Shown here piece by piece: positions 1 to 64,000 of a stretch of DNA of 64,000 nucleotides. Origin of the DNA: Chloroflexota bacterium (GTDB lineage: Bacteria; Chloroflexota; Limnocylindria; P2-11E); assembly GCA_027310565.1 (NCBI GenBank), contig DAIDAP010000011.1, positions 1 to 64,000 of the forward strand, in the 5' to 3' direction. A program made the position numbers and the translations under genes. Each line of letters begins with the position of its first letter. The first letter of the stretch is position 1. A model generated the notes under the pieces. The model was given only the letters and a program-made list of their open reading frames with translations, was not told the DNA's origin and searched no databases.

Positions 1-141
1 GCACATGACTTCCGGGTCACGACACTAGCGAAGTCCCTCGCTGACGCTCGGGACCTCAAACCGTCCAGTGAGCGGAGCCACGGATAGCAGAGGTCGGCAC
101 GCGTACCCTTCCGCACGGATCAAGGCGCAGGAGGGCTCGCC
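1..141. other. intergenic leader, no gene seen
   Basis: No coding sequence or RNA gene is recognisable at the left edge. An imperfect inverted motif (GTCCC...GGGAC) lies near bases 33-54. A good Shine-Dalgarno (AGGAGGG, about 128-134) sits six bases before the ATG of the first gene and supports that start. Confidence 0.4.
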
Positions 142-1731
142 ATGCCGACCGCGACGACCATACTCGATGCGCACACCACGCTCCAACTCCGCTCGTTGGA
201 CCGGCTGTATCTGAACGCGTATGTCCCCCAGCTGCAGCGCCCGCCGCTGGTGCGCCGCTTCCTGGAGCGCGAGGGCAGCCCGATCGCCTCGCCCGCCCTC
301 TTCGAGCAGCGCACCAGGCGGTTCATCAGCGAGCTGCGCCGCTACGCCGCCGAGCACGGCGCGGAGTGGATCGCGCTCCGCCGGCACGAGCGCAAAGAGG
401 AGCAGTGGCGGCCGCTGTGCCTGCGGGCGGAGGCCGAAGGCCGCTTCGGCCTCGTCGCGGTCGGGGTGATCCAGGAGCGCGTGAAGGCCTGGCGCGGGGC
501 CAAGACGGTCCTCCCGCGCGGCGGCGTGGCCTTCGACTTCCGTCGCGAGGCGGTCTTCGTGAACCAGTACTACCTGTACCTCGCCGATCCGGAGTGGGGT
601 CCCAGCTTCATCAAGTTCTCCGGCTACGCGCCCTGGGGCGGTCGGGTCTATCTGAACGGCCACGAGTGGCTCAAAAGGGCGCTCGCGCACGAGAAGATCG
701 CCTTCCGTCCCCTGGACAACGGCCTGCTGGAGGTCGAGCGCCCGCAGCGCGCCCAGGAGCTCGCGGACACCCTGGGGACGGAGCAGGTCCAGGCGTACCT
801 GCGCCGCTGGAGCGCGGAGCTGCCCTGCCCGCTTTCCGCCGAGGACCGCGCCCACGGCTACGGCTACGCGCTCTCGATGATCCAGGTCGAGGTCGCCGAC
901 ACCCGCGTCTTCGACCGCCCGCTGCGCGGCCGGCAGTACTTCGAGGCGACCATCGCCGAGCAGCTCGCGCTGTCGCGGCCGGAGTCCCTGTCGCTGCTGG
1001 TCGGACGGCGGATCACCCGCGCGACGCCGGGGGACTTCCGCACCGAGGTGGTCACGCCCTTCACCCTGCCGACCATCCGCTTTCAGTACAAGCGCACGAC
1101 CATCAAGCAATACCTCAAGGAGGGCCGGGCGCTGCGCACCGAGACCACCTTCAACGACAGCTACGACTTCGCGATCGGCCGCGCGATCGAAAACCTCGGC
1201 ACGCTGCGCGAGCGGGGGGACGCGATCAACGCGCGCCTGCTCGAGGTCGAGCGCGGCACCGAGCAGGCCCGCCTGGGCGGCCCCCAGCTGCGGGACCTCG
1301 TCATGCCGCAGCGCCGAGACGGCCGGCGCGTCGCGGCGCTGCGTCTTGGCGACCCACGGGTCATGGCGCTCCTTGCGGCGCTGGTCGCTCTGGCGTACCA
1401 GCCCGCGGGCTTTTCCAACGCCCACCTCCGGCGCATCGTCGCCGCGCTCCTTGCGCAAAGCGAGGAGGAGTACACCCGGGCGCGCATGACCTATGACCTC
1501 GAGCGCCTGGCGGGCCACGGCCTCATCGAGCGGGTGGCGCGCAGGCACCGCTACCGCCTCACGCCCGTCGGCCTGGGCCTGGCCGCCGCCTGCACCAAGC
1601 TCGCCGACCGTGTGCTCGATCCGCTCGTCGCGCGCTGCGGGAGCGCACCGCTCTCGCCACCCGGCACGCCCTGGAGGCGCCTCGAGTCCGCGCTCGACGC
1701 GCTCCTCAAGGACGCCAACATCGCGGCCTGA
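142..1731 (+). CDS. conserved protein of unknown function with C-terminal winged-helix-like segment
   Basis: This 529-residue protein resembles a widespread family of uncharacterised proteins in actinobacteria and Chloroflexota; I recognise the family pattern but know no proven function. Family-typical blocks are visible: a YLNGHEW segment (about residues 170-176), a KQYLKEGRALRTET block near residues 316-329, and a C-terminal stretch (about 450-500) with MTYDLERLAGHGLIERV and HRYRLTPVG that looks like a winged-helix fold ending in its wing. The ATG is preceded by a strong Shine-Dalgarno (AGGAGGG). The conserved basic block plus winged helix suggests nucleic-acid binding, but that is inference. 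It stands alone, with a short unknown gene downstream. Confidence 0.75.
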   Translation: MPTATTILDAHTTLQLRSLDRLYLNAYVPQLQRPPLVRRFLEREGSPIASPALFEQRTRRFISELRRYAAEHGAEWIALRRHERKEEQWRPLCLRAEAEGRFGLVAVGVIQERVKAWRGAKTVLPRGGVAFDFRREAVFVNQYYLYLADPEWGPSFIKFSGYAPWGGRVYLNGHEWLKRALAHEKIAFRPLDNGLLEVERPQRAQELADTLGTEQVQAYLRRWSAELPCPLSAEDRAHGYGYALSMIQVEVADTRVFDRPLRGRQYFEATIAEQLALSRPESLSLLVGRRITRATPGDFRTEVVTPFTLPTIRFQYKRTTIKQYLKEGRALRTETTFNDSYDFAIGRAIENLGTLRERGDAINARLLEVERGTEQARLGGPQLRDLVMPQRRDGRRVAALRLGDPRVMALLAALVALAYQPAGFSNAHLRRIVAALLAQSEEEYTRARMTYDLERLAGHGLIERVARRHRYRLTPVGLGLAAACTKLADRVLDPLVARCGSAPLSPPGTPWRRLESALDALLKDANIAA

Positions 1732-1779
1732 GTGCCAAACTTCGTGCAGGTGGTCACATCGAAGCCAAGGGAGCATGGC

Positions 1780-1785
1780 TAGAAT
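1780..1785 (+). promoter_or_regulatory. -10 box of a likely leaderless promoter
   Basis: TAGAAT followed by six bases and the ATG at 1792. At this spacing transcription would begin at or next to the start codon. Confidence 0.5.
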
Positions 1786-1791
1786 CGAACC

Positions 1792-1992
1792 ATGTCCGTA
1801 CGCAAGATCGCCAGGACCGTCCAGGCGGCCCGCCGCGACGCGGGCGTCGCGCGTGAGGCGGCGAGCGACCCGCGGTTCCGCGCCGGTCTGCAGAAAGACC
1901 GCCGCGGCACGCTCCGCAGGTTCGACACCGTCGAGCAGGCGCTCCAGGACCGCGCGAAGGCCGAGAGGGCCAAGGCCAAGAAGAAGCGGTAG
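1792..1992 (+). CDS. small basic protein, unknown
   Basis: A 66-residue, strongly basic protein (many Arg, Lys and Ala) with no recognised domain. It ends in a Lys/Arg tail (KAKKKR). The reading frame keeps the local high third-position GC, and the ATG lies six bases after a TAGAAT -10 box, which supports a real leaderless gene. It converges on the membrane-protein gene on the other strand, leaving five bases between the stops. A role in nucleic-acid or membrane-surface binding would be a guess from charge alone. Confidence 0.5.
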   Translation: MSVRKIARTVQAARRDAGVAREAASDPRFRAGLQKDRRGTLRRFDTVEQALQDRAKAERAKAKKKR

Positions 1993-1997
1993 CCGCC

Positions 1998-2831
1998 TCA
2001 GATCGGCGCGCCGGTGAGGAAGAAGAGCACCCGCGCGCTGATCTCGCCCGCGAGCGCGGTCCCGAGGCCGACGTAGAGCAGCCCCGTCGACGACTGCGTG
2101 TTCATGCGCGCCGTCCACCATCCGCCGAGCGCGACGCCGAGCGTCATGAGCAGGCCCACGCCGATGCGGATGGCGAGCGCGACGACGAGGCCGGTCTGGT
2201 CCACCGCGCCGACGAGCAGGCCGCGCGACAGCGTCGTGAGCACGACCCCGATCTGCAGCGCGACCGCGGCCACGACGACGAGCGCCGCGGTCTGGAGGGG
2301 CGCCGGCGAGAGCTTCGGCGTCACGAGGTACCAGTGGCCCAGCAGCATCGCGGCGTCGGATCCGCCGAGCGCGAGCGCCCCGAGGGGGAGCGCGGCGAGC
2401 GCGAACACGTCGAAGGGCGCATCGCCCGGCCGCGCGATCGCGGCGATGCCGAGCGTCGCGAGGCCGGTGAGCGTCGTCACGATGCCGGCGACGTTCCGCA
2501 GGTCGCGCGAGGGGAGGAACGCGAGCGCGAGCTGCAGGACGGCGAGCACGAGGAGCACGACCATCGCCTGGCCGAACGAGCCGACGGCGCCGGCGTCGAG
2601 CCCGGCGCGCTCGAGCTCGCCCGGGACGAAGGTCGGGATGAGACCGACCGCCGCTGCCGCCGCGACGGCGTCGACGGCGGCGGTGAGCTTGAGGAAGCCG
2701 CCCGGGGCCTGACCCCGGCGATCGAGGAACCACACCAGGAACGCGCCGCCGGCCGCGACCTCGACGAGGACGACCGCGAGCACGAGCGGGAGAGTGACGA
2801 TCGGATCGCCCTGCGGGGCTGCGGCGAGCAT
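1998..2831 (-). CDS. polytopic membrane protein, unknown
   Basis: A 277-residue protein made almost wholly of hydrophobic helices, about eight membrane spans by eye. It has no signal peptide beyond the first span. A conserved-looking loop HWYLVTPKL lies near residues 165-173, and a polar NTQSSTGLLY stretch precedes the last span. I do not recognise the family; a respiratory-chain or quinone-linked membrane subunit is conceivable because the divergent neighbour makes menaquinone, but this is inference only. The divergent promoter region shared with menG contains a palindrome that offers a -10 box on each strand. Confidence 0.65.
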   Translation of the reverse strand: MLAAAPQGDPIVTLPLVLAVVLVEVAAGGAFLVWFLDRRGQAPGGFLKLTAAVDAVAAAAAVGLIPTFVPGELERAGLDAGAVGSFGQAMVVLLVLAVLQLALAFLPSRDLRNVAGIVTTLTGLATLGIAAIARPGDAPFDVFALAALPLGALALGGSDAAMLLGHWYLVTPKLSPAPLQTAALVVVAAVALQIGVVLTTLSRGLLVGAVDQTGLVVALAIRIGVGLLMTLGVALGGWWTARMNTQSSTGLLYVGLGTALAGEISARVLFFLTGAPI

Positions 2832-2841
2832 CGAGCGGGTC

Positions 2842-2853
2842 CACGGTACCGTG
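2842..2853. promoter_or_regulatory. palindromic divergent promoter core
   Basis: CACGGTACCGTG is a perfect 12-bp palindrome. It supplies TACCGT as a -10-like box on both strands: 8 bases before the menG ATG (2861) and 11 bases before the ATG of the divergent membrane-protein gene (2831). Confidence 0.4.
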
Positions 2854-2860
2854 AAGGGCG

Positions 2861-3568
2861 ATGGCGCGCTCCGACCACGACCGGCGCATGGCCGAGATGT
2901 TCGACACGATCGCGCCGCACTACGACTTCCTCAACCACGCGCTGTCCGCCGGCCGCGACGTCGGCTGGCGCCGCCGCGCGGTGGCCCTCGCGCGTCTGGG
3001 CCCGGGCGAGACCGCCCTCGACGTCGGCGTCGGGACGGGCGACCTCTCGCTCGCGCTGCTCGCGGCGTCCGACGCGACGGCGCGCGTCATCGGGATCGAC
3101 CTCTCCGAGGAGATGCTGCGCCGCGCGCGCCGCCGCGCGGACGCCGCGGGCCTCGGGGCGCGCTTCACCGCCGAGGCCGCGAACGCGCAGGCCCTGCCGT
3201 ACGCCGACGGCAGGTTCGACCGCGTCGTCGCCGCGTTCGCGGTCCGCAACTTCGGCGACCTGGACGCCGGTCTGCGCCAGATGCGCCGCGTGCTGCGCCC
3301 CGGCGGGCGCGCGGTCGTCCTCGAGCTCTCGACGCCGCCGAGCGCGCTCGTGCGGGCGGGGTTCGGGCTGTACTTCCACCACCTCTCGCCCAGGCTCGCC
3401 GCGCTCCTGGGGGGCGACCCGGGCGCGTACCGCTACCTGCCGCGCTCCGTCGCGCGCTTCCCCGGCGCCGAGGAGCTCGCGCGCATCCTCGGCGCGGCGG
3501 GGTTCGGCCGGGTCCGCTTCGAGCGTCTGGCGCTGGGCGTCGCCGCCATCCACGTCGCGGAGCCGTGA
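2861..3568 (+). CDS. menG: demethylmenaquinone / ubiquinone biosynthesis C-methyltransferase
   Basis: A 235-residue class I SAM-dependent methyltransferase of the UbiE/MenG family. The N-terminus has the family motif (FDTIAPHYDFLNHALSAGRD). The SAM-binding glycine loop is DVGVGTGDLSL (about residues 51-61), then GIDLSEEML, then the AFAVRNFGDLD motif (about 127-137) and the RVLRPGGRAVVLELSTP strand (about 144-160). Length matches the family. It methylates demethylmenaquinone in the last step of menaquinone synthesis; a UbiE role is less likely because nothing here points to ubiquinone. The gene for acyl-CoA ligase follows on the same strand after 42 bases. Confidence 0.9.
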   Translation: MARSDHDRRMAEMFDTIAPHYDFLNHALSAGRDVGWRRRAVALARLGPGETALDVGVGTGDLSLALLAASDATARVIGIDLSEEMLRRARRRADAAGLGARFTAEAANAQALPYADGRFDRVVAAFAVRNFGDLDAGLRQMRRVLRPGGRAVVLELSTPPSALVRAGFGLYFHHLSPRLAALLGGDPGAYRYLPRSVARFPGAEELARILGAAGFGRVRFERLALGVAAIHVAEP

Positions 3569-3610
3569 CCGGAATACTCTCTTGGCGGTACCGGAGCGGG
3601 GAGGCGGGAT

Positions 3611-5353
3611 ATGGCGAAGCGCATCGCGGTCGTCGCGAAGGATCCGGCGCCGATGGCGGGGCGACCCTGGACCCGGCACTACGACGAAGGCGTGCCCGCG
3701 ACGCTGACGTACCCGGACGTCACGCTGCAGGCGTTCCTCGACGACGCCGCGGAGAGCCACCCCGACGCCACGTGCACCATCTTCTTCGACGCGAAGCGCA
3801 GCTACCGGTCCATCTCCGACGCCGCCTGGCGGTTCGCGAACGGGCTGCGCCGGCTGGGCGTGAAGAAGGGCGACCGCGTCGCGATCATGCTGCCGAACAC
3901 GCCGCAGTTCGTGGTCGCGTTCTACGGCGCGCTGCGCGCGGGCGCCGTCGTCGTGCCGTGCAACCCGCTCTACACCGTGCCCGAGGTGCGGCACCAGCTC
4001 CAGGACTCGGGCGCGACGACCATCGTCGTGCTCTCGCGTCTCTACCCGGTGGTGAAGGCGGCGCGCGAGGGCACCGCGATCGAGCACGTGATCGTCACGA
4101 ACATCAAGGAGGAGATGCCGCCGGTCCTGCGGCTCCTGTTCACCGTCGCGAAGGAGCGCAAGGACGGGCACCGCCAGCCGTTCCAAGGCGACCCGGGGGC
4201 CGTCGCGTTCCGCGAGGTCCTCGCGGCGCCGGCCGAGCGCATCGACGCCGGAACGAAGCCGGACGACATCGCGCTCCTCCAGTACACCGGCGGCACCACC
4301 GGCGTGAGCAAGGGCGCGATGCTGTCGCACCGCGCGCTCGTCGCGAACACGCTCCAGTGCCGCGCGTGGTTCGTGGACACGGCGGACGCGCGGGCGGTGG
4401 CGATGGCGGTGATGCCCTTCTTCCATGTGTACGGGCTCACCGTCGTCATGAGCCTCGCGGTCCAGGCCGCTGCGGCGATGGTGCTCGAGCCGCAGTTCGA
4501 GCTCGAGCGCGTCCTGAAGGACGCCGAGCGGCACAAGGTGACGACCTTCAGCGGCGCGCCGCGCATCTACAACGCGATCATCAACTCGCCGCTCGCGACC
4601 AGGCACGACCTGCGCTCGATCGGCGCGTGCATCTCGGGGTCCGCGCCGCTCATGGTCGAGACGCACCGCAAGTTCGTCGAGCTCACCGGCGCGAACCTCG
4701 TCGAGGGCTACGGCCTCACCGAGGCGGCGCCGGTGACGCACTGCAACCCGCTGTACGGGAAGGGGAAGCAGAAGATCGGCACGATCGGGGTCCCGTACGT
4801 CGACGTCGAGTGCAGGATCGTGGACGTCGAGACCGGGACGCGGGAGCTGGGCGTCGGCGAGCCGGGCGAGCTCGTCCTGCGCGGGCCGCAGCTCATGGAT
4901 GGCTACTACAACAAGCCCGAGGAGACCGCGCAGACGCTGCGCGGCGGCTGGCTGTACACCGGCGACATCGCGACCGTCGACGAGGACGGCTACTACGCGA
5001 TCGTCGACCGCAAGAAGGAGATGATCATCGTCTCCGGCTACAACGTGTACCCGCGCGAGGTCGAGGAGGCCCTGGCGACGCACCCGGCGGTGATGGACAG
5101 CGCCGCGATCGGCGTCCCGCACCCGATCAAGGGCGAGGAGGTGAAGGCGTTCGTCGTCCGGAAGCCCGGGACGAGCGCGACGGCGGACGAGCTCATCGCG
5201 CACTCGCGCACGCAGCTCGCGCCGTACAAGGTGCCCCACGAGATCGAGTTCCGGGAGTCGCTGCCGAAGAGCCTCATCGGCAAGACGCTGCGGCGTCAGC
5301 TGGCGGAGGAGGAGCGCAAGAAGCGCGAGGGGAAGGTCGCCGCGGCTAGTTGA
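3611..5353 (+). CDS. fadD: long-chain fatty acid-CoA ligase
   Basis: A 580-residue AMP-binding (ANL superfamily) enzyme that activates long-chain fatty acids to acyl-CoA through an acyl-adenylate. The P-loop-like motif LQYTGGTTGVSKGAM lies at about residues 222-236. The adenylate-binding motif EGYGLTEAAPV lies near 363, the YTGD aspartate near 455, and the hinge region DRKKEMIIVSGYNVYPREVEE near 462-482. The catalytic lysine region (KSLIGKTLRR) is at the C-terminus. A GGAGGCGGG Shine-Dalgarno precedes the ATG. The 3' end overlaps the stop of a small reverse-strand gene by eight bases. Confidence 0.9.
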   Translation: MAKRIAVVAKDPAPMAGRPWTRHYDEGVPATLTYPDVTLQAFLDDAAESHPDATCTIFFDAKRSYRSISDAAWRFANGLRRLGVKKGDRVAIMLPNTPQFVVAFYGALRAGAVVVPCNPLYTVPEVRHQLQDSGATTIVVLSRLYPVVKAAREGTAIEHVIVTNIKEEMPPVLRLLFTVAKERKDGHRQPFQGDPGAVAFREVLAAPAERIDAGTKPDDIALLQYTGGTTGVSKGAMLSHRALVANTLQCRAWFVDTADARAVAMAVMPFFHVYGLTVVMSLAVQAAAAMVLEPQFELERVLKDAERHKVTTFSGAPRIYNAIINSPLATRHDLRSIGACISGSAPLMVETHRKFVELTGANLVEGYGLTEAAPVTHCNPLYGKGKQKIGTIGVPYVDVECRIVDVETGTRELGVGEPGELVLRGPQLMDGYYNKPEETAQTLRGGWLYTGDIATVDEDGYYAIVDRKKEMIIVSGYNVYPREVEEALATHPAVMDSAAIGVPHPIKGEEVKAFVVRKPGTSATADELIAHSRTQLAPYKVPHEIEFRESLPKSLIGKTLRRQLAEEERKKREGKVAAAS

Positions 5354-5561
5354 GGACGGCCCCGTCGACCTCGTCCGCGTCGTCGTCGCGGCAGAGCGCC
5401 TCGAGCGAGTGGTAGGTCACGCGCAGGATGACCGTCACCTCGGCGTTCGCGGCGGGCGCGATCACCGTCGCCTGCCAGGCCATCGGCCGGATGTCGAGCA
5501 CGAAGCGATCGTGCGCTCGTTCGCGGCGCGTCGCATCGCGCGCGCACGGGAGCGCGCTCAC
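5346..5561 (-). CDS. small hypothetical protein
   Basis: About 71 residues if read from the GTG at 5561; an ATG at 5600 would add 13 residues with weaker codon bias. The distal two thirds have almost exclusively G or C in third positions, which marks real coding sequence rather than chance. Residues include MAWQATVIAP, a strand-like EVTVILRVTYHSLEAL segment and an acidic tail (DDDADEVDGAV). No family is recognised. It converges on fadD with an 8-base overlap and diverges from the asparaginase gene. Confidence 0.45.
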   Translation of the reverse strand: MSALPCARDATRRERAHDRFVLDIRPMAWQATVIAPAANAEVTVILRVTYHSLEALCRDDDADEVDGAVLN

Positions 5562-5602
5562 CCGCGAGGAGTAGGACGGAATATGTCCGGAGTCCCTCAC
5601 CT

Positions 5603-6535
5603 GTGAGGCCTACCCCCATCATCGTCACGAGCGGCAACGGCGCGACGGCGCTCCCCGAGGGAGTGCGCGTCCTGAGGCGGGGCGGCAGCGCGCTCGACGC
5701 GGTCGAAGCCTGCGCCCGCTACGTCGAGGCCGACGTCGCAGACACGAGCGTGGGGACCGGGGGCCTCCCGAACATCCTCGGCGTCGTCGAGCTCGACGCC
5801 TCGATCGTCGACGGGACGGCGCACCGCGCCGGATCGGTCGCCGCGCTCGTCGGTTTCGGCCACCCCATCAGCGTCGCCCGGGCGGTCATGCGGCGGACGC
5901 CGCACGTCATGCTCGTGGGCGAAGGCGCCGCACGGTTCGCCGCGGAGACCGGCGCCGAGCGGGCCAGGAACCTCACCCCGTCGACGCGCCGGCTCTGGGC
6001 CGACGCGCTGCGGCAGGTCGGCGAGACGCCCGCGAGCGTGCGGCGCGCGAAGCGGCTCCTGCCGGTCGTGAAGCGCGTCATCGCCGATCGCCTGGGGACC
6101 GTCAACTTCATCGCGCTCGACCGGCGGGGGAACGTCGCCTCGGCGGTCACGACGAGCGGCTGGGGGTACAAGTACCCCGGCCGCGTCGGCGACTCGCCCA
6201 TCATCGGGGCCGGCAACTACTGCGACTCGGCCACGGGCGGCGCGTGCTGCACCGGCTACGGCGAGCTGGCCATGCGCCTGCTCACCGCGAAGACCGCGGT
6301 CGACCGGCTGGCGGCCGGGCTTCGTCCCGCGACGGTCGCGCGGCGCGCGATCGTCGACGCGAACCGCCTCGCCGACGTGCCGTTCAACGTCATCGTGCTC
6401 GCGAAGGACGGCACGCACGCGTCGGCGACGAACCGCGCGGGGCGCCGGTACGCGTTCATGACGAGCGAGATGACGGGGCCGGCGATGCGGTCTCGGGCTG
6501 CCGTGCGCGCCACACGCTCCACGCGAAGCCGGTGA
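5603..6535 (+). CDS. N4-(beta-N-acetylglucosaminyl)-L-asparaginase / isoaspartyl peptidase family
   Basis: A 310-residue Ntn-hydrolase of the plant-type asparaginase / glycosylasparaginase family (peptidase T2), made as a precursor that cuts itself before the nucleophile threonine. The likely nucleophile is the Thr in RLGTVNFIALD (about residue 166), followed by the substrate-binding GNVASAVTTSGWGYKYPGR segment and the GDSPIIGAGNYCD block. The N-terminal half has GGSALDAVEACA and DTSVGTGGLPN. It probably hydrolyses isoaspartyl peptides or GlcNAc-Asn. Starts at GTG. The last 80 bases overlap, tail to tail, the AI-2E family gene on the other strand. Confidence 0.85.
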   Translation: MRPTPIIVTSGNGATALPEGVRVLRRGGSALDAVEACARYVEADVADTSVGTGGLPNILGVVELDASIVDGTAHRAGSVAALVGFGHPISVARAVMRRTPHVMLVGEGAARFAAETGAERARNLTPSTRRLWADALRQVGETPASVRRAKRLLPVVKRVIADRLGTVNFIALDRRGNVASAVTTSGWGYKYPGRVGDSPIIGAGNYCDSATGGACCTGYGELAMRLLTAKTAVDRLAAGLRPATVARRAIVDANRLADVPFNVIVLAKDGTHASATNRAGRRYAFMTSEMTGPAMRSRAAVRATRSTRSR

Positions 6536-7523
6536 GCGGCACGGCGAAGACCGCGCCCATGATGCCGCCGACGTCGGCTCCGACGAGCACGGCGAGCAGC
6601 GCGGCGAGCGGGTGGAGGCCGACCGCCCCGCCGGAGACGCGTGGCACGAGCAGGTTGTTCTCGAGCTGCTGGATGGCGACCGCGGCGACGACGACCCAGA
6701 CCACGAGCGGGAAGGGCTGCGTGAGCGCGACCGCCGCGGCGACGATCCCCGCGACGATCGGTCCGACGATCGGCACGAGCTCGAGGATCCCCGCGAGCAC
6801 GCCGAGGAACACGGCGTAGGGGACACCGAGCAGCGCGTACGCGACGCCCGAGACCGTCCCCACGATGAGGCCGAGCAGGAGCTGCCCGCGGACGTAGCGG
6901 CCGAAGAGCAGGCGGGCCTGCGCCTCGACGCGCTCGATCTCGGCGCGCCGCCCGGCGGGCGCGCGCTCGAGCAGCCAGCGGCGCGTGGCCGGCGCGCTCG
7001 CGAGCAGGTAGATGCCGAGCACGAGCACGAGGAGCGCGTCGACGGCGCCGGCGCCGATGCGCAGGGCGACCCGCGCCGCCTGCTGCGACCACTCGCCGAA
7101 CCGCGCGCCGATCTCCTCGCCCACGCGCTGGCGCAGGTCGCCGGAGATCTCGAACCCGAGCACGTACAGGGGCTCGTCGCTCGCCAGCAGCGCCGCGTAG
7201 CGCGGCGCGTCGTCGGCGAGGTCGCGCGTCTCGCGCACGAGCGGCACCGCGAGGAGCGCGAGCGCGGCGCCGAGGACGCCGAGCGCGATGATCGCCGTGC
7301 CCAGCACGGCGACCCCGCGGCCGGTGCTGCGCTGCAGCCGCTCGGCGAGCGGGCCGAGGACGAACGCGACCACGACGCCGAGCGCCACGAGCACGATGAC
7401 GCGCGCGAAGATCGCCGCGACGTCGAGCGTGAGGCGTATCGCGGTGAGCGTCAGGACGACCGCCGCCGCGGCGACCGCGACGCGCGTGACCCACCAGCGG
7501 TCGAGCGGCGGGTCGCCGTTCAC
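6456..7523 (-). CDS. AI-2E family / UPF0118 membrane transporter
   Basis: A 355-residue polytopic membrane protein of the AI-2E exporter (PerM/TqsA) family. It has two spans near the N-terminus, a soluble middle segment (about residues 75-150), then clustered spans with the family block ILELVPIVGPIVAGI and QQLENNLLVPRVSGGAVGLHP near the C-terminus. The substrate is unknown; the family includes autoinducer-2, Na+/H+ antiport and general permease members. The GTG start overlaps the stop of the upstream acyltransferase fusion as GTGA, so the two are translationally coupled. An open reading frame continues upstream, but that stretch belongs to the fusion gene in another frame. Confidence 0.8.
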   Translation of the reverse strand: MNGDPPLDRWWVTRVAVAAAAVVLTLTAIRLTLDVAAIFARVIVLVALGVVVAFVLGPLAERLQRSTGRGVAVLGTAIIALGVLGAALALLAVPLVRETRDLADDAPRYAALLASDEPLYVLGFEISGDLRQRVGEEIGARFGEWSQQAARVALRIGAGAVDALLVLVLGIYLLASAPATRRWLLERAPAGRRAEIERVEAQARLLFGRYVRGQLLLGLIVGTVSGVAYALLGVPYAVFLGVLAGILELVPIVGPIVAGIVAAAVALTQPFPLVVWVVVAAVAIQQLENNLLVPRVSGGAVGLHPLAALLAVLVGADVGGIMGAVFAVPLTGFAWSVWRARQPETASPAPSSRSS

Positions 7524-10087
7524 AGCGCGGCCACCGCGGCCTCGAGCCGCGCGGTGGCCTCGGCCGGCGGCGTGCCGGCGGCGAAGTAGAGCGGTTCGCC
7601 GAAGACGACCTCGACCTTCCCGCGCCAGCCGTTGGCGCGGAAGGGCTCCCACGTCCGATCGAGGTGGTCGAGGATCGAGACGTTGCCGATCTTGAGCCGC
7701 ATCGGCACGACGGGCGTGCCGCCCTCGACCGCGATGAGGCCGGTCCCGGACTTGAACGGCTGCGTGGGGCCGCCGAGGGTGAGCTTGCCCTCGGGGTAGA
7801 TGAGCACGGAGAAGCGCCGGTCGAGCCGCGCGCCGAGCAGCTCCAGGCTGCGCCGGATCGCGCCCTCGCGCGCGAGCGGGAACGTGTTGGCGAGGATCGC
7901 CGAGACGAGCCCGCGCAGCCGGTTGCCGAAGATGTCGTCGGCGGCCGCCGCCACCGCCAGGCGCCAGCGCCAGGAGAGCGGGATCGAGGTGAGGATGATC
8001 CCGTTGTCCCAGTGCAGGCAGTGGTTCGGCACGAAGAGGACCGGGCCCCGGAGGTCCCGCAGCCGCTCGCGCCCGCTCACCCGCACCGAGTAGAAGACGC
8101 GCACGAGGGGCCACAGCAGGACCTGCTGGAGGATCAGGCCGAGCGACCGCACGAACGGCGAGAGCGGCCAGCCGAAGATGCCGGCCTCCGGCCTCGCGTC
8201 GCGCGCCTCCGCGACCATGCGCTCGAGGTCCGCGACGGTCGCGTCCGGCGCGAGCGCGGCGTCGTCGATGTACACGCCCAGCTCCTCCTCGATGACGCCG
8301 AGCAGGTCGACGCGACCGAGGGAGTCGAGGCCGACGTCGGCCGAGAGCCGCGCCGAGGGGAGCACGCCCTCCGCCGGTGCGTTCGCGACCTGCGCGACGA
8401 GGCGCTCGACCTCGGCGAGCTCGCGCACGCTCGCCGCCGCCGCGCGCGGCGGCGCCTCGGTGCCCATCGCGAGGATGCGCGCGATCACCTCGCGCTTCTT
8501 CACCTTCTGGGTCGGCGTCGTGGGGAACTCGTCGTCCGGCCAGATCGTGAAGCCCCGGATCCGCTGGCTGCCGGAGAGCTTCGCGTTCGCGTCGCGCACG
8601 ATCGCCGCGGCCGCCTCGCGGTCCTTCGGCTCGAGGAACACCGCGTGCACCTGCGTCGTCTCCACGCCCGCTTCGCCCGCCGGACCGGGATCACTCCCCC
8701 GGGGGCGCTCGAGCCCCACGACGACGGCGAGCGTCGGTCGCTGCGGCGTCGCCAGCGCGGCGATGCGCGGGTCGGCGGCGAGCACGTTCTCGACGTCCTC
8801 CGGGTAGACCTTGAGCCCGTCCGGGAGCGCGATCATGTCCTTCTTGCGGCCGTGGAGCCAGAGGAACCCATCCGCGTCGATGGTGCCGAGGTCGCCGGTG
8901 TGGAACCAGCCGCCCTCGAGCGCGGCCGCGGTCGCCTCCTCGTTCTCCCAGTACCCCTTGAAGACGTTCGGGCCCCGCGCGACGACCTCGCCGTCCTCCT
9001 CGATGCGCACCTCGACGCCCGGGACCGGGACGCCCGCCGAGCCGAAGCGGTTGCGGTCGAGGCGGTTGAACGTGAGCGCGGGCGACGTCTCGGTGAGCCC
9101 GTAGCCCTGGAGCACCTCCACGCCGAGCTCGCGCCACGCGTACCCCAGCGCGGGATCGAGCGGCGCGCCGCCCGAGACGATGGTGCGGAAGCGGCCGCCG
9201 AGCTGACGATGCACGCTCGTGAAGAGCACGCGCCGCAGCGGCAGCGGCAGCCGACGCGCGAGACGCCGCAGGCGCGCGAAGAGCGCACCCCTGCCCTGAG
9301 ACTCCGCGCGGCGCTCGATGGCGATGAAGAGCGAGCGCACCGCGGCGGGCGTGATCAGGATCATCGTCACGCGCCGCTCCCTGAACGTGCGCCGGATGAC
9401 CGAGGGCTGCCGGCTCGTCGGGTAGACCACCGACGCGCCCGCGGCGAGGACGCACCAGAAGCCCGCGGTCTGCTCGAACATGTGCGAAAGCGGGATGAAC
9501 GACAGGAGCCGCTGCTTCGGCCCGATGGGGAAGATCCGCGTCGCGGCGATCGCGTTCGAGAGGATGTTCCGGTGCGTGAGCATCGTCCCCTTGGGGTCGC
9601 CCGTCGTGCCGGACGTGAAGACGACCTCGGCGAGGTCCTCGGGGCCGATGTCCGCCTTCGGCAGCGGCTCGCGGCCGCGCGCGCGGTCGGGGAGCGTCTC
9701 CATCTCGTGGACCGGGATGCCGAGCGCGGCGGCGCGCGCCCTGGTCTGCTCCGTGACGAGCACGGCCGAGGCACGCGTGCGCCGCGCGATCTTCGCGACG
9801 AAGTCCTCGGTCGAGTTCACGTCGAGCGGGACGAGCACCGCGCCGGCCCGGAGCGCGGCGAGCATCGCGATGCCGTACTCGGGACGGTTCACCCCGAACG
9901 TCAGCACGCGGTCCCCCCGCGCGATGCCGGCGTCGGCGAGGTGGCGCGCCGCGCGCGGCACGACGTCGGCGAGGTCGGCGTAGGTCCACGCGCGCGTGCG
10001 GAACCCCGGCTTGATGATGAGGGCGTCCTTCCGGCCGAAGCGCCCCGCGGACTCCTCGAGGACGTCGTTGAGCGTGTCCACGGTCAC
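7520..10087 (-). CDS. fused acyl-AMP synthetase - acyl carrier protein - PlsC acyltransferase
   Basis: An 855-residue three-domain enzyme. Residues about 1-520 are an AMP-dependent fatty acyl synthetase (FTSGTTGDPKGT near 155, QGYGLTETSPA near 325, FHTGDLG and DGLKVYPEDVE further on). Residues about 550-630 are an acyl carrier domain with the phosphopantetheine serine in DVGLDSLGR (about 588). Residues about 660-855 are a lysophospholipid acyltransferase with the HX4D motif (NHCLHWD, about 686) and YPEGKLT. The inferred chemistry is activation of a free fatty acid, loading onto the built-in carrier and transfer to a lysophospholipid or similar acceptor, related in logic to E. coli Aas but with its own ACP. 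GTGA overlaps join it to genes on both sides. Confidence 0.85.
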   Translation of the reverse strand: MTVDTLNDVLEESAGRFGRKDALIIKPGFRTRAWTYADLADVVPRAARHLADAGIARGDRVLTFGVNRPEYGIAMLAALRAGAVLVPLDVNSTEDFVAKIARRTRASAVLVTEQTRARAAALGIPVHEMETLPDRARGREPLPKADIGPEDLAEVVFTSGTTGDPKGTMLTHRNILSNAIAATRIFPIGPKQRLLSFIPLSHMFEQTAGFWCVLAAGASVVYPTSRQPSVIRRTFRERRVTMILITPAAVRSLFIAIERRAESQGRGALFARLRRLARRLPLPLRRVLFTSVHRQLGGRFRTIVSGGAPLDPALGYAWRELGVEVLQGYGLTETSPALTFNRLDRNRFGSAGVPVPGVEVRIEEDGEVVARGPNVFKGYWENEEATAAALEGGWFHTGDLGTIDADGFLWLHGRKKDMIALPDGLKVYPEDVENVLAADPRIAALATPQRPTLAVVVGLERPRGSDPGPAGEAGVETTQVHAVFLEPKDREAAAAIVRDANAKLSGSQRIRGFTIWPDDEFPTTPTQKVKKREVIARILAMGTEAPPRAAAASVRELAEVERLVAQVANAPAEGVLPSARLSADVGLDSLGRVDLLGVIEEELGVYIDDAALAPDATVADLERMVAEARDARPEAGIFGWPLSPFVRSLGLILQQVLLWPLVRVFYSVRVSGRERLRDLRGPVLFVPNHCLHWDNGIILTSIPLSWRWRLAVAAAADDIFGNRLRGLVSAILANTFPLAREGAIRRSLELLGARLDRRFSVLIYPEGKLTLGGPTQPFKSGTGLIAVEGGTPVVPMRLKIGNVSILDHLDRTWEPFRANGWRGKVEVVFGEPLYFAAGTPPAEATARLEAAVAAL

Positions 10088-10743
10088 GATGCGAGCGCTC
10101 GCAGCGCGTCGCGCACGCCGTCGCGCATGGCGGGGTAGTGCGAGAAGCAGATCGTGTCGATGTCGAGCGACGCGAGCCTGCGGATCGAGGCGCGCGCGAG
10201 GCCCATGTCGTCGGTGAAGAAAGAGTTCGGGTACGCGATCGCGCCGCGGACGCACTGGAGGATGTCGCCGACGATGACGAGGCGCCGCTCGGGCGCGTAC
10301 AGGCAGATGCTCCCGGGCGTGTGACCGGGGGTGTGGAGCACGTGGAGGCCGCCGAGGACCGGGAGGACGTCGCCGTCGACGAGCGGCGCCGCGGCGCTCG
10401 GCGCGCGCGTGAGCAGCGCGATGATCGCGCCCGGCGCGGGTCTCCCCCGGAACACCTCGCGGGCGCGGATGCGCAGCCGCTCCATGTCCGCCGGATGCAT
10501 GAGCACCGTCGCACCGGACGCCGCCGCGATCTCGTGCACGCCGCCGATGTGGTCGGGGTGGCCGTGCGTGCAGACGATGCGCGTGATCTCGTCGAGGCGC
10601 CGTCCGATCCGCTCGATGTGGCGGCGGAGAAGGCGGATCGACCCGCGGTGGCCCGCATCCACGAGCGTGATCTCGTCCCCGACGAGCAGGAACGCGGTCG
10701 AGCCGATGAGGGTCACCGCGTGGACGTCCGGCGCGATCTCCAT
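10084..10743 (-). CDS. MBL-fold metallohydrolase
   Basis: A 219-residue metallo-beta-lactamase-fold protein. The metal-binding motif THGHPDHIGG (about residues 59-68) is complete; further ligands are in HTPGHTPGS (about 134-142) and the late FSHYPAM histidine (about 200). Related proteins are glyoxalase II-like thioesterases and lactonases; the substrate is unknown. As the first gene of the reverse operon with the acyl synthetase-ACP-PlsC fusion, a thioesterase or acyl-hydrolase role is plausible (inference). The ATG has a GGGAGGGG Shine-Dalgarno, and a TAGACT -10 box lies about 20 bases upstream. Confidence 0.85.
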   Translation of the reverse strand: MEIAPDVHAVTLIGSTAFLLVGDEITLVDAGHRGSIRLLRRHIERIGRRLDEITRIVCTHGHPDHIGGVHEIAAASGATVLMHPADMERLRIRAREVFRGRPAPGAIIALLTRAPSAAAPLVDGDVLPVLGGLHVLHTPGHTPGSICLYAPERRLVIVGDILQCVRGAIAYPNSFFTDDMGLARASIRRLASLDIDTICFSHYPAMRDGVRDALRALAS

Positions 10744-10762
10744 CCGCCCCTCCCGCGGCCCA

Positions 10763-10768
10763 AGTCTA
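10763..10768 (-). promoter_or_regulatory. -10 box for the MBL / acyltransferase operon
   Basis: TAGACT on the reverse strand, 19 bases before the ATG at 10743. A purine-rich Shine-Dalgarno lies between, so this promoter gives a leadered transcript, unlike most promoters here. Confidence 0.35.
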
Positions 10769-10806
10769 TGCGCCTGCGGCGGTCGGAGATCGTCGCGGGC
10801 GGACGG

Positions 10807-11550
10807 TCAGCCCCCGAACGTCCGCCAGAGCAGGTTGGCGACGGCGAGCGCGAGCAGCACGACGATGACGCGGCGGAACGCGACGGCGGAGAGCCGTCCG
10901 CGGAGCGCGACGCCGATCGCGAGCGCAGCGAGCGTCGGCACGAGCCCGACGAGGCCGATCGCGACGACGTCCGCGGTGTACAGCCCCTGCAGCCCGTAGC
11001 CGACGAGCTGCACGATCGCGTTCAGCTCGAAGATGGCCGCGAGGACGAACACGAACTCCGCGGCCGGAAGACGCCGTGCGTGGAAGTACGACCCGATGAT
11101 CGGGCTCGCGATGGACGTCGTCCCCTGGAGCACGCCGCCGAAGAAGCAGACGAGGGGACCCCCGACGCGGGCTCGCGGCGCCGTCGGGTCGTCCCCGAAG
11201 AGGCGGTCGCCGCGGAGCAGGAAGAGGGCGACGAGCAGCGCGATGAGGATCGCGAAGGTCCGCTCGTCCACGCGGACCAGGAGCGCCGTCCCCAGCGCCG
11301 TCCCGATCATCGACGCGACGACGAGCGGCAGGGCGCCGCGGAGCAGGTGCCGCTCGCGGACGCCCTGCGTCAGCAGCAGGGAGTTCGCCGCGAAGATCGG
11401 GATCGTCACGATCGCGACCGCCATGCGCGGGCCGAACACGCCTGCGAGGATCGGCGTCGCGATGACCGGCAGGCCGAAGCCCGCGAGCCCTTTGGCGAGA
11501 CCGGCGAACGCGAGACCGAGGACGAGGGTCAGGAGGTCGAGCGCGCCCAC
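10807..11550 (-). CDS. TSUP family (TauE/SafE) membrane transporter
   Basis: A 247-residue membrane protein with about eight spans and the TSUP family pattern: GLAKGLAGFGLPVIATPIL at the N-terminus (about residues 15-33) and FFGGVLQGTTSIASPII in the middle (about 135-151), the two half-repeats of the family. Such proteins export or import sulfite, sulfoacetate or other small anions; the substrate here is unknown. The GTG start lies inside the 3' end of the nicotinate phosphoribosyltransferase gene (22-base overlap), so the two are probably co-transcribed. Length is normal for the family. Confidence 0.8.
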   Translation of the reverse strand: MGALDLLTLVLGLAFAGLAKGLAGFGLPVIATPILAGVFGPRMAVAIVTIPIFAANSLLLTQGVRERHLLRGALPLVVASMIGTALGTALLVRVDERTFAILIALLVALFLLRGDRLFGDDPTAPRARVGGPLVCFFGGVLQGTTSIASPIIGSYFHARRLPAAEFVFVLAAIFELNAIVQLVGYGLQGLYTADVVAIGLVGLVPTLAALAIGVALRGRLSAVAFRRVIVVLLALAVANLLWRTFGG

Positions 11551-12878
11551 TCGGCCTCGCCCACCAGCACCTTCCAGTCGACCGGGTGCAGCCGCTCGCT
11601 CGCGACGTAGCGCCGCCCGATCTTCGCGAGCGGCTTCCCCGCGACGCGCACGATGTCGGCGGTGTGGTCGAGTCCGCCGCCGTGCACGAGCGCCGAGCCG
11701 ACGCCGTACACGTCCACCGGAACGCCGAGCTCCTCGAAGCGGCGGATCTTCGCCGCGTCGAAGCCGCCCGACGCGACGATGCGCACGTGCCGGTAGCCGG
11801 CGCCGTCGAGCGCGCCGCGCAGCAGCTCGACCAGCCGCGGCGTCACGCCGCGGAGCTCCGCGTCGCCGACCACGCCCTCGTTTCGCTCGGCCTCGCGCAG
11901 CACCGCGGCGTCCACCAGCGCCTCGCTCGTGTCCACGCGCACGCCCCACAGACGCTGGCCGAGGGCGTGTGCGACGCCGAGCGAGGTGTTCACCACGTCG
12001 TTGCGGAAATCCACCAGCGAGGTGACGTTCACGTGGCCCTCGGGCGTGCCCCGCGCGGTGAGGTGGCCGGCGTCGTCGGGCGAGCGGTTGATGAACTCGT
12101 CGAACTTGAGCGTCGCGACCGTCGTATCGCCGCCGTACACGGCGATGAGCGCGTGCGGGACGGTGCCGAGCCCCTTCGAGCCCCACCACTCGCCCTGCTC
12201 GTCGGTGGAGACGCCGATGGCGCCGCCGACGTACGCCGCGTAGCCCGACCCGGCCTGCGCCTCGTGGCCCTGGTGGCGCGCCCCGAACATGATCACCGGC
12301 TTGCCGCGCGCGGCCGCGACGACGTCGCGGGTGTTCGTCGCGACGCGCGTCCCCTCGGTGAGCGCACCGAGGTAGAGCGTCTCGAGGTGCGCGAACGACG
12401 CGTACTCGCCGTCGATGTGCATCACCGGCTCGTAGGGGTCCGCGGTCTCGCCGTCGTAGAGCGAGCGCACCTCGAGGTCCCGCCACCCGGGCTCCCACAG
12501 CGACGCGAGCTCGCGCGAGATCTCGAACACCTCCCGCGCGATCGGCTCGTAATCCTTCCACGCCCACACCGGCAGCGCGAGCCACGCGTCATAGAGACGC
12601 CGCTCGGCCCCGAGGTAGCGCTCGAAGAGCGCGCCCGCCCGCGCGCGATCCCCATAGCGGCCGGCGCCGACGTGGAGGATCGCGAGCACCTGGTCGGTGC
12701 CGACGATCACCGCGTCGCGCCGCTTCTGGAAGATCTGCATGGTCACGCGGTCGTGGCGCTCGTCGCGCTCGAGGACGAGCTTCGTGCGCGCGAAGTAGAT
12801 GTCGCTCTTGTACCCGGCGCGGATCTTCTCGATCGGCAGGCGGAACACGTGCGGCCGCAGGCGCTCGGTGACGATCAC
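11529..12878 (-). CDS. pncB: nicotinate phosphoribosyltransferase
   Basis: A 449-residue enzyme joining nicotinate and PRPP to nicotinate mononucleotide, the entry step of NAD salvage. Diagnostic segments: the N-terminal YKSDIYFARTKLVLER, GARHQGHEAQAGSGYAAYVGG (about residues 200-220) and the phosphate-binding RIVASGGFDAAKI with VYGVGSALV near the C-terminus. Length fits the family. The start is GTG at 12878, four bases after the stop of the SDR gene, so it is part of a reverse operon. Nothing indicates a nicotinamide-specific enzyme. Confidence 0.9.
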   Translation of the reverse strand: MIVTERLRPHVFRLPIEKIRAGYKSDIYFARTKLVLERDERHDRVTMQIFQKRRDAVIVGTDQVLAILHVGAGRYGDRARAGALFERYLGAERRLYDAWLALPVWAWKDYEPIAREVFEISRELASLWEPGWRDLEVRSLYDGETADPYEPVMHIDGEYASFAHLETLYLGALTEGTRVATNTRDVVAAARGKPVIMFGARHQGHEAQAGSGYAAYVGGAIGVSTDEQGEWWGSKGLGTVPHALIAVYGGDTTVATLKFDEFINRSPDDAGHLTARGTPEGHVNVTSLVDFRNDVVNTSLGVAHALGQRLWGVRVDTSEALVDAAVLREAERNEGVVGDAELRGVTPRLVELLRGALDGAGYRHVRIVASGGFDAAKIRRFEELGVPVDVYGVGSALVHGGGLDHTADIVRVAGKPLAKIGRRYVASERLHPVDWKVLVGEAEWARSTS

Positions 12879-12882
12879 CGCG

Positions 12883-13683
12883 TCACCACATGCTCAGGAG
12901 CATGCCGCCGTCGACCTGGAGCGAGACGCCGGTCACGTACGAGGCGCGTGGCGACGCGAGGAACGCGACGACCGCGGCGTACTCCGCGGGCGTGCCGTAG
13001 CGGCCCATCGGGATGACCTGCTCCTCGTAGCGGCGGCGCACCGCCTCCGGCGTCGTGCCCTGGCGCCTCGCGGTGTCGGTGTCGAGCTGGACGAGACGGT
13101 CGGTGGCGATGCGGCCCGGCTGCACCGCGTTCACGCGGATGCCCTCCCTCGCGAGGTCGGTCGCGATCGTCTTGAGCATCCCGTGGACCCCGGCGCGCAG
13201 CGCGTTCGAGAGGATGAGGCTCAGGTACTGCGACGGCTGGCGCACCGAGGTCGACGTGGAGTAGACGATGGAGCCTCCGCCCTGCGCGCGCATCCGCGGC
13301 AGCGCGAGGCGGGTGAGCCGCACCGCGGACATGAGCGTGAGCTCGAACGCCTTACGCCACGCCTCGTCGTCGAGGTCGTCGAAGCGGCCCGGCGGCGGGC
13401 CGCCGGCGTTCACGACGAGGATGTCGAGCGCGCCGTACTTCGCCGCCGCCGTCTGCGCGAACGCCTCGCAGCCCTCCTGGGTCGACACGTCCGCGGCGAT
13501 CGGCAGGACGTCGCCCTTCGTCTTGCGGACGATGTCCTCAGCCGCCGCGGTGATCGCCGCCTCGCTGCGGCTGCACATCGCGACGCGCGCGCCCTCGCGC
13601 GCGAGCTCCTCCGCGATCGCGCGGCCGAGCCCCTTCGACGCGGCCGCCACGAGCGCGACCTTACCGGCGAGGCCGAGGTCCAC
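12883..13683 (-). CDS. SDR family oxidoreductase (FabG-like)
   Basis: A 266-residue short-chain dehydrogenase/reductase. The nucleotide-binding TGXXXGXG-type motif reads AAASKGLGRAIAE (about residues 13-25). NAGG (about 90-93) and an unusual active-site region with SIVYSTSTSVRQPSQY-like Ser and Tyr residues follow; the classical YxxxK appears altered (YLSLILSNA), so the catalytic lysine is not where expected. It ends with the typical TGVSLQVDGGML. NADP-dependent reduction of an oxoacyl or similar substrate is likely but not specific. Starts at GTG; sits between uppP and pncB on the same strand with 10 and 4 base gaps. Confidence 0.8.
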   Translation of the reverse strand: MDLGLAGKVALVAAASKGLGRAIAEELAREGARVAMCSRSEAAITAAAEDIVRKTKGDVLPIAADVSTQEGCEAFAQTAAAKYGALDILVVNAGGPPPGRFDDLDDEAWRKAFELTLMSAVRLTRLALPRMRAQGGGSIVYSTSTSVRQPSQYLSLILSNALRAGVHGMLKTIATDLAREGIRVNAVQPGRIATDRLVQLDTDTARRQGTTPEAVRRRYEEQVIPMGRYGTPAEYAAVVAFLASPRASYVTGVSLQVDGGMLLSMW

Positions 13684-13693
13684 GGGGGAAAGG

Positions 13694-14494
13694 TTAGACC
13701 GGATAGCCGGCGAGCAGCGCCACGATCACGAGCGCGGCGAGGACGAGGCGGTACGCGACGAACCAGCCGAGGGAGTGCAGCCGCAGGAAGCGGATGAGGA
13801 ACGCGACCGCCGCGAGCCCGGCGACGAACGACACGGCGAAGCCGACGGCCAGGACGTCCGGCCGGGCGAACAGCGCCTCGGCCCTGCGCGCGTCGAGGAG
13901 CGTCTTCGCGCTCGCGCCGAGGATGACCGGGGTCGCGAGCAGGAACGAGAAGCGCGTCGCGTCCGCGCGCGCGAGGCCCCGCGCGAGACCGGCGGAGATC
14001 GTGATGCCCGAGCGCGAGATCCCCGGCAGCAGCGCGATCGCCTGGGCGCCGCCCATGAAGAGCGCCTCGCCGAACGACAGCGCCTCCGCGCGCCGCCGCT
14101 GCGTCCCGACGCGCTCGGCGACGACGAACACGGCCGAGCCGGCGGCCAGGCCGGCGACGATCCAGAGCGGCGAGCGCAGCGTCGTCTCGACGGTGCTCTG
14201 GAGGAGCGCGCCGGCGATCGCCGCCGGGAGCGTGCCGACGATCACGAGCGCCGGCATGCGCCAGCGGCCGCCGAGCGCGTCGGCGGCGAGCGCGATCCAC
14301 GTCGGTGCGAAGTAGAGGAGCACCGCGAGCGCGGTGCCCAGATGCAGCGCGACGTCGAAGGACAGTCCGAAGCGCTCGGGGTCGAGACCGAGCGCGCTCG
14401 ACGCGAGGATGAGGTGGGCGGTGCTGCTCACCGGCAGGAACTCGGTGAGACCCTGCACGAGGCCGAGGATCCCCGCGGCGACGAGGTCATTCAT
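13694..14494 (-). CDS. uppP: undecaprenyl-diphosphatase (BacA/UppP)
   Basis: A 266-residue membrane enzyme dephosphorylating undecaprenyl diphosphate, recycling the lipid carrier for peptidoglycan and glycan synthesis; it also gives bacitracin resistance. Both family signatures are present: GLVQGLTEFLPVSSTAHLIL (about residues 11-30) with the catalytic glutamate and serine region, and LLPGISRSGITISAGL (about 160-175) with the essential arginine. About seven or eight spans. The ATG at 14494 is family-consistent. It may serve the envelope glycan genes at the right end of the window. Confidence 0.92.
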   Translation of the reverse strand: MNDLVAAGILGLVQGLTEFLPVSSTAHLILASSALGLDPERFGLSFDVALHLGTALAVLLYFAPTWIALAADALGGRWRMPALVIVGTLPAAIAGALLQSTVETTLRSPLWIVAGLAAGSAVFVVAERVGTQRRRAEALSFGEALFMGGAQAIALLPGISRSGITISAGLARGLARADATRFSFLLATPVILGASAKTLLDARRAEALFARPDVLAVGFAVSFVAGLAAVAFLIRFLRLHSLGWFVAYRLVLAALVIVALLAGYPV

Positions 14495-14525
14495 CCTCGA
14501 TCTCCGGACCGCTCCGGCCCTCGGC

Positions 14526-15476
14526 TCATCTCGTCGCCGCCATGCCGAGCGCCTCGTGCGCCTCGCGCTCGTGGCCCGCGATCGCTTCGAGCTGCTTCGC
14601 CCACCCGCGTCGCTGCCCGGGGTCGAGGAAGCGCGTCGCGACGGACGCGTCGAACGGACCGGTGCCGGCCTTCGCGCACGCCTCGACGATGCGGTCGTAG
14701 GCCTCCGCCGCGCGGAGCATCTCGGCGCCGGCGGCGTTGGACAGGCGCGCGCGGTTCGCGCGGAGGAACCGTGCCGCGGCCCGCCGCTTGTCGGCGAGCA
14801 GCGTCCGCATCGCGTGGTCCCCGAAGGCCGCCGCGCCGGCGTGCCGCGTGTCCGCCCAGCGGGCGTCGTCGCGCAGGCCCGCGAGCCACGTCGCGATCGT
14901 GGTCTCGCCCGCGGCCGCGTCGCCGGCGGCGCGCGCGACCGCGTCGCGCGTGACGGCCGCGCGGTCGGGCTCGTCGGCTCGGTCGAGGAACGCGAGCAGC
15001 CCGTGCTCGGCGTCGGCGAACGCGCCCCAATCGATGCGCGTCGGCTTGTCGCTCTTGTCGAAGTACGTGCGGACGGCGAACGTGCCCGCGTCCATGTCGT
15101 ACCCGACGACGAGCCCGTACTCCGGCGGCCCGGCGATCCCGCGCACCAGCGGCGGCACCTTCGCGTCGATGGCCTCGGCGGTGCGGTCGAAGACGAGCGC
15201 GCGCATCTCGTCGTCGAACGGCGGCGCGACGACGTCCGGACGCATACCGACGGAGGCCGCGCCGCGCGCGAGCGTGCCCTCGTCGAGCGGCGCCGCGGCG
15301 AGCGGGTCCCACGTCGCGGCGTCGATCGTGGTGGCGAACGCGGCACCCGACCCGCCCATGACCCATTCGTAGTCGGCGCCGGTCGCGATCGCGAGGCAGG
15401 CCGGGAGGGTGCAGTCGCGCCCCTCGCCGAAGCGGAGCGCCGGAACGTCCTTCAGCGTGCGTGCGCGTGCGGTCAC
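14526..15476 (-). CDS. BtrH / C39-peptidase-like protein, uncertain
   Basis: A 316-residue soluble protein. The N-terminal pattern (CTLPACLAIATG, about residues 22-33, then EWVMGGSGAAF, about 37-47) resembles the papain-like C39/BtrH N-terminal fold, in which a cysteine attacks an acyl or peptide bond. A second block, VVGYDMDAGTFAVRTYF, lies near 122-140. The C-terminal half is helical and unassigned. In butirosin synthesis BtrH transfers an acyl group, but the substrate here is unknown. The GTG start overlaps the vapC stop as GTGA, so it is co-translated with the toxin-antitoxin pair. Confidence 0.5.
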   Translation of the reverse strand: MTARARTLKDVPALRFGEGRDCTLPACLAIATGADYEWVMGGSGAAFATTIDAATWDPLAAAPLDEGTLARGAASVGMRPDVVAPPFDDEMRALVFDRTAEAIDAKVPPLVRGIAGPPEYGLVVGYDMDAGTFAVRTYFDKSDKPTRIDWGAFADAEHGLLAFLDRADEPDRAAVTRDAVARAAGDAAAGETTIATWLAGLRDDARWADTRHAGAAAFGDHAMRTLLADKRRAAARFLRANRARLSNAAGAEMLRAAEAYDRIVEACAKAGTGPFDASVATRFLDPGQRRGWAKQLEAIAGHEREAHEALGMAATR

Positions 15477-15895
15477 GCGTCGGCCGGGAGGATGGTGAAG
15501 GCCGGTCCGCCGCGGAGCGGCCGCACCGCGCGGAAGTGGCGCTCGTCGAACGTCAGGATGCGAGTGGTGCCGGCCCGCGCGGCGAGCACGACGAGTGACG
15601 CATCCGCCAGTCCGATCGAGAGATCCCGGTAACGGTCGACGAGGTCGGCCATCCTCGCGACATCGTCGGCCTCGAACGTCTGGAGGCTGTATTCACCCGC
15701 CGCGACGGCGCGAAGGAAGGCGATCTCTCGATCGATCCCCGCGCGTGTTGCGAGCATGTAGTCGACTTCCGCCGCGACGAAGGGTGAGAGCAGGAATGGT
15801 CCGGGGTCGCGCTCCGCGACCGCACGGACCCTGCGGTGTTCGGCGTGGGCCTCGTCGGCGCCCGCGAGGATCGCGCTCGAATCGACGACGATCAA
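15473..15895 (-). CDS. vapC: VapC-type PIN-domain ribonuclease toxin
   Basis: A 140-residue PIN-domain protein. The acidic Mg2+-binding residues expected of the fold are present: Asp in VVDSSAIL (residue 5), Glu in VAAEVDYML (about 43), Asp in LADASLVVLA (about 98) and Asp in TFDERHF (about 116). VapC toxins cleave tRNA or rRNA and are held inactive by VapB. Its ATG overlaps the antitoxin stop as ATGA, the classical toxin-antitoxin arrangement. The RNA target cannot be read from the sequence. Confidence 0.88.
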   Translation of the reverse strand: MIVVDSSAILAGADEAHAEHRRVRAVAERDPGPFLLSPFVAAEVDYMLATRAGIDREIAFLRAVAAGEYSLQTFEADDVARMADLVDRYRDLSIGLADASLVVLAARAGTTRILTFDERHFRAVRPLRGGPAFTILPADA

Positions 15896-16116
15896 CGCTC
15901 GCCGAAGCCTCGGAGGAGCTCCTCGTCGGGATGCTGCCAGAGCGTGGGGTCGCCGCTGTTGAAGAGCGGGAAGGTGGGCCGACGCGGCGACTCGTCGCGA
16001 ACGAGCCTCTCGATGCCTTCACGGATGAGGCTCGCCTCGGACGTACCCCGCCGGCGCGCGAGGGATGCGAGCTTGCGCTTCAGCCCTTCCGGAAGGTAGA
16101 GGGTCGTCTTCAGCAC
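15892..16116 (-). CDS. vapB: VapB-type ribbon-helix-helix antitoxin
   Basis: A 74-residue antitoxin with an N-terminal ribbon-helix-helix DNA-binding fold (TTLYLPEGLKRKLASLARRR, residues 4-23, then SEASLIREGIERLV) and a C-terminal toxin-binding tail. It neutralises VapC and probably represses its own promoter. The GTG start is eight bases after a TACCAT -10 box on the reverse strand. It is immediately upstream of vapC with a 4-base overlap. Confidence 0.85.
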   Translation of the reverse strand: MLKTTLYLPEGLKRKLASLARRRGTSEASLIREGIERLVRDESPRRPTFPLFNSGDPTLWQHPDEELLRGFGER

Positions 16117-16124
16117 GAGGACGT

Positions 16125-16130
16125 ATGGTA
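16125..16130 (-). promoter_or_regulatory. -10 box of vapBC promoter
   Basis: TACCAT on the reverse strand, eight bases before the vapB GTG at 16116. The short distance suggests a leaderless or nearly leaderless mRNA, autoregulated by VapB if it behaves like the family. Confidence 0.4.
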
Positions 16131-16147
16131 ACAGGTATGGCAGCTCG

Positions 16148-17101
16148 TCAGGTGCCGTTCTCCTCCGGGAACGCGTGCTTGAGCAGCGTCACGACCTGCA
16201 GCGTCACCCACTTCGACGCGTCGACCTTCGAGGGCATGCGGTCCGCGTACGGCGCGCGTCCCGCCCAGCGGCCGCGCGCGTCCTGACGCGAGAGGAGCCA
16301 CGCGAGCGCCGGCTGCGCGCGGGAGTCGTCGATCGCGCCCGCCGCGTCGATCGCCCGCAGCACGAACAGGACGTCGGCCTGGTAGAAGAGCGGGAACGAG
16401 AGCTGGCGCCACAGGTAGGACGGCTCGGTGGCCGTGGGGTAGCGGCCGCGCTCGAGCCTGTACGAGAGCAGGAACTCCACCCCGCGGCGCAGCGTGCGCT
16501 CCACCTCGCGCGTGCGCGCCGTCTCGGGGAGCGCGGCGAGGCCCCAGACGAGCCGGGCGTAGCCCCACGCGCACGGCTCCTCGCCGTTGATCCAGCAGGC
16601 CGCGTCGTACTTCTTCGAGTCGCGCACGAGGCGCTGCACCAGCGGCTCCAGGCGGGCGTCGGCGCCGTAGCCGGCGAGCGCGACGTAGCGGATGACGCTC
16701 CCCACGAAGCACGACGCGCCGTGGTCGTGGCTGAAGACCCAGCCGATGCCGTGCGCCTCCGGGTCGGCGAGGTCCTCGAGCACACGCCGTGCGGCGCGGC
16801 GGATCCGCGGGTCGCCGGGGTCGGCGCCGTACTCGACGAGCAGGAGGTTCGACCAGTGCGTGCCCTGGTACTTCGGCGCGTACATGTTCGGCCCCGCGAG
16901 CGCGCCGTCGGCGCGCTGGCGCTTCAGCATCGTCGAGATCGGCGGGGACGACATCGCGCGCTGCTGCGCCTCGCGCAGCTCGGCGTCGCGCGTGCCCCGG
17001 TCCAGGACCTGACGCAGCGTGAGCGCGCGCACCGCGGGATCGCGCCGCTCGAGCAGCCATGGCACGGGATCGCCGTGCAGCAGCGACCGCCAGTCCATCA
17101 C
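16148..17101 (-). CDS. alpha/alpha-toroid (terpene cyclase / prenyltransferase-like) protein
   Basis: A 317-residue protein related to a family that databases often call prenyltransferase or, misleadingly, nitrogen fixation protein NifH. It has no P-loop or Fe-S cysteines of real NifH. The N-terminal PVPWLLERRDPAVRALTLRQVLDR and the YQGTHWSNLLLVEYGAD block are typical of the family; repeated helices with Trp-rich turns (ACWINGEEPCAWGY, RGRWAGRAPYADRMPSKVDASKW) suggest a double-ring helical barrel. Function is unknown. The GTG start overlaps the tldE stop as GTGA. Confidence 0.65.
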   Translation of the reverse strand: MMDWRSLLHGDPVPWLLERRDPAVRALTLRQVLDRGTRDAELREAQQRAMSSPPISTMLKRQRADGALAGPNMYAPKYQGTHWSNLLLVEYGADPGDPRIRRAARRVLEDLADPEAHGIGWVFSHDHGASCFVGSVIRYVALAGYGADARLEPLVQRLVRDSKKYDAACWINGEEPCAWGYARLVWGLAALPETARTREVERTLRRGVEFLLSYRLERGRYPTATEPSYLWRQLSFPLFYQADVLFVLRAIDAAGAIDDSRAQPALAWLLSRQDARGRWAGRAPYADRMPSKVDASKWVTLQVVTLLKHAFPEENGT

Positions 17102-18450
17102 GTACCGCCGATGGAGAGCTCGGCGACGACGAGCGTGGGGCTGCCGACACCGCTCGGCCCGAACACGAGGTCGGTGCCCACGCCGATCACCGACGAGAGC
17201 AGGTGGGTGAGGTTGCCGGCGATGGTGATGCCCTGCACCGGATGCACCGGTGCTCCCTTCTCCAGATAGATGCCGGTCGCGCCGAGCGAGAACTCGCCGG
17301 AGACCGGGTCGATCGTGTGCAGGTTCAGGAGGCTGGTCACCGCGAGCGCGCGGTCGAGGCGGCGGACCATCGCGTCCGGCTCGTCCACACCGGCTTCAAC
17401 GTACAGGTTGGACGGACCGATGCGGCTCGGCGACGCGTACGACGCGCGGCGGGCGTTGGCGCCGGACGCGGTGCCGAGCCTGCGCGCGGTCTTCGTGTTC
17501 GTCAGGTAGCCGCGCAGCACCCCGCGCTCGACGAGGGTGCGCGGCGCGGTCGCGATGCCCTCGCCGTCGAACGGGGCGCTGCGGAGCCCGCCGCGCCGTC
17601 GCGCGTCGTCGACGATCGTGATCCGCTCGCTCGCCACGCGCTCGCCGATCCGGTCCGCGAACAGGCTGCGTCCCTTGAGCACGTTGTCGGCGGAGAAGAG
17701 CGGCGCGATCGCGCCGAGCAGGCTCATGCTCATCCACGGGTCCAGCACGACGGGGAGCTTCCGCGTCGGGAACGGCCGGGCGCCCAGCTTCTCCACCGCC
17801 CGGCGCGCCGCGCGCGCGCCCACCTGGCGGGCGTCGAGGTCGGAGGGACGGCGCGCGCCCTCGCCGTGATAGCCGATCTGCCGCTCGCCGTCCTGCGACG
17901 CGACCGGGCTCGTCATGACGCCGACGGACGTCTCGCGGTACGCCGCGCGCACGCCGTGCGTCGTCGCGAGCGTCGTCGTGACCTCCGCGTCGCTGTAGGT
18001 CGTCCGCCGGAAGCGCCCGATGCGCGCGTCGAACGCGCGGGCCGCACGCTCGACCTCGAGGGCCAGGACGCCGCGCTCGGCGAGCGGGCGCTCCTCGAGC
18101 CCCGCCGCGTAGATGTCCAGCTCCGGCGCGTCGAGCGGCTCCGTGGCGATGCGCAGGTCCTGATCCGGCTCGGTGACCGTCGCCATCCGCCGCGCCTGGT
18201 CCACGCACGCGTCGATCCCGGAGGCGGTGAGGTCGCTCGTGTGCGCGAATCCCGCGCGCTGCCCGTCCAGGACGCCCACCCCGACGCCCCGTTCGCCGCG
18301 CGACAGGACGCTGTCGATCGCGCCGTCCTTCGTGTCGACGCTCCCCGAGAGCGCCTCGCGCAGGAACACCTCGCCGTCCCGGATGCCGGCGGCGCGCAGC
18401 GAGGAGAGCGCGCGGTCGACGACCTCGTCGCTCGACAGCCGCCGCGTCAT
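17098..18450 (-). CDS. pmbA: TldD/PmbA family metalloprotease subunit TldE
   Basis: A 450-residue member of the PmbA/TldE family (peptidase U62), the non-catalytic partner of TldD. It has the SRGERGVGVGVLDGQRAGFAHTSDL N-terminal block, VVLDPWMSMSLLGAIAPLFSADNVLKGRS in the middle and a C-terminal GITIAGNLTHLL. It lacks the HExxxH zinc motif, as expected of TldE. The heterodimer is a zinc protease processing unfolded peptides such as microcin B17 or the CcdA antitoxin in E. coli. The start overlaps the tldD stop as ATGA, consistent with equal production. Confidence 0.9.
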   Translation of the reverse strand: MTRRLSSDEVVDRALSSLRAAGIRDGEVFLREALSGSVDTKDGAIDSVLSRGERGVGVGVLDGQRAGFAHTSDLTASGIDACVDQARRMATVTEPDQDLRIATEPLDAPELDIYAAGLEERPLAERGVLALEVERAARAFDARIGRFRRTTYSDAEVTTTLATTHGVRAAYRETSVGVMTSPVASQDGERQIGYHGEGARRPSDLDARQVGARAARRAVEKLGARPFPTRKLPVVLDPWMSMSLLGAIAPLFSADNVLKGRSLFADRIGERVASERITIVDDARRRGGLRSAPFDGEGIATAPRTLVERGVLRGYLTNTKTARRLGTASGANARRASYASPSRIGPSNLYVEAGVDEPDAMVRRLDRALAVTSLLNLHTIDPVSGEFSLGATGIYLEKGAPVHPVQGITIAGNLTHLLSSVIGVGTDLVFGPSGVGSPTLVVAELSIGGT

Positions 18451-19670
18451 GCGAGCTTCCCTCCGACGACGACGGAGGGGATGCGCAGCGTCGGCTGCGC
18501 GTCGGCGACCGGCGCGCCCTGCCCGTCCTTACCGCACGTGCCGGTCGAATACCCGAGATCCCAGCCCACCATGTCGATCTCGCTCATGAGCGTGGGCCCC
18601 TGGCCGACGAGCGTCGCGCCGCGGAGCGGCTCGGCGAGCTTCCCGTCGCGGATGCGGTAGCACTCGGTGATCTCGAAGGCGAAGGTCCCGGAGACGACGT
18701 CGACCTGGCCGCCGCCCATCTTCTTCACGAACACACCGTCCTTGACGGAGCGGAGGATCTCCTCGGGATCCGTCTCGCCACGTTCGATCATCGTGTTGGT
18801 CATCCGGCAGATCGGCGGGTGGCGGAAGCTCTCGCGGCGCGCGTTGCCGCTGCGCGCGATCCCCAGCTTCGCGGCGTGCTTGCGGTCCGAGAGGTAGGTC
18901 CTCAGGATCCCCTTGTCGATGAGGACGGTGCGCTGCGTCGGCGTGCCCTCGTCGTCCATCGCCGCCGTGCCGCGTTGCCCGGGGTCGCGGCCGTCGTCGA
19001 CGACGGTGATGAGCTCGCTCGCGACCTTCTCGCCGATGCGGCCCGCGTAGACCGAGAGGCCCTTGAGGTTGAGGTCGGCCTCGAGCCCGTGCCCGACCGA
19101 CTCGTGGATGAGCGTCCCTCCGGCCTCGCTCGACAGCACGACGGTGTACGTGCCGGCCGGCGCCGGCGCGGCGCCGGCGCTGCGCACCGCGCGCCGTGCG
19201 GCCGTCTCGGCGACCTCGCGCACGGCGTCGTCCCCGAGCATCTCGAAGCCGCGCGTCCCGCGGATGGTCTCGAAGCCCGACTCCAGCACGCCGTCCTGCC
19301 TCGCGACGACGTGGACGGCGACGCCGAGGCGCACACGGGTGTCCCTCCGGGAGAGCCCCTCGCTGTTGGCGACCCCCACGTCCTGGACGCTCTCGGCGTA
19401 CGTGGCCGTGACCTGCACCACTCGCGGGTCGATCGCGCGCGCCGCCTGGTCCGCCAGGCGCAGCAGGGCCACCTTGCGCTCGACCGGCACGCCGCGGGGG
19501 TCGATCGCTACCGAATGTGGTCGCAGGAGCTCGTCCGGGACGAGGCTGGCGGCCTCGTGCAGCTCGCTCTCGTCGGCGACGCTCGCCGCGGCGCGGCCCG
19601 CGAGCGCGACGAGGTCGTCGCCGTCGGTCACGTTGCCGGCCGCGTACGTCGTGCGGTCGCCCCGCGTCAC
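18447..19670 (-). CDS. tldD: TldD metalloprotease catalytic subunit (start unresolved)
   Basis: The catalytic subunit of the TldD/TldE zinc protease. The zinc motif HESVGHGLEAD is present, with GTLIHESVGHG preceding SVYAGRIGEKVAS. Coordinates use the first canonical start, GTG 19670, giving 407 residues. Clear family sequence continues upstream to about 19850 (SASDARRALRTALSRGG, then AELFWERHETLQLVLDDGR), and no ATG, GTG or TTG exists there before the in-frame stop at 19917-19919. A Shine-Dalgarno-like AAGGGGAGAGG (19871-19881) is followed eight bases later by ACG codons (19862, 19859). So initiation is probably near-cognate, or the assembly has an error. Confidence 0.85.
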   Translation of the reverse strand: MTRGDRTTYAAGNVTDGDDLVALAGRAAASVADESELHEAASLVPDELLRPHSVAIDPRGVPVERKVALLRLADQAARAIDPRVVQVTATYAESVQDVGVANSEGLSRRDTRVRLGVAVHVVARQDGVLESGFETIRGTRGFEMLGDDAVREVAETAARRAVRSAGAAPAPAGTYTVVLSSEAGGTLIHESVGHGLEADLNLKGLSVYAGRIGEKVASELITVVDDGRDPGQRGTAAMDDEGTPTQRTVLIDKGILRTYLSDRKHAAKLGIARSGNARRESFRHPPICRMTNTMIERGETDPEEILRSVKDGVFVKKMGGGQVDVVSGTFAFEITECYRIRDGKLAEPLRGATLVGQGPTLMSEIDMVGWDLGYSTGTCGKDGQGAPVADAQPTLRIPSVVVGGKLA

Positions 19671-19870
19671 GCGGATGCCCGCTCCCTGGTCGACGCCGGT
19701 GATCGCGTCCTCGATACGTCCGTCGTCGAGGACGAGCTGCAGCGTCTCGTGCCGCTCCCAGAAGAGCTCGGCCCACGCACCACCGCGGGAGAGCGCGGTC
19801 CGCAGCGCGCGTCGCGCATCGGACGCGCTGATGACAGGCGGACGCGTGACCGTGAGCGTCGTGGTGGTGC

Positions 19871-19881
19871 CCTCTCCCCTT
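19871..19881 (-). promoter_or_regulatory. Shine-Dalgarno-like site for tldD
   Basis: AAGGGGAGAGG on the reverse strand lies just upstream of the unannotatable N-terminal part of tldD. It indicates initiation near 19862-19857, where only ACG codons are available. Confidence 0.4.
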
Positions 19882-19916
19882 GCCGCCGGCCGGCGACCGG
19901 GAAATGGTACGACCGC

Positions 19917-20324
19917 TCAGGACCCCACGACGGTGACGATCAGGTGACGCTCACGCGGGCCGTCGAATTCCGCGAGATACACACCCTGCCACGTGCCGAG
20001 GTCGATATCACCATCCTGCACGGGGAGCGTGACGCTCGATCCGACGAGCACGGACTTGATGTGCGCGTCGGCGTTGCCTTCCGCGTGCTGGAACGCGCCG
20101 CTCCTCGGGACGAGCGCGTCGAGATGCGAGAGGAGGTCGCGCTGGACCGCCGGGTCGGCGTTCTCGTTGAGGAAGACGCCAGTCGTCGTGTGCCGCGTCG
20201 AGACGACGCAGATCCCGTCCGCGACGCCCGAGGCGCGCACGGCCTCGCGTACGCCCGAGGTGACGTCGACCGTCGTCGTGCGCGACCGTGTCGAGATCGT
20301 CAGGCGCGCGCGATGCGCGCTCAC
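19917..20324 (-). CDS. yjbQ: YjbQ / UPF0047 family protein
   Basis: A 135-residue member of the UPF0047 (YjbQ) family, annotated elsewhere as secondary thiamine-phosphate synthase enzyme; the in vivo role is not settled. Family landmarks are VSTRHTTTGVFLNENADPAVQRD (about residues 41-63), HAEGNADAHIKSVLVGSS with metal-binding histidines, and the C-terminal GTWQGVYLAEFDGPRERHL. The GTG start overlaps the dehydratase stop as GTGA. Confidence 0.88.
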   Translation of the reverse strand: MSAHRARLTISTRSRTTTVDVTSGVREAVRASGVADGICVVSTRHTTTGVFLNENADPAVQRDLLSHLDALVPRSGAFQHAEGNADAHIKSVLVGSSVTLPVQDGDIDLGTWQGVYLAEFDGPRERHLIVTVVGS

Positions 20325-21292
20325 GACGTCCGCTCCCGGAGGATGCGCGCGAGGACCGGTGTCGCGACGTTCCCCCCGCTCGTCACGAGCACCGTCCGGC
20401 GGCCGCGCACGTCGACCTTGCCCTCGCGGATCGCCGCGAGTGGCGCGGCCCCGGAGGGCTCCACGAGCAGCGCGAGCCGGTCCAGGAGCTCGAAGGTCGC
20501 CGCCTCGAGGGACGCGTCGCTCACCGTCAGGTACTCGTCGATGTAACGGCGGCCGAGCTCGACGCTCATGGGCATCGTCGACCGCGCGACGAGCTTGTCG
20601 GCGACGCTGCGCGGCCGCTCCAGCACCACGGGTGCGCCCGCCCGGACCGAGCGGCCGACCTCGTCCGAGCCCTCCGGCTCGACGCCGATCACCCGCGCGC
20701 CCGGCCGCCCGCTCTTCACGGCGAGCCCGATGCCGCCGGAGAGGCCGCCGCCGCCGACGGCGACCACGACGGTGTCCACCTCGGGCAGGTCGTCCAGGAT
20801 CTCGAGTCCGATCGTGCCCTGGCCCGCGACGACGAGGGTATCCGCGTACGGGTGGACGAACGTGCGGCCCTGCTCGCGCTCGATGCGGTGCGCGAGCACC
20901 TCGGCGTCGTCGAAGACGTCGCCCTCGAGGACGACCTCGGCGTCGTAGGCGCGGCACACGCCGACGATCGTCGGCGAGACCGCCCGCGGCATGACGACCG
21001 TCGCCGACGTCCCCAGCGTGTGCGCCGCGAAGGCCACGCCCAGGGCGTGGCTCCCGGCGGACGCGGCGACGACGCCGCGGCGGCGGGCGTCCGCGTCGAG
21101 CGAGGCGATCTTCACCAGCGCGCCGCGGGCCTTGAACGCCCGCGTCGGCTTGAACGCCTCGAGCTTCAGGTAGACGCTGCCGCCGAGCTCGCGCGAGAGG
21201 AGCGGCGACCATTCGAGCGGCGCGCGCGGCAGGTACCGATCGACGGTCGCGCGCGCGGATCGCACGTCCTCGATCGTGGGGAGCCGGTCCAC
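20321..21292 (-). CDS. PLP-dependent threonine/serine dehydratase
   Basis: A 323-residue fold-type II PLP enzyme of the threonine/serine ammonia-lyase and serine racemase group. The Schiff-base lysine is in KPTRAFKARGA (about residue 52), the substrate loop is ASAGSHALGVAFAA (a SAGNHAQG variant with Ser for Asn), and the phosphate-binding glycine loop VAVGGGGLSGGI is near 170-181. It lacks the C-terminal regulatory ACT domain of IlvA, so a catabolic dehydratase or racemase is more likely than the biosynthetic enzyme. GTG start, six bases from a reverse-strand TATCGT -10 box in a promoter divergent with prmC. Confidence 0.85.
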   Translation of the reverse strand: MDRLPTIEDVRSARATVDRYLPRAPLEWSPLLSRELGGSVYLKLEAFKPTRAFKARGALVKIASLDADARRRGVVAASAGSHALGVAFAAHTLGTSATVVMPRAVSPTIVGVCRAYDAEVVLEGDVFDDAEVLAHRIEREQGRTFVHPYADTLVVAGQGTIGLEILDDLPEVDTVVVAVGGGGLSGGIGLAVKSGRPGARVIGVEPEGSDEVGRSVRAGAPVVLERPRSVADKLVARSTMPMSVELGRRYIDEYLTVSDASLEAATFELLDRLALLVEPSGAAPLAAIREGKVDVRGRRTVLVTSGGNVATPVLARILRERTS

Positions 21293-21318
21293 GCGGCGAC
21301 GATAGCGATACTTCGTCC
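21293..21318. promoter_or_regulatory. compact divergent leaderless promoters (dehydratase / prmC)
   Basis: A 26-bp gap separates two divergent GTG starts. The reverse strand carries TATCGT (21304-21299), six bases before GTG 21292. The forward strand carries GATACT (21307-21312), six bases before GTG 21319. The identical spacing strongly suggests transcription starting at each start codon, with each -35 region inside the opposite gene. Confidence 0.55.
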
Positions 21319-22182
21319 GTGCGGACGTGGGGAGAGGCGCGGGCCTCGGCGATCGCGCGCCTGCGCGGCGGCGTCGATCCGCGCACGGCGGCGCTCGACG
21401 CCGACGTGCTGCTCGCCTTCGCGCTCGGCGTGGGGAAGGAGGAGCTCTTCGCCCACCCCGAGCGCCGGCTCGGGCCCGACGACGACGCCCGCTTCACCGC
21501 GCTCGTCGAGCGCCGTGCGCGCGGCGAGCCGGTGGCCTACCTGCGCGGGTTCAAGGAGTTCTACGGGCTGCGCTTTCGCGTCGACCACCGCGTGCTGGTG
21601 CCGCGTCCCGAGACCGAGACGCTGGTGGACGAGGCGCGCGCGTTCATCGGCGGCCGCGCGCTCACGGTCGTCGACGTCGGGACGGGCTGCGGCGCGATCG
21701 CGTGCGCCATCGCGGCGCACGAGCGTGGCGTGCGCGTGATCGCCGTCGACGCGTCCCCCGACGCGCTCGCGGTGTGCGAGGCCAACGCCCTGGCGCTGGG
21801 GGTCGCCGAGCGCGTGGAGCCCCGGCTCGGCGACCTGCTGACGCCGGTCCGCGAGCGCGTCGACGTCGTCTGCGCGAACCTCCCGTACCTGCCCGAGCGG
21901 GCGCTCGAGCATCTCGTGGGCGAGCGCACGTCGCTCGCCTTCGAGCCGCGGGCGGCGGTCGCCGCCGGCGACGACGGCCTCGCGCTCATCCGCCGCGCCG
22001 TCGCCGACCTGCCCCGGGTCCTCGCGCCGGGGGGCGCCGCCTTCTTCGAGTGCGACCCGCCGCAGACCGCGGAGGTCGCGCGGGACCTGGAGGCGATCGG
22101 CCTGGCCCCGACGGTGGCCCGTGACCTCGCCGGGTCCCCGCGCGTTGTACGTGGTGTGGCACGCCACGCGCAGGAAGCCTGA
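21319..22182 (+). CDS. prmC: peptide chain release factor N5-glutamine methyltransferase
   Basis: A 287-residue SAM methyltransferase that methylates the GGQ glutamine of release factors RF1/RF2. The N-terminal helical domain carries RRARGEPVAYLRGFKEFYGL; the SAM site is VVDVGTGCGAIACAIA (about residues 115-130). The active-site NPPY motif of the family is NLPY here (ANLPYLPERAL, about 194-204), keeping the key Asn and Tyr. GTG start immediately after a leaderless-type promoter. It opens the housekeeping block prmC, tsaC, rpiB, glyA, upp. Confidence 0.9.
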   Translation: MRTWGEARASAIARLRGGVDPRTAALDADVLLAFALGVGKEELFAHPERRLGPDDDARFTALVERRARGEPVAYLRGFKEFYGLRFRVDHRVLVPRPETETLVDEARAFIGGRALTVVDVGTGCGAIACAIAAHERGVRVIAVDASPDALAVCEANALALGVAERVEPRLGDLLTPVRERVDVVCANLPYLPERALEHLVGERTSLAFEPRAAVAAGDDGLALIRRAVADLPRVLAPGGAAFFECDPPQTAEVARDLEAIGLAPTVARDLAGSPRVVRGVARHAQEA

Positions 22183-22183
22183 C

Positions 22184-22759
22184 GTGCGCTCGTCCGTCCG
22201 CGGCTACGGCGACCGGGGTCCGCTCCTGTTCACCGTCGCGGTGGCGATGCTGCTGCTCGTCGCGTTCTCGGTCTTGTCGCCGGGCCGGGGCGAGACGCGG
22301 GCCGAGGACGCGTCGCCGAGCGCGAGCGCGACGCCGGACAGCCGCGCCTCGTACCTCGGGCCTTCCGCCCGGGCCCCGCAGCCGGACGAGCTGCACAGCC
22401 AGTGGGTCAGGCAGTCGGCCGATCCGGTCATCGGGCTGGGTCAGACGGCGAGCGTCAGCATCGTGTTCAAGAACACCGGCAGCGGGCGGTGGATCAAGGG
22501 CAGCCCGTCCGAGGTGCGGCTCGGCGTGAAGGGCGATGCGACCACGTTCGCCGACGCCGGGCTCGCCTCGAAGTGGCTCTCCCCGACGCGACCCGCGGCT
22601 CAGACGGAGGCCGAGGTGCTCCCCGGCGCCACGGCGACGTTCACGTTCGACGTCAAGGGCGCCAAGCGCGGGACGTTCAGCCTGGCGCTCCGACCGGTGG
22701 TCGACGGCGTCGCGTGGCTGGAGGACGACGGCGTCGACGTGACCGTGACGGTCCGCTGA
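22184..22759 (+). CDS. membrane-anchored Ig-like beta-sandwich protein
   Basis: About 191 residues from a GTG just after the prmC stop. One N-terminal membrane span (LLFTVAVAMLLLVAFSVL, about residues 12-29) is followed by a low-complexity Ser/Ala/Pro linker and a C-terminal domain of about 115 residues with strand pattern and NTGSGRW, resembling the NBR1-type or CARDB-type Ig-like fold found in extracytoplasmic bacterial proteins. Probably anchored in the membrane with the Ig domain outside. Function unknown. An 11-bp tandem duplication covers its stop codon (22747-22768). Confidence 0.6.
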   Translation: MRSSVRGYGDRGPLLFTVAVAMLLLVAFSVLSPGRGETRAEDASPSASATPDSRASYLGPSARAPQPDELHSQWVRQSADPVIGLGQTASVSIVFKNTGSGRWIKGSPSEVRLGVKGDATTFADAGLASKWLSPTRPAAQTEAEVLPGATATFTFDVKGAKRGTFSLALRPVVDGVAWLEDDGVDVTVTVR

Positions 22760-22832
22760 CGGTCCGCTGCCCGAGAGCATCCCCGGCCGCCGCCCTTGTC
22801 CGCGAAGAGCGTGTCGATCCTCCCCGCGCGCC

Positions 22833-22838
22833 TATCAT
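22833..22838 (+). promoter_or_regulatory. -10 box of leaderless promoter for tsaC operon
   Basis: TATCAT followed by exactly six bases and the GTG of tsaC at 22845. Confidence 0.55.
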
Positions 22839-22844
22839 CGTGCC

Positions 22845-23438
22845 GTGAAGACGCGCCTCCTTCAGGCGGATGCGCCGGGGGCGGTGGAGGAGGCGGCGGC
22901 GGCCCTCGCGCGCGGCGAGCTCGTCGCCTTTCCCACCGACACCGTCTACGGCCTCGCGGCCGGTCACGACCACCTGCGCAAGCTGTACGACGCGAAGGAC
23001 CGGCCGAAGGACAAGCGCATCCCGGTGCTGCTCTCCGACGCGGCGAACCTCGAGGCGAGCGCGATCGTGACGCCGGCCGCCCGCGTCCTCGCGCGTCGGT
23101 TCTGGCCCGGACCGCTCACGCTGGTGCTCGTCCGGCCGCGCCGCGGGACGCAGGCCTACCGGGTCCCCGACCACGCGCTCGCGCGTCGCCTCATCGCGGC
23201 GAGCGGCGGCGGGCTGCCGGTGACGAGCGCGAACCGCTCGGGCGGGCCCGACGCGCGCACCGCGCAGGAGGTGCTGGCTCAGCTCGAGGGCCGCGTCGCG
23301 CTCGTGCTCGACGGCGGCGCCACGCCCGGCGGCGTGGCCTCGACCGTCGTCGATTGCACCACGGATGAGCCGAAGATCCTGCGCGAGGGCGCGATCCCCG
23401 CCGCGCGGATCCAGCGTGCGCTCCAGGCGGTCGCATGA
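22845..23438 (+). CDS. tsaC: L-threonylcarbamoyladenylate synthase (Sua5/YrdC)
   Basis: A 197-residue YrdC-domain protein making threonylcarbamoyl-AMP from threonine, bicarbonate and ATP, the first step of t6A37 tRNA modification. Family motifs: ELVAFPTDTVYGLAAG (about residues 25-40), KDRPKDKRIPVLL (about 52-64), FWPGPLTLVL (about 86-95) and LPVTSANRSG (about 125-134). No Sua5 C-terminal domain, so the short TsaC type. Leads an operon: its stop overlaps the rpiB ATG. Confidence 0.92.
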   Translation: MKTRLLQADAPGAVEEAAAALARGELVAFPTDTVYGLAAGHDHLRKLYDAKDRPKDKRIPVLLSDAANLEASAIVTPAARVLARRFWPGPLTLVLVRPRRGTQAYRVPDHALARRLIAASGGGLPVTSANRSGGPDARTAQEVLAQLEGRVALVLDGGATPGGVASTVVDCTTDEPKILREGAIPAARIQRALQAVA

Positions 23439-23920
23439 AGGTCGGGATCGCGGCCGATCACGCCGGGCAGCTCCTCAAGGCCTCTCTTCTCGCGCACCTG
23501 CGCGCGAAGGGCCACGAGGTGCGTGAATACGGGCCGCCGCCGGACCCCGACGACGACTACCCGCTCATCGCCCGCGTGCTCGGCGAGGCCGTCGCCCGCG
23601 GCGAGGTCGAGCGCGCGATCTTCTGCTGCGGCTCGGGCATCGGCCCGGCGGTCGCGGCGAACAAGATCGCCGGCGTACGCGCGGCGGTCGTGGAGAACGA
23701 GTGGAGCGCCCGTGATGCCGTGGAGCACGTCGACGTGAACCTCCTGACCCTGGGCGAGCGCGTCATCGGCGGCGAGCTCGCGAAGAGCATCGTCGACGCG
23801 TACCTCGGGGCGAGGGTGCAGGGCGGCCGCCACGAGCGGCGGCGCAAGCAGATCGAGGCGATGGAGGCGCGACCGATGACGACCGCGGATGGCACGCAGG
23901 GCGTGCGGAGGGGCGTATGA
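23435..23920 (+). CDS. rpiB: ribose-5-phosphate isomerase B
   Basis: A 161-residue RpiB/LacAB-type isomerase interconverting ribose 5-phosphate and ribulose 5-phosphate. Signature elements are GIAADHAGQLLK at the N-terminus, the DYPLIAR segment, and ERAIFCCGSGIGPAVAANKIAGVRAA (about residues 62-87) with the catalytic cysteine pair region; HVDVNLLTLGERVIG follows. ATGA overlaps on both sides tie it to tsaC and glyA. The C-terminus has about 20 extra polar residues compared with short homologues. Confidence 0.92.
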   Translation: MKVGIAADHAGQLLKASLLAHLRAKGHEVREYGPPPDPDDDYPLIARVLGEAVARGEVERAIFCCGSGIGPAVAANKIAGVRAAVVENEWSARDAVEHVDVNLLTLGERVIGGELAKSIVDAYLGARVQGGRHERRRKQIEAMEARPMTTADGTQGVRRGV

Positions 23921-25479
23921 GCCTGTTGTCGCAGTACCTCGAGAGAGTCGGCGGCTCTCCGGAGCCCGCGCCGGCCGCGCTGTACGCGATGCTCGACCAC
24001 ATCGCATCGGTGTCGCCCAGCGTCGCGGCGGCCGTGGTGCACGAGTTCGACGACCAGCGCACGAACCTCAAGCTCATCGCGAGCGAGAACTACTGCTCGC
24101 TGGCCACGCAGTTCGCGCAGGGCACGCTGTTCACCGACAAGTACGCCGAGGGCTATCCCGCGCATCGCTTCTACGCCGGGTGCGAGAACGTCGACGACGT
24201 CGAGAGCGAGGCGGCGCGCCTCGCGTGCGAGATCTTCGGCGCGGAGCACGCGTACGTGCAGCCGCACTCGGGTGCGGACGCGAACCTCCTCGCGTACCTC
24301 GCCATCCTCACGACGCGCGTCGAGAACAAGATGCTCGCCCGTCTCGGCATTGAGGATCCGTCGAAGGTCTCGCGGGCAGACTGGACGCGCGTCCGCGAGG
24401 CGACGCACGGGCAACGCCTCCTCGGGCTCGACTACTACTCGGGTGGCCACCTCACGCACGGGTATCGCCACAACTACTCGAGCCAGCTCTTCGACGCGTA
24501 CACGTACACCGTCGACCCCAAGACGATGCTGCTCGACCTCGACGAGGTCCGTCGTCAGGCGCGAGAGGTCAAGCCGCTCGTCCTGCTCGCCGGCTACAGC
24601 GCGTATTCGCGGAAGATCGACTTCGCGAAGCTCCGCGAGATCGCCGACGAGGTCGGCGCCGTGCTCATGGTGGACATGGCGCACTTCGCGGGGCTCGTCG
24701 CGGGCAAGGTCTTCGACGGCAGCTACGACCCGGTGCCGTTCGCGCACGTCGTCACGACGACGACGCACAAGACGCTCCGCGGTCCGCGCGGGGGTCTCGT
24801 CCTCTGCACCTCCGAGTTCACCGAGGCCGTCGACAAGGGCTGCCCGATCGTGCTCGGCGGGCCCTTGCCGCACGTCCTCGCCGCGAAGGCGGTCGCGCTG
24901 CGCGAGGCGAGCCAGCCGGGCTTCCGCGAGTACGCGCGGCGCATCGTGCAGAACTCGCAGGCGCTCGCCGAGGCGTGCCTGTCCGAGGGCATGGACGTGC
25001 TCACGGGCGGCACGGACAACCATCTCCTCCTGCTCGACGTGCACGAGAGCTTCGGGCTCACCGGGCGGCAGGCCGAGTCGGCCATCCGCGAGTGCCACAT
25101 GACGCTCAACCGCAACGCGCTGCCGTTCGACGCGAACGGCCCCTGGTACACGAGCGGGCTGCGGGTGGGCACGCCCGCGGCGACGACCCTCGGCATGACG
25201 CCGTCGGACATGCGCGAGGTCGCGAAGGTCTTCAAGCTCGTGCTCTCCAACACGAAGCCGGCGACGGTGCAGAAAGGCCCCGAGGCCGGACAGCCGAGCC
25301 GCGCGCGCTACGAGATCGATCGCGCCGCCGCGGAGTCGGCGCGCGAGCGGATCGCGGCGCTGCTCGAGCGCTATCCCGTGTATCCGGAGATCGACCTCGA
25401 CCTCCTTCGCGAAGCCGCCGCGCGGTGGGGTCCGGCCGCGACGCCGGCCGCCAAGCGCGCGGCCACGGTCGCCCACTGA
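23917..25479 (+). CDS. glyA: serine/glycine hydroxymethyltransferase (long form)
   Basis: A 520-residue PLP enzyme converting serine and tetrahydrofolate to glycine and methylene-THF. Motifs: LIASENYCS near residue 50, [18 protein letters not shown] near 75, [13 protein letters not shown] near 250, and the PLP lysine in [14 protein letters not shown] (about 285). It is about 100 residues longer than E. coli GlyA (417), with an insertion after the early SGADAN block (roughly residues 125-190), like the long GlyA forms of some other phyla. ATGA overlap with rpiB; the upp frame begins at its stop. Confidence 0.92.
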
Positions 25480-26108
25480 GCACGGCGCAGCTCCACGTCT
25501 CGGCGCACCCGCTCGTGCGGGAGAAGGTCACGCGCCTGCGTGACGAGCGCACCGAGCCGCGCACGTTCCGCGCGCTGGTCGCCGAGATCGCGACGCTCCT
25601 GCTCTACGAGGCGACCGCGGACCTCCCGATGCAGGAGACCGAGGTGCGCACGCCGCTCGCGGCGGCGAAGGGCGTCCGGCTCGCCGAGCCGCTCGGCCTC
25701 GTGCCGGTGCTGCGCGCGGGCATCGGCATGGTCGAGGCCGCGCTCGAGCTCATGCCCGACGCGCAGGTCTGGCACATCGGCCTCTTCCGCGACGAGCGCA
25801 CGCTGCGGCCGATCGAGTACTACAACAAGCTCCCCTCGGAGGCGACGGTGCAGGTCTGCCTCGTGCTCGACCCGATGCTCGCGACCGGCGGCTCGGCCGT
25901 CGCGACGATCGACATCCTGAAGAGGTGGGGCGCGCGCCGCGTGAAGTACGTCGGCATCATCGCCGCGCCCGAGGGGGTGCGCGCCCTCTCGAGCGCGCAC
26001 CCCGACGTCGCGATCCACGTCGCCGCGCTCGACGAGCGGCTCGACGAGAAGGGCTACATCGTCCCCGGTCTCGGCGACGCCGGCGACCGCCAGTTCGGGA
26101 CGGGCTGA
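25476..26108 (+). CDS. upp: uracil phosphoribosyltransferase, CTG start inferred
   Basis: A 210-residue uracil salvage enzyme making UMP from uracil and PRPP. Motifs: [16 protein letters not shown] (about residues 70-85), the PRPP loop [12 protein letters not shown] (about 130-141), and the uracil-binding C-terminal [17 protein letters not shown]. The family N-terminus (equivalent to HPLVxxKxxxLRD) is encoded from about 25497, with no ATG, GTG or TTG at the right place; the first in-frame GTG (25515) would cut into it. A CTG at 25476 overlaps the glyA stop as CTGA, matching the GTGA/ATGA coupling used elsewhere, and gives the usual family length. Confidence 0.88.
26031..26090 (+). repeat. left copy of 60-bp direct repeat (upp 3' end)
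   Basis: This part of the intact upp gene encodes its uracil-binding C-terminus. It matches 34468-34527 at 55 of 60 positions in direct orientation. The two copies bracket the restriction-modification island. Confidence 0.85.
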
Positions 26109-26143
26109 CCGGGATAACGAGCCCGCGCGCGGTGTCCTCCCCA

Positions 26144-26149
26144 TAGACT
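26144..26149 (+). promoter_or_regulatory. -10 box upstream of hsdM
   Basis: TAGACT, eight bases before the ATG at 26158. It favours that upstream start over the internal ATG at 26197. Confidence 0.45.
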
Positions 26150-26157
26150 CGTCGCCG

Positions 26158-28284
26158 ATGCGAGAAAGGGCCGACGCGAGCCAGGGCCGCGCGCCCATGA
26201 ACCACGGCGAGATCGTCAGCTTCATCTGGGGCGTCGCGGACCTCATCCGCGACAGCTTCCGGCGGGGCAAGTACCAGGACGTCATCCTCCCGCTCACCGT
26301 GCTGCGGCGCCTCGACTGCGTCCTCGCGCCGACGAAGGAGAAGGTCCTCGGCCGAGAGGCCGAGCTCAGCGCCAGGAAGCTCGAGAACCGCGACCAGCAG
26401 CTCCGGCGGGCGTCCGGCTTCGCCTTCTACAACACCTCGCGCTACGACTTCGACAAGCTCCTCGCCGACGCGCCGCACGTCGCGGCGAACCTGCGCAACT
26501 ACATCGCCGGGTTCAGCCCGAACATGCGCGAGGTGCTCGAGCGGTTCGACTTCGACAACACCATCACCAAGCTCGACGAGGCGGGCCTGCTGTTCCAGGT
26601 GCTCCAGCGCTTCCGGAGCGTGGACCTGCATCCGGACAAGATCGACAACGCGACCATGGGCACGATCTTCGAGGAGCTCATCCGCAAGTTCAACGAGGCC
26701 CTCGACGAGAACCCCGGCGAGCACTTCACGCCGCGCGACGTCGTCCACCTCATGGTCGACCTCATGCTCGCGGGCGACGAGACCCGCATCCGCACGCCGG
26801 GAGCGGTGCGCACGGTGTACGACCCCTGCTGCGGCTCGGGTGGGATGCTCACGATCACGAAGGAGCACGTGCTGCGCGGGGTCCGCAGGAACGGCGAGGT
26901 GCTGCGCCCGCCGATCAACGCGGCCGCGGAGATCCACCTCTTCGGCCAGGAGGTGAACCCCGAGACGTGGGCCGTCTCCCGCTCTGACCTCTTCATGAAG
27001 GACCCCACCGGACGCGATGCGGACAACATCGCCTTCGGCAGCACGCTCTCGAACGACCGCCACGCCGCGAGCCACTTTGACTACCTCATCGCCAACCCGC
27101 CGTACGGCAAGGACTGGAAGCGCGACGAGGACGCGGTGCGGGCGGAGCACGAGCGCGGCGCGGCCGGGCGCTTCGCGCCCGGGCTCCCGCGCATCAGCGA
27201 CGGTCAGCTCCTCTTCCTGCTGCACATGCTCGCGAAGGCGAAGGACAGGAAGGAGGGCGGCTCGCGGATCGCCATCATCATGAACGGCTCGCCGCTCTTC
27301 ACCGGCGACGCCGGCAGCGGCGAGAGCGAGATCCGCCGCTACGTGCTGGAGAACGACCTGCTCGAGGCGCTCATCGCGCTGCCCGAGCAGCTCTTCTACA
27401 ACACCGGCATCGCCACGTACGTGTGGGTCGTGACGAACCGCAAAGCGCCAAAGCGGCGCGGTAAGGTGCAGCTCATCGACGCGACGTCCTTCTGGGTGCC
27501 GATGCGCAAGAGCCTCGGGGACAAGCGGCGCGAGATCCCGCCCGAGCGGCGCGACGAGATCGTGAAGATCCTCACGGAGTTCAAGGAAGGCGAGACGAGC
27601 AAGATCTTCCCGACGACGCAGTTCGGGTTCCGGAAGATCACGGTCGAGCGCCCGCTCCGGCTCAACTTCCAGGCCACCCCTGAGCGCGTCGCCCGTCTCG
27701 ACGAGGAGCGCGGCTTCCAGGCGCTCGCGCAGTCGAAGAAGAAGGATGCGGCCGGTGCGAAGGAGCAGGCCGAGGGGCGTGCGCAGCAGGACGCCATCCG
27801 TGCGCTGCTGAACTCGCTTCCGACGACGGTCTACCAGGACCGCGACACGTTCGTGAAGGTCCTCGAGACCGCGGCGCGCAAGGCCGACATGAAGATCGCG
27901 GCGCCGGTGATGAAGGCGCTCCTATCCGCGCTGTCTGAGCGCGACGAGTCGGCGGCGGTGTGTCGCGACCTCGACGGCAGACCCGAACCCGACCCGGAGC
28001 TGCGCGACACCGAGAGCGTGCCGCTGTCCGAGAGCGTCGAAGCGTTCTTCGAGCGCGAGGTCAAGCCCCATGTCCCCGACGCCTGGATCGACCGCGAGAA
28101 GCGCGACGAGAAGGACGGCGAGGTCGGGCTCGTCGGCTACGAGATCAACTTCAACCGCTACTTCTACCGCTACCAGCCGCCGCGTCTGCTGGAGGAGATC
28201 GATGCGGACATCCGCGCGCTGGAGAAGGACATCGTCCGCATGCTGGCGGAGATGACCGGAAGCGTCATCGGCAGCGAAGAGTGA
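26158..28284 (+). CDS. hsdM: type I restriction-modification DNA methyltransferase subunit HsdM
   Basis: A 708-residue N6-adenine methyltransferase subunit of a type I R-M system. The N-terminal HsdM_N helical region (VSFIWGVADLIRDSFRRGKY) is followed by SAM-binding DPCCGSGGM (about residues 222-230) and catalytic NPPYGKDW (about 315-322). The C-terminal extension (about 500-708) is predicted helical and charged. With HsdS it methylates the bipartite host site; with HsdR it forms the nuclease. An internal ATG at 26197 is an alternative start, used by many relatives. Its stop overlaps the hsdS ATG as TGATG. Confidence 0.95.
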   Translation: MRERADASQGRAPMNHGEIVSFIWGVADLIRDSFRRGKYQDVILPLTVLRRLDCVLAPTKEKVLGREAELSARKLENRDQQLRRASGFAFYNTSRYDFDKLLADAPHVAANLRNYIAGFSPNMREVLERFDFDNTITKLDEAGLLFQVLQRFRSVDLHPDKIDNATMGTIFEELIRKFNEALDENPGEHFTPRDVVHLMVDLMLAGDETRIRTPGAVRTVYDPCCGSGGMLTITKEHVLRGVRRNGEVLRPPINAAAEIHLFGQEVNPETWAVSRSDLFMKDPTGRDADNIAFGSTLSNDRHAASHFDYLIANPPYGKDWKRDEDAVRAEHERGAAGRFAPGLPRISDGQLLFLLHMLAKAKDRKEGGSRIAIIMNGSPLFTGDAGSGESEIRRYVLENDLLEALIALPEQLFYNTGIATYVWVVTNRKAPKRRGKVQLIDATSFWVPMRKSLGDKRREIPPERRDEIVKILTEFKEGETSKIFPTTQFGFRKITVERPLRLNFQATPERVARLDEERGFQALAQSKKKDAAGAKEQAEGRAQQDAIRALLNSLPTTVYQDRDTFVKVLETAARKADMKIAAPVMKALLSALSERDESAAVCRDLDGRPEPDPELRDTESVPLSESVEAFFEREVKPHVPDAWIDREKRDEKDGEVGLVGYEINFNRYFYRYQPPRLLEEIDADIRALEKDIVRMLAEMTGSVIGSEE

Positions 28285-29669
28285 TGGCGGCTGCCGGGGT
28301 CGCTTATGGGTCACATCCGCGTTATAGGCCCTATCCGCAGTGTCAGGAGACGAGCGTCGAGCAGCTTGCGTGCATCCCAGCGCATTGGCGGGCCGAACGC
28401 CTTGGCCGCATCGGCACATTCTCGAAGGGCTACGGCGGTAACAAGGGCGATGAGGTTCCCGAAGGCATACCGTGCGTTCGCTACGGCGACCTCTACACGA
28501 CGCACCGCTACTTCATCACGTCGACGCGGCGGTGCATAAGCCCCGAGCAAGCGTCCGCGTACGCGTCCGTCCGATACGGCGAGGTGTTGTTCGCGGCCTC
28601 TGGCGAGACGTTCGAAGAAATCGGCAAGTCCGCCGTGTGCCTGATCCGGCCCGATGTCCGGTGCGGCGGCGACACGATTATCTTTCGACCCAAGGTCGAG
28701 TTCCTCGCGCGGTTCCTCGGGTATGCGACTGACTCACACTCAGCAGCGGCGCAAAAGGCTGCGATGGGTACCGGGACGACGATTAAGCACATCGCCGCTG
28801 ACCGCCTGAAGTCACTTGTGATCGCAGTGGCACCGGTTCAGGAGCAGGGCGCCATCGCGTCATTCCTCGATCGCGAGACCGCGAAGATCGACGCGCTGGT
28901 GGCGAAGAAGGAGCGGCTGATCGAGTTGCTCCTTGAGAAGCGCACTGCGCTCATCGCCAGGGCAGTGACCGAAGGCCTTGACCCGCAGGTTCCAATGAAA
29001 GACTCGGGCGTCGAGTGGCTCGGGAAGATTCCGGCCCATTGGACTACGAGACGTCTCCGGAGCACGGTGCTGGCTCGCCAGAACGGGGTTTGGGGCGAGG
29101 AGCCGGACGGGGTCGATGATCTCCCATGCATCCGTGCCGCCGACTTCGACCGTCTGATGTTCCGCGCCACGCTCGCTGGCGCTCCGTTGCGCTCGATCAA
29201 GCAACGCGACGCAGAGACTCGTGGCCTCCGAGCTGGCGATCTCTTGATTGAGGGATCTGGAGGCGGAGAGGAGCAGCCCGTTGGGATGGTTGTCCTCTAT
29301 GACGACAAGACGTCCGCCGTCTGTTCGAACTTTGTGGGTCGCATCACCGTCGCACCAGGGTTCTCTCCGAGATACCTGACGTACCTGCACGCGGCTCTCT
29401 ACGCTATCCGCTTGACGACTCGGTCGATCAAGCAGACCACGGGCCTTCAGAATCTTGACAGCGAGAGCTACCTAAACGAGGTCGTCGCACTCGCACCAGA
29501 ACCGGAACAGATTGCCATCGCCGCACATCTCGATCGAGAGACCTCGCGTATCGACGCTCTCGTCGGAAAGGTCCGCGACGCCATTGCTCAGCTGAGGGAA
29601 CTCCGGAGCGCCACTGTTTCCGCGGCGGTGACGGGCAAAATCGACGTGCGCAGGGAGGCAGCCACCTGA
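28284..29669 (+). CDS. hsdS: type I restriction-modification specificity subunit HsdS
   Basis: A 461-residue specificity subunit with two target-recognition half-repeats. Each half opens with an IPAHW motif (about residues 33-37 and 249-253) and closes with a coiled-coil spacer (FLDRETAKIDALVAKKERLI, about 192-211, and HLDRETSRIDALVGKVRDAI near 415-434). Recognised DNA sequence cannot be read from the protein. Base composition is visibly less GC-rich than in flanking genes, typical of HsdS exchange by horizontal transfer. The ATG overlaps the hsdM stop. Confidence 0.93.
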   Translation: MAAAGVAYGSHPRYRPYPQCQETSVEQLACIPAHWRAERLGRIGTFSKGYGGNKGDEVPEGIPCVRYGDLYTTHRYFITSTRRCISPEQASAYASVRYGEVLFAASGETFEEIGKSAVCLIRPDVRCGGDTIIFRPKVEFLARFLGYATDSHSAAAQKAAMGTGTTIKHIAADRLKSLVIAVAPVQEQGAIASFLDRETAKIDALVAKKERLIELLLEKRTALIARAVTEGLDPQVPMKDSGVEWLGKIPAHWTTRRLRSTVLARQNGVWGEEPDGVDDLPCIRAADFDRLMFRATLAGAPLRSIKQRDAETRGLRAGDLLIEGSGGGEEQPVGMVVLYDDKTSAVCSNFVGRITVAPGFSPRYLTYLHAALYAIRLTTRSIKQTTGLQNLDSESYLNEVVALAPEPEQIAIAAHLDRETSRIDALVGKVRDAIAQLRELRSATVSAAVTGKIDVRREAAT

Positions 29670-29733
29670 GGCGACGAGGAGCGCGTCCTGTGCTCTTTTC
29701 AAGACAAGGCTATTCCGCTAATAATGATGGCCC
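29670..29733. other. AT-richer spacer between hsdS and fic
   Basis: A 64-bp gap with unusually low GC for this window (TATTCCGCTAATAATGATGG). It could hold a promoter for fic-hsdR; TATTCC and TAATAA/TAATGA are -10-like, but no clear pair with a -35 is visible. Confidence 0.3.
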
Positions 29734-30939
29734 TTGATCTCACCGCCGAAAATAAGAGAAGCCAAGGCTCCGAGTAGGCGCCAGCCGCACGGCCGCCGCA
29801 TCCGGGCCGCGGGCGGGTACAGGCCGTATGTTCCCGCGCCCCTCCCGCCGCGCATCGAATGGACCGCCGCACTCGCCGCGCGCCTGTCCGACGCGGACCG
29901 CGCGGTCGGACGGCTCGCCGGGGAGGGCCGCCGCCTCGCGAATCCGCACCTGTTGCTGCGCCCCTTCGTCCGCCGCGAGGCAGTGCTCTCGAGCCGCATA
30001 GAAGGCACGCAGGCGACGCTCGGCGAGCTCCTCGCGGCCGAGGCGGGCGCGGCGGTCGAGCGCAGCCCCGACGACCTGCGCGAGGTCGGCAACTACGTCG
30101 TCGCGCTCGAGCAGGGCGTGAAGCGCCTGCCGAAGCTGCCGCTGTCGCTGCGGCTCGTCCGCGAGCTGCACGGCACGCTCATGCGCGGCGTGCGCGGCGA
30201 TGCCGCGACACCGGGCGAGTTCCGTACGTCGCAGAACTGGATCGGCCGCCCGGGCTCGACCCTCGCGAACGCGAGCTACGTCCCGCCGCCGCCCGATCGG
30301 CTCATGGAGTGCCTCGGGCCGTGGGAGAGGTTCCTCCACGACCGCGCCCTCCCGCCGCTCGTGCACGCGGCCGTCGTGCACGCGCAGTTCGAGGCGATCC
30401 ATCCATTCCTCGACGGAAACGGGCGCGTCGGGCGTCTCCTCATCACGCTCCTGCTGGTGGAGCGGGCCGTCTTGCCCTCGCCGCTGCTGTACCTCAGCGC
30501 GTTCTTCGAGGCGACGCGGCGCGAGTACTACGCGCGGCTCCTGGCGATCACCGAGGAAGGCGCGTGGGAGGAGTGGCTCGACTACTTCCTGCGCGGCGTC
30601 GCGGAGCAGTCCGAGGACGCGCTCACGCGCATTCAGCGCATCGACGAGTTGCTCGTCCGCTGGCGCGAGCGGCTCGTGGGCACGACCTCACGCCTCCCCG
30701 AGCGCGCGCTCGACCTCTTCGTCGCGAATCCCTTCTGGTCGGTGGGCAAGCTCGCCGAGCGCACCGGTGTCGCCTTCACGACAGCGCAGCGCGCGATCGA
30801 CCGGCTCGAGGGGGAGGGCATCGTCGCGCTCGCGACGGAGGCCAAGCGCAACCGCGTCTACTGCGCGCGCGCGATCCTCCGGGTCCTCGAGGAGCCGTCG
30901 CGCGTCGGCACGGCGCGCGGCCGGAGGACGACCGCATGA
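29734..30939 (+). CDS. Fic family protein (AMPylase) with self-inhibitory helix
   Basis: A 401-residue Fic protein. The catalytic motif HPFLDGNGRVGR is complete (about residues 223-234), so NMP transfer from ATP to a target hydroxyl is expected. An inhibitory motif, SSRIEG (about residues 89-94), lies N-terminal to the Fic core, as in class II Fic proteins, where the Glu blocks ATP binding. The Fic_N region starts at YVPAPLPP. A C-terminal winged-helix-like segment (about 330-385, SVGKLAERTGVAFTTAQRAIDRLEGEG) may bind DNA. Start is TTG 29734. Its stop overlaps the hsdR ATG as ATGA, so it is translated together with the restriction subunit. Confidence 0.9.
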   Translation: MISPPKIREAKAPSRRQPHGRRIRAAGGYRPYVPAPLPPRIEWTAALAARLSDADRAVGRLAGEGRRLANPHLLLRPFVRREAVLSSRIEGTQATLGELLAAEAGAAVERSPDDLREVGNYVVALEQGVKRLPKLPLSLRLVRELHGTLMRGVRGDAATPGEFRTSQNWIGRPGSTLANASYVPPPPDRLMECLGPWERFLHDRALPPLVHAAVVHAQFEAIHPFLDGNGRVGRLLITLLLVERAVLPSPLLYLSAFFEATRREYYARLLAITEEGAWEEWLDYFLRGVAEQSEDALTRIQRIDELLVRWRERLVGTTSRLPERALDLFVANPFWSVGKLAERTGVAFTTAQRAIDRLEGEGIVALATEAKRNRVYCARAILRVLEEPSRVGTARGRRTTA

Positions 30940-33900
30940 CCGTACGGATCGCCGAGCGCGCCTTCGAGGACGCCATCGAATGCGGCCTTCTGCGCTTCGG
31001 TCCCGACGCCTGTGCCGCAGAGGCGCCCGCCATCGGCGAGGCGACCGGGCCGTACGGCGAAACGCCGCCGGGCGGCTACCACCGGCGGCGGCCCGAGGAG
31101 TACGACCGCGCGCTCTGCCTCCTGCCGCGCGACGTCGTGGACTTCGTCCTCGCGACGCAGCCGCGGGAGTGGCAACGGCTCTCCGAGCACCACGGCGCGG
31201 CGGTGCGCGAGCAGCTCCTGCGGCGGCTCGCCGCCGAGATCGAGCGCCGCGGCGCCCTCGACGTGCTGCGGAACGGGGTCAAAGACTCCGGCGTCAAGGT
31301 CCGCCTCGCGTTCTTCCGGCCGGCCAGCGGCCTGAACGAGGAGACCCGTCGCCTGCACGCGGCGAACCTGTTCTCGGTGGTGCGTCAGGTCCGCTACAGC
31401 GCGAAGAACGACAACTCCATCGACCTCGTCCTCTTCCTGAACGGCATTCCCATCTTCACCGCCGAGCTGAAGAACCCGCTCAACGGGCAGGACGTCGAGG
31501 ACGCGATCCACCAGTACAAGACCGACCGCGACCCGCGCGAGCCGCTCCTCGCGTACGGCCGCTGCCTCGCGCACTTCGCCGTCGATCCCGACCTGGTGTA
31601 CGTCACGACGAAGCTCGCAGGCCCGAAGACGCGCTTCCTGCCGTTCAACAGGGGGAAGTTCGGCGGTGCCGGCAATCCGCCGGTCCCGCCGACCGCGAGC
31701 GGCTACGCCACCGGCTATCTCTGGGACGAGATCTGGGCGCGCGACAGCGTGCTCGACCTCGTGCGTCAGTTCATCCACGAGATCGAGGAGGAGGACGAGA
31801 ACGGGCGCAAGACCGGGCAGCGATCGCTCATCTTCCCGCGGTACCACCAGCTCGAGGCCGTGCGCGGCCTCGTGGCGGATGCGCGCGCCGCGGGCGCGGG
31901 GCAGCGCTACCTCATTCAGCACTCCGCGGGGAGCGGAAAGAGCTTCACCATCGCCTGGCTCGCGCACCGGCTCGCGACGCTGCACGACGCCGGCGACCGG
32001 CGGGTGTTCGACTCGATCGTGGTGATCACCGACCGCCGCGTCCTCGATCGCCAGCTCCAGAGCACGATGCGCCAGTTCGAGCAGACGCTCGGGGTGGTGG
32101 AGAACATCGACACCACGTCACGCCAGCTCAAGGAGGCGCTGGAGGCGGGGAAGACGATCATCGTCACCACCCTCCAGAAGTTCCCGGTGATCGCGCGTGA
32201 GATCGGGGAGCTTCCGGGGAAGCGCTTCGCGGTGATCGTCGACGAGGCGCACTCCTCGCAGTCCGGCGAGAGCACGAAGAGCCTGAAGGCCGTCTTCGCG
32301 GCGCGATCGCTCGCGGAGGCCGAGGCGCAGGAGGCCGGCGCGCAGTCGCCGGAGGAGGAGCTCGAGGACGCCGTCCTCGCGGAGATGGAGAAGCGCGGCT
32401 GGCTGCCGAACCTGTCGACGTTCGCCTTCACCGCGACGCCGAAGTCGAAGACGCTGGAGCTCTTCGGCACGAAGCGGGCGGATGGGAGCTTCGGCCCGTT
32501 CCAATTGTACTCGATGCGCCAGGCGATCGAGGAGGGCTTCATCCTCGACGTGCTCGCGACCTACACGACGTACGCGACCTACTGGCGGCTCCTCAAGAAG
32601 ATCGAGGACGATCCCCGCTACGACAAGAGGAAGGCCGAGCGGCTGCTCCGGTCGTTCGTTGATCTGCACCCGCACGCGATCAACGAGAAGGTGCGGATCA
32701 TGGTCGAGCACTTCGCCGCGCAGGTGCAGGGCGAGATCGGCGGCAGGGCGAAGGCGATGGTGGTCACGCGCTCCCGGCTCCACGCGGTGCGCTTCAAGCT
32801 CGCGATGGATGCGTATCTGAAAGAGCACGGGTACCCCTTCGGCACGCTCGTGGCGTTCTCCGGCACGGTTCGCGACGGCGGCCGTTCCTACACCGAGAGC
32901 GGGATGAACTCGCTCGGGCGGAGCGGGACGATCGGCGAGAGCCAGACGGCGCGCGAGTTCGCCAAGCCCGAGTACCGCCTTCTCATCGTGGCGAACAAGT
33001 TCCAGACCGGCTTCGACCAGCCGCTCCTCCACACCATGTACGTCGACAAGAAGCTCGGCGGCGTGAACGCCGTGCAGACGCTGTCACGCCTCGATCGCAT
33101 CCATCCCGAGAAGAAGGGCACGGCGGTGCTGGACTTCGCGAACGGCGCGGACGAGATCGGGGCGGCGTTCGAGCCGTACTACGACACGACGATCCTCTCG
33201 GAAGGGACTGACCCGAATCTCCTCTACGAGGTGCAGGGCCGGCTGGCCGCCTTCCCGGTGTACGCGGAGGCCGACCTCACCGCGTTCGCGAGCATCTATT
33301 TCGACCCCAAGGCGACGCAGGACCGCGTCTACGTGGCGCTCGCGCCGGCGGTCGAGCGGTTCCGTGCGCTCACTCCGGACGAGCAGGCCGATTTCCGCGG
33401 CGAGCTCGCCGACTACGTCCGCCTGTACGCCTTCCTCTCGCAGATCCTGACCTTCGCCGACGCCGACCTCGAGAAGCTCTACGCCTTCGCGCGGCACCTG
33501 CGGCGGGTCCTCCCGTCGGACCGCGCCGACCTGCCGCGGGAGGTGCAGCAGAACATCGACATGGAGTCCTATCGGATCCAGCAGACCGGTGCCGGCGCGA
33601 TCACCCTCACGCGTCGCGCGGGCGCATTGACACCCGCGGGCACGAAGGCCGCGCGCGGGGCGGAGGCCGAGGAGCTGGAGGCGCTGTCCCGGATCATCGC
33701 CGAGCTCAACGAGCGCTTCGGCCTCGATCTCGGACCGGAGCACCGGGTGACCCTCGGCCAGATGCTCGAGCGCCTCGACGCCGACGCGGGGCTCGATGCA
33801 AGCGCGCGCGCGAACACGCGCGAGAACGTGCGCCTGACCTTCGACGAGAAGGTCGAGCAGGTGATCCAGGACATCGTCGACTCGAACTTCGAGCTGTACA

Positions 33901-34484
33901 AGCGCATCACCGACGATCGCGCGTTCGGCGACGCCCTCAAGAACTTCCTCTTCGATCAGTACCTCCGCGCGCACCGGCAGGCCGAGGAGCTCATCAAGCG
34001 AGGCGAGTCCAAGACGCTCGAGTTCAAGTCGACTTTGCGATGGGACCTGAAGGCGGATCGCCAGGACGACCGGGGCGTCACGCATGCCGTCCTGAAGACC
34101 GTCGCCGCGTTCCTCAACACCGAGGGCGGCGACCTGCTCCTCGGCGTGGCCGACGATGGAGCGGTGGCCGGCATCGAGCGGGACGGGCTGGAGAGCGACG
34201 ACAAGTTCATGCGCCACCTCGCGCAGGTCGTGCGCAACGGCCTCGGGGATCGGGCGAGTACGTGCATCGATCCGCGGATCCAGATCGTCGAGGGGAAGAC
34301 GGTCTGCGTCGTGAGCTGCCGGCGCAGCCCCGAGCCGGTGTTCCTCAAGTGGAAGGGCTTGGAGGCGAGCCCTGAGGGCGACTTCTATGTCCGGAGCGGC
34401 CCCAGCTCTGTGAAGCTACCACCCGAGAGCGCAATGGAGTTCATCCAGACTCGCTTCGAGAGGTCTGGACGAGCGGCTCGGTGA
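30936..34484 (+). CDS. hsdR: type I restriction subunit HsdR with C-terminal AlbA/Schlafen-type domain
   Basis: A 1182-residue restriction and translocation subunit. The nuclease core (D and ELK in DLVLFLNGIPIFTAELKN) is near residues 162-179. SF2 motor motifs are Walker A HSAGSGKSFT (about 328-337), DEAHSS (about 435-440) and TATPKSKT. The helical C-terminal part reaches about 1010. An extra domain at about 1018-1175 begins GESKTLEFKSTLRWD and includes VAAFLNTEGGDLLLGVADDG, the pattern of the AlbA_2 / Schlafen-like putative ATP/nucleic-acid-binding domain. The last residues (GRAAR) are read out of frame from a upp remnant, so the original 3' end is probably lost. Confidence 0.93.
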   Translation: MTVRIAERAFEDAIECGLLRFGPDACAAEAPAIGEATGPYGETPPGGYHRRRPEEYDRALCLLPRDVVDFVLATQPREWQRLSEHHGAAVREQLLRRLAAEIERRGALDVLRNGVKDSGVKVRLAFFRPASGLNEETRRLHAANLFSVVRQVRYSAKNDNSIDLVLFLNGIPIFTAELKNPLNGQDVEDAIHQYKTDRDPREPLLAYGRCLAHFAVDPDLVYVTTKLAGPKTRFLPFNRGKFGGAGNPPVPPTASGYATGYLWDEIWARDSVLDLVRQFIHEIEEEDENGRKTGQRSLIFPRYHQLEAVRGLVADARAAGAGQRYLIQHSAGSGKSFTIAWLAHRLATLHDAGDRRVFDSIVVITDRRVLDRQLQSTMRQFEQTLGVVENIDTTSRQLKEALEAGKTIIVTTLQKFPVIAREIGELPGKRFAVIVDEAHSSQSGESTKSLKAVFAARSLAEAEAQEAGAQSPEEELEDAVLAEMEKRGWLPNLSTFAFTATPKSKTLELFGTKRADGSFGPFQLYSMRQAIEEGFILDVLATYTTYATYWRLLKKIEDDPRYDKRKAERLLRSFVDLHPHAINEKVRIMVEHFAAQVQGEIGGRAKAMVVTRSRLHAVRFKLAMDAYLKEHGYPFGTLVAFSGTVRDGGRSYTESGMNSLGRSGTIGESQTAREFAKPEYRLLIVANKFQTGFDQPLLHTMYVDKKLGGVNAVQTLSRLDRIHPEKKGTAVLDFANGADEIGAAFEPYYDTTILSEGTDPNLLYEVQGRLAAFPVYAEADLTAFASIYFDPKATQDRVYVALAPAVERFRALTPDEQADFRGELADYVRLYAFLSQILTFADADLEKLYAFARHLRRVLPSDRADLPREVQQNIDMESYRIQQTGAGAITLTRRAGALTPAGTKAARGAEAEELEALSRIIAELNERFGLDLGPEHRVTLGQMLERLDADAGLDASARANTRENVRLTFDEKVEQVIQDIVDSNFELYKRITDDRAFGDALKNFLFDQYLRAHRQAEELIKRGESKTLEFKSTLRWDLKADRQDDRGVTHAVLKTVAAFLNTEGGDLLLGVADDGAVAGIERDGLESDDKFMRHLAQVVRNGLGDRASTCIDPRIQIVEGKTVCVVSCRRSPEPVFLKWKGLEASPEGDFYVRSGPSSVKLPPESAMEFIQTRFERSGRAAR

Positions 34485-34527
34485 GCAGGGCTACATCGTC
34501 CTCGGTCTCGGCGACGCCGGCGACCGG
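34468..34527 (+). repeat. right copy of 60-bp direct repeat, decayed upp 3' end
   Basis: Matches 26031-26090 at 55 of 60 bases. Read in the upp frame it still gives [20 protein letters not shown], the uracil-binding C-terminus of Upp with substitutions, then loses the normal ending. Similarity stops sharply on the left at 34468, inside the hsdR frame. The hsdR stop codon (34482-34484) lies in this remnant. Confidence 0.85.
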
Positions 34528-34545
34528 CGGTCCCGGGACGAGGTA
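34469..34545 (+). pseudogene. upp 3'-end fragment
   Basis: About 20 codons of a uracil phosphoribosyltransferase C-terminus, without the rest of the gene, between hsdR and the wecA-like gene. It is best read as the displaced tail of the original upp or as sequence carried in with the island. Confidence 0.7.
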
Positions 34546-34632
34546 GGCGCAAGGACCGGCCCGACCGCCTCGCACCAGCGCCGGCACCCGAGGTGCGCCG
34601 CTGGAACGTCGCGTGCAAGCGAGCGGGGTATC

Positions 34633-35736
34633 GTGACCCCAGAGCCGATGGCCACCCTGCTCTACGGCGCGTCCGCCGTGCTCGCGTTCCTGCTCGCCCT
34701 CGCGATCACGCCGCTCGTCGCGCGGCTTGCCGAGCGCTTCGGGCTGATGGACGTCCCGGGCGGCCGCCGGAACCACCCCCGGCCGATCGCGCGACCCGGC
34801 GGGCTCGCGATCGCGATCGCGTTCGGGCTCACCATCCTCGCGTTCTGGGCCGTCGACCGCCTCGCCGGCTATCCGTTCCTCATCCCGGCCGAGGTGCGCT
34901 CGCCGCGCTTCACGCTCACCGCGCTGGCCGCGCTCCTCGGCATGGGCCTCGGCTTCGTCGACGACGCGTTCGAGCTGCGCGCCCGCTGGCAACTCCTGGG
35001 ACTGTCGGTCATCGCGGCGATCATCGTCGCGGCGGGCATCCGCATCGACTTCGTCGACGACCCCTTCGGCAGCGGCGTCATCGACCTCGCCCTGCCGGTC
35101 GCCGTCGCGTTCACGTTCTTCTGGATCGTCGGCATGAACGTCGCGCTGAACTTCATCGACGGGCTCGATGGCCTCGCGGCGGGGGTCTCTGCGATCGCCG
35201 CGGCCACCCTCGGCGCGATCGCGCTGCTGCCGCAGGTGAGCGAGCCCTTCGTCGCGTGGATGGCGTTCTCGCTCGCCGGCGCGATCGCCGGGTTCCTGCT
35301 GCTGAACTTCCACCCGGCGCGCGTCTTCATGGGCACGAGCGGCGTCGTCTTCGTCGGGACGATGCTCGCGGTCCTCTCGATCTTCGGCACCGCGAAGGTC
35401 GCCGCGGCGCTCCTGGTGCTCGGCGTGCCGATCATCGACACCTTCTACGTGCTCGTCCGCCGCCTGCTGCAGGGACAGGCCCCGTTCGCGCCGGACCGCG
35501 GACATCTCCACCACCGGCTCCTCGACATCGGGCTCTCGCATCCGCAGGCGGTCCTGCTCATCTACGCGATGACGCTCGCGCTCGGCGCGGTCGCGTTCTG
35601 GTCGAGCGAGCGCATCCAGGCGCTCGTCTTCATCGCGGTGGTCCTGGTCTTCGGCGTCCTCGCCCTGATCTTCACACAGCGCGCGCCGAAGGCCGAGGAC
35701 CTCGATCCCGCTCTGTACGCGGAGGAGGGCGACTGA
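34633..35736 (+). CDS. wecA: undecaprenyl-phosphate N-acetylglucosaminyl 1-phosphate transferase (WecA/TagO-like)
   Basis: A 367-residue polytopic enzyme of the MraY/WecA (GT4-like PNPT) family transferring a HexNAc-1-phosphate to undecaprenyl phosphate, the first lipid-linked step of wall-glycan assembly. About ten spans. Family motifs are the N-terminal DVPGGRRNHPRPIARPGGLA (about residues 37-56), GFVDDAFELRARWQLL, the metal-binding NFIDGLDGLAAG (about 178-189), and HLHHRLLDIGLSHPQ (about 298-312), the last typical of WecA/TagO rather than MraY. GTG start at 34633; an ATG at 34648 is an alternative. Confidence 0.88.
   Translation: MTPEPMATLLYGASAVLAFLLALAITPLVARLAERFGLMDVPGGRRNHPRPIARPGGLAIAIAFGLTILAFWAVDRLAGYPFLIPAEVRSPRFTLTALAALLGMGLGFVDDAFELRARWQLLGLSVIAAIIVAAGIRIDFVDDPFGSGVIDLALPVAVAFTFFWIVGMNVALNFIDGLDGLAAGVSAIAAATLGAIALLPQVSEPFVAWMAFSLAGAIAGFLLLNFHPARVFMGTSGVVFVGTMLAVLSIFGTAKVAAALLVLGVPIIDTFYVLVRRLLQGQAPFAPDRGHLHHRLLDIGLSHPQAVLLIYAMTLALGAVAFWSSERIQALVFIAVVLVFGVLALIFTQRAPKAEDLDPALYAEEGD
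35721..35729 (+). promoter_or_regulatory. Shine-Dalgarno selecting a CTG start
   Basis: GGAGGAGGG inside the wecA-like 3' end, a few bases before the CTG at 35733. No ATG, GTG or TTG lies in the proper window. Confidence 0.5.
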
Positions 35737-36641
35737 GCGCGAAGGTCCTGGTCGGGACCTGCTCGTGGACGGATCCGACGCTCCTCGAGTCCGGCTGGTA
35801 TCCGCCGGAGGTCGCGAAGAAGGCCGACGAGCGCCTGCGCTACTACGCCGAGCGTTTCCCGATCGTCGAGAACGACGCGGCCTACTACGCCATCCCCGAC
35901 CAGAAGCAGGCGAAGCTGTGGGCCGAGCGGACGCCCGAGGGATTCACGATGAGCTTCAAGGCGTTCGGCACGATCACGACCCACCCGACCGACCCGAAGC
36001 GCCTGCCGAAGGAGCTCCGCGAAGCGCTCCCCAAGGACGTGCTCGCGAAGCGGCGCGTGTACCCGAAGGACCTGCCGGACGACGTGCTGAGGGAGATCCA
36101 CGCGCGGTACTGGGTCGGACTTGAGCCGATGCGCAGGGCCGGCAAGCTCGGCGCGATCCTCCTCCAGTACCCGGAGTGGTTCCCGATCGGCTCGAAGAAC
36201 AAGGGCGAGATCCTGCGCGCGCGCGAGCTGCTCCCCGACGACCGCGTCGCGGTCGAGTTCCGCAACCACACCTGGATGGAGGAGCGCAACCGCGCCGAGA
36301 CGCTCGCGTTCCTGCGCGAGCACGGCCTCACCTACGTCTCGGTCGACGAGCCGCAGGGCTTCCCCTCGTCGATCCCGCCGGTCGCCGAGGTGACCGCGGC
36401 GCTCGCCGTCGTCCGCTTCCACGGACGCAACGCGGAGAGCTGGAAGAAGCCCGGGCTCACGGCGGCGGAGCGTTTCGACTACCTGTACGCGAAGCCCGAG
36501 CTGGTGGAGTGGCTGCCGAAGATCCGCAGGCTGGAGGAGGAGGCCGACGAGGTGCACCTCCTCATGAACAACTGCTACGGCGACAAGGCCGTGCGCAACG
36601 CCGCCGACCTCGGGGCGCTCCTCGCCGCGAGAGGGACCTAA
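35733..36641 (+). CDS. DUF72 domain protein, CTG start inferred
   Basis: A 302-residue DUF72 (YecE-like) TIM-barrel protein of unknown function. The characteristic start region KVLVGTCSWTDPTLLESGWYP is encoded from about 35742, followed by FPIVENDAAYYAIP (about 46-59), FTMSFKAFGTITTHP, VAVEFRNHTWM, TYVSVDEPQG and HLLMNNCYGDKAVRNA. The first in-frame canonical start after it would remove about 70 conserved residues. CTG at 35733 overlaps the preceding stop as CTGA, with a GGAGGAGGG ribosome site just before it, so CTG initiation is the simplest reading. Confidence 0.85.
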   Translation: MSAKVLVGTCSWTDPTLLESGWYPPEVAKKADERLRYYAERFPIVENDAAYYAIPDQKQAKLWAERTPEGFTMSFKAFGTITTHPTDPKRLPKELREALPKDVLAKRRVYPKDLPDDVLREIHARYWVGLEPMRRAGKLGAILLQYPEWFPIGSKNKGEILRARELLPDDRVAVEFRNHTWMEERNRAETLAFLREHGLTYVSVDEPQGFPSSIPPVAEVTAALAVVRFHGRNAESWKKPGLTAAERFDYLYAKPELVEWLPKIRRLEEEADEVHLLMNNCYGDKAVRNAADLGALLAARGT

Positions 36642-36642
36642 G

Positions 36643-38487
36643 ATGCCGAACACGCCGCACCGCCCGCTCTCCGACTTCCATCCGCGCGAGCGTGTCGCCA
36701 TCGTCCCGCACACGACGCGGCGCTTCGCCTGCCGCGCGTCCATCGCCATCGCGCCAGACGGACACGCGGTCGCCGTCGTGAGCGACCGCGGCGCCGGCAC
36801 GTACGAGGCCTGGGTCGTCCACGCCGCCGGCGGCATGCCCGAGCGCGCGATCGGCATCGAGGACCACGCCGTCCGCAGCCTGTGCTGGAGCGCGTCCGGC
36901 GAGCTCATCGCCGCGGCGGACCGCGGTGGCACCGAGCTGCACCAGCTCTACGTCCGCCACCCCGACGGCCCGCTCCTGCCGGTGTCGGTCGATCCCGCCG
37001 GGAGGGTGCAGCGCCTGCTCTCGTGGAACGCGGCTTCTCCGGACGGCCGGCGCGTCGCCTTCTCGAGCAACGCGCGCGCCGCGACGGACATGGACGTCGT
37101 GATCGGCGATCTCGCGACACGCACCGAGCGCCCGCTCCTCACCGCGCCGGCGTGGCACGTCGTCGGCGGCTGGTCGCCCGACGGCGCGCGCCTGCTCGTC
37201 ATGCGCGCTCTCGACAACACCACGCAGGACCTCCTTGTCGTCGATCCGGACAGCGGTGACGCGCGGGAGATCACGCGTCACGCCGAAGACGTCTCGCACG
37301 TCCCGGCGGGGTGGCTCGCCGACGGGCGCGTCGTCGAGATCACCGACATCGACGACGAGCACCTCTGGCTCGCCGCGCTGGACCCCGAGACCGGCGCCCG
37401 TGAGTCGATCGACCGCGGTCGATGGGACGTGGAGCTCGCGGTCTCTTCGGGCGACGGCCGCGTGCAGGCGTGGTCGGTGAACGAGGACGGCTACTCGAAG
37501 CTGCGCTGGCGTGTCGACGGCGGGCCCATCCGCGAGCGCGACCTGCACGGCGTCTGCGAGAACGTCGTCGCCAGCCACGACGGGTCGCGTCTGGCGTACC
37601 TGCGCATCGCCGCGACGGAGGCCTGGCAGGTGTGGACGCTGGACACCGCGACCGGTGAGGCGCGCATCGAGCTGGCGTCGTCGTACACCGTGCCGAGCGG
37701 CGAGCTCGTGGCCCCCGAGTCGATCCGCATCCCGGGCCGCGACGGCGACATCCCGTGCTTCGTGTACCGGCCGAAGCGCGCGCGACCGCCGTACCCCGCG
37801 GTCCTGTACCCGCACGGCGGGCCGGAAGGGCAGTCGCGCCCGGCGTTCTCCCCGCATCTGTCGCACCTCGCCGCGCTCGTCGACCGCGGCATCGCGCTGG
37901 TGGTCCCGAACATCCACGGCTCGACCGGATACGGGCGCGCGTGGCAGGCCGCCATCCACCGGGACTGGGGCGGCATCGACCTGCGGGACCTGCGCGCCGT
38001 CACGGCGTGGATGCGGGAGCAGACGGACTTCGACCGGACGCGGCTCGCCGTCTACGGGGGCTCGTACGGCGGTTTCGCGACGCTCCTCTGCGTGACGCAG
38101 CTCCCCGAGGTCTGGCGCTGCGCGGTGGACGTGTTCGGCGTCGCGAACCTCGTGACGATGCTCGAGAACGCGCAGCCGAGCTGGCGGCGCTTCCTCGCGC
38201 GCTGGATCGGGGAGCTCCCGCGCGACCGCGAGAAGCTCGTGGAGCGGTCGCCGATCACGCACATCGAGAGCGTGCGCTGCCCGATGCTCATCCTCCAGGG
38301 CAGCAACGATCCGCGCGTGCCCCAGGAGGAGTCGGACCAGGTCGTCGAGCGGCTGCGGTCGCTCGGGCGCCGCGTGGAGTACGTCGTCTACCCGGACGAG
38401 GGCCACGGCTTCACCAAGCGCGCGAACGCCGAGGACGCCTACGGACGCGTGGTCGACTTCCTCACGCGGGAGCTGCTCGCCGGATGA
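36643..38487 (+). CDS. S9 family prolyl oligopeptidase-like serine peptidase
   Basis: A 614-residue peptidase with an N-terminal beta-propeller (about residues 20-370; repeats such as SPDGRRVAFSSNARA and WSPDGARLLVM) and a C-terminal alpha/beta hydrolase domain. The catalytic triad is visible: Ser in YGGSYGGFATL (about 474), Asp in GSNDPRVP (about 563) and His in EGHGFTKR (about 588). HGGPEGQSRP supplies the oxyanion region. It probably cuts short peptides as an acylaminoacyl-peptidase or dipeptidyl-peptidase type enzyme; no signal peptide is seen. It follows the DUF72 gene by one base. Confidence 0.88.
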   Translation: MPNTPHRPLSDFHPRERVAIVPHTTRRFACRASIAIAPDGHAVAVVSDRGAGTYEAWVVHAAGGMPERAIGIEDHAVRSLCWSASGELIAAADRGGTELHQLYVRHPDGPLLPVSVDPAGRVQRLLSWNAASPDGRRVAFSSNARAATDMDVVIGDLATRTERPLLTAPAWHVVGGWSPDGARLLVMRALDNTTQDLLVVDPDSGDAREITRHAEDVSHVPAGWLADGRVVEITDIDDEHLWLAALDPETGARESIDRGRWDVELAVSSGDGRVQAWSVNEDGYSKLRWRVDGGPIRERDLHGVCENVVASHDGSRLAYLRIAATEAWQVWTLDTATGEARIELASSYTVPSGELVAPESIRIPGRDGDIPCFVYRPKRARPPYPAVLYPHGGPEGQSRPAFSPHLSHLAALVDRGIALVVPNIHGSTGYGRAWQAAIHRDWGGIDLRDLRAVTAWMREQTDFDRTRLAVYGGSYGGFATLLCVTQLPEVWRCAVDVFGVANLVTMLENAQPSWRRFLARWIGELPRDREKLVERSPITHIESVRCPMLILQGSNDPRVPQEESDQVVERLRSLGRRVEYVVYPDEGHGFTKRANAEDAYGRVVDFLTRELLAG

Positions 38488-38497
38488 GGCCTCGCCT

Positions 38498-39034
38498 CTA
38501 GCGGGCGATCCGCGCGAGCCCGCGCCACATGTCGATCGGCCCGTTCGGGCTCCCGCCGCCGAGCCCGTGGCCGCCGAGCGTGAGCGCGATCTCGCCGCAG
38601 TGGTACGCGTCGTGGGTGACCAGACGCCAGAGCACCGACTGGCGCGTGTGCATCTGCACCTCGTCGCCGCGCACGCGCGGCGCCTCGTCGGCGAGCATCC
38701 CCGGTGTCCAGGTCTCGAGGCACCGGGCGACGATGCGCCACGACGAATCGAGCGCGCGCACGAGCTCGTCGGCGCGGCGCGGGTGCGCGAGGTCGTCCTC
38801 CCAGCCCGTCTGCGGATCGGTGAACGGCGTCGTCTCGAGGCCCGGCTCCTTGAAGACGTGGCAGAGCCAGTACACCCGCGCGCCCGCGATGTGCGACGCG
38901 CTCGCCCAGATCGGCCAGGCCGCCGAGCCGACCGGGAGGCCGAGCTGCTGCGGCGTGAGCGGCGCGAGCGCACCGGCGAGGCGCTCGTTCAGCAGCGCCC
39001 AGCCGTCATAGAAGGGAGCGAGGCCGGCTGACAG
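38498..39034 (-). CDS. DinB superfamily protein, CTG start
   Basis: About 178 residues with the DinB four-helix-bundle pattern: GLAPFYDGWALLNERLAGAL at the N-terminus, a first metal-ligand histidine in ASHIAGARVYW (about 50), and HDAYHCGEIALTLGGHGL (about 141-158) with the paired histidines. DinB proteins are often thiol-dependent S-transferases or metal hydrolases; the role here is unknown. In-frame stop TAG (39046-39044) lies four codons before a CTG at 39034, and no ATG, GTG or TTG occurs until 38875, which would remove the first helix and a histidine. So the real start must be near-cognate, best CTG. Confidence 0.8.
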   Translation of the reverse strand: MSAGLAPFYDGWALLNERLAGALAPLTPQQLGLPVGSAAWPIWASASHIAGARVYWLCHVFKEPGLETTPFTDPQTGWEDDLAHPRRADELVRALDSSWRIVARCLETWTPGMLADEAPRVRGDEVQMHTRQSVLWRLVTHDAYHCGEIALTLGGHGLGGGSPNGPIDMWRGLARIAR

Positions 39035-39043
39035 ACCCCGATC

Positions 39044-39961
39044 CTACCGCCCGTCGCGCAGCGTCGAGCCGAGCAGGACCCCGTTCGCCCAGTAGGCTCC
39101 GCTCGGGCCGGCGGGGAGCACGTCGAACGTGGCACCTCCGTCGTACGGCACGCGCTCCGCGGCCACGACACGCGCACCGTCGAGCGCGTCACCGGCGCGC
39201 AGGTCCCCGACGCGCCGTCCGTCGGCGGTCGGGTGACCGGGAGAGGCGACCACGGACCGTCCGTCGTCGAGCGTGATGCGCACGACCTCGTGCTCCGGCG
39301 GGACCGGCGTGCTGCCGACCGCGACGAGCGGCGCCGCCACGCGCGCGCCCCGCTCGTCGGGCGTCCACACGACGTCGCCGACGCGCAGGTCCTCGACGGC
39401 GACCTCGCCCGACGGCGTCGCGATGCGGGTGCCGCGCGCGAGGCAGATGGGGCAGAGGAGCGGACCGGCGTCGGTCCGCTTCGTGACCGTGACGCTGCCG
39501 AAGAGATCGACGGTGCCCGCGACCCGCGTCCCGCTCTGCTTCGGCGACGCGCCGCCGGCGCGATAGTCGAACGACCACGTCCGCGCCGTCGAGGGCGTGA
39601 GTACGAGCGCCTCGAGCGCCTTCCATTCGCGGTAGACGGCGAGCTCGTCGGTGCCGACGCGGGCGGTGATCGCCGCGTACGTCGCGGCGTCGGCGCGGAT
39701 CGCGCCGATCTTCGCGCGTGCGAGGTCGCGCTCGTCGTCGCGGGCGACCGGGTAGAAGTCGCGGTCGCAGAACTCGATGCGGCCGCCGGCGTCCATGACG
39801 CGGTACTTGAGCTCCGCCTGCGGCAGGGGCGAGGGTGCCGGGGTCGGGCTCGCGGCCGCGCCGCCGCAGGCGGCGACGAGGACGGCGGCCGCGACGAGCA
39901 CGCGCACACCCGTGGAACGATGGCGGTCCGGTGCGGTTCCCACGCTCATCAGACGCCGCAT
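39044..39961 (-). CDS. lipoprotein with C-terminal Hint (intein/Hedgehog-type) domain
   Basis: A 305-residue protein. An N-terminal lipobox (LVAAC, cysteine about residue 31) and a Ser/Pro linker indicate export and lipid anchoring. An unassigned domain follows (about 45-165). The C-terminal 130 residues form a Hint fold: block A is CLARGTRIATPSGEVAVEDL with the nucleophile-position cysteine (about 178), the TxxH-like block reads SPGHPTADG, and the end reads YWANGVLLGSTL. The terminal His-Asn needed for protein splicing is missing, so at most N-terminal cleavage is expected. An ATG at 39949 is an alternative start. Confidence 0.75.
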   Translation of the reverse strand: MRRLMSVGTAPDRHRSTGVRVLVAAAVLVAACGGAAASPTPAPSPLPQAELKYRVMDAGGRIEFCDRDFYPVARDDERDLARAKIGAIRADAATYAAITARVGTDELAVYREWKALEALVLTPSTARTWSFDYRAGGASPKQSGTRVAGTVDLFGSVTVTKRTDAGPLLCPICLARGTRIATPSGEVAVEDLRVGDVVWTPDERGARVAAPLVAVGSTPVPPEHEVVRITLDDGRSVVASPGHPTADGRRVGDLRAGDALDGARVVAAERVPYDGGATFDVLPAGPSGAYWANGVLLGSTLRDGR

Positions 39962-40009
39962 CGTACGGCCGTTCTCCGGCCGGGTACGGCGCTTGCTCTG
40001 GCGCTCCCC

Positions 40010-40375
40010 ATGGCGGCACAGCGGTTCGGGCGCCCGGTGCTCGTGGTCGACGACGACGCGGACGTCCGCGACGCGGAAAGGCAGGCGCTCGCGGAGGACG
40101 GCTTCCGCGTCGTCGAGGCGCGCGACGGCGAGGAGGCGATGCGCGCGGTGCGGAACGATCCGCCGGCCGTCGTCGTGCTCGACGCGCGGATGCCCGGTGT
40201 CGACGGCCCGGCCTTCGCGCGGTCGCTGCGCGCGGCGCTGCGGCGCGTCCCGCTCGTCATCCTCACCGCCGGCGATCCCCGCCGCGAGGCCGATCGCTGC
40301 AACGCCGAGGCGTACCTGGCGAAGCCGTTCGACCCGCAGGAGCTGGTGCGGGTCGTGCGGCGCTTCGCGTCCTGA
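40010..40375 (+). CDS. stand-alone response regulator receiver protein
   Basis: A 121-residue CheY-like receiver with no output domain. The acidic pocket is VVDDDADVR (about residues 12-20), the phospho-acceptor Asp is in VVLDARMPGVDG (about 56), the conserved Thr in ILTAGD (about 84), and the Lys in YLAKPFDP (about 107). No histidine kinase is nearby, so the partner is unknown. Divergent from the Hint lipoprotein, with 48 bp between the starts, and followed by the CorA-family gene. Confidence 0.85.
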   Translation: MAAQRFGRPVLVVDDDADVRDAERQALAEDGFRVVEARDGEEAMRAVRNDPPAVVVLDARMPGVDGPAFARSLRAALRRVPLVILTAGDPRREADRCNAEAYLAKPFDPQELVRVVRRFAS

Positions 40376-40379
40376 GTCG

Positions 40380-40385
40380 TATCCT
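40380..40385 (+). promoter_or_regulatory. -10 box of leaderless promoter for the CorA-family gene
   Basis: TATCCT, exactly six bases before the GTG at 40392; it overlaps the end of the intergenic space after the receiver gene. Confidence 0.5.
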
Positions 40386-40391
40386 CGCGGC

Positions 40392-41345
40392 GTGCCCGCG
40401 CGGCTGCTGGTGAAGGACGGTGCGAGCGTCGCGGATCGTCCGCCCGAAGAGCTCTCGGAGCTGCGCGATCGGCCCTGCTGGCTCGACATCGCCGACCCCG
40501 AGAGCGCCGACCTCGCGCTCGCCGCCGACGAGCTCCAGCTGCATCCGCTCGCCGTCGAGGACGCGCGCAACCGGCATCAGCGGCCGAAGATCGACGCGTA
40601 CGACGACCATTACTTCATCGTCGTCTACGCCCTCGACGAGCCGAGCCCCGGCGTGATCCGCCAGCGCGAGCTCTCGATCTTCGTGAAGCGGAACGCCGTG
40701 GTCACGGTCCACGAGGGCGAGCTGCCGGCGCTGCGGCTGGTGGAGCGGCGCTTCCGCGAGGGCAAGCTCGCGACGACCGGGCTCGTGCTGCACGCCCTGC
40801 TCGACACCATCGTCGACGAGTATTTCGACATCCTCGACGGCCTCGGCGACCGCGTCGAGCTGCTCGAGCAGATGGTCATCGGCGGCGACCAGCGCGACTA
40901 CGACGCCTCCATCCGTGAGCTCTTCACGCTCAAGCGCGACCTCGTCGCGATCAGGAAGGTCGTCGCGCCCGTGCGCGACGTCGCGGCGGCCCTCGTGCGC
41001 GGCGACATCGAGGAGCTGCGCGAGCCCGGGCGGCGCGCCTACTACCAGGACCTCTACGACCACGTCCTCCGCGTCACCGACGAGGTGGACACGTTCCGCG
41101 ACCTCGTCTCCAACGTGATCGACGCCCACCTCGCCTCCGTCTCGAACCGGCTCAACGAGGTCATGAAGGTGCTCACGAGCGTCGCGACGGTCCTGCTCGT
41201 GCTCACCGTGGTCACCGGGTTCTTCGGTCAGAACTGGGCGCTCATCCCGTACGAGGACCCGACCGTCTTCTGGCTGGTCATGGTCGCCACGGCGGCCCTC
41301 GCGGTGGCGACGGCGTCCTACTTCCGCCGGCGCGGCTGGCTCTGA
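40392..41345 (+). CDS. CorA family divalent metal transporter
   Basis: A 317-residue CorA-type channel subunit. It has a large cytoplasmic N-terminal funnel domain, a long helix (about residues 130-255) and two C-terminal membrane spans (about 258-280 and 290-310). The pore motif normally GMN reads GQN here (VTGFFGQNWAL, about 276-286), a substitution seen in some CorA relatives. Mg2+, Co2+ or Zn2+ transport is possible; selectivity cannot be decided. GTG start after a leaderless-type promoter. Confidence 0.88.
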   Translation: MPARLLVKDGASVADRPPEELSELRDRPCWLDIADPESADLALAADELQLHPLAVEDARNRHQRPKIDAYDDHYFIVVYALDEPSPGVIRQRELSIFVKRNAVVTVHEGELPALRLVERRFREGKLATTGLVLHALLDTIVDEYFDILDGLGDRVELLEQMVIGGDQRDYDASIRELFTLKRDLVAIRKVVAPVRDVAAALVRGDIEELREPGRRAYYQDLYDHVLRVTDEVDTFRDLVSNVIDAHLASVSNRLNEVMKVLTSVATVLLVLTVVTGFFGQNWALIPYEDPTVFWLVMVATAALAVATASYFRRRGWL

Positions 41346-41352
41346 CTTCGGG

Positions 41353-41358
41353 TACACT
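41353..41358 (+). promoter_or_regulatory. -10 box upstream of the atp operon
   Basis: TACACT, nine bases before the TTG of atpZ at 41368. Confidence 0.4.
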
Positions 41359-41367
41359 CGCTCTGCC

Positions 41368-41694
41368 TTGGCCGCACCCCGCCCCCCGGGTGGAGCGCGA
41401 TCGAACGCGGCGATCCTGGGCCAGGTCGGAATCACTGTTGCGGTCCCCATCGCCATAGGTGCCTGGCTCGGCCTGAAGGTCGACGAAGCGGCCGGCACCT
41501 CACCGTGGGGACTGCTGAGTTTGGTATTCCTCGGGATGGCCGTGGCGGGTCTCGGCGTGTGGGTGCTCATCAGGCGATTCACCGAAGAGAATCCGATCCG
41601 GCCGTCGACGGAGCGGGCCCGCGCGGCGGGCCGCCGGTGGGAGGGCGAGATCGCCGAACGCGAGCGCAAGCGGGATGAGGGGGAGGTCGAGTAG
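41368..41694 (+). CDS. atpZ: AtpZ/AtpI family protein
   Basis: A 108-residue protein with two hydrophobic spans (about residues 19-38 and 47-67) and a charged C-terminal tail (ERARAAGRRWEGEIAERERKRDEG). Position at the head of the F-ATPase operon, and size, fit the AtpZ/AtpI family, thought to assist c-ring assembly or Mg2+ supply. Sequence conservation in this family is low, so the call leans on context. TTG start; the stop abuts the atpB start. Confidence 0.7.
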   Translation: MAAPRPPGGARSNAAILGQVGITVAVPIAIGAWLGLKVDEAAGTSPWGLLSLVFLGMAVAGLGVWVLIRRFTEENPIRPSTERARAAGRRWEGEIAERERKRDEGEVE

Positions 41695-42805
<1,111 letters not shown>

Positions 42806-42808
42806 GCG

Positions 42809-43342
42809 ATGCGGTTCGCGCCGCTCCTCCAGGAGAACAACCCGTTCGCGCTGACGGTGGATCCGTACTGGATCCTCGTCTCGATCGTCCAGTTCCTCGT
42901 CCTGCTGTGGCTGCTGCGCCGGTTCCTCTGGGGCCCGGTGATGAAGACGCTCGACGACCGCGCCCGCCGCATCCGCGAAGGGCTGGACATGGCCGAGGCG
43001 GCCAAGGCCGAGCGCGAGCGGATGACGCAGGAGGTGGCGGATCTCCTCGCGCAGGCGCGCCGCGACGCGGGCGAGCTCGCCGAGCGGACGACGAAGGCCG
43101 CCGAGGCCGCGGCCGCGCAGATCCGCGCGGAGGCCCAGGCCGAGGCGGAGCGGATCCGCGAGCGCGGCCGCGCCGACGCGCGCTCGCTCCACGACCAGGC
43201 CCTGGCCCAGCTGCGCGGCGAGGTGGCGTCGATGGTCGTCGCCGCCGCGAGCCGCATCCTCGGCCGCGAGGTCACGGCCGAGCAGCACCGCGCGCTCATC
43301 GAGCGCTCCCTCGACGAGGCCGGCCGGGAGCTCAGACACTGA
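42809..43342 (+). CDS. atpF: F-type ATP synthase subunit b
   Basis: A 177-residue peripheral-stalk subunit. One N-terminal span (ILVSIVQFLVLLWLLRRFLW, about residues 19-38) is followed by a long charged coiled coil rich in Glu, Arg and Ala to about 155. It holds the catalytic head to subunit a. The stop overlaps the atpH ATG as TGATG. Confidence 0.92.
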   Translation: MRFAPLLQENNPFALTVDPYWILVSIVQFLVLLWLLRRFLWGPVMKTLDDRARRIREGLDMAEAAKAERERMTQEVADLLAQARRDAGELAERTTKAAEAAAAQIRAEAQAEAERIRERGRADARSLHDQALAQLRGEVASMVVAAASRILGREVTAEQHRALIERSLDEAGRELRH

Positions 43343-43872
43343 TGCCGCTCACCGGTTCGTCGGCGCGCCGCTACGCCGAGGCGCTCCTCGACTTCGCCGT
43401 CCGGGAGGAGGCGATCTCCGCGTACCGGGGATCGCTCGAGCGGCTCGCGTCCGCGTTCGGCGCGGAGACGCTGCGCGCGCTCCGCGACCCGCGCGTCTCG
43501 CTGGAGCGCCGCCGCGCGGCGCTCGACACCGCGGCGAGTGGCGAGCCGAACGCCGTCCGTGCCGTGCTCGACCTGCTCCTCGAGCGCGACCGCATCGCGC
43601 TCGTGCCGCGGATCTCGAGGGCGTTCGGCGATCTCGTCGACGAGCGTGAGGGCATCGTGAAGGCGAGGATCACCACCCCGATCGAGCTCGACGAGCGCCA
43701 GCGCGCGGAGCTGGTGCGGCGTCTCGAGCAGGCCACCGGCAAGAAGATCCGCCCGACGTTCGCGGTGGACGGGACGCTCATCGGGGGCGCCCTGGTCCAG
43801 ATCGGCGACCGGCTCATCGACACGACCCTGCGCACGCAGCTGAGCGCGCTGGCCAGGCAGCTGGCGGGATAG
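43342..43872 (+). CDS. atpH: F-type ATP synthase subunit delta
   Basis: A 176-residue delta subunit linking stalk to F1. The N-terminal bundle has SARRYAEALLDFAVREE and the C-terminus has the family pattern TGKKIRPTFAVDGTLIGGALVQIGDRLIDTTLRTQL (about residues 125-160, shown in part). It overlaps atpF and precedes atpA by 12 bases. Confidence 0.9.
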   Translation: MPLTGSSARRYAEALLDFAVREEAISAYRGSLERLASAFGAETLRALRDPRVSLERRRAALDTAASGEPNAVRAVLDLLLERDRIALVPRISRAFGDLVDEREGIVKARITTPIELDERQRAELVRRLEQATGKKIRPTFAVDGTLIGGALVQIGDRLIDTTLRTQLSALARQLAG

Positions 43873-43884
43873 AGGGAGGACGAA

Positions 43885-45470
43885 GTGGCGACGACGTCGT
43901 CGGAGATCACCGACATCATCAAGGCGCAGATCGCGCGGTTCGAAGGGAAGGCCGAGTCGGTCGACGTCGGCACCGTCGTCGAGGTGGGCGACGGGATCGC
44001 GCGCATCCACGGCCTCGCCGGGTGCATGGCCTCCGAGCTCCTCGACTTCGGGCACGACGTCTTCGGGCTCGCCTTCAACCTCGAGGAGGACACCGTCTCC
44101 GCGATCATCCTCGGCGAGTACCGGGAGATCAAGGAAGGCGGCGAGGTCCGCACGACCGGTCGCATCATCGAGACGCCCGCGGGCGACGAGCTGGTCGGCC
44201 GCGTCGTGGACCCCCTCGGACGGCCGCTCGACGGCAAGGGTCCGATCGTGACGAAGACGGCCCGTCGCATGGACGTGGTCGCGCCGGGCGTCATCACGAG
44301 GCAGAACGTGGACACGCCGGTCCAGACGGGCATCAAGTCGATCGACGCGATGTTCCCGATCGGACGCGGCCAGCGCGAGCTCATCATCGGCGACCGCCAG
44401 ACCGGCAAGACCGCCGTCGCGATCGACACGATCATCAACCAGAAGGGCCAGGATCTCGTCTGCATCTACGTCGCGATCGGGCAGAAGGAGTCCTCGGTCG
44501 CGAAGATCGTCGCCACGCTCGAGGAGCACGGCGCGATGGAGCACACCATCGTCGTCATCGCCGGCGCGTCGGACCCCGCGACGCTCCAGTACCTCGCGCC
44601 GTTCGCCGGCTGCGCCATGGGCGAGTACTTCCGCGACGCCGGCAGGGACTCGCTCGTCGTGTACGACGACCTCACCAAGCACGCCTGGGCGTACCGGCAG
44701 GTCTCGCTCCTGGTGCGCCGTCCACCCGGCCGCGAGGCCTACCCCGGGGACGTCTTCTACCTGCACTCGCGGCTCCTCGAGCGCGCCGCGCGCATGAACA
44801 AGGAGCACGGCGGCGGGTCGCTCACCGCGCTGCCGGTCATCGAGACGCAGGCGAACGACATCTCCGCGTACATCCCGACGAACGTCATCTCGATCACCGA
44901 CGGCCAGCTCTTCTTCGAGGGCGATCTCTTCAACGCGGGGCTGCGCCCGGCGATCAACATCGGCCTGTCGGTGTCGCGCGTGGGCAGCGACGCGCAGCGG
45001 AAGGTGATGAGCCGGTCGGTCCGCGGGATGAGGCTGCAGCTCCAGCAGTACCGCGAGCTCGCCGCGTTCACCCAGTTCGGCGCCGCCGATCTCGACAAGG
45101 CGACGCTCCAGCTCCTGCGGCGCGGCGAGCGGATCCAGGAGATCCTCAAGCAGCCGCAGTACGAGCCGGTCCGCCTCGACCACGAGGTCGCCATCCTGTT
45201 CGCCGCGAACCGCGGCTACCTCGACGACGTGCCGCGTGACCGCTGCGCGGACTTCGAGCGCGACCTGCGCCGCTTCATGGACACTCAGCACAACGCGCTA
45301 TCGAAGCGCCTCCTCGAGAAGCCGAACGAGTGGAGCGACGACGTCGAGAAGGCGATCGCGACGATGCTCGACGAGTTCAAGAAGGCGCACAGCTACGCGG
45401 AGGCGCCGGCGGCGGCCGCCGTTCCCGCGGCGAAGCCGGTCCCCGCCGCCGCGGCGGGAGCGTCCCGCTA

Positions 45471-45471
<1 letters not shown>
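43885..45471 (+). CDS. atpA: F-type ATP synthase subunit alpha
   Basis: A 528-residue non-catalytic nucleotide-binding subunit. P-loop [13 protein letters not shown] (about residues 170-182), [20 protein letters not shown] near the N-terminus, and the alpha signature [17 protein letters not shown] (about 355-371). The C-terminus adds an Ala/Pro-rich tail (about 510-528). GTG start after an AGGGAGGA ribosome site. The stop overlaps the atpG GTG by one base. Confidence 0.96.
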
Positions 45472-47798
<2,327 letters not shown>

Positions 47799-47799
<1 letters not shown>

Positions 47800-48218
47800 T
47801 GCCACTCCACCTCGAGGTCATCACGCCCGAGCAGCGCGTGTACGAGGACGACGTGGACATGGTCATCGCGCCCGGCAGCGAGGGGTACCTCGGGATCCTC
47901 CCGCACCACGCGCCGCTGCTCACGGCCCTCGGGCCGGGCGAGTTCCGCGTGAAGAAGGGGGGCGTCGAGGAGACGCTCGCCGTCTTCGGCGGATTCATGG
48001 ACGTCCGCGGCGACCGCGTCGTCGTGCTCACCGACGCGGCCGAGCCGGCGGAGGAGATCGACGCCGAGCGGGCCCGCCAGGCCCGCGAGCGCGCCGAGGA
48101 GACGCTCGCGCAGGCGGCGACGCTCAGCGCGGCCGACGAGGCGCGCGCGCGCGCGGCGCTCCAGCGGGCGCTCGTGCGCATCCGCGTCAGCGAGCGGCGG
48201 AGGCGGCGGCCGACCTAG
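47799..48218 (+). CDS. atpC: F-type ATP synthase subunit epsilon
   Basis: A 139-residue epsilon subunit. N-terminal beta-sandwich with LEVITPEQRVYEDDVDMVIAP and GSEGYLGILPHHAPLLTAL (about residues 4-45), FGGFMDVRGDRVVVLTDAAE, and a C-terminal helical hairpin rich in Arg and Ala that can inhibit ATP hydrolysis. Last gene of the operon. Confidence 0.93.
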
Positions 48219-48295
48219 CGTGGCGAACGATCGCTCCTGCGGATAGATAGACTGTGGGCGGCGCGCGCCCCGAGGGGACGCGAGCGCGCCGGTGG

Positions 48296-49411
48296 GTGAC
48301 GGTGAGGGGCCGCGCGATCCTGGCGATGTCCGCGATCGTGCTCGCCTCGTGCGCGGGCGCGGGAGTCGTACCCGCACCCGCGGCCGCGACGCCGCCGCCG
48401 GTCAGCGCGAGCCCGCAGCCGACATCGGCACCCGTGCCGCCATCCCCGACCGGGATCCGGCTCTACGCGAAGCTGCGGGTGTTCGTCGCGTCGGAGACGA
48501 CGGATTCGGTGTGGGTCTACGAGGCCGCGCCCGACGAGGCGTTCGCGCTCGTGAAGAAGATCCCGGTCGCGAGATTCCCGCACCAGGAGGCGGTGTCGCC
48601 CGACGGGAAGTACGTCGTCGTGAACGACCGCCTCGCGAACCTCACCTCGGTCATCGACCCCGTCTCGATGACCGAGCTCGTGCGGCTCCCGGTGGGGAAG
48701 CAGCCGCACGGGATCACCTTCTCCCCCGACGGGAGGACGCTGTTCGTCGCGAGCGAGCGCGACCCCTCCATCGCGCGCTTCGAGGTCGGCACGTGGCGAC
48801 CGCTCCCGCCGCTCGCCGTCGGCGTGCCCCAGCACGTCCTCACGATGAACGCGGCGGCGCCGAACGAGCTGTGGTTCACGGCGACCAACACCGACCAGAG
48901 CGATGACCTGCGCGTCTACGACCTCGGCACGAACAGGATCACCAAGGTCGCGGTGGGGGACGTGCACGACGCGTACTTCACGCCCGACGGGAGCGAGGTG
49001 TGGTCGAGCAGCTCGGGGTTCGTCGACAAGCCGTCCGACCGCATGGTGATCTACGACCCCCTCGCCAAGAGGGTGAAGGCGGAGATCCGCCTGCCCGGGA
49101 CGTACCCATTCCACACCCTCAAGCGGCTCCAGGACGGGATGTACTACCCGGTGGACACCCGTCTCATGGTGCTCTCCGACCACGCCGCGCCGGGACTGCT
49201 GTGGGTCGACTGGCGGGAGCGGACGGTCGTCGCCGAGACGAAGCTCGGGGCGCAGCCCTTCCACACCACCTACGACCCGGAGGGGCGGCGTCTGCTGGTG
49301 ACGACGAACGTCGACGGGATGGTGAACGTCATCGACGTGGCGACGCGGCAGGTCGTGCAGAAGGTGCCCGTCACGAAGGCCCACGGGATCGTCAGCGTCG
49401 GCGTCCCCTGA
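48296..49411 (+). CDS. YVTN/YncE-type beta-propeller lipoprotein
   Basis: About 371 residues from the GTG at 48296; a GTG at 48254 would add 14 arginine-rich residues. A signal peptide with lipobox LASC (cysteine near residue 18) is followed by a Pro/Ala/Ser linker and a seven-bladed propeller of about 310 residues with repeats such as QEAVSPDGKYVVVNDR, GITFSPDGRTLFVASERD and HTTYDPEGRRLLVTTN. Likely an exported, lipid-anchored protein; ligand unknown. A GC-rich inverted repeat follows the stop. Confidence 0.8.
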   Translation: MTVRGRAILAMSAIVLASCAGAGVVPAPAAATPPPVSASPQPTSAPVPPSPTGIRLYAKLRVFVASETTDSVWVYEAAPDEAFALVKKIPVARFPHQEAVSPDGKYVVVNDRLANLTSVIDPVSMTELVRLPVGKQPHGITFSPDGRTLFVASERDPSIARFEVGTWRPLPPLAVGVPQHVLTMNAAAPNELWFTATNTDQSDDLRVYDLGTNRITKVAVGDVHDAYFTPDGSEVWSSSSGFVDKPSDRMVIYDPLAKRVKAEIRLPGTYPFHTLKRLQDGMYYPVDTRLMVLSDHAAPGLLWVDWRERTVVAETKLGAQPFHTTYDPEGRRLLVTTNVDGMVNVIDVATRQVVQKVPVTKAHGIVSVGVP

Positions 49412-49416
49412 CGAGC

Positions 49417-49447
49417 CGGCGCCGGTCCGCTGACACGGCCGGCGCCG
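49417..49447 (+). terminator. possible terminator hairpin after the propeller gene
   Basis: CGGCGCCGG (49417-49425) and CCGGCGCCG (49439-49447) can pair with a 13-base loop, six bases after the stop. No T-run follows, so termination is uncertain. Confidence 0.35.
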
Positions 49448-49454
49448 CGACGCC

Positions 49455-49460
49455 TACGCT
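49455..49460 (+). promoter_or_regulatory. -10 box of the Nudix gene
   Basis: TACGCT, seven bases before the GTG at 49468. Confidence 0.4.
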
Positions 49461-49467
49461 TTCACCG

Positions 49468-49944
49468 GTGTTGATGCGCCTGCTCGCGGCCGCCTTCAAC
49501 CGCGCTCCCGTCCGGTGGCAGCGGCGCATCCTCGACCGCACCCAGCCCCGCTTCCTCGTCGGCGTGGTGGGGCTCGGCATCGATCCCGACGGCAGGGTCA
49601 TCCTCGCGCGGCACCGCTTCGGCGCGCCGCAGTGGCGCCTCCTCGGTGGCTACCTCCACCCGAGGGAGCGGGTCGAGGACGCCCTGCGCCGCGAGATCCG
49701 CGAGGAGACCGGGCTCGAGATCGAGGTCGGTCCGCTCCTCGAGGTGGACACCGGCTTCCGATGGCGGCACGTCGACCTCGTGTACACGTACCGCGTCGCG
49801 AGCGGTACGGCGCGCCTGGACGAGGAGCTCATCGCGCTCGAGCGCTTCGCGCCGGACGACCTGCCGGCGATGCGCGCGGACCAGCGTGGGGTCGTCGAGC
49901 GGCATCGGGAGGCGGCGCTCGCCTGGTCCCGGAGCCGGGCGTGA
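49468..49944 (+). CDS. Nudix hydrolase
   Basis: A 158-residue Nudix protein. The Nudix box GX5EX7REUXEEXGU is complete: GYLHPRERVEDALRREIREE followed by TGLEI (about residues 61-85). It hydrolyses a nucleoside diphosphate linked to another moiety; the substrate cannot be deduced. GTG, TTG and ATG codons lie in a row (49468-49476); GTG fits the seven-base distance to the -10 box. Its stop overlaps the VOC gene start as GTGA. Confidence 0.88.
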   Translation: MLMRLLAAAFNRAPVRWQRRILDRTQPRFLVGVVGLGIDPDGRVILARHRFGAPQWRLLGGYLHPRERVEDALRREIREETGLEIEVGPLLEVDTGFRWRHVDLVYTYRVASGTARLDEELIALERFAPDDLPAMRADQRGVVERHREAALAWSRSRA

Positions 49945-50324
49945 AGGTCGACCGGATCGATCACGTCGTCCTCACCGTCGCCGACCTCGAGCGCACGATC
50001 GCCTTCTACGAGCGGGCCCTCGGGATGCGCGCGCTCACCTTCGGCGACGGTCGCCGCGCGCTCGCGTTCGGCGACCAGAAGCTGAACCTCCACCAGGCCG
50101 GGCATGAGTTCGAGCCTCACGCGCGCGCGCCGGCGCCCGGCGCGATCGATCTCTGCTTCACCACGGACGTGCCGGTCGAGGAGGTCGCCGCGCGTGTCCG
50201 CGTGCTCGGGATCGCCGTGGAGGCCGGTCCGGTGGCGAAGGCCGGCGCGCGAGCGCCGCTGCGCTCGATCTACTTCCGCGATCCCGACGGCAACCTCATC
50301 GAGGTCGCCAACGAAGTCGCGTAG
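49941..50324 (+). CDS. VOC family (glyoxalase-like) protein
   Basis: A 127-residue vicinal-oxygen-chelate protein with two beta-alpha-beta-beta-beta modules: IDHVVLTVADLERTIAFYERALGMR at the start (metal-ligand His about residue 6) and SIYFRDPDGNLIEVANE at the end (ligand Glu about 122), with KLNLH in the middle. Relatives include lactoylglutathione lyase, fosfomycin-resistance proteins and dioxygenases. Function not determinable. GTGA overlap with the Nudix gene. Confidence 0.87.
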   Translation: MKVDRIDHVVLTVADLERTIAFYERALGMRALTFGDGRRALAFGDQKLNLHQAGHEFEPHARAPAPGAIDLCFTTDVPVEEVAARVRVLGIAVEAGPVAKAGARAPLRSIYFRDPDGNLIEVANEVA

Positions 50325-50987
50325 TCAGGGCTTCGCCCTCCCGAGCTTCGCGAGGATCTCCCGCACCTGCACGTAGTGCTCCCACTCGTGCTCGAGGAGG
50401 CGTCGCATGACGCGCCGCGCCGTCCAGGTGCGCCCTCCGATCTCGGTCCGGCGCTCGGTGTCCCGCGGCTCCATCACCGTGAAGCGCTGGAAGACGATGC
50501 GGTGGATGGCCTGCAGCGTGTTGAAGGGGTCGTCCGGCCACGACTCCAGGCGAGAGAGGAGCGATGCCTGCGTGGTCATCATGTGCTCGAGCGTCTGGCG
50601 GACGCTCCACGTGTCGCCGTCCGGCGCGCGCTGCAGCTCCGCCGCCGCGATCCCCCGCACGAGCGCCATGAGCGCGGCGTGCTGTGCCTCGAACACGTGC
50701 AGGAAGTCGCGCAGCTCGTGCTCTTCGACCGGCCCGGTGTCCTCGTCGAGCAGCCCGCCCGCGGGCGCGTCGACCACGGCCAGCGCCTCGGGCGAGATGC
50801 CCTTCCAGTGGTCCGTGGAGACGCCCTGCGCCTCGAGCAGCACGAGATAGGCATGGAACGCCTGCCGCGCGTTCTCCACCGCCTCCTCGCGCGTCTTCCC
50901 CGACGCGACGGCGCCGGGAAGGGCCGGGATCGAGGCGAGGCAGTAGCCCTCGCGCGGGCAGCCGACGTAGATGCGAGCGTCGGTCAC
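50325..50987 (-). CDS. HicB-like / DinB fusion protein
   Basis: A 220-residue two-part protein. Residues about 3-60 resemble the HicB antitoxin partial RNase-H fold (YVGCPREGYCLASIPALPG, then SGKTREEAVENARQAFHAYL). Residues about 85-215 are a DinB-like four-helix bundle with histidines in FEAQHAAL, QTLEHMMTTQ and LEHEWEHYVQVREIL. No HicA toxin gene is adjacent, so a toxin-antitoxin role is not supported. The GTG start overlaps the stop of the DtxR-type regulator as GTGA, placing it in the metal-regulator operon. Confidence 0.75.
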   Translation of the reverse strand: MTDARIYVGCPREGYCLASIPALPGAVASGKTREEAVENARQAFHAYLVLLEAQGVSTDHWKGISPEALAVVDAPAGGLLDEDTGPVEEHELRDFLHVFEAQHAALMALVRGIAAAELQRAPDGDTWSVRQTLEHMMTTQASLLSRLESWPDDPFNTLQAIHRIVFQRFTVMEPRDTERRTEIGGRTWTARRVMRRLLEHEWEHYVQVREILAKLGRAKP

Positions 50988-51637
50988 GCCCCCACCAGCA
51001 CCTTGTGGCCGCAGTCGCGTCGCAGCATGCGTTCGGTACCCGCGATCCGGACCCGGACGGCGTCGTCGGTCAGGGAGACGAGCTGAACCACGACGCCCGG
51101 CCGCAGGCCCTGTGCGTCGAGGTACTCGAGGAAGCCGGGCTCGTGCTCGAACTGATCGGGGATGCGCTCGACGGCGGCGCTGTCGCCGGGGCGCAGCGAC
51201 TCGATCGTCCGCGCCGGCCGCGCCGCGACGCCCGGCATCGGGTTGCCGTGCGGGCACGTCTGGGGGTCGCCGAGCACGCGCGCCAGCCGCTCCTCCATCT
51301 CGGCGCTCATCGAATGCTCGATGCGTTCGGCCTCCTCGTGGGTCTTCCACCACTCGTAACCGAGCAGGTCGACGAGCATCCGCTCGGCGAGGCGGTGCCG
51401 GCGGGCGATGCGCTCCGCGATCTCGCGGCCGCGTCCGACCAGCCGGACGTTCTTCCGTTCATCGAGGCTGACCAGCTCGTCGCGCTCGAGGCGGTGGAGC
51501 ATCTCGGAGACCGCGGCCGGCGTGACCTGGAGGAACTCGGCGAGCCGGGCGCCGATCGCCTGACCACCCTCGTCTTGGAGCGTGTAGATCGCCTGCAGGT
51601 ACTCCTCGGAGGCGACTGAGGCGCTGGGTATCCTCAA
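50984..51637 (-). CDS. DtxR/IdeR/MntR family metal-dependent repressor
   Basis: A 217-residue regulator. N-terminal winged helix (SEEYLQAIYTLQDEGGQAIG, then VTPAAVSEMLHRLERDEL, about residues 37-54), metal-binding and dimerisation helices (RHRLAERMLVDLLGYEWWKTHEEAE, shown in two parts, plus HSMSAEMEERLARVLGDP, then CPHGNPMPG with Cys and His ligands), and a C-terminal SH3/FeoA-like domain (about 145-217). It probably represses the divergent FTR1 iron permease when iron or manganese is plentiful. TTG start; upstream lies a promoter/operator region. Confidence 0.9.
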   Translation of the reverse strand: MRIPSASVASEEYLQAIYTLQDEGGQAIGARLAEFLQVTPAAVSEMLHRLERDELVSLDERKNVRLVGRGREIAERIARRHRLAERMLVDLLGYEWWKTHEEAERIEHSMSAEMEERLARVLGDPQTCPHGNPMPGVAARPARTIESLRPGDSAAVERIPDQFEHEPGFLEYLDAQGLRPGVVVQLVSLTDDAVRVRIAGTERMLRRDCGHKVLVGA

Positions 51638-51640
51638 TTG

Positions 51641-51670
51641 TTGACCTCGCAGGTCGGAATTTGCTAGGTT
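51641..51670 (+). promoter_or_regulatory. sigma70-type promoter for the iron permease
   Basis: TTGACC (51641-51646), 18 bases, then TAGGTT (51665-51670). Transcription would begin near 51677, giving a leader of about 80 bases before the ATG at 51757. Confidence 0.45.
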
Positions 51671-51685
51671 GGCGCGGCAGGGGCA

Positions 51686-51699
51686 TTAAGCGCGCCTAA
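51686..51699. promoter_or_regulatory. operator-like palindrome, candidate DtxR-type box
   Basis: TTAAGCGCGCCTAA is an inverted repeat with one mismatched pair; TTAGG/CCTAA ends are typical of DtxR/IdeR boxes. It lies just after the predicted start of the FTR1 transcript, where a bound repressor would block transcription. Confidence 0.45.
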
Positions 51700-51723
51700 C
51701 GAGGCCTGCCGACGTCCCGAGTA

Positions 51724-51739
51724 TCCCACTTCGGTGGGA
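51724..51739 (+). promoter_or_regulatory. UUCG tetraloop hairpin in the FTR1 leader
   Basis: TCCCAC, TTCG, GTGGGA form a perfect 6-bp stem with a very stable UUCG loop, 17 bases before the ATG. It may influence mRNA stability or translation. Confidence 0.4.
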
Positions 51740-51756
51740 CGAGACATGGGGATGAC

Positions 51757-52599
51757 ATGAGCGCCGGCGACGTCAGCGCACTGCTCCTCGCACTCCGTGA
51801 GGGCACGGAAGCGGCCCTCATCGTGGCGATCGTCTACGCGTACCTCGGGCAGATCGGGGCGCGCGCCGCGCGCCGGCTGGTCTGGCTCGGCCTCGGCATC
51901 GCCGTGGCCGTGGCGCTGGGCTTCCTCGGGATCCTCGTCGCGCTCGACAGGGAGTTCAGCGGCACGACCGAGGATCTGTTCGAGGGCTCCACCATGCTCC
52001 TCGCGACCACGGTCCTGACCTGGATGGTGCTCTGGATGGCCCGCAACGCCCGCTCGCTGAAGGCCGAGCTGCAGCGCGGGGTCGGCGCCGCCCTCGAGCG
52101 GGGCGCCGCCGCGTGGGGGATCTTCCTGCTCGTCTTCTTCGCCGTCGTGCGTGAGGGCGTCGAGCTCGCGCTTCTGCTCTTCGCCGCGCCCGGCACGGGG
52201 AAGGTGGTGGGCGGCGTGCTCGGGCTCGCCGGCGCGGCCGGGATCGGCGTGCTGGTCTACGCCTACGGCCGCCGGGTGGACCTGCGCACCTTCTTCCGGG
52301 TCACGACCATCTTCCTCATCCTCTTCGCCGCCGGCCTCCTGTCGCAGGGCGTCGCCGCCTTCGCGGAGGGAGGCCTCCTCGAGGCGATCGAGGGGCCGGT
52401 GCTCTGGAGCACCGCGGCGTGGCTGCCGGAGGGCGACGGCCTCGGCGCGATCCTGAACGCGCTGTTCGGGTACGCGGAGGAGCCGCGCCTCATCCAGCTC
52501 GTCGCGTACCTCGCCTACTTCGCGATCGTCTGGGCGCTGTTCCGCACCCGCCTGGCGCGCGCACCGATCGTCGCTCCGACGACGGCCGCCACCGCCTGA
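51757..52599 (+). CDS. FTR1 family iron permease
   Basis: A 280-residue membrane permease with seven or so spans. Both REXXE iron-ligand motifs are present: LREGTEAALIVAI (about residues 13-25) and VREGVELALLLF (about 131-142). It imports iron, in bacteria usually as EfeU with EfeO/EfeB partners, which are not found next to it here. Divergent from the DtxR-type repressor across an operator-like palindrome, so iron-dependent repression is likely (inference). Confidence 0.88.
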   Translation: MSAGDVSALLLALREGTEAALIVAIVYAYLGQIGARAARRLVWLGLGIAVAVALGFLGILVALDREFSGTTEDLFEGSTMLLATTVLTWMVLWMARNARSLKAELQRGVGAALERGAAAWGIFLLVFFAVVREGVELALLLFAAPGTGKVVGGVLGLAGAAGIGVLVYAYGRRVDLRTFFRVTTIFLILFAAGLLSQGVAAFAEGGLLEAIEGPVLWSTAAWLPEGDGLGAILNALFGYAEEPRLIQLVAYLAYFAIVWALFRTRLARAPIVAPTTAATA

Positions 52600-52612
52600 C
52601 CGCCACGACGTC

Positions 52613-52645
52613 GAGCGGGGCCGCGCGCAACACGCGGTCCCGCTC
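52613..52645 (+). terminator. terminator-like hairpin after the iron permease
   Basis: GAGCGGGGCCGCG and CGCGGTCCCGCTC pair at 12 of 13 positions around a 7-base loop, starting 14 bases after the permease stop and ending just before the mreB promoter. Only a short T stretch follows. Confidence 0.5.
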
Positions 52646-52652
52646 GCCGTTC

Positions 52653-52658
52653 TAGGCT
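52653..52658 (+). promoter_or_regulatory. -10 box for mreB
   Basis: TAGGCT, nine bases before the ATG at 52668, just downstream of the hairpin that separates it from the iron permease. Confidence 0.4.
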
Positions 52659-52667
52659 GTGCCACAC

Positions 52668-53687
52668 ATGTTCGCAAAGCAGATCGGCATCGACCTCGGC
52701 ACCGCCAACATCATCGTCTACGTGAAGGGGAAGGGCATCGTCCTCACCGAGCCCTCCGTGGTCGCGCTTGCGCACGACAACGGCGCCAACCGTCCGCGCA
52801 TCGTCGCGGTGGGTGAGGAGGCGCGCCTGATGCTCGGGCGCACGCCCGGCAACATCACCGCGCAGAAGCCGATGCGCGACGGCGTCATCGCCGACTACGT
52901 CATCACCGAGTACATGCTGAAGTACTTCATCGACAAGGTCTGCGGCCGCGTCCGCATCTTCCACCCCGAGCTCATGATCTCGGTCCCCTCCGGCGTGACG
53001 AGCGTCGAGCGGCGCGCGGTGAAGGACGCCGCCGTCCGCGCCGGCGCGCGCGACGCGCACCTCATCGAGGAGCCGCTCGCCGCCGCGATCGGCGCGAACA
53101 TCCCGATCTCCGGGCCGAGCGGCAACCTCGTCATCGGGATCGGCGGCGGCACCGCGGAGATCGCGGTCATCTCCCTCGGCGGCATCGTCGTGTCGCGGAG
53201 CGTGCGCGCCGCCGGGAACAAGCTCGATGAGGCGATCGCGAACTTCGTCCGCAAGCGCTACAACCTCATGATCGGCGAGCGCACCGCCGAGGACGTGAAG
53301 ATCCAGATCGGCTCCGCGATGCCGATGGACCCCGAGCTCACCATGGAGGTCCGCGGCCGCGACCTCATCGCCGGGCTGCCGCGCACCATCACCATCGGCA
53401 GCAACGAGATCACCGAGGCGATGGATCCGGTGCTCCAGCAGATCATCACCGCGGTGAAGGCGGTCCTCGAGGAGACGCCCCCGGAGCTCGCCTCGGACGT
53501 GATCGACAAGGGCATGGTGCTGTGCGGCGGCGGCGCGCTGCTGCGGAACATGGACAAGCTCATGACGCAGGTCACCGGGGTGCCCTGCTACGTCGCGGAG
53601 AACCCCCTCTACTGCGTGGCGAAGGGCACCGGCCTCGCGCTCGAGCACCTGGACTTCTTCCGGCGCAGCCTGGTCGCCGTCCACTAG
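52668..53687 (+). CDS. mreB: rod shape-determining protein MreB
   Basis: A 339-residue actin homologue. Phosphate-1 motif [17 protein letters not shown] (about residues 7-23), phosphate-2 [18 protein letters not shown] (about 155-172), connect-2 and adenosine motif [18 protein letters not shown] (about 282-299), [10 protein letters not shown] in between. It forms membrane-bound filaments guiding lateral wall growth. A GTG at 52659 could add three residues but lies directly on the -10 box. mreC, mreD and rodA do not follow; a glycosyltransferase does. Confidence 0.92.
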
Positions 53688-53690
53688 CGT
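53685..53690 (+). promoter_or_regulatory. -10 box for the WecG-like gene
   Basis: TAGCGT, overlapping the mreB stop (TAG 53685-53687), seven bases before the GTG at 53698. Confidence 0.4.
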
Positions 53691-53697
53691 TACGCCC

Positions 53698-54423
53698 GTG
53701 CCGGAGCGGGTGGAGGTCCTCGAGACCGCGTTCGACGGGCTCGATCTCGACGAGGCGACCGCGCGCATTTTGGAGCGCCTCGACCGGGGCGAGCGCACCT
53801 TCGTCGTCACCGCGAACCCCGAGTTCGTCATGCTCGCGCGCCGCGACCCGTCAGTCGCGCGGATCGCGCGCGAGGCGGATCTCGTCGTCCCCGACGGGAC
53901 GGGCATCGCGGTCGCCTCCGCGATCCTCGGTCGCGCGCTCCCGCGCGTGCCGGGACGGCTCCTCGTCGACGCGCTCGTCCCGCGTCTGGCGGAGCGCGGC
54001 GCGAGCCTCTTCCTCCTCGGCGCCGCGCCGGGCGTCGCCGAGCGCGCCGCCGACGCGCTGCGCGCGCGCGCCCCGAGCCTCGTCGTCGCCGGCTGCGCGG
54101 CGGGCGACCCCGAGGACCCCGCCACCGCGCGACGCGTCGCCGCGGCCGCGCCGGACGCGCTCCTCGTCGCGTACGGGATGCCGAAGCAGGAGGAGTGGAT
54201 CGCGCGGCATCGCGGCGCGCTGCCGAGCGTGAAGCTCGCGATCGGCGTCGGCGGCGTCCTCGACCAGCTCGCGGGCGTCCAGCGCGTGCCGCCGGCGATC
54301 CTGCACCGCCTGGGTCTGGAGTGGCTCTGGCGTCTGGTGCGCGAGCCGTGGCGCTGGCGGCGGCAGCGCGTGCTGCCGCTCTTCGCCGCGCTGGTCCTGC
54401 GCGAGCGGCTGCTCGGCCGATGA
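53698..54423 (+). CDS. WecG/TagA/CpsF family glycosyltransferase
   Basis: A 241-residue GT26-family transferase adding ManNAc(A) or a similar sugar to a lipid-linked GlcNAc acceptor. Motifs: TANPEFVMLARRDP (about residues 42-55), VPDGTGIAVASAILG (about 64-78), FLLGAAPGVAERAADALR, and PDALLVAYGMPKQEEWIARH (about 153-172) with GVGGVLDQLAGVQRVP. With the wecA-like enzyme it could make the second step of a wall glycan. ATGA overlap with the next transferase. Confidence 0.88.
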   Translation: MPERVEVLETAFDGLDLDEATARILERLDRGERTFVVTANPEFVMLARRDPSVARIAREADLVVPDGTGIAVASAILGRALPRVPGRLLVDALVPRLAERGASLFLLGAAPGVAERAADALRARAPSLVVAGCAAGDPEDPATARRVAAAAPDALLVAYGMPKQEEWIARHRGALPSVKLAIGVGGVLDQLAGVQRVPPAILHRLGLEWLWRLVREPWRWRRQRVLPLFAALVLRERLLGR

Positions 54424-55514
54424 AGCTCGCGCTCGCGCACGAGTACTTCTCCGTGCGCGGCGGCGCTGAGGCCGTCGTCGAGGTGCTCCACCAGATGTGG
54501 CCCGAGGCGCCGGTGTACACGTTCTTCCACGACCGCCGCCGATACGGACCGCTCGACGGCTGGCGGATCGTCACCAGCTCGCTCCAGTCGTTCCCCATCG
54601 GCGGCGGGCTGCACCGCCTGCTCCTGCCGCTGTACCCGCGCGCGGCGCGCGCGCTGCGCGTGCCCGACGACGTCGACGTCATCGTCGTCTCCACGAGCGC
54701 GTTCATCAAGGGCCTGACCCTCGCCGAGCGCACCGTCGAGATCGCGTACTGCTACTCGCCGACGCGCTACCTGTGGGACGCGAGCGAGGCGTACCTGCGC
54801 GACGAGGTCCCCGTCCTCCTGCACCGGCCGGTCCGCGAGCTTCTCGAGCGCCTGCGCGTCACCGACCGCGAGTTCGCGGCGCGCGTCGACCGCTGGATCG
54901 CGATCTCGCACGCGGTCGCGGCGCGCATCCGCCGCTACTACGCTCGCGAGAGCGAGGTCGTGTATCCACCGGTCGACGTGGACGCGTACCAGGCGCGGGC
55001 GGAGCGCGGCGACCACTGGCTGTTCATCGGGCGGCTGTCGGCGTACAAGCGCGCCGACGTCGCCGTGCGTGCTTTCGGGCGCCTGAACCGGCGGCTCATC
55101 GTCGTCGGCGAGGGCCGCGAGCGGGGGGCGCTCGAGCGCATCGCCGGCGACAACGTCGCGTTCACCGGCCGCGTGGACGAGGCGACGAAGCGCGACCTCC
55201 TCGCGAGCGCCCGCGGTCTGGTGTTCCCGGGCGAGGACGACTTCGGGATCGTGATGGTCGAGGCGCTCGCCTCCGGCGCGCCGGTGGTCGCGCTCGACGC
55301 GGGAGGTGCGCCGGAGGTCGTGCGCGACGGCGAGGACGGCGCCCTGGTGCGCGACGCGGACCCGGAGGCGTTCGCCGACGCGATCGCCGCCGCGGAGCGG
55401 CGCGCCTGGGACCCCGCCGCGCTGAGACGCTCGGCCGCGCGGTTCGACGTCGCGCGGTTCCGCGAGAGTCTGAAGGTGGCCGTATCGACCGCTCGCCGTC
55501 ACACGCCGTCATGA
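54420..55514 (+). CDS. GT4 family glycosyltransferase
   Basis: A 364-residue GT-B fold transferase. N-terminal KLALAHEYFSVRGGAEAVVE; the donor-binding C-terminal half has WLFIGRLSAYKRADVAVRAF (about residues 199-218), RGLVFPGEDDFGIVMVEALA (EX7E motif region, about 263-282) and GAPVVALDAGGAPEVV. It likely transfers a mannose-like sugar to a lipid-linked glycan on the cytoplasmic side. Overlaps neighbours by ATGA on both ends, so it is in one operon with the WecG-like and GT87-like genes. Confidence 0.87.
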   Translation: MKLALAHEYFSVRGGAEAVVEVLHQMWPEAPVYTFFHDRRRYGPLDGWRIVTSSLQSFPIGGGLHRLLLPLYPRAARALRVPDDVDVIVVSTSAFIKGLTLAERTVEIAYCYSPTRYLWDASEAYLRDEVPVLLHRPVRELLERLRVTDREFAARVDRWIAISHAVAARIRRYYARESEVVYPPVDVDAYQARAERGDHWLFIGRLSAYKRADVAVRAFGRLNRRLIVVGEGRERGALERIAGDNVAFTGRVDEATKRDLLASARGLVFPGEDDFGIVMVEALASGAPVVALDAGGAPEVVRDGEDGALVRDADPEAFADAIAAAERRAWDPAALRRSAARFDVARFRESLKVAVSTARRHTPS

Positions 55515-56809
55515 GGCTGGCGCTCTGGGTCGCCGCGAGTCTGCTCATTGCGGTCGGAGTCGTCCTGCTGGCGCCGGTCGATCTTCGCGACCGTGATTTC
55601 GCTGGATTCTGGCTCGGCTCGCGGATGGTGCTCGAGGGTCGAGACCCGTACGACCCCGCAGCATGGCTCCCGGCGCTGCGTGACATCGCACCGCGGTTCG
55701 CCCAGGACGTCCCGGATGGTGCGGCATACGGGTATCCGCTCTGGACCGCCGTGCTCACGATCCCGTTCGCGCTCGGACCGTTCGAGCTCTCGTCGCGTCT
55801 CTGGCTCGGTGCGCAGATCGGCCTCGGTCTGGGCACGCTGGTGGCGCTCCTACACGCCCTGGGCGCGCGGCGTCCCGGGGAGTCCATGTTGCTCGTGCTC
55901 GCGCTCGTCCTCTCGGAGCCATGGCGCGCGCTCGTCGAGATCGGCAACGTCGGCGGATTCCTGCTGGCCATCGTCAGCGCGACGCTCCTGCTCCTCGAGC
56001 GCGGACGGCCGCGCGCGGCCGGCGTGGTTCTCGGGACCGCGCTGCTCAAGCCGCACCTCTTCGTGCTGTTCGTACCGGTGCTGCTGCTGAGCCATCGCCG
56101 TGAGCTGCCTCGGCTCATGTCGGGGTTGGCCGCCACCGCTGGGGTTCTCGTGCTCGCGTCCTTCGTCGTGCTGCCCGGGTGGCCCAGCGGATGGCTGTCG
56201 ACGCTCGCCCGCACCTCCGCCGGGGTCGGGGCCCGTGCGACGACCTGGGGCCTCGGAGGAGTCGGCCTCGCGCTCGTCGCCGCTGCGCTGGTGTCGCTCG
56301 TCGTCTGGTGGCGTGCCTCCTCGCCCGCACCGATGATGCTCGTCGCCGCGGCGCTGCCGCTCTCGCTCTTCGTCGCGCCGTACGCAGGCAACTACGACCA
56401 GATCGTCCTGTTCGCGCCTGTCGCGATCTGCCTGTCCGCCCTCTCGCCTGCGGGCCCCTGGCGGCGCGCGCTGGGCTGGTGGCTCCTCCTCACCATCATG
56501 GTGCCGTTCGTCTGGCTGCTCGAGCTCCTCATCCCGAGGGGCGGCGGCGAGGCGCCCGGCTCGCTCGCACCGCTCGCGCTGTTCTTCACGGTGATCGTCG
56601 TCGACCACCTGGCGCGGTCACGCCGGCTGCCGGGCGTGATCGTCGCGCTCGCGGCGATCCTCATGTGGGGCTCGCTGACCGTCTGGCTCGCGCTCGCGGG
56701 GATCCCGCCGCGGTCCGGCATCGCGGGTGCGGCGTGGCTCGGCGCCGTGGTGCTCGTGTTGGGCGCGGTCGTCGCTCTCGCGCGCCGCCGCGGGACGCGA
56801 GCGTCGTGA
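55511..56809 (+). CDS. GT87-type (DUF2029) polyprenol-dependent mannosyltransferase-like membrane protein
   Basis: A 432-residue protein with about ten or more spans. The external-loop motif near the N-terminus, RDFAGFWLGSRMVLEGRDPYD (about residues 32-52, GRDPYD core), is shared with two later genes in the cluster. The aspartates there fit the GT-C catalytic position. VGGFLLAIVSAT and LKPHLFVLFVPVL are further family blocks. Such enzymes use polyprenyl-phosphate mannose outside the membrane, for example in PIM/lipomannan synthesis in actinobacteria. Acceptor unknown. ATGA overlap with the GT4 gene. Confidence 0.8.
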   Translation: MRLALWVAASLLIAVGVVLLAPVDLRDRDFAGFWLGSRMVLEGRDPYDPAAWLPALRDIAPRFAQDVPDGAAYGYPLWTAVLTIPFALGPFELSSRLWLGAQIGLGLGTLVALLHALGARRPGESMLLVLALVLSEPWRALVEIGNVGGFLLAIVSATLLLLERGRPRAAGVVLGTALLKPHLFVLFVPVLLLSHRRELPRLMSGLAATAGVLVLASFVVLPGWPSGWLSTLARTSAGVGARATTWGLGGVGLALVAAALVSLVVWWRASSPAPMMLVAAALPLSLFVAPYAGNYDQIVLFAPVAICLSALSPAGPWRRALGWWLLLTIMVPFVWLLELLIPRGGGEAPGSLAPLALFFTVIVVDHLARSRRLPGVIVALAAILMWGSLTVWLALAGIPPRSGIAGAAWLGAVVLVLGAVVALARRRGTRAS

Positions 56810-56825
56810 GTGCCCGTGTGCCCGC

Positions 56826-56831
56826 TATAGT
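56826..56831 (+). promoter_or_regulatory. -10-like box before the second GT87-like gene
   Basis: TATAGT, 24 bases before the GTG at 56856. It is the best -10 match in this short gap and would give a short leader. Confidence 0.35.
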
Positions 56832-56855
56832 GCCGAGCGTCATCAGGCCAGCCCG

Positions 56856-57983
56856 GTGAATCGAACGCCCGGGACGCCGCTCGCCGTCGGCGGCGTCGCC
56901 GCGCTCGTCCTCCTCCTCGGCGCGGCCCCGCGGATCGCGCTCGCCGCCGGCGCGCTGCCCGACCCGCTGCGCGCGTTCACCTGGAGCGACGCGCTGTTCA
57001 CCTACCTGCGCGGCCTCTCCGGCCAGCGGCTCCCGTACCGCGACACGCCGTTCGAGTACCCGCCGCTCATCGGGGCGGTCTCGGCTCTGTTCTCGTCCCT
57101 CACCGACGACCCGGTCGTCTACGTCACGCTCTGGGCGCTCGTCCTCGCCGCCGCGGCGGCCGTCTGCGGGATGCTGCTCGCGCGCGCGGCCGGAGCGCGC
57201 CGTGCGCTGCTCTGCTGGGCGCTCGCGCCGCAGCTCCTCCTCCTCGGCTCGCTGAACTTCGACGTCCTTCCGGCGACGCTCGTCGCGGCCGCGGCGGTCG
57301 CGCAGCGCCAGGGACGAGAGGTCTCGAGCGCCGTCGCGCTCGCGGCCGGCACCGCCGCGAAGCTCTTCCCCGCGGCGAGCGTGCCGATCGCGTTCCTGCG
57401 CGCGCGTGATCCGCGCCGGTTCGTGCTCGTCACCGCCGCCGTGCTCGCGCTCGCCTACGTGCCGACCGCGCTGCAGCCGTATTCGAGCGCCGGCGGCGTC
57501 GCGTTCTACCTCGCGGGGATCGACGCGAACGTCGACTCGGTGTGGGGCATCCTCGAGCGACTCCTCGCGGCGTTCGGGATGCCGTCGCCGAAGGTGTTCG
57601 TGGTCGTTCTGACGCTCGCCGGACTCGGCGCCACCTACGTCGTGCTCGTGCTCCCGCGCGCGGCACGCGCCGCGGATCCGGCGGCCGCGTTCGGGCTCGC
57701 GACGGTCGCGCTGCTCTTCTGGTCGCGGCTGTACTCGCCGCAGTACTCGCTGTGGCTGCTGCCGTTCTTCGCGCTCCTCGCGATCGACGCGCGGCGCTAC
57801 GCGCTGCTCGCGGCGGCCGACGTCGGGGTGTTCCTGACGATCTACCCGCTGACGCTCGTGCGGCGCACGGCCGACGACGCGGTGGGCGTGCTGCTGCTGG
57901 GCGCGCTCGCGTCCTTCGTCGTGCTGCGGCACGTCGCGCTCATCTCGGTGTGGCGCGCGCTCATGCGTGGTGCCGCGCGGTGA
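56856..57983 (+). CDS. GT87/DUF2029-like membrane glycosyltransferase
   Basis: A 375-residue polytopic protein, about ten spans. An extracytoplasmic loop after the first span contains WSDALFTYLRGLSGQRLPYRDTPFEYPPL (quoted in part: LPYRDTPFEYPP, about residues 52-63), characteristic of this group. SVWGILERLLAAF and LLFWSRLYSPQYSLWLLPFF are late blocks. Probably a polyprenol-sugar-dependent transferase. GTG start at 56856; the next gene overlaps its stop as GTGA. Confidence 0.72.
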   Translation: MNRTPGTPLAVGGVAALVLLLGAAPRIALAAGALPDPLRAFTWSDALFTYLRGLSGQRLPYRDTPFEYPPLIGAVSALFSSLTDDPVVYVTLWALVLAAAAAVCGMLLARAAGARRALLCWALAPQLLLLGSLNFDVLPATLVAAAAVAQRQGREVSSAVALAAGTAAKLFPAASVPIAFLRARDPRRFVLVTAAVLALAYVPTALQPYSSAGGVAFYLAGIDANVDSVWGILERLLAAFGMPSPKVFVVVLTLAGLGATYVVLVLPRAARAADPAAAFGLATVALLFWSRLYSPQYSLWLLPFFALLAIDARRYALLAAADVGVFLTIYPLTLVRRTADDAVGVLLLGALASFVVLRHVALISVWRALMRGAAR

Positions 57984-59152
57984 GGTCGCGGCGCGTCGTC
58001 GTCGCCGGCTGGCTCGTCGCGTGCGCGGTCGCGGTCGGCGCGCTCGCGCTCCTCGGCTGGCCCGCCCGGGCCTACCGCGACTTCGACTTCTTCCCCTTCT
58101 GGGCCGCGGGCCGGCTCATCCTCGATGGCGCCGACCCCTATGACGCCGACACCTTCCGCGCGGCCTTCATCAGCGGTGGCAGCCTCGGGCACGCGTTCGG
58201 CGGCCCGTTCGCGTACCCGCTGCCCGCCGCGATCCTCTCGATCCCGTACGCGCTGCTGCCGTTCGCCCTCGCCGCGCCGCTGTGGCTCGTGAGCCAGGTC
58301 GCGCTCTCCGCCGCCGGGCTCTGGGCGCTCGCCCGCCGCCTCTTCGGCCCGGAGCTGCGTCGTGACGCGCCGCTCCTCTTCACCCTCACCGCGGCGATGC
58401 CGGCGACGCTCCAGACCTACGCGATCGGCAACGTCGGTGGATTCCTGCTCGCGGTCGTCGCCGGCGCGCTCGTGCTCGTGCTCGACGGACGGCCGACGCG
58501 TGCGGGCGCCGTGCTCGGGCTCGGCGTGGTCAAGCCGCACGTCTTCCTCCTTTCGGTGCCCGTGCTGCTCGCGCGCTCGCGCCATCGCGTGCGCATCGCC
58601 CTCGGGGGCGCCGCGACCGCCGTCGGCCTCCTCCTCGCGTCGTTCGCCGTTCGACCCGGTTGGCTCGGCGGATGGCTCGCCGCGCTCGGCGCGATCCAGT
58701 CGAAGTCCGTCGCGCAGGCGAACGTGTGGGGGCCGTTCCCGGAGGACGCGCGGTGGATCGGGTGGCTCCTCCTCGTCGTCCTCGCCGCGATCGTCGCTCT
58801 GTGGTGGTGGCGCGCGTCTCCGAGCCTCGCGCAGCTCTACGCCGCCGCCGCCGCGCTGTCCCTGCTCGCCGCGCCATACCTCTGGACCCACTACTTCACG
58901 CTGCTCGGCGTTCCGATCGCCGTCGTGCTCGCGGCCGCGCCGCGGCGCGGCATCGGCCGTACCGCGGTGCTCGTCGCGCTCGCGCTCGCGACGGTGCTCG
59001 TCCCCTGGCTGCTGTACGTCCAGACCTACCGGACGGGCGAGGAGCCGTACGGAGGGATCGTCCCCCTCGCGCTGCTCCTGCTCATCGTCACGCTCACGCG
59101 CACGCGTGCGGTCGCCCCCGGGGTCGGGCCCGCGACGGCGCCCGCGCGTTGA
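57980..59152 (+). CDS. GT87-type membrane glycosyltransferase
   Basis: A 390-residue paralogue of the gene at 55511: RDFDFFPFWAAGRLILDGADPYD (about residues 24-46, ADPYD core), YPLPAAILSIPYALLPF, QTYAIGNVGGFLLAVVAG and VVKPHVFLLSVPVLLA match it block by block. Likely mannosyltransferase using a polyprenyl-phosphate donor on the outer side of the membrane. GTG start overlapping the previous stop. Confidence 0.8.
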   Translation: MRSRRVVVAGWLVACAVAVGALALLGWPARAYRDFDFFPFWAAGRLILDGADPYDADTFRAAFISGGSLGHAFGGPFAYPLPAAILSIPYALLPFALAAPLWLVSQVALSAAGLWALARRLFGPELRRDAPLLFTLTAAMPATLQTYAIGNVGGFLLAVVAGALVLVLDGRPTRAGAVLGLGVVKPHVFLLSVPVLLARSRHRVRIALGGAATAVGLLLASFAVRPGWLGGWLAALGAIQSKSVAQANVWGPFPEDARWIGWLLLVVLAAIVALWWWRASPSLAQLYAAAAALSLLAAPYLWTHYFTLLGVPIAVVLAAAPRRGIGRTAVLVALALATVLVPWLLYVQTYRTGEEPYGGIVPLALLLLIVTLTRTRAVAPGVGPATAPAR

Positions 59153-59165
59153 GCGGCGCCCGTCG

Positions 59166-59171
59166 TATCGT
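59166..59171 (+). promoter_or_regulatory. -10 box of leaderless promoter for the PHP gene
   Basis: TATCGT, exactly six bases before the GTG at 59178. Confidence 0.5.
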
Positions 59172-59177
59172 CGGCTC

Positions 59178-59861
59178 GTGTCGGCCCGCCGCCTCAAGCT
59201 CGACATGCACACCCACAGCGAGTACTCGCCCGACAGCCGCACGCCGCTCGTCGAGCAGGCGAAGGCGATCCGCGCCGCCGGCCTCGACGTCGTGTGCGCG
59301 ACCGACCACAACACCATCGAGGGCGCCCTGCGGCTGCGCGAGATGGCCGACGGCTTCCGCGTGGTCGTGGGGGAGGAGATCTCGAGCCGCGACGGGGAGA
59401 TCATCGGGCTGTTCCTCGAGCGGCCGGTCCCGCGCGACCTCTCCGGCGAGGAGACGATCGCGCGGATCCGCGAGCAGGGCGGGTTGATCTCCGTCCCACA
59501 CCCCTTCAGCCGCAACCGCGTGTACCACTTCCGGCGTGACGCGCTCGACCGGCTCTGGCCGCAGGTGGACTGCATCGAGGTGTTCAACGCGCGCGAGGCG
59601 TTCTCGGGGGACAACCGGCGCGCCGCCGCGTACGCGAAGGAGCGCGACCTCCCCGGCGCGGTCGGCAGCGACGCGCACCGCGCCTCGGAGATCGGCCGCG
59701 CCTGGATCGAGCTCGACGAGTTCGCGGGGCGCGACGACCTCGTGAGCGCGCTGCGCACCGGCGTGGTGCACGGCGGGCTCAGCGGGGCGGGGATCCATCT
59801 GGCGACGCGGTACGACGTGCTGCGCAAGTGGCTCGCGAGACGGACGAAGAGCGGCGCCTGA
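59178..59861 (+). CDS. PHP-domain metal-dependent phosphoesterase
   Basis: A 227-residue PHP protein. Metal ligands appear in order: DMHTHSEYSPDS (about residues 8-19), CATDHNTIEG (about 38-47), EEISSRDGEIIGLF (about 67-80), SVPHPFSRNR (about 106-115), and AVGSDAHRASEIG (about 160-172). Similar proteins hydrolyse phosphate esters or nucleotides such as AMP and 3',5'-bisphosphates. Substrate unknown. The 3' end overlaps the UPF0104 gene by 34 bases. Confidence 0.87.
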   Translation: MSARRLKLDMHTHSEYSPDSRTPLVEQAKAIRAAGLDVVCATDHNTIEGALRLREMADGFRVVVGEEISSRDGEIIGLFLERPVPRDLSGEETIARIREQGGLISVPHPFSRNRVYHFRRDALDRLWPQVDCIEVFNAREAFSGDNRRAAAYAKERDLPGAVGSDAHRASEIGRAWIELDEFAGRDDLVSALRTGVVHGGLSGAGIHLATRYDVLRKWLARRTKSGA

Positions 59862-60889
59862 GCGCGTCCTCGGCCCACGTCGAGGACGCGACGATCGAGG
59901 AGCTCGCGGATGCCGCCGAGCGCACCGACGAGCGCGCCGTCCGCCGGACGCTGTTCGGCTGGCGCGAGCTCGTCTCGACGCTCATCCCGATCGCGCTCGT
60001 CGCGCTCGCCGCCCGCAACGTCGACTGGGCCGGCACCTGGGCGACGCTCCAGCGGACCGGCGTCCCGCTGGTCGTCGCGGCGCTCGCGGTGTACTACGTC
60101 ACCTTCCCGCTCCGCTCGGCCCGCTGGGCGCGGCTCCTTCGCGAGGGCGGCGCCGACCTCGGGTGGCGCGACCTGCTGCGCATCCTCTTCCTCGGCTGGT
60201 TCGTCAACTCGGTGGTGCCCGCCAAGCTCGGCGACCTGTACCGCTCGTACCTGGTGAAGCGCCGCTTCGGCATCTCGCTGTCGCGGACCGTCGGGGTCGT
60301 CGTCGCGGAGCGCCTGCTCGACCTGTTCGTCGTCTTCGGCCTGCTCGTCGTGGGCGGCTACGTGGCCTTCGGCCGCACGATCCTGCCCGACCTGCGCATC
60401 GTGTACGTCACCGGCGCGGCGCTCGGCGCGCTCATGGCCGGCGGGCTCGCCGGGGTCTACTTCGTCGCGCCGCGCGTCGCGCGGTTCTTCCCGGAGGAGG
60501 TCCGCCGCATCGGCCGTCTCTTCCGCGAGGGCATGCTCCACAGCTTCCGCGCGCTGCCCGTCGCGGGCCCGCTCACGCTCCTCGTCTGGGCGGCCGAGGC
60601 CGCGCGGCTCGCGCTCGTCCTCGCGTCGCTCGGCCTCGAGCTCCCGCTCTCCGGCATCGTCTTCGTCGCCGTCGCCAGCTCGCTCCTCACGACGGTGCCG
60701 CTGACGCCGGCGGGCTTCGGCTTCGTGGAGATCGCGATGGTGTACGTCCTCACCGAGGGCTTCGGCTTCGCGCAGCCCGACGCCATCGCGGTCGCCGTGG
60801 TCGATCGCGTCGTGAGCGTGCTGTCGGTCATCGTCATCGGCGCCGTCGTGTACGCCGCCTCGCGCGGCGAGATACGCGGCGAGCGATGA
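59828..60889 (+). CDS. UPF0104 / lysylphosphatidylglycerol synthase transmembrane-type protein
   Basis: A 353-residue membrane protein of the AglD/MprF-N flippase-like family. A cytoplasmic acidic N-terminus (about 40 residues) precedes about eight spans. The conserved FLGWFVNSVVPAKLGDLYRSYLVKR block (given in part; about residues 118-142) and the late TTVPLTPAGFGFVEIAM (about 284-300) are diagnostic. Relatives flip lipids or lipid-linked sugars. In this cluster it could move a glycolipid or polyprenyl-sugar (inference). GTG start within the PHP gene; an ATGA overlap follows. Confidence 0.82.
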   Translation: MARETDEERRLSASSAHVEDATIEELADAAERTDERAVRRTLFGWRELVSTLIPIALVALAARNVDWAGTWATLQRTGVPLVVAALAVYYVTFPLRSARWARLLREGGADLGWRDLLRILFLGWFVNSVVPAKLGDLYRSYLVKRRFGISLSRTVGVVVAERLLDLFVVFGLLVVGGYVAFGRTILPDLRIVYVTGAALGALMAGGLAGVYFVAPRVARFFPEEVRRIGRLFREGMLHSFRALPVAGPLTLLVWAAEAARLALVLASLGLELPLSGIVFVAVASSLLTTVPLTPAGFGFVEIAMVYVLTEGFGFAQPDAIAVAVVDRVVSVLSVIVIGAVVYAASRGEIRGER

Positions 60890-62055
60890 CGCGCGTCGCG
60901 CGCGGCGCGGCGATCGTGGCGCTCCTCTTGCTCGCGGGCGCCCTCGCCGCGCGCGGCGCCGAGTGGTACCGGACCACCGACTTCTTCTGCATCTATCAGG
61001 GCTCGCGCGCGCTCCTCGTCGGCCGCGATCCGTACGACGACGCCTGGATCCGCAGCCAGACCGGCGGCCTGTACCCCCAGGCCGCGTTCGCCGGCGGTGG
61101 CCTCGCGCCCGCGCCGTGCCGGAGCGCATACGGCTACCCGCTCTGGACCGCCGCGGCGCTCGTCCCCGTCGCCGCGCTGCCGCTCGAGGTGGCGGCCGCG
61201 CTGTGGGCGGCGGCCGGCATCGGCGCGACGATCTACGGGGCCTCCTTCGCCTGGCGCGCGTTCCGCGGGCCGGCGCGCCTCGCCTGGCTCTACGCGATCC
61301 TCATCGTGGCGTCGCAGCCGTTCTGGATCCTGCTCATCAGCGGGCAGCTCGACGGAGTCGTCTTCTTCGTCGTCGCGCTGCTCGTGTGGGCGCTGGCGGC
61401 GCGGCGGGCCGCCGGCGCCGGCGCCGCGCTCGCGCTGACGGCGCTCAAGCCTCAGCTCGTCGCGCTCACGCTGCCCGCGGTCGCGCTCCGCGCGCTCGCG
61501 CTGCGCGAGCGGCGCCTCCTCGGCGCCGTCCTCGCGACGGGGGCGGCGATGGTCGTCGTGCCGATGGCCTTCGTGCCCCTCTGGCCGATCGAATGGATCG
61601 ACGAGCTCACCGGGCGGCGCGCGCGCGTGAGCGGGCTGCTCCCGACGGCGTGGGGGCTCGCGGCGGACGTCCTCGGGAACGGCTGGCTGGGTGCGGCCCT
61701 CGCCCTCGGGCTCCTCGCCGCCGTCTGGCTGCTCGTGCGCGGTCGCGCGCTCGATCTCACCGAGGTCGCGGTCCTCTCGCTGCCGCTCTCGCTCTTCGTC
61801 ACGCCGTACGCCTGGAGCTACGACCACCTCGTCCTCGCGGTGCCGTGGGCGTTCCTGCTCGCGCGCGCTCCGGCGCGGGGCGGGGCGCGTCTCGCGGCGC
61901 TCGTCGGGGTCGTCGCGCTCGCGAGCGCGCTGCCGTGGGCCCTCTACGCCGTCGCGTTTGCGCGAGGCGGCGAGACGCTCTCGGCGGTCGTGCCGGCGCT
62001 CACCGCGATCGCCGTCGCGGTCGCGCTGCGCGCGTCGCGGGCGCCCACCGCATGA
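60886..62055 (+). CDS. GT87-type membrane glycosyltransferase
   Basis: A 389-residue member of the same group as 55511 and 57980: RTTDFFCIYQGSRALLVGRDPYD (about residues 24-46, GRDPYD core), SAYGYPLWTAAALVPVAALP and LKPQLVALTLPAV. It has an extra loop between the DPYD motif and the YPLW block (about 47-75) with two cysteine-bearing stretches. Probably a polyprenol-dependent mannosyltransferase. ATGA overlaps on both sides. Confidence 0.8.
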   Translation: MTRVARGAAIVALLLLAGALAARGAEWYRTTDFFCIYQGSRALLVGRDPYDDAWIRSQTGGLYPQAAFAGGGLAPAPCRSAYGYPLWTAAALVPVAALPLEVAAALWAAAGIGATIYGASFAWRAFRGPARLAWLYAILIVASQPFWILLISGQLDGVVFFVVALLVWALAARRAAGAGAALALTALKPQLVALTLPAVALRALALRERRLLGAVLATGAAMVVVPMAFVPLWPIEWIDELTGRRARVSGLLPTAWGLAADVLGNGWLGAALALGLLAAVWLLVRGRALDLTEVAVLSLPLSLFVTPYAWSYDHLVLAVPWAFLLARAPARGGARLAALVGVVALASALPWALYAVAFARGGETLSAVVPALTAIAVAVALRASRAPTA

Positions 62056-63271
62056 GGCGTCTGGTCCTCCTCGCCGCGACCGTCGCCCTCGGGCTCACGA
62101 TCGCCGCGGCTCTCGTCGTGGCGCCCGACTACGAGACACGCGTCCTGAACGATCAGCTGCAGTACCTCTCGCTGGCGCGCGGTCTCGTCGAGCGAGGCGA
62201 GTTCACGAGAGCCCTCGCGGGCGAGCCCTTCATCCCCGAGACGAACCGGTTCCCCGGCTATCCGCTGCTCCTGGCGCCGCTCTGCGTCGGCGGCTGCAAC
62301 CACCTCGCGATCGCCGTGGCGCAGGGCCTGCTCTTCGCGGCGCTGGTGCTCGCGTCGTTCGCCCTCGCGAGACGCGTGCTGCCGGAGCGGGCCGCGGGTC
62401 TGGCCGCACTGGCCGTCGCGCTGTACGTGCCGTTCGCGTACTACGGCGCGCTGGCGCTCTCGGATCTTCCCGGCGCCGCGCTGCTCGCGCTCGGAGTCGC
62501 GGCGTGGCTCCGCGCGCGCGATCGCGGGTCGCTCGCGTGGGCGTTCGCGGCGGGGGCGCTCCTCGGCTGGGCCGGCCTCGTGCGTGGCGCGCTCCTCGCA
62601 TTCCCGCTCGCGCTCACCGCGCTGGCGCTGCTGCGCGACCGTCGGGCCGCCGGCCTCGCCGCCGCCGCCCTCCTCGGCGCGGGCATCGTCGTCGCGCCCT
62701 ACGTCGCGTACGCCGAAGCGAGCTTCGGCCGGCCGTTCGGCGCGAACAGCGGCACGGTGATGTGGATCGGCGTGACGCAGGGGCGTGCCGAGTCGTCCCT
62801 CGACGCGACGGAGCGCGCCGAGGTCGATGGCGCCCGCGCCGAGATCGCGGCGTTCGACGCGATGACCGATGAGCGGGCCCGCGCGCTGGCATGGCTGCGG
62901 CTCGACGACTCGCTGGGGCGCCGCGCGCGCGCGCTCATCGCGCACGACCCGGGGCGCTGGATCGGCTCGATGCTCCCGCGATCGATCGAGCTGTGGGCCG
63001 GTGACCGTCCGCTCGAGGCGAGCGTGAGCAGAGCGTCGCCATCGGCTCGCTGCAGATGGTGCTCGTCATCGTCGGTCTCGTCGGGACGGCCGTCATCGCG
63101 CGCCGTGGTGAGGCCGGCGCCGCGTTCGCGGCGGTCGTCGCCTACGTCTGGATCACGGCGCTGCCCTTCCAGGTGGAGGGGCGCTACTCGCTGCCCGCGA
63201 AGGCCTTCCTCATCATCGGCGCGATTGCCGTGGTCGATCTCGTCGTGCGACGACGGCGCGGTGCTCGCTGA
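62052..63271 (+). pseudogene. GT39/ArnT-like membrane glycosyltransferase with a frameshift
   Basis: Roughly 405 residues if the frame is repaired. The N-terminal part reads like a PMT/ArnT-type GT-C enzyme: the first loop has NDQLQYLSLARGLVERGEF and ETNRFPGYPLLLAPL. At about 63027-63032 the frame breaks: the upstream frame degenerates into a Ser/Arg-rich tail ending at 63275, while the true membrane C-terminus (MVLVIVGLVGTAVIARRG and VEGRYSLPAKAFLIIGA) continues in another frame to a TGA at 63269-63271. A single missing G would explain it. Either a broken gene or an assembly error. Confidence 0.7.
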
Positions 63272-63272
63272 G

Positions 63273-63278
63273 TAGACT
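63273..63278 (+). promoter_or_regulatory. -10 box of leaderless promoter for the last gene
   Basis: TAGACT, seven bases before the GTG at 63286. Confidence 0.45.
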
Positions 63279-63285
63279 TCCGGTC

Positions 63286-64000
63286 GTGCCGGATGCCGCG
63301 GCGATCCGACGCATCGCCGCGCTCACGCTCTTGATCCTCGCCGTCCGCGTCGTCTCCGCCGCCGTCGTGTCGGGCCCCGGTTACACCGACGCGTACTACT
63401 ACACCGCCGTCGCGGGGCGGCTCGCGCGCGGCGAGGGGCTCACCGCCGACTTCATCTGGTCGCCGCTCGAGGCCGGCTCGCTCGTCCTCCCGGTCGCGAG
63501 CCACCTCTTCTGGGTGCCGCTCTCGACGGTCCTCGGCGCGATCGGCATCGCACTCGCGGGCCCGCTCGTCGGCGACTTCCGCGCCGCGCAGGCGGCGATC
63601 ATCGTGGTCGCCGCGCTGCTCCCGGCCACGGGGTACGCGGCGGCCCGCCGGCTCGGCGCGGGCGAGCCGCTCGCGCTCGCCGCGGCCGCGGCCGGCGGTC
63701 TCGGCGGCCTGTTCGCGCCCGGCCTCGTCGACCTGGACGCGTACGCGCCCGCCGCGGTCATCGGGACGCTGTTCTTCCTCGCCTACGGGCGCGCCGCGGC
63801 CGGCGACGTCCGCGCCGGCGCGCTCGCCGGCCTGCTCGTCGGCCTCCTCTATCTCGCGCGGAGCGAGGGCGCGCTCTTCGGCGTCGCGCTCCTCGCGCTG
63901 CTCGTCTCCCGACGCACGCGCGTGGCCGGCGCCGCCGGGGCCGCCGCCGCGATCGCGATCGGCGGCGGGTGGCTCGCGCGCGACGTCGCCGCGGGAGCGC
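63286..64000 (+). CDS. membrane glycosyltransferase (GT39/ArnT-like), partial
   Basis: An open frame of 238 codons from GTG 63286 running off the right edge without a stop. An N-terminal span (LTLLILAVRVVSAAVV) is followed by GYTDAYYYTAVAGRLARGEG (about residues 34-53), the typical first-loop pattern of GT-C dolichol/polyprenol-sugar transferases, and several more spans with YLARSEGALFGVALLALL. Sugar and acceptor unknown. It begins after its own leaderless-type promoter. Confidence 0.75.
   Translation, partial: MPDAAAIRRIAALTLLILAVRVVSAAVVSGPGYTDAYYYTAVAGRLARGEGLTADFIWSPLEAGSLVLPVASHLFWVPLSTVLGAIGIALAGPLVGDFRAAQAAIIVVAALLPATGYAAARRLGAGEPLALAAAAAGGLGGLFAPGLVDLDAYAPAAVIGTLFFLAYGRAAAGDVRAGALAGLLVGLLYLARSEGALFGVALLALLVSRRTRVAGAAGAAAAIAIGGGWLARDVAAGA

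What the first reader, a model, noticed from the sequence alone, without database searches (positions are those of the whole stretch)
26109..34484. Composite defence island: type I R-M with an embedded Fic gene and an AlbA-extended HsdR
hsdM and hsdS overlap (TGATG). After a 64-bp AT-richer gap, a catalytically complete Fic protein overlaps hsdR (ATGA), and HsdR carries an extra C-terminal AlbA_2/Schlafen-like domain. Type I systems are known to carry accessory genes, but a co-translated Fic AMPylase plus an HsdR-AlbA fusion suggests a restriction system with a built-in abortive or regulatory arm: Fic could act when restriction fails, or control HsdR.
Basis: partly seen in the sequence, partly recalled or inferred. 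Interest (0 to 1): 0.75.

Follow-up and report, generated by a model that had tools for sequence, protein, structure and literature searches.

The report
Restriction system with swappable toxin slot
This is a complete bacterial anti-virus restriction system that carries two extra parts, an exchangeable Fic toxin-like gene and a fixed Schlafen-type domain that looks like an RNA cutter, and the same Schlafen part turns up on the tails of several unrelated restriction enzymes, suggesting a common backup weapon.

Summary
hsdM, hsdS, fic and hsdR are intact, with the stated overlaps, and HsdR has a true C-terminal SLFN_AlbA_2 domain. The fic gene is an autoinhibited (class II) SoFic-type AMPylase. 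The locus is a single 8.4-kb island, not a composite defence island: it sits between upp and wecA, flanked by a 72-bp copy of the upp 3' end, and same-genus genomes lack it.

The proposed Fic-AlbA functional unit is not supported. Across 57 complete relatives Fic and AlbA are independent (Fisher p=0.77). AlbA tracks HsdR, but Fic is exchanged: two loci 92% identical in HsdR have Fic proteins only 45% identical. Fic is one of many interchangeable toxin-type occupants of slots in this operon (AbiE, PIN, TIR, SIR2, GmrSD, IrrE/DUF4411).

The stronger finding is AlbA. It aligns with Schlafen and SAMD9 RNases and keeps their acidic triad. Its closest relatives, 12 of 12 strong hits in 151 Chloroflexota genomes, are C-terminal domains of restriction proteins: HsdR, type III Res, GmrSD and DruE-like helicases.

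Best reading: a type I R-M system with two independent backup arms, resembling EcoprrI-PrrC, one swappable (Fic) and one built into HsdR (Schlafen-like). Activity is untested.

The parts
26028..26099 (.). left copy of 72-bp direct repeat = 3' end of upp (upp itself 25476-26108)
   Evidence: the repeat finder D2; UPRTase Pfam 6e-72; upp in all relatives of the family
26158..28284 (+). hsdM, type I N6-adenine methyltransferase subunit (start more likely ATG 26197)
   Evidence: Pfam N6_Mtase, HsdM_N; PADLOC MTase_I E 4e-277, match from residue 14
28284..29669 (+). hsdS, type I specificity subunit, overlaps hsdM stop (TGATG)
   Evidence: Methylase_S; PADLOC Specificity_I E 1e-90 over the full length
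29696..29725 (+). promoter-like site TTTTCA-18-AATAAT in the AT-richer gap before fic; a similar TTTTC-N17/18-TAATA lies before fic in L016, L031, L022
   Evidence: consensus match only
29734..30939 (+). fic (SoFic-type class II AMPylase), TTG start, C-terminal winged-helix-like region
   Evidence: Fic_N, Fic; PADLOC SoFic E 9e-118; PDB Fic/SoFic structures E 2e-36 to 6e-33
29989..30006 (+). inhibitory motif SSRIEG (Glu codon 30001-30003)
   Evidence: sequence; SSxIEG present in most other Fic proteins of the family
30400..30435 (+). Fic active site HPFLDGNGRVGR
   Evidence: sequence; HPFxDGNGR present in 18 of 19 other Fic proteins
30936..34484 (+). hsdR, type I restriction/translocation subunit with C-terminal Schlafen/AlbA_2 extension, overlaps fic stop (ATGA)
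   Evidence: HSDR_N, SWI2_SNF2, ResIII, T1R_D3-like, SLFN_AlbA_2; TIGR00348 E 2e-62 though under its cut-off; D163, E177, K179 and Walker A invariant in 22 homologues
34005..34418 (+). Schlafen/AlbA_2 domain of HsdR with ExxxxE...GVxD triad (E1024, E1029, D1073/1074)
   Evidence: Pfam; profile match to SLFN11/13/12; model pLDDT 88, Foldseek to DIP2311, SLFN13, SAMD9 tRNase domain; conservation 34, 36, 34 of 36
34465..34536 (.). right copy of the 72-bp repeat, a displaced upp 3' end; holds the hsdR stop codon
   Evidence: aligned to upp ends of relatives

Best explanation
An 8.4-kb island inserted behind upp encodes a complete type I restriction-modification system with two separate add-ons. 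(1) A swappable toxin cassette: here an autoinhibited SoFic-type AMPylase with its own promoter-like site, placed between hsdS and hsdR and translationally coupled to hsdR. In related loci this slot, or the one between hsdM and hsdS, holds AbiE, PIN, IrrE/DUF4411, TIR, SIR2 or GmrSD genes instead. (2) A built-in C-terminal Schlafen/AlbA_2 domain on HsdR that keeps the acidic triad of Schlafen and SAMD9 ribonucleases. Most likely mechanism: HsdM2S methylates self DNA and HsdR translocates and cuts unmodified DNA. If restriction is blocked or outrun, the Schlafen domain (cleaving tRNA) and/or Fic (AMPylating a host target) stops translation or growth of the infected cell, like PrrC with EcoprrI. 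Shown: anatomy, independence of Fic and AlbA, exchange of Fic, conservation of both active sites, fusion of the same Schlafen module to other restriction effectors. Inferred: that the Schlafen domain cuts RNA, that either arm is triggered by restriction failure, and that the Fic protein is kept in check by the R-M complex or by its own inhibitory helix.
For: Domains and motifs. Independence and exchange: tree and tests; L016 and L017 are 93/92/91% identical in HsdM/HsdR/AlbA but 45% in Fic. Slot occupants. AlbA as Schlafen-type domain: profile hits SLFN11 5e-9, SLFN13 (PDB 5yd0) 7e-8, SLFN12 2e-7; Foldseek DIP2311 8e-7, SLFN13 3e-5, SAMD9 tRNase domain 7e-5; triad 34, 36, 34 of 36, matching E205/E210/D248 of SLFN13 (PMC5862951) and E184/E196/D241 of SAMD9 (PMC11221667). 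Same module on other restriction effectors: 12 of 12 hits below 1e-30. Precedents: PrrC embedded in EcoprrI (PMC3874165; PMC2610378); immunity-suicide coupling (PMC3506569); Schlafen RNases as backup effectors in BREX (PMC12839542); SoFic as an anti-phage abortive system (PMC12249575).
Against: No activity data for any part. Two haloarchaeal HsdR-AlbA proteins (L066, L085) replace the first Glu by Arg, so catalysis need not be universal; SLFN5 binds nucleic acid without cutting. Fic remnants in L024, L042, L052 show the cassette is dispensable. No physical R-M/Fic contact could be tested. The full HsdR model is poor (pLDDT 66, pTM 0.42), so the placement of the Schlafen domain is unknown.
Confidence: 0.5

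Rival explanations
1. The AlbA_2 domain is only a nucleic-acid-binding part of HsdR that helps DNA engagement or translocation; it cuts no RNA. Fic is an unrelated passenger.
For: AlbA_2 is annotated as DNA-binding in pAgo proteins (PMC6299218); SLFN5 binds without cutting; haloarchaeal copies lack the first Glu; HsdR without AlbA is common in the same family.
Against: E1029 is invariant in 36 of 36 and the whole acidic triad is kept in nearly all copies and in the GmrSD, Res and DruE fusions inspected, which pure binding does not require.
Confidence: 0.3
2. Fic is a regulator of the R-M system: its C-terminal winged helix represses the promoter before fic, so the fic-hsdR unit is delayed relative to hsdMS, like a controller protein; AMPylation may tune HsdR or the host.
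For: Promoter-like site between hsdS and fic, similar in three relatives; NTGA overlap of fic and hsdR kept in several loci; weak HTH matches at residues 321-376.
Against: Most homologous loci have no Fic, and hsdR often follows hsdS directly; Fic lineages change freely under the same hsdR; no significant operator palindrome in the window. Type I systems are usually controlled after translation (own knowledge).
Confidence: 0.15
3. One reading: Fic and the AlbA extension form one co-evolved functional unit.
For: Both occur together here and in 9 of 17 Fic-bearing complete loci.
Against: Fisher p=0.77 for presence anywhere; no association in independent pairs; 16 changes of Fic against 6 of AlbA on the tree; no identity correlation. 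Fic strictly between hsdS and hsdR is commoner with AlbA (9/30 against 2/36, p=0.017), but this ignores relatedness and disappears in independent pairs.
Confidence: 0.05

Closest known systems
EcoprrI with embedded PrrC anticodon nuclease (type IC R-M; E. coli prr)
   Same: A toxin-type gene embedded in a type I hsd operon; proposed logic of a backup that acts when restriction is defeated.
   Different: PrrC is an ABC-ATPase/HEPN tRNA nuclease; here the embedded gene is a Fic AMPylase, and a possible RNase is fused to HsdR itself. No homology to PrrC was found (Pfam). The association here is looser: the cassette is exchanged.
SoFic (class II Fic) anti-phage systems
   Same: PADLOC SoFic E 9e-118 over residues 28-386, same active site, N-terminal inhibitory motif and C-terminal winged-helix region.
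   Different: Below the NCBIfam SoFic equivalog cut-off (161 against 550 bits), so family-level only; embedded in an R-M operon instead of standing alone; no neighbouring small anti-Sofic gene, since hsdR follows at once.
Campylobacter jejuni type I loci with rlo inserts
   Same: hsd loci with inserted accessory genes (cited in PMC2610378).
   Different: Different inserts; the original 2005 paper was not read, so details not checked.
Schlafen-family RNases as backup effectors in BREX
   Same: Schlafen domain associated with a DNA-restriction-type system as a proposed suicidal backup (PMC12839542).
   Different: There fused to a histidine-kinase-like/wHTH part as a separate protein; here fused to the C-terminus of the restriction subunit itself.
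HsdR of ordinary type I systems (EcoR124I family)
   Same: Nuclease, helicase and C-terminal helical parts; PDB 2w00 E 1e-15.
   Different: Extra 160-residue Schlafen/AlbA_2 domain, absent from HsdR of same-class relatives at 51% identity.

Membership tests
Type I restriction-modification | HsdM with N6-adenine MTase domain, HsdS with specificity domains, HsdR with HSDR_N nuclease and SF2 helicase | tested here: met
   D163/E177/K179 and Walker A invariant
Type I restriction-modification | ATP-dependent cutting of unmodified DNA | not testable with these tools
   needs biochemistry
SoFic / class II Fic AMPylase | HPFx[DE]GN[GK]R motif and N-terminal (S/T)xxxE(G/N) inhibitory helix | tested here: met
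   sequence; conserved in relatives
SoFic / class II Fic AMPylase | score above NCBIfam equivalog cut-off NF046030 | tested here: not met
   161 bits against 550: class II Fic of the wider SoFic-like family, not an orthologue of the type protein
SLFN_AlbA_2 (Schlafen) domain | sequence and fold of the family | tested here: met
   Pfam 5.5e-18 over cut-off; Foldseek to DIP2311, SLFN13, SAMD9
Schlafen-type ribonuclease | E...E...D acidic triad | tested here: met
   E1024 34/36, E1029 36/36, D1073 34/36; aligned to the SLFN11 ESQSIEFK...GVDD stretch; 3D clustering not measured
Schlafen-type ribonuclease | RNA cleavage | not testable with these tools
   needs assay
PrrC-type R-M guard | effector gene embedded in a type I hsd operon | tested here: met
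   fic between hsdS and hsdR
PrrC-type R-M guard | homology of the effector to PrrC/RloC | tested here: not met
   no such Pfam match in Fic or HsdR: works-like claim only
PrrC-type R-M guard | held latent by the R-M complex and released by anti-restriction factors | not tested
   experiment needed
Integrase-bearing genomic island | flanking direct repeat from a gene 3' end | tested here: met
   72 bp, 88%
Integrase-bearing genomic island | own integrase | tested here: not met
   no recombinase ORF between the repeats; 7 integrase-domain hits, all on other contigs

The most novel reading that the evidence does not exclude
A distinct subfamily of Schlafen/AlbA_2 domains is a portable C-terminal ribonuclease module tacked onto the DNA-targeting proteins of unrelated restriction systems (type I HsdR, type III Res, GmrSD-like, DruE-like helicase). 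It makes each a two-substrate enzyme that cuts foreign DNA and, when that fails, cuts tRNA to stop the infected cell: a fused, generalised version of EcoprrI-PrrC and a prokaryotic counterpart of SAMD9.
Probability: 0.35. Interest if true: 0.8.

Novelty: new variant of a known kind. Interest (0 to 1): 0.52.

Why it matters
If the Schlafen module is active, many restriction enzymes carry a built-in second weapon aimed at RNA, which would explain how they protect against phages that block or outrun DNA cutting and would link type I, III and IV restriction to human Schlafen and SAMD9 immunity. Only one domain needs mutating to test it. The slot data also make the general immunity-suicide coupling idea testable: the same hsdR with different cassettes (L016 and L017) is a natural swap experiment.

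Tried and rejected
- Fic-AlbA as a unit: rejected by co-occurrence, tree and identity tests.
- Fic operator palindrome: no significant inverted repeat in the window; L018 and L038 have one at about p 0.02, not followed.
- upp as a general integration hotspot: other inserts between upp and wecA in relatives look like ordinary genes; only G008 shows a clear second upp-end remnant.
- Assembly chimera: the repeats are 88%, not 100%, identical, and both flanks lie on one 96-kb contig with the family's conserved gene order.
- Full HsdR fold: low confidence, so not searched against the PDB.
- Single origin of AlbA on HsdR: the tree needs 3 changes, but the AU test does not reject one clade (p 0.18).
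- Literature: no held paper contains both 'HsdR' and 'Schlafen'; the library is open access only, so absence is weak evidence.
- AlbA in phages: none in 50,697 phage records; one IMG/VR contig, again a GmrSD-like fusion next to an integrase-like ORF.
Full report
WHAT IS THERE. The window encodes, all on the plus strand, hsdM (26158 or 26197 to 28284), hsdS (28284-29669), fic (29734-30939) and hsdR (30936-34484). Pfam, PADLOC and NCBIfam agree on the identity of all four. The HsdR nuclease residues D163, E177 and K179 and the Walker A motif are invariant in 22 homologues. Fic has a full HPFLDGNGRVGR site and an N-terminal SSRIEG inhibitory motif, so it is a class II, autoinhibited AMPylase of the SoFic-like family. 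It falls below the NCBIfam equivalog cut-off for SoFic proper.

THE ISLAND. The flanks are housekeeping genes: sua5, rpiB, glyA and upp before it, and a wecA-like gene, a DUF72 gene and an S9 peptidase after it. A 72-bp stretch at the 3' end of upp (26028-26099) is repeated at 34465-34536 with 88% identity. The right copy contains the hsdR stop codon. The 27 relatives searched in the same family all carry a upp match, and in several the wecA-like gene follows within about 6-60 bp. The four same-genus genomes have no HsdR match. So the R-M genes are a lone insertion behind upp, probably by att-like site-specific recombination (inference), with no recombinase left inside. The organism belongs to the same class as a Chloroflexi MAG: locus L003, from a same-class genome, has an HsdR identical to that of Chloroflexi fen_1024, L079.

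RELATIVES. The nearest same-class HsdR proteins (51% identity) have no AlbA domain and no Fic; one has a PIN-domain gene between hsdS and hsdR. A scan of one genome per species gave 80 HsdR-family loci from many phyla. Their operon is hsdM - slot A - hsdS - slot B - hsdR. In the close clade, slot A usually holds AbiEi, mostly with AbiEii. Fic, Fic remnants, IrrE/DUF4411, AAA_14/DUF4143, an SDH-type protease or AbiEii appear in slot B, and TIR, GmrSD and AlbA_2/HATPase genes in slot A. More distant loci hold PIN (slot B) and SIR2 (slot A) genes. In the window hsdM and hsdS overlap, so slot A is empty. A stop-start overlap into hsdR is often kept whatever gene precedes it, including fic-hsdR in L031, L034, L038, L041 and L072.

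On an HsdR-core tree of 84 loci, Fic presence in the 57 complete loci is independent of AlbA (22/8 against 18/9, Fisher p=0.77). Over the 66 loci usable for tree counts, Fic needs 16 changes and AlbA 6; independent pairs show no association, with low power. Fic strictly between hsdS and hsdR is commoner with AlbA (p=0.017), but that test ignores relatedness and the signal disappears in independent pairs. Identity tells the same story: HsdR-HsdM rho 0.94, HsdR-AlbA 0.86, HsdR-Fic 0.10; L016 and L017 share 93% HsdM, 92% HsdR, 91% AlbA and only 45% Fic (pairs are not independent of each other). Fic is therefore an exchangeable cassette, and AlbA a stable part of HsdR. Fic is nonetheless enriched here: 17 of 57 loci, against 3 of 119 HsdM genes with a Fic within 10 kb across 151 Chloroflexota genomes.

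THE AlbA DOMAIN. A profile of 36 HsdR AlbA domains finds Schlafens in the PDB. The AlphaFold model is good (pLDDT 88) and matches DIP2311, a RecG-related protein, SLFN13 and the SAMD9 tRNase domain. The Schlafen triad E205/E210/D248 (PMC5862951) corresponds to E1024, E1029 and D1073 or D1074, present in 34, 36 and 34 (33 for D1074) of 36 sequences. The SAMD9 triad is described in PMC11221667.

A PORTABLE MODULE. Searching 151 Chloroflexota genomes with the same profile gives 12 hits below 1e-30. All 12 are C-terminal domains of restriction-type proteins: this HsdR, eight GmrSD_N proteins, two DruE-like helicases (one seen only as a 470-aa open frame with the same MZB domain) and one type III Res-like protein. 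The triad pattern is kept in the fusions inspected. The single plasmid hit is an annotated DUF262 (GmrSD) protein, and the single viral-contig hit is a protein of the same GmrSD-like type by inspection. The domain tree interleaves HsdR and GmrSD copies, suggesting more than one fusion, but one origin on HsdR is not rejected (p 0.18). No held paper mentions HsdR together with Schlafen, and the GmrSD phylogenomics paper does not mention AlbA.

HOW IT PROBABLY WORKS. Restriction is the first line. The Schlafen domain on HsdR and the Fic protein are two separate second lines that would shut down the cell when restriction is blocked or outrun, as PrrC does for EcoprrI (PMC3874165; PMC2610378), in line with the immunity-suicide coupling hypothesis (PMC3506569) and with Schlafen RNases as BREX backups (PMC12839542). 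Shown here: anatomy, conservation, independence and module sharing. Inferred: RNA cutting, trigger and control. The promoter-like site before fic also allows a regulatory role, which I rate lower.

VERDICT. A confirmed observation and a partly supported interpretation. The locus is a new variant of the known kind 'type I R-M with embedded toxin'. The shared C-terminal Schlafen module is the part worth following.

Noticed in passing
window 26028-26099 and 34465-34536; L134 1937-1983: upp 3' end duplicated at both island ends; genome G008 of the same family carries another upp-end remnant before its wecA-like gene with a different small gene in between.
   Followed up: partly
L022, L024, L028, L033, L037, L051, L076 (slot between hsdM and hsdS): AbiEi antitoxin-like gene kept without any detectable AbiEii toxin, as if the antitoxin outlives the toxin or has become a regulator of the R-M operon.
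   Followed up: no
L150-L160, L163, L167: Schlafen/AlbA_2 domain fused to C-termini of GmrSD_N proteins, DruE-like helicases and a type III Res-like protein.
   Followed up: partly
L164, L165 (Thermus plasmids pVV8, pTB1): A Fic protein about 50% identical to the window's overlaps the start of a DUF1156 gene, next to a helicase-related gene; a Swt1-HEPN or DUF499 gene lies further on. The same kind of Fic is tied to another restriction-like operon.
   Followed up: no
L024, L042, L052 (before hsdR): Decayed fic remnants in slot B; L042 and L052 also carry a separate AlbA_2/HATPase-type gene between hsdM and hsdS.
   Followed up: partly
L059-L061, L063, L067, L068: Loci of candidate-phylum bacteria (CPR-type) in this HsdR family carry Fic in different positions (before hsdM, between hsdM and hsdS, or between hsdS and hsdR), without AlbA.
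   Followed up: no
window 29734: fic appears to start with TTG without an evident Shine-Dalgarno, hinting at low expression of a toxin-like gene.
   Followed up: no
PDB 9ylu 'CbCash': A solved protein named CbCash matches the HsdR AlbA profile (E 3e-4); nature not looked up.
   Followed up: no
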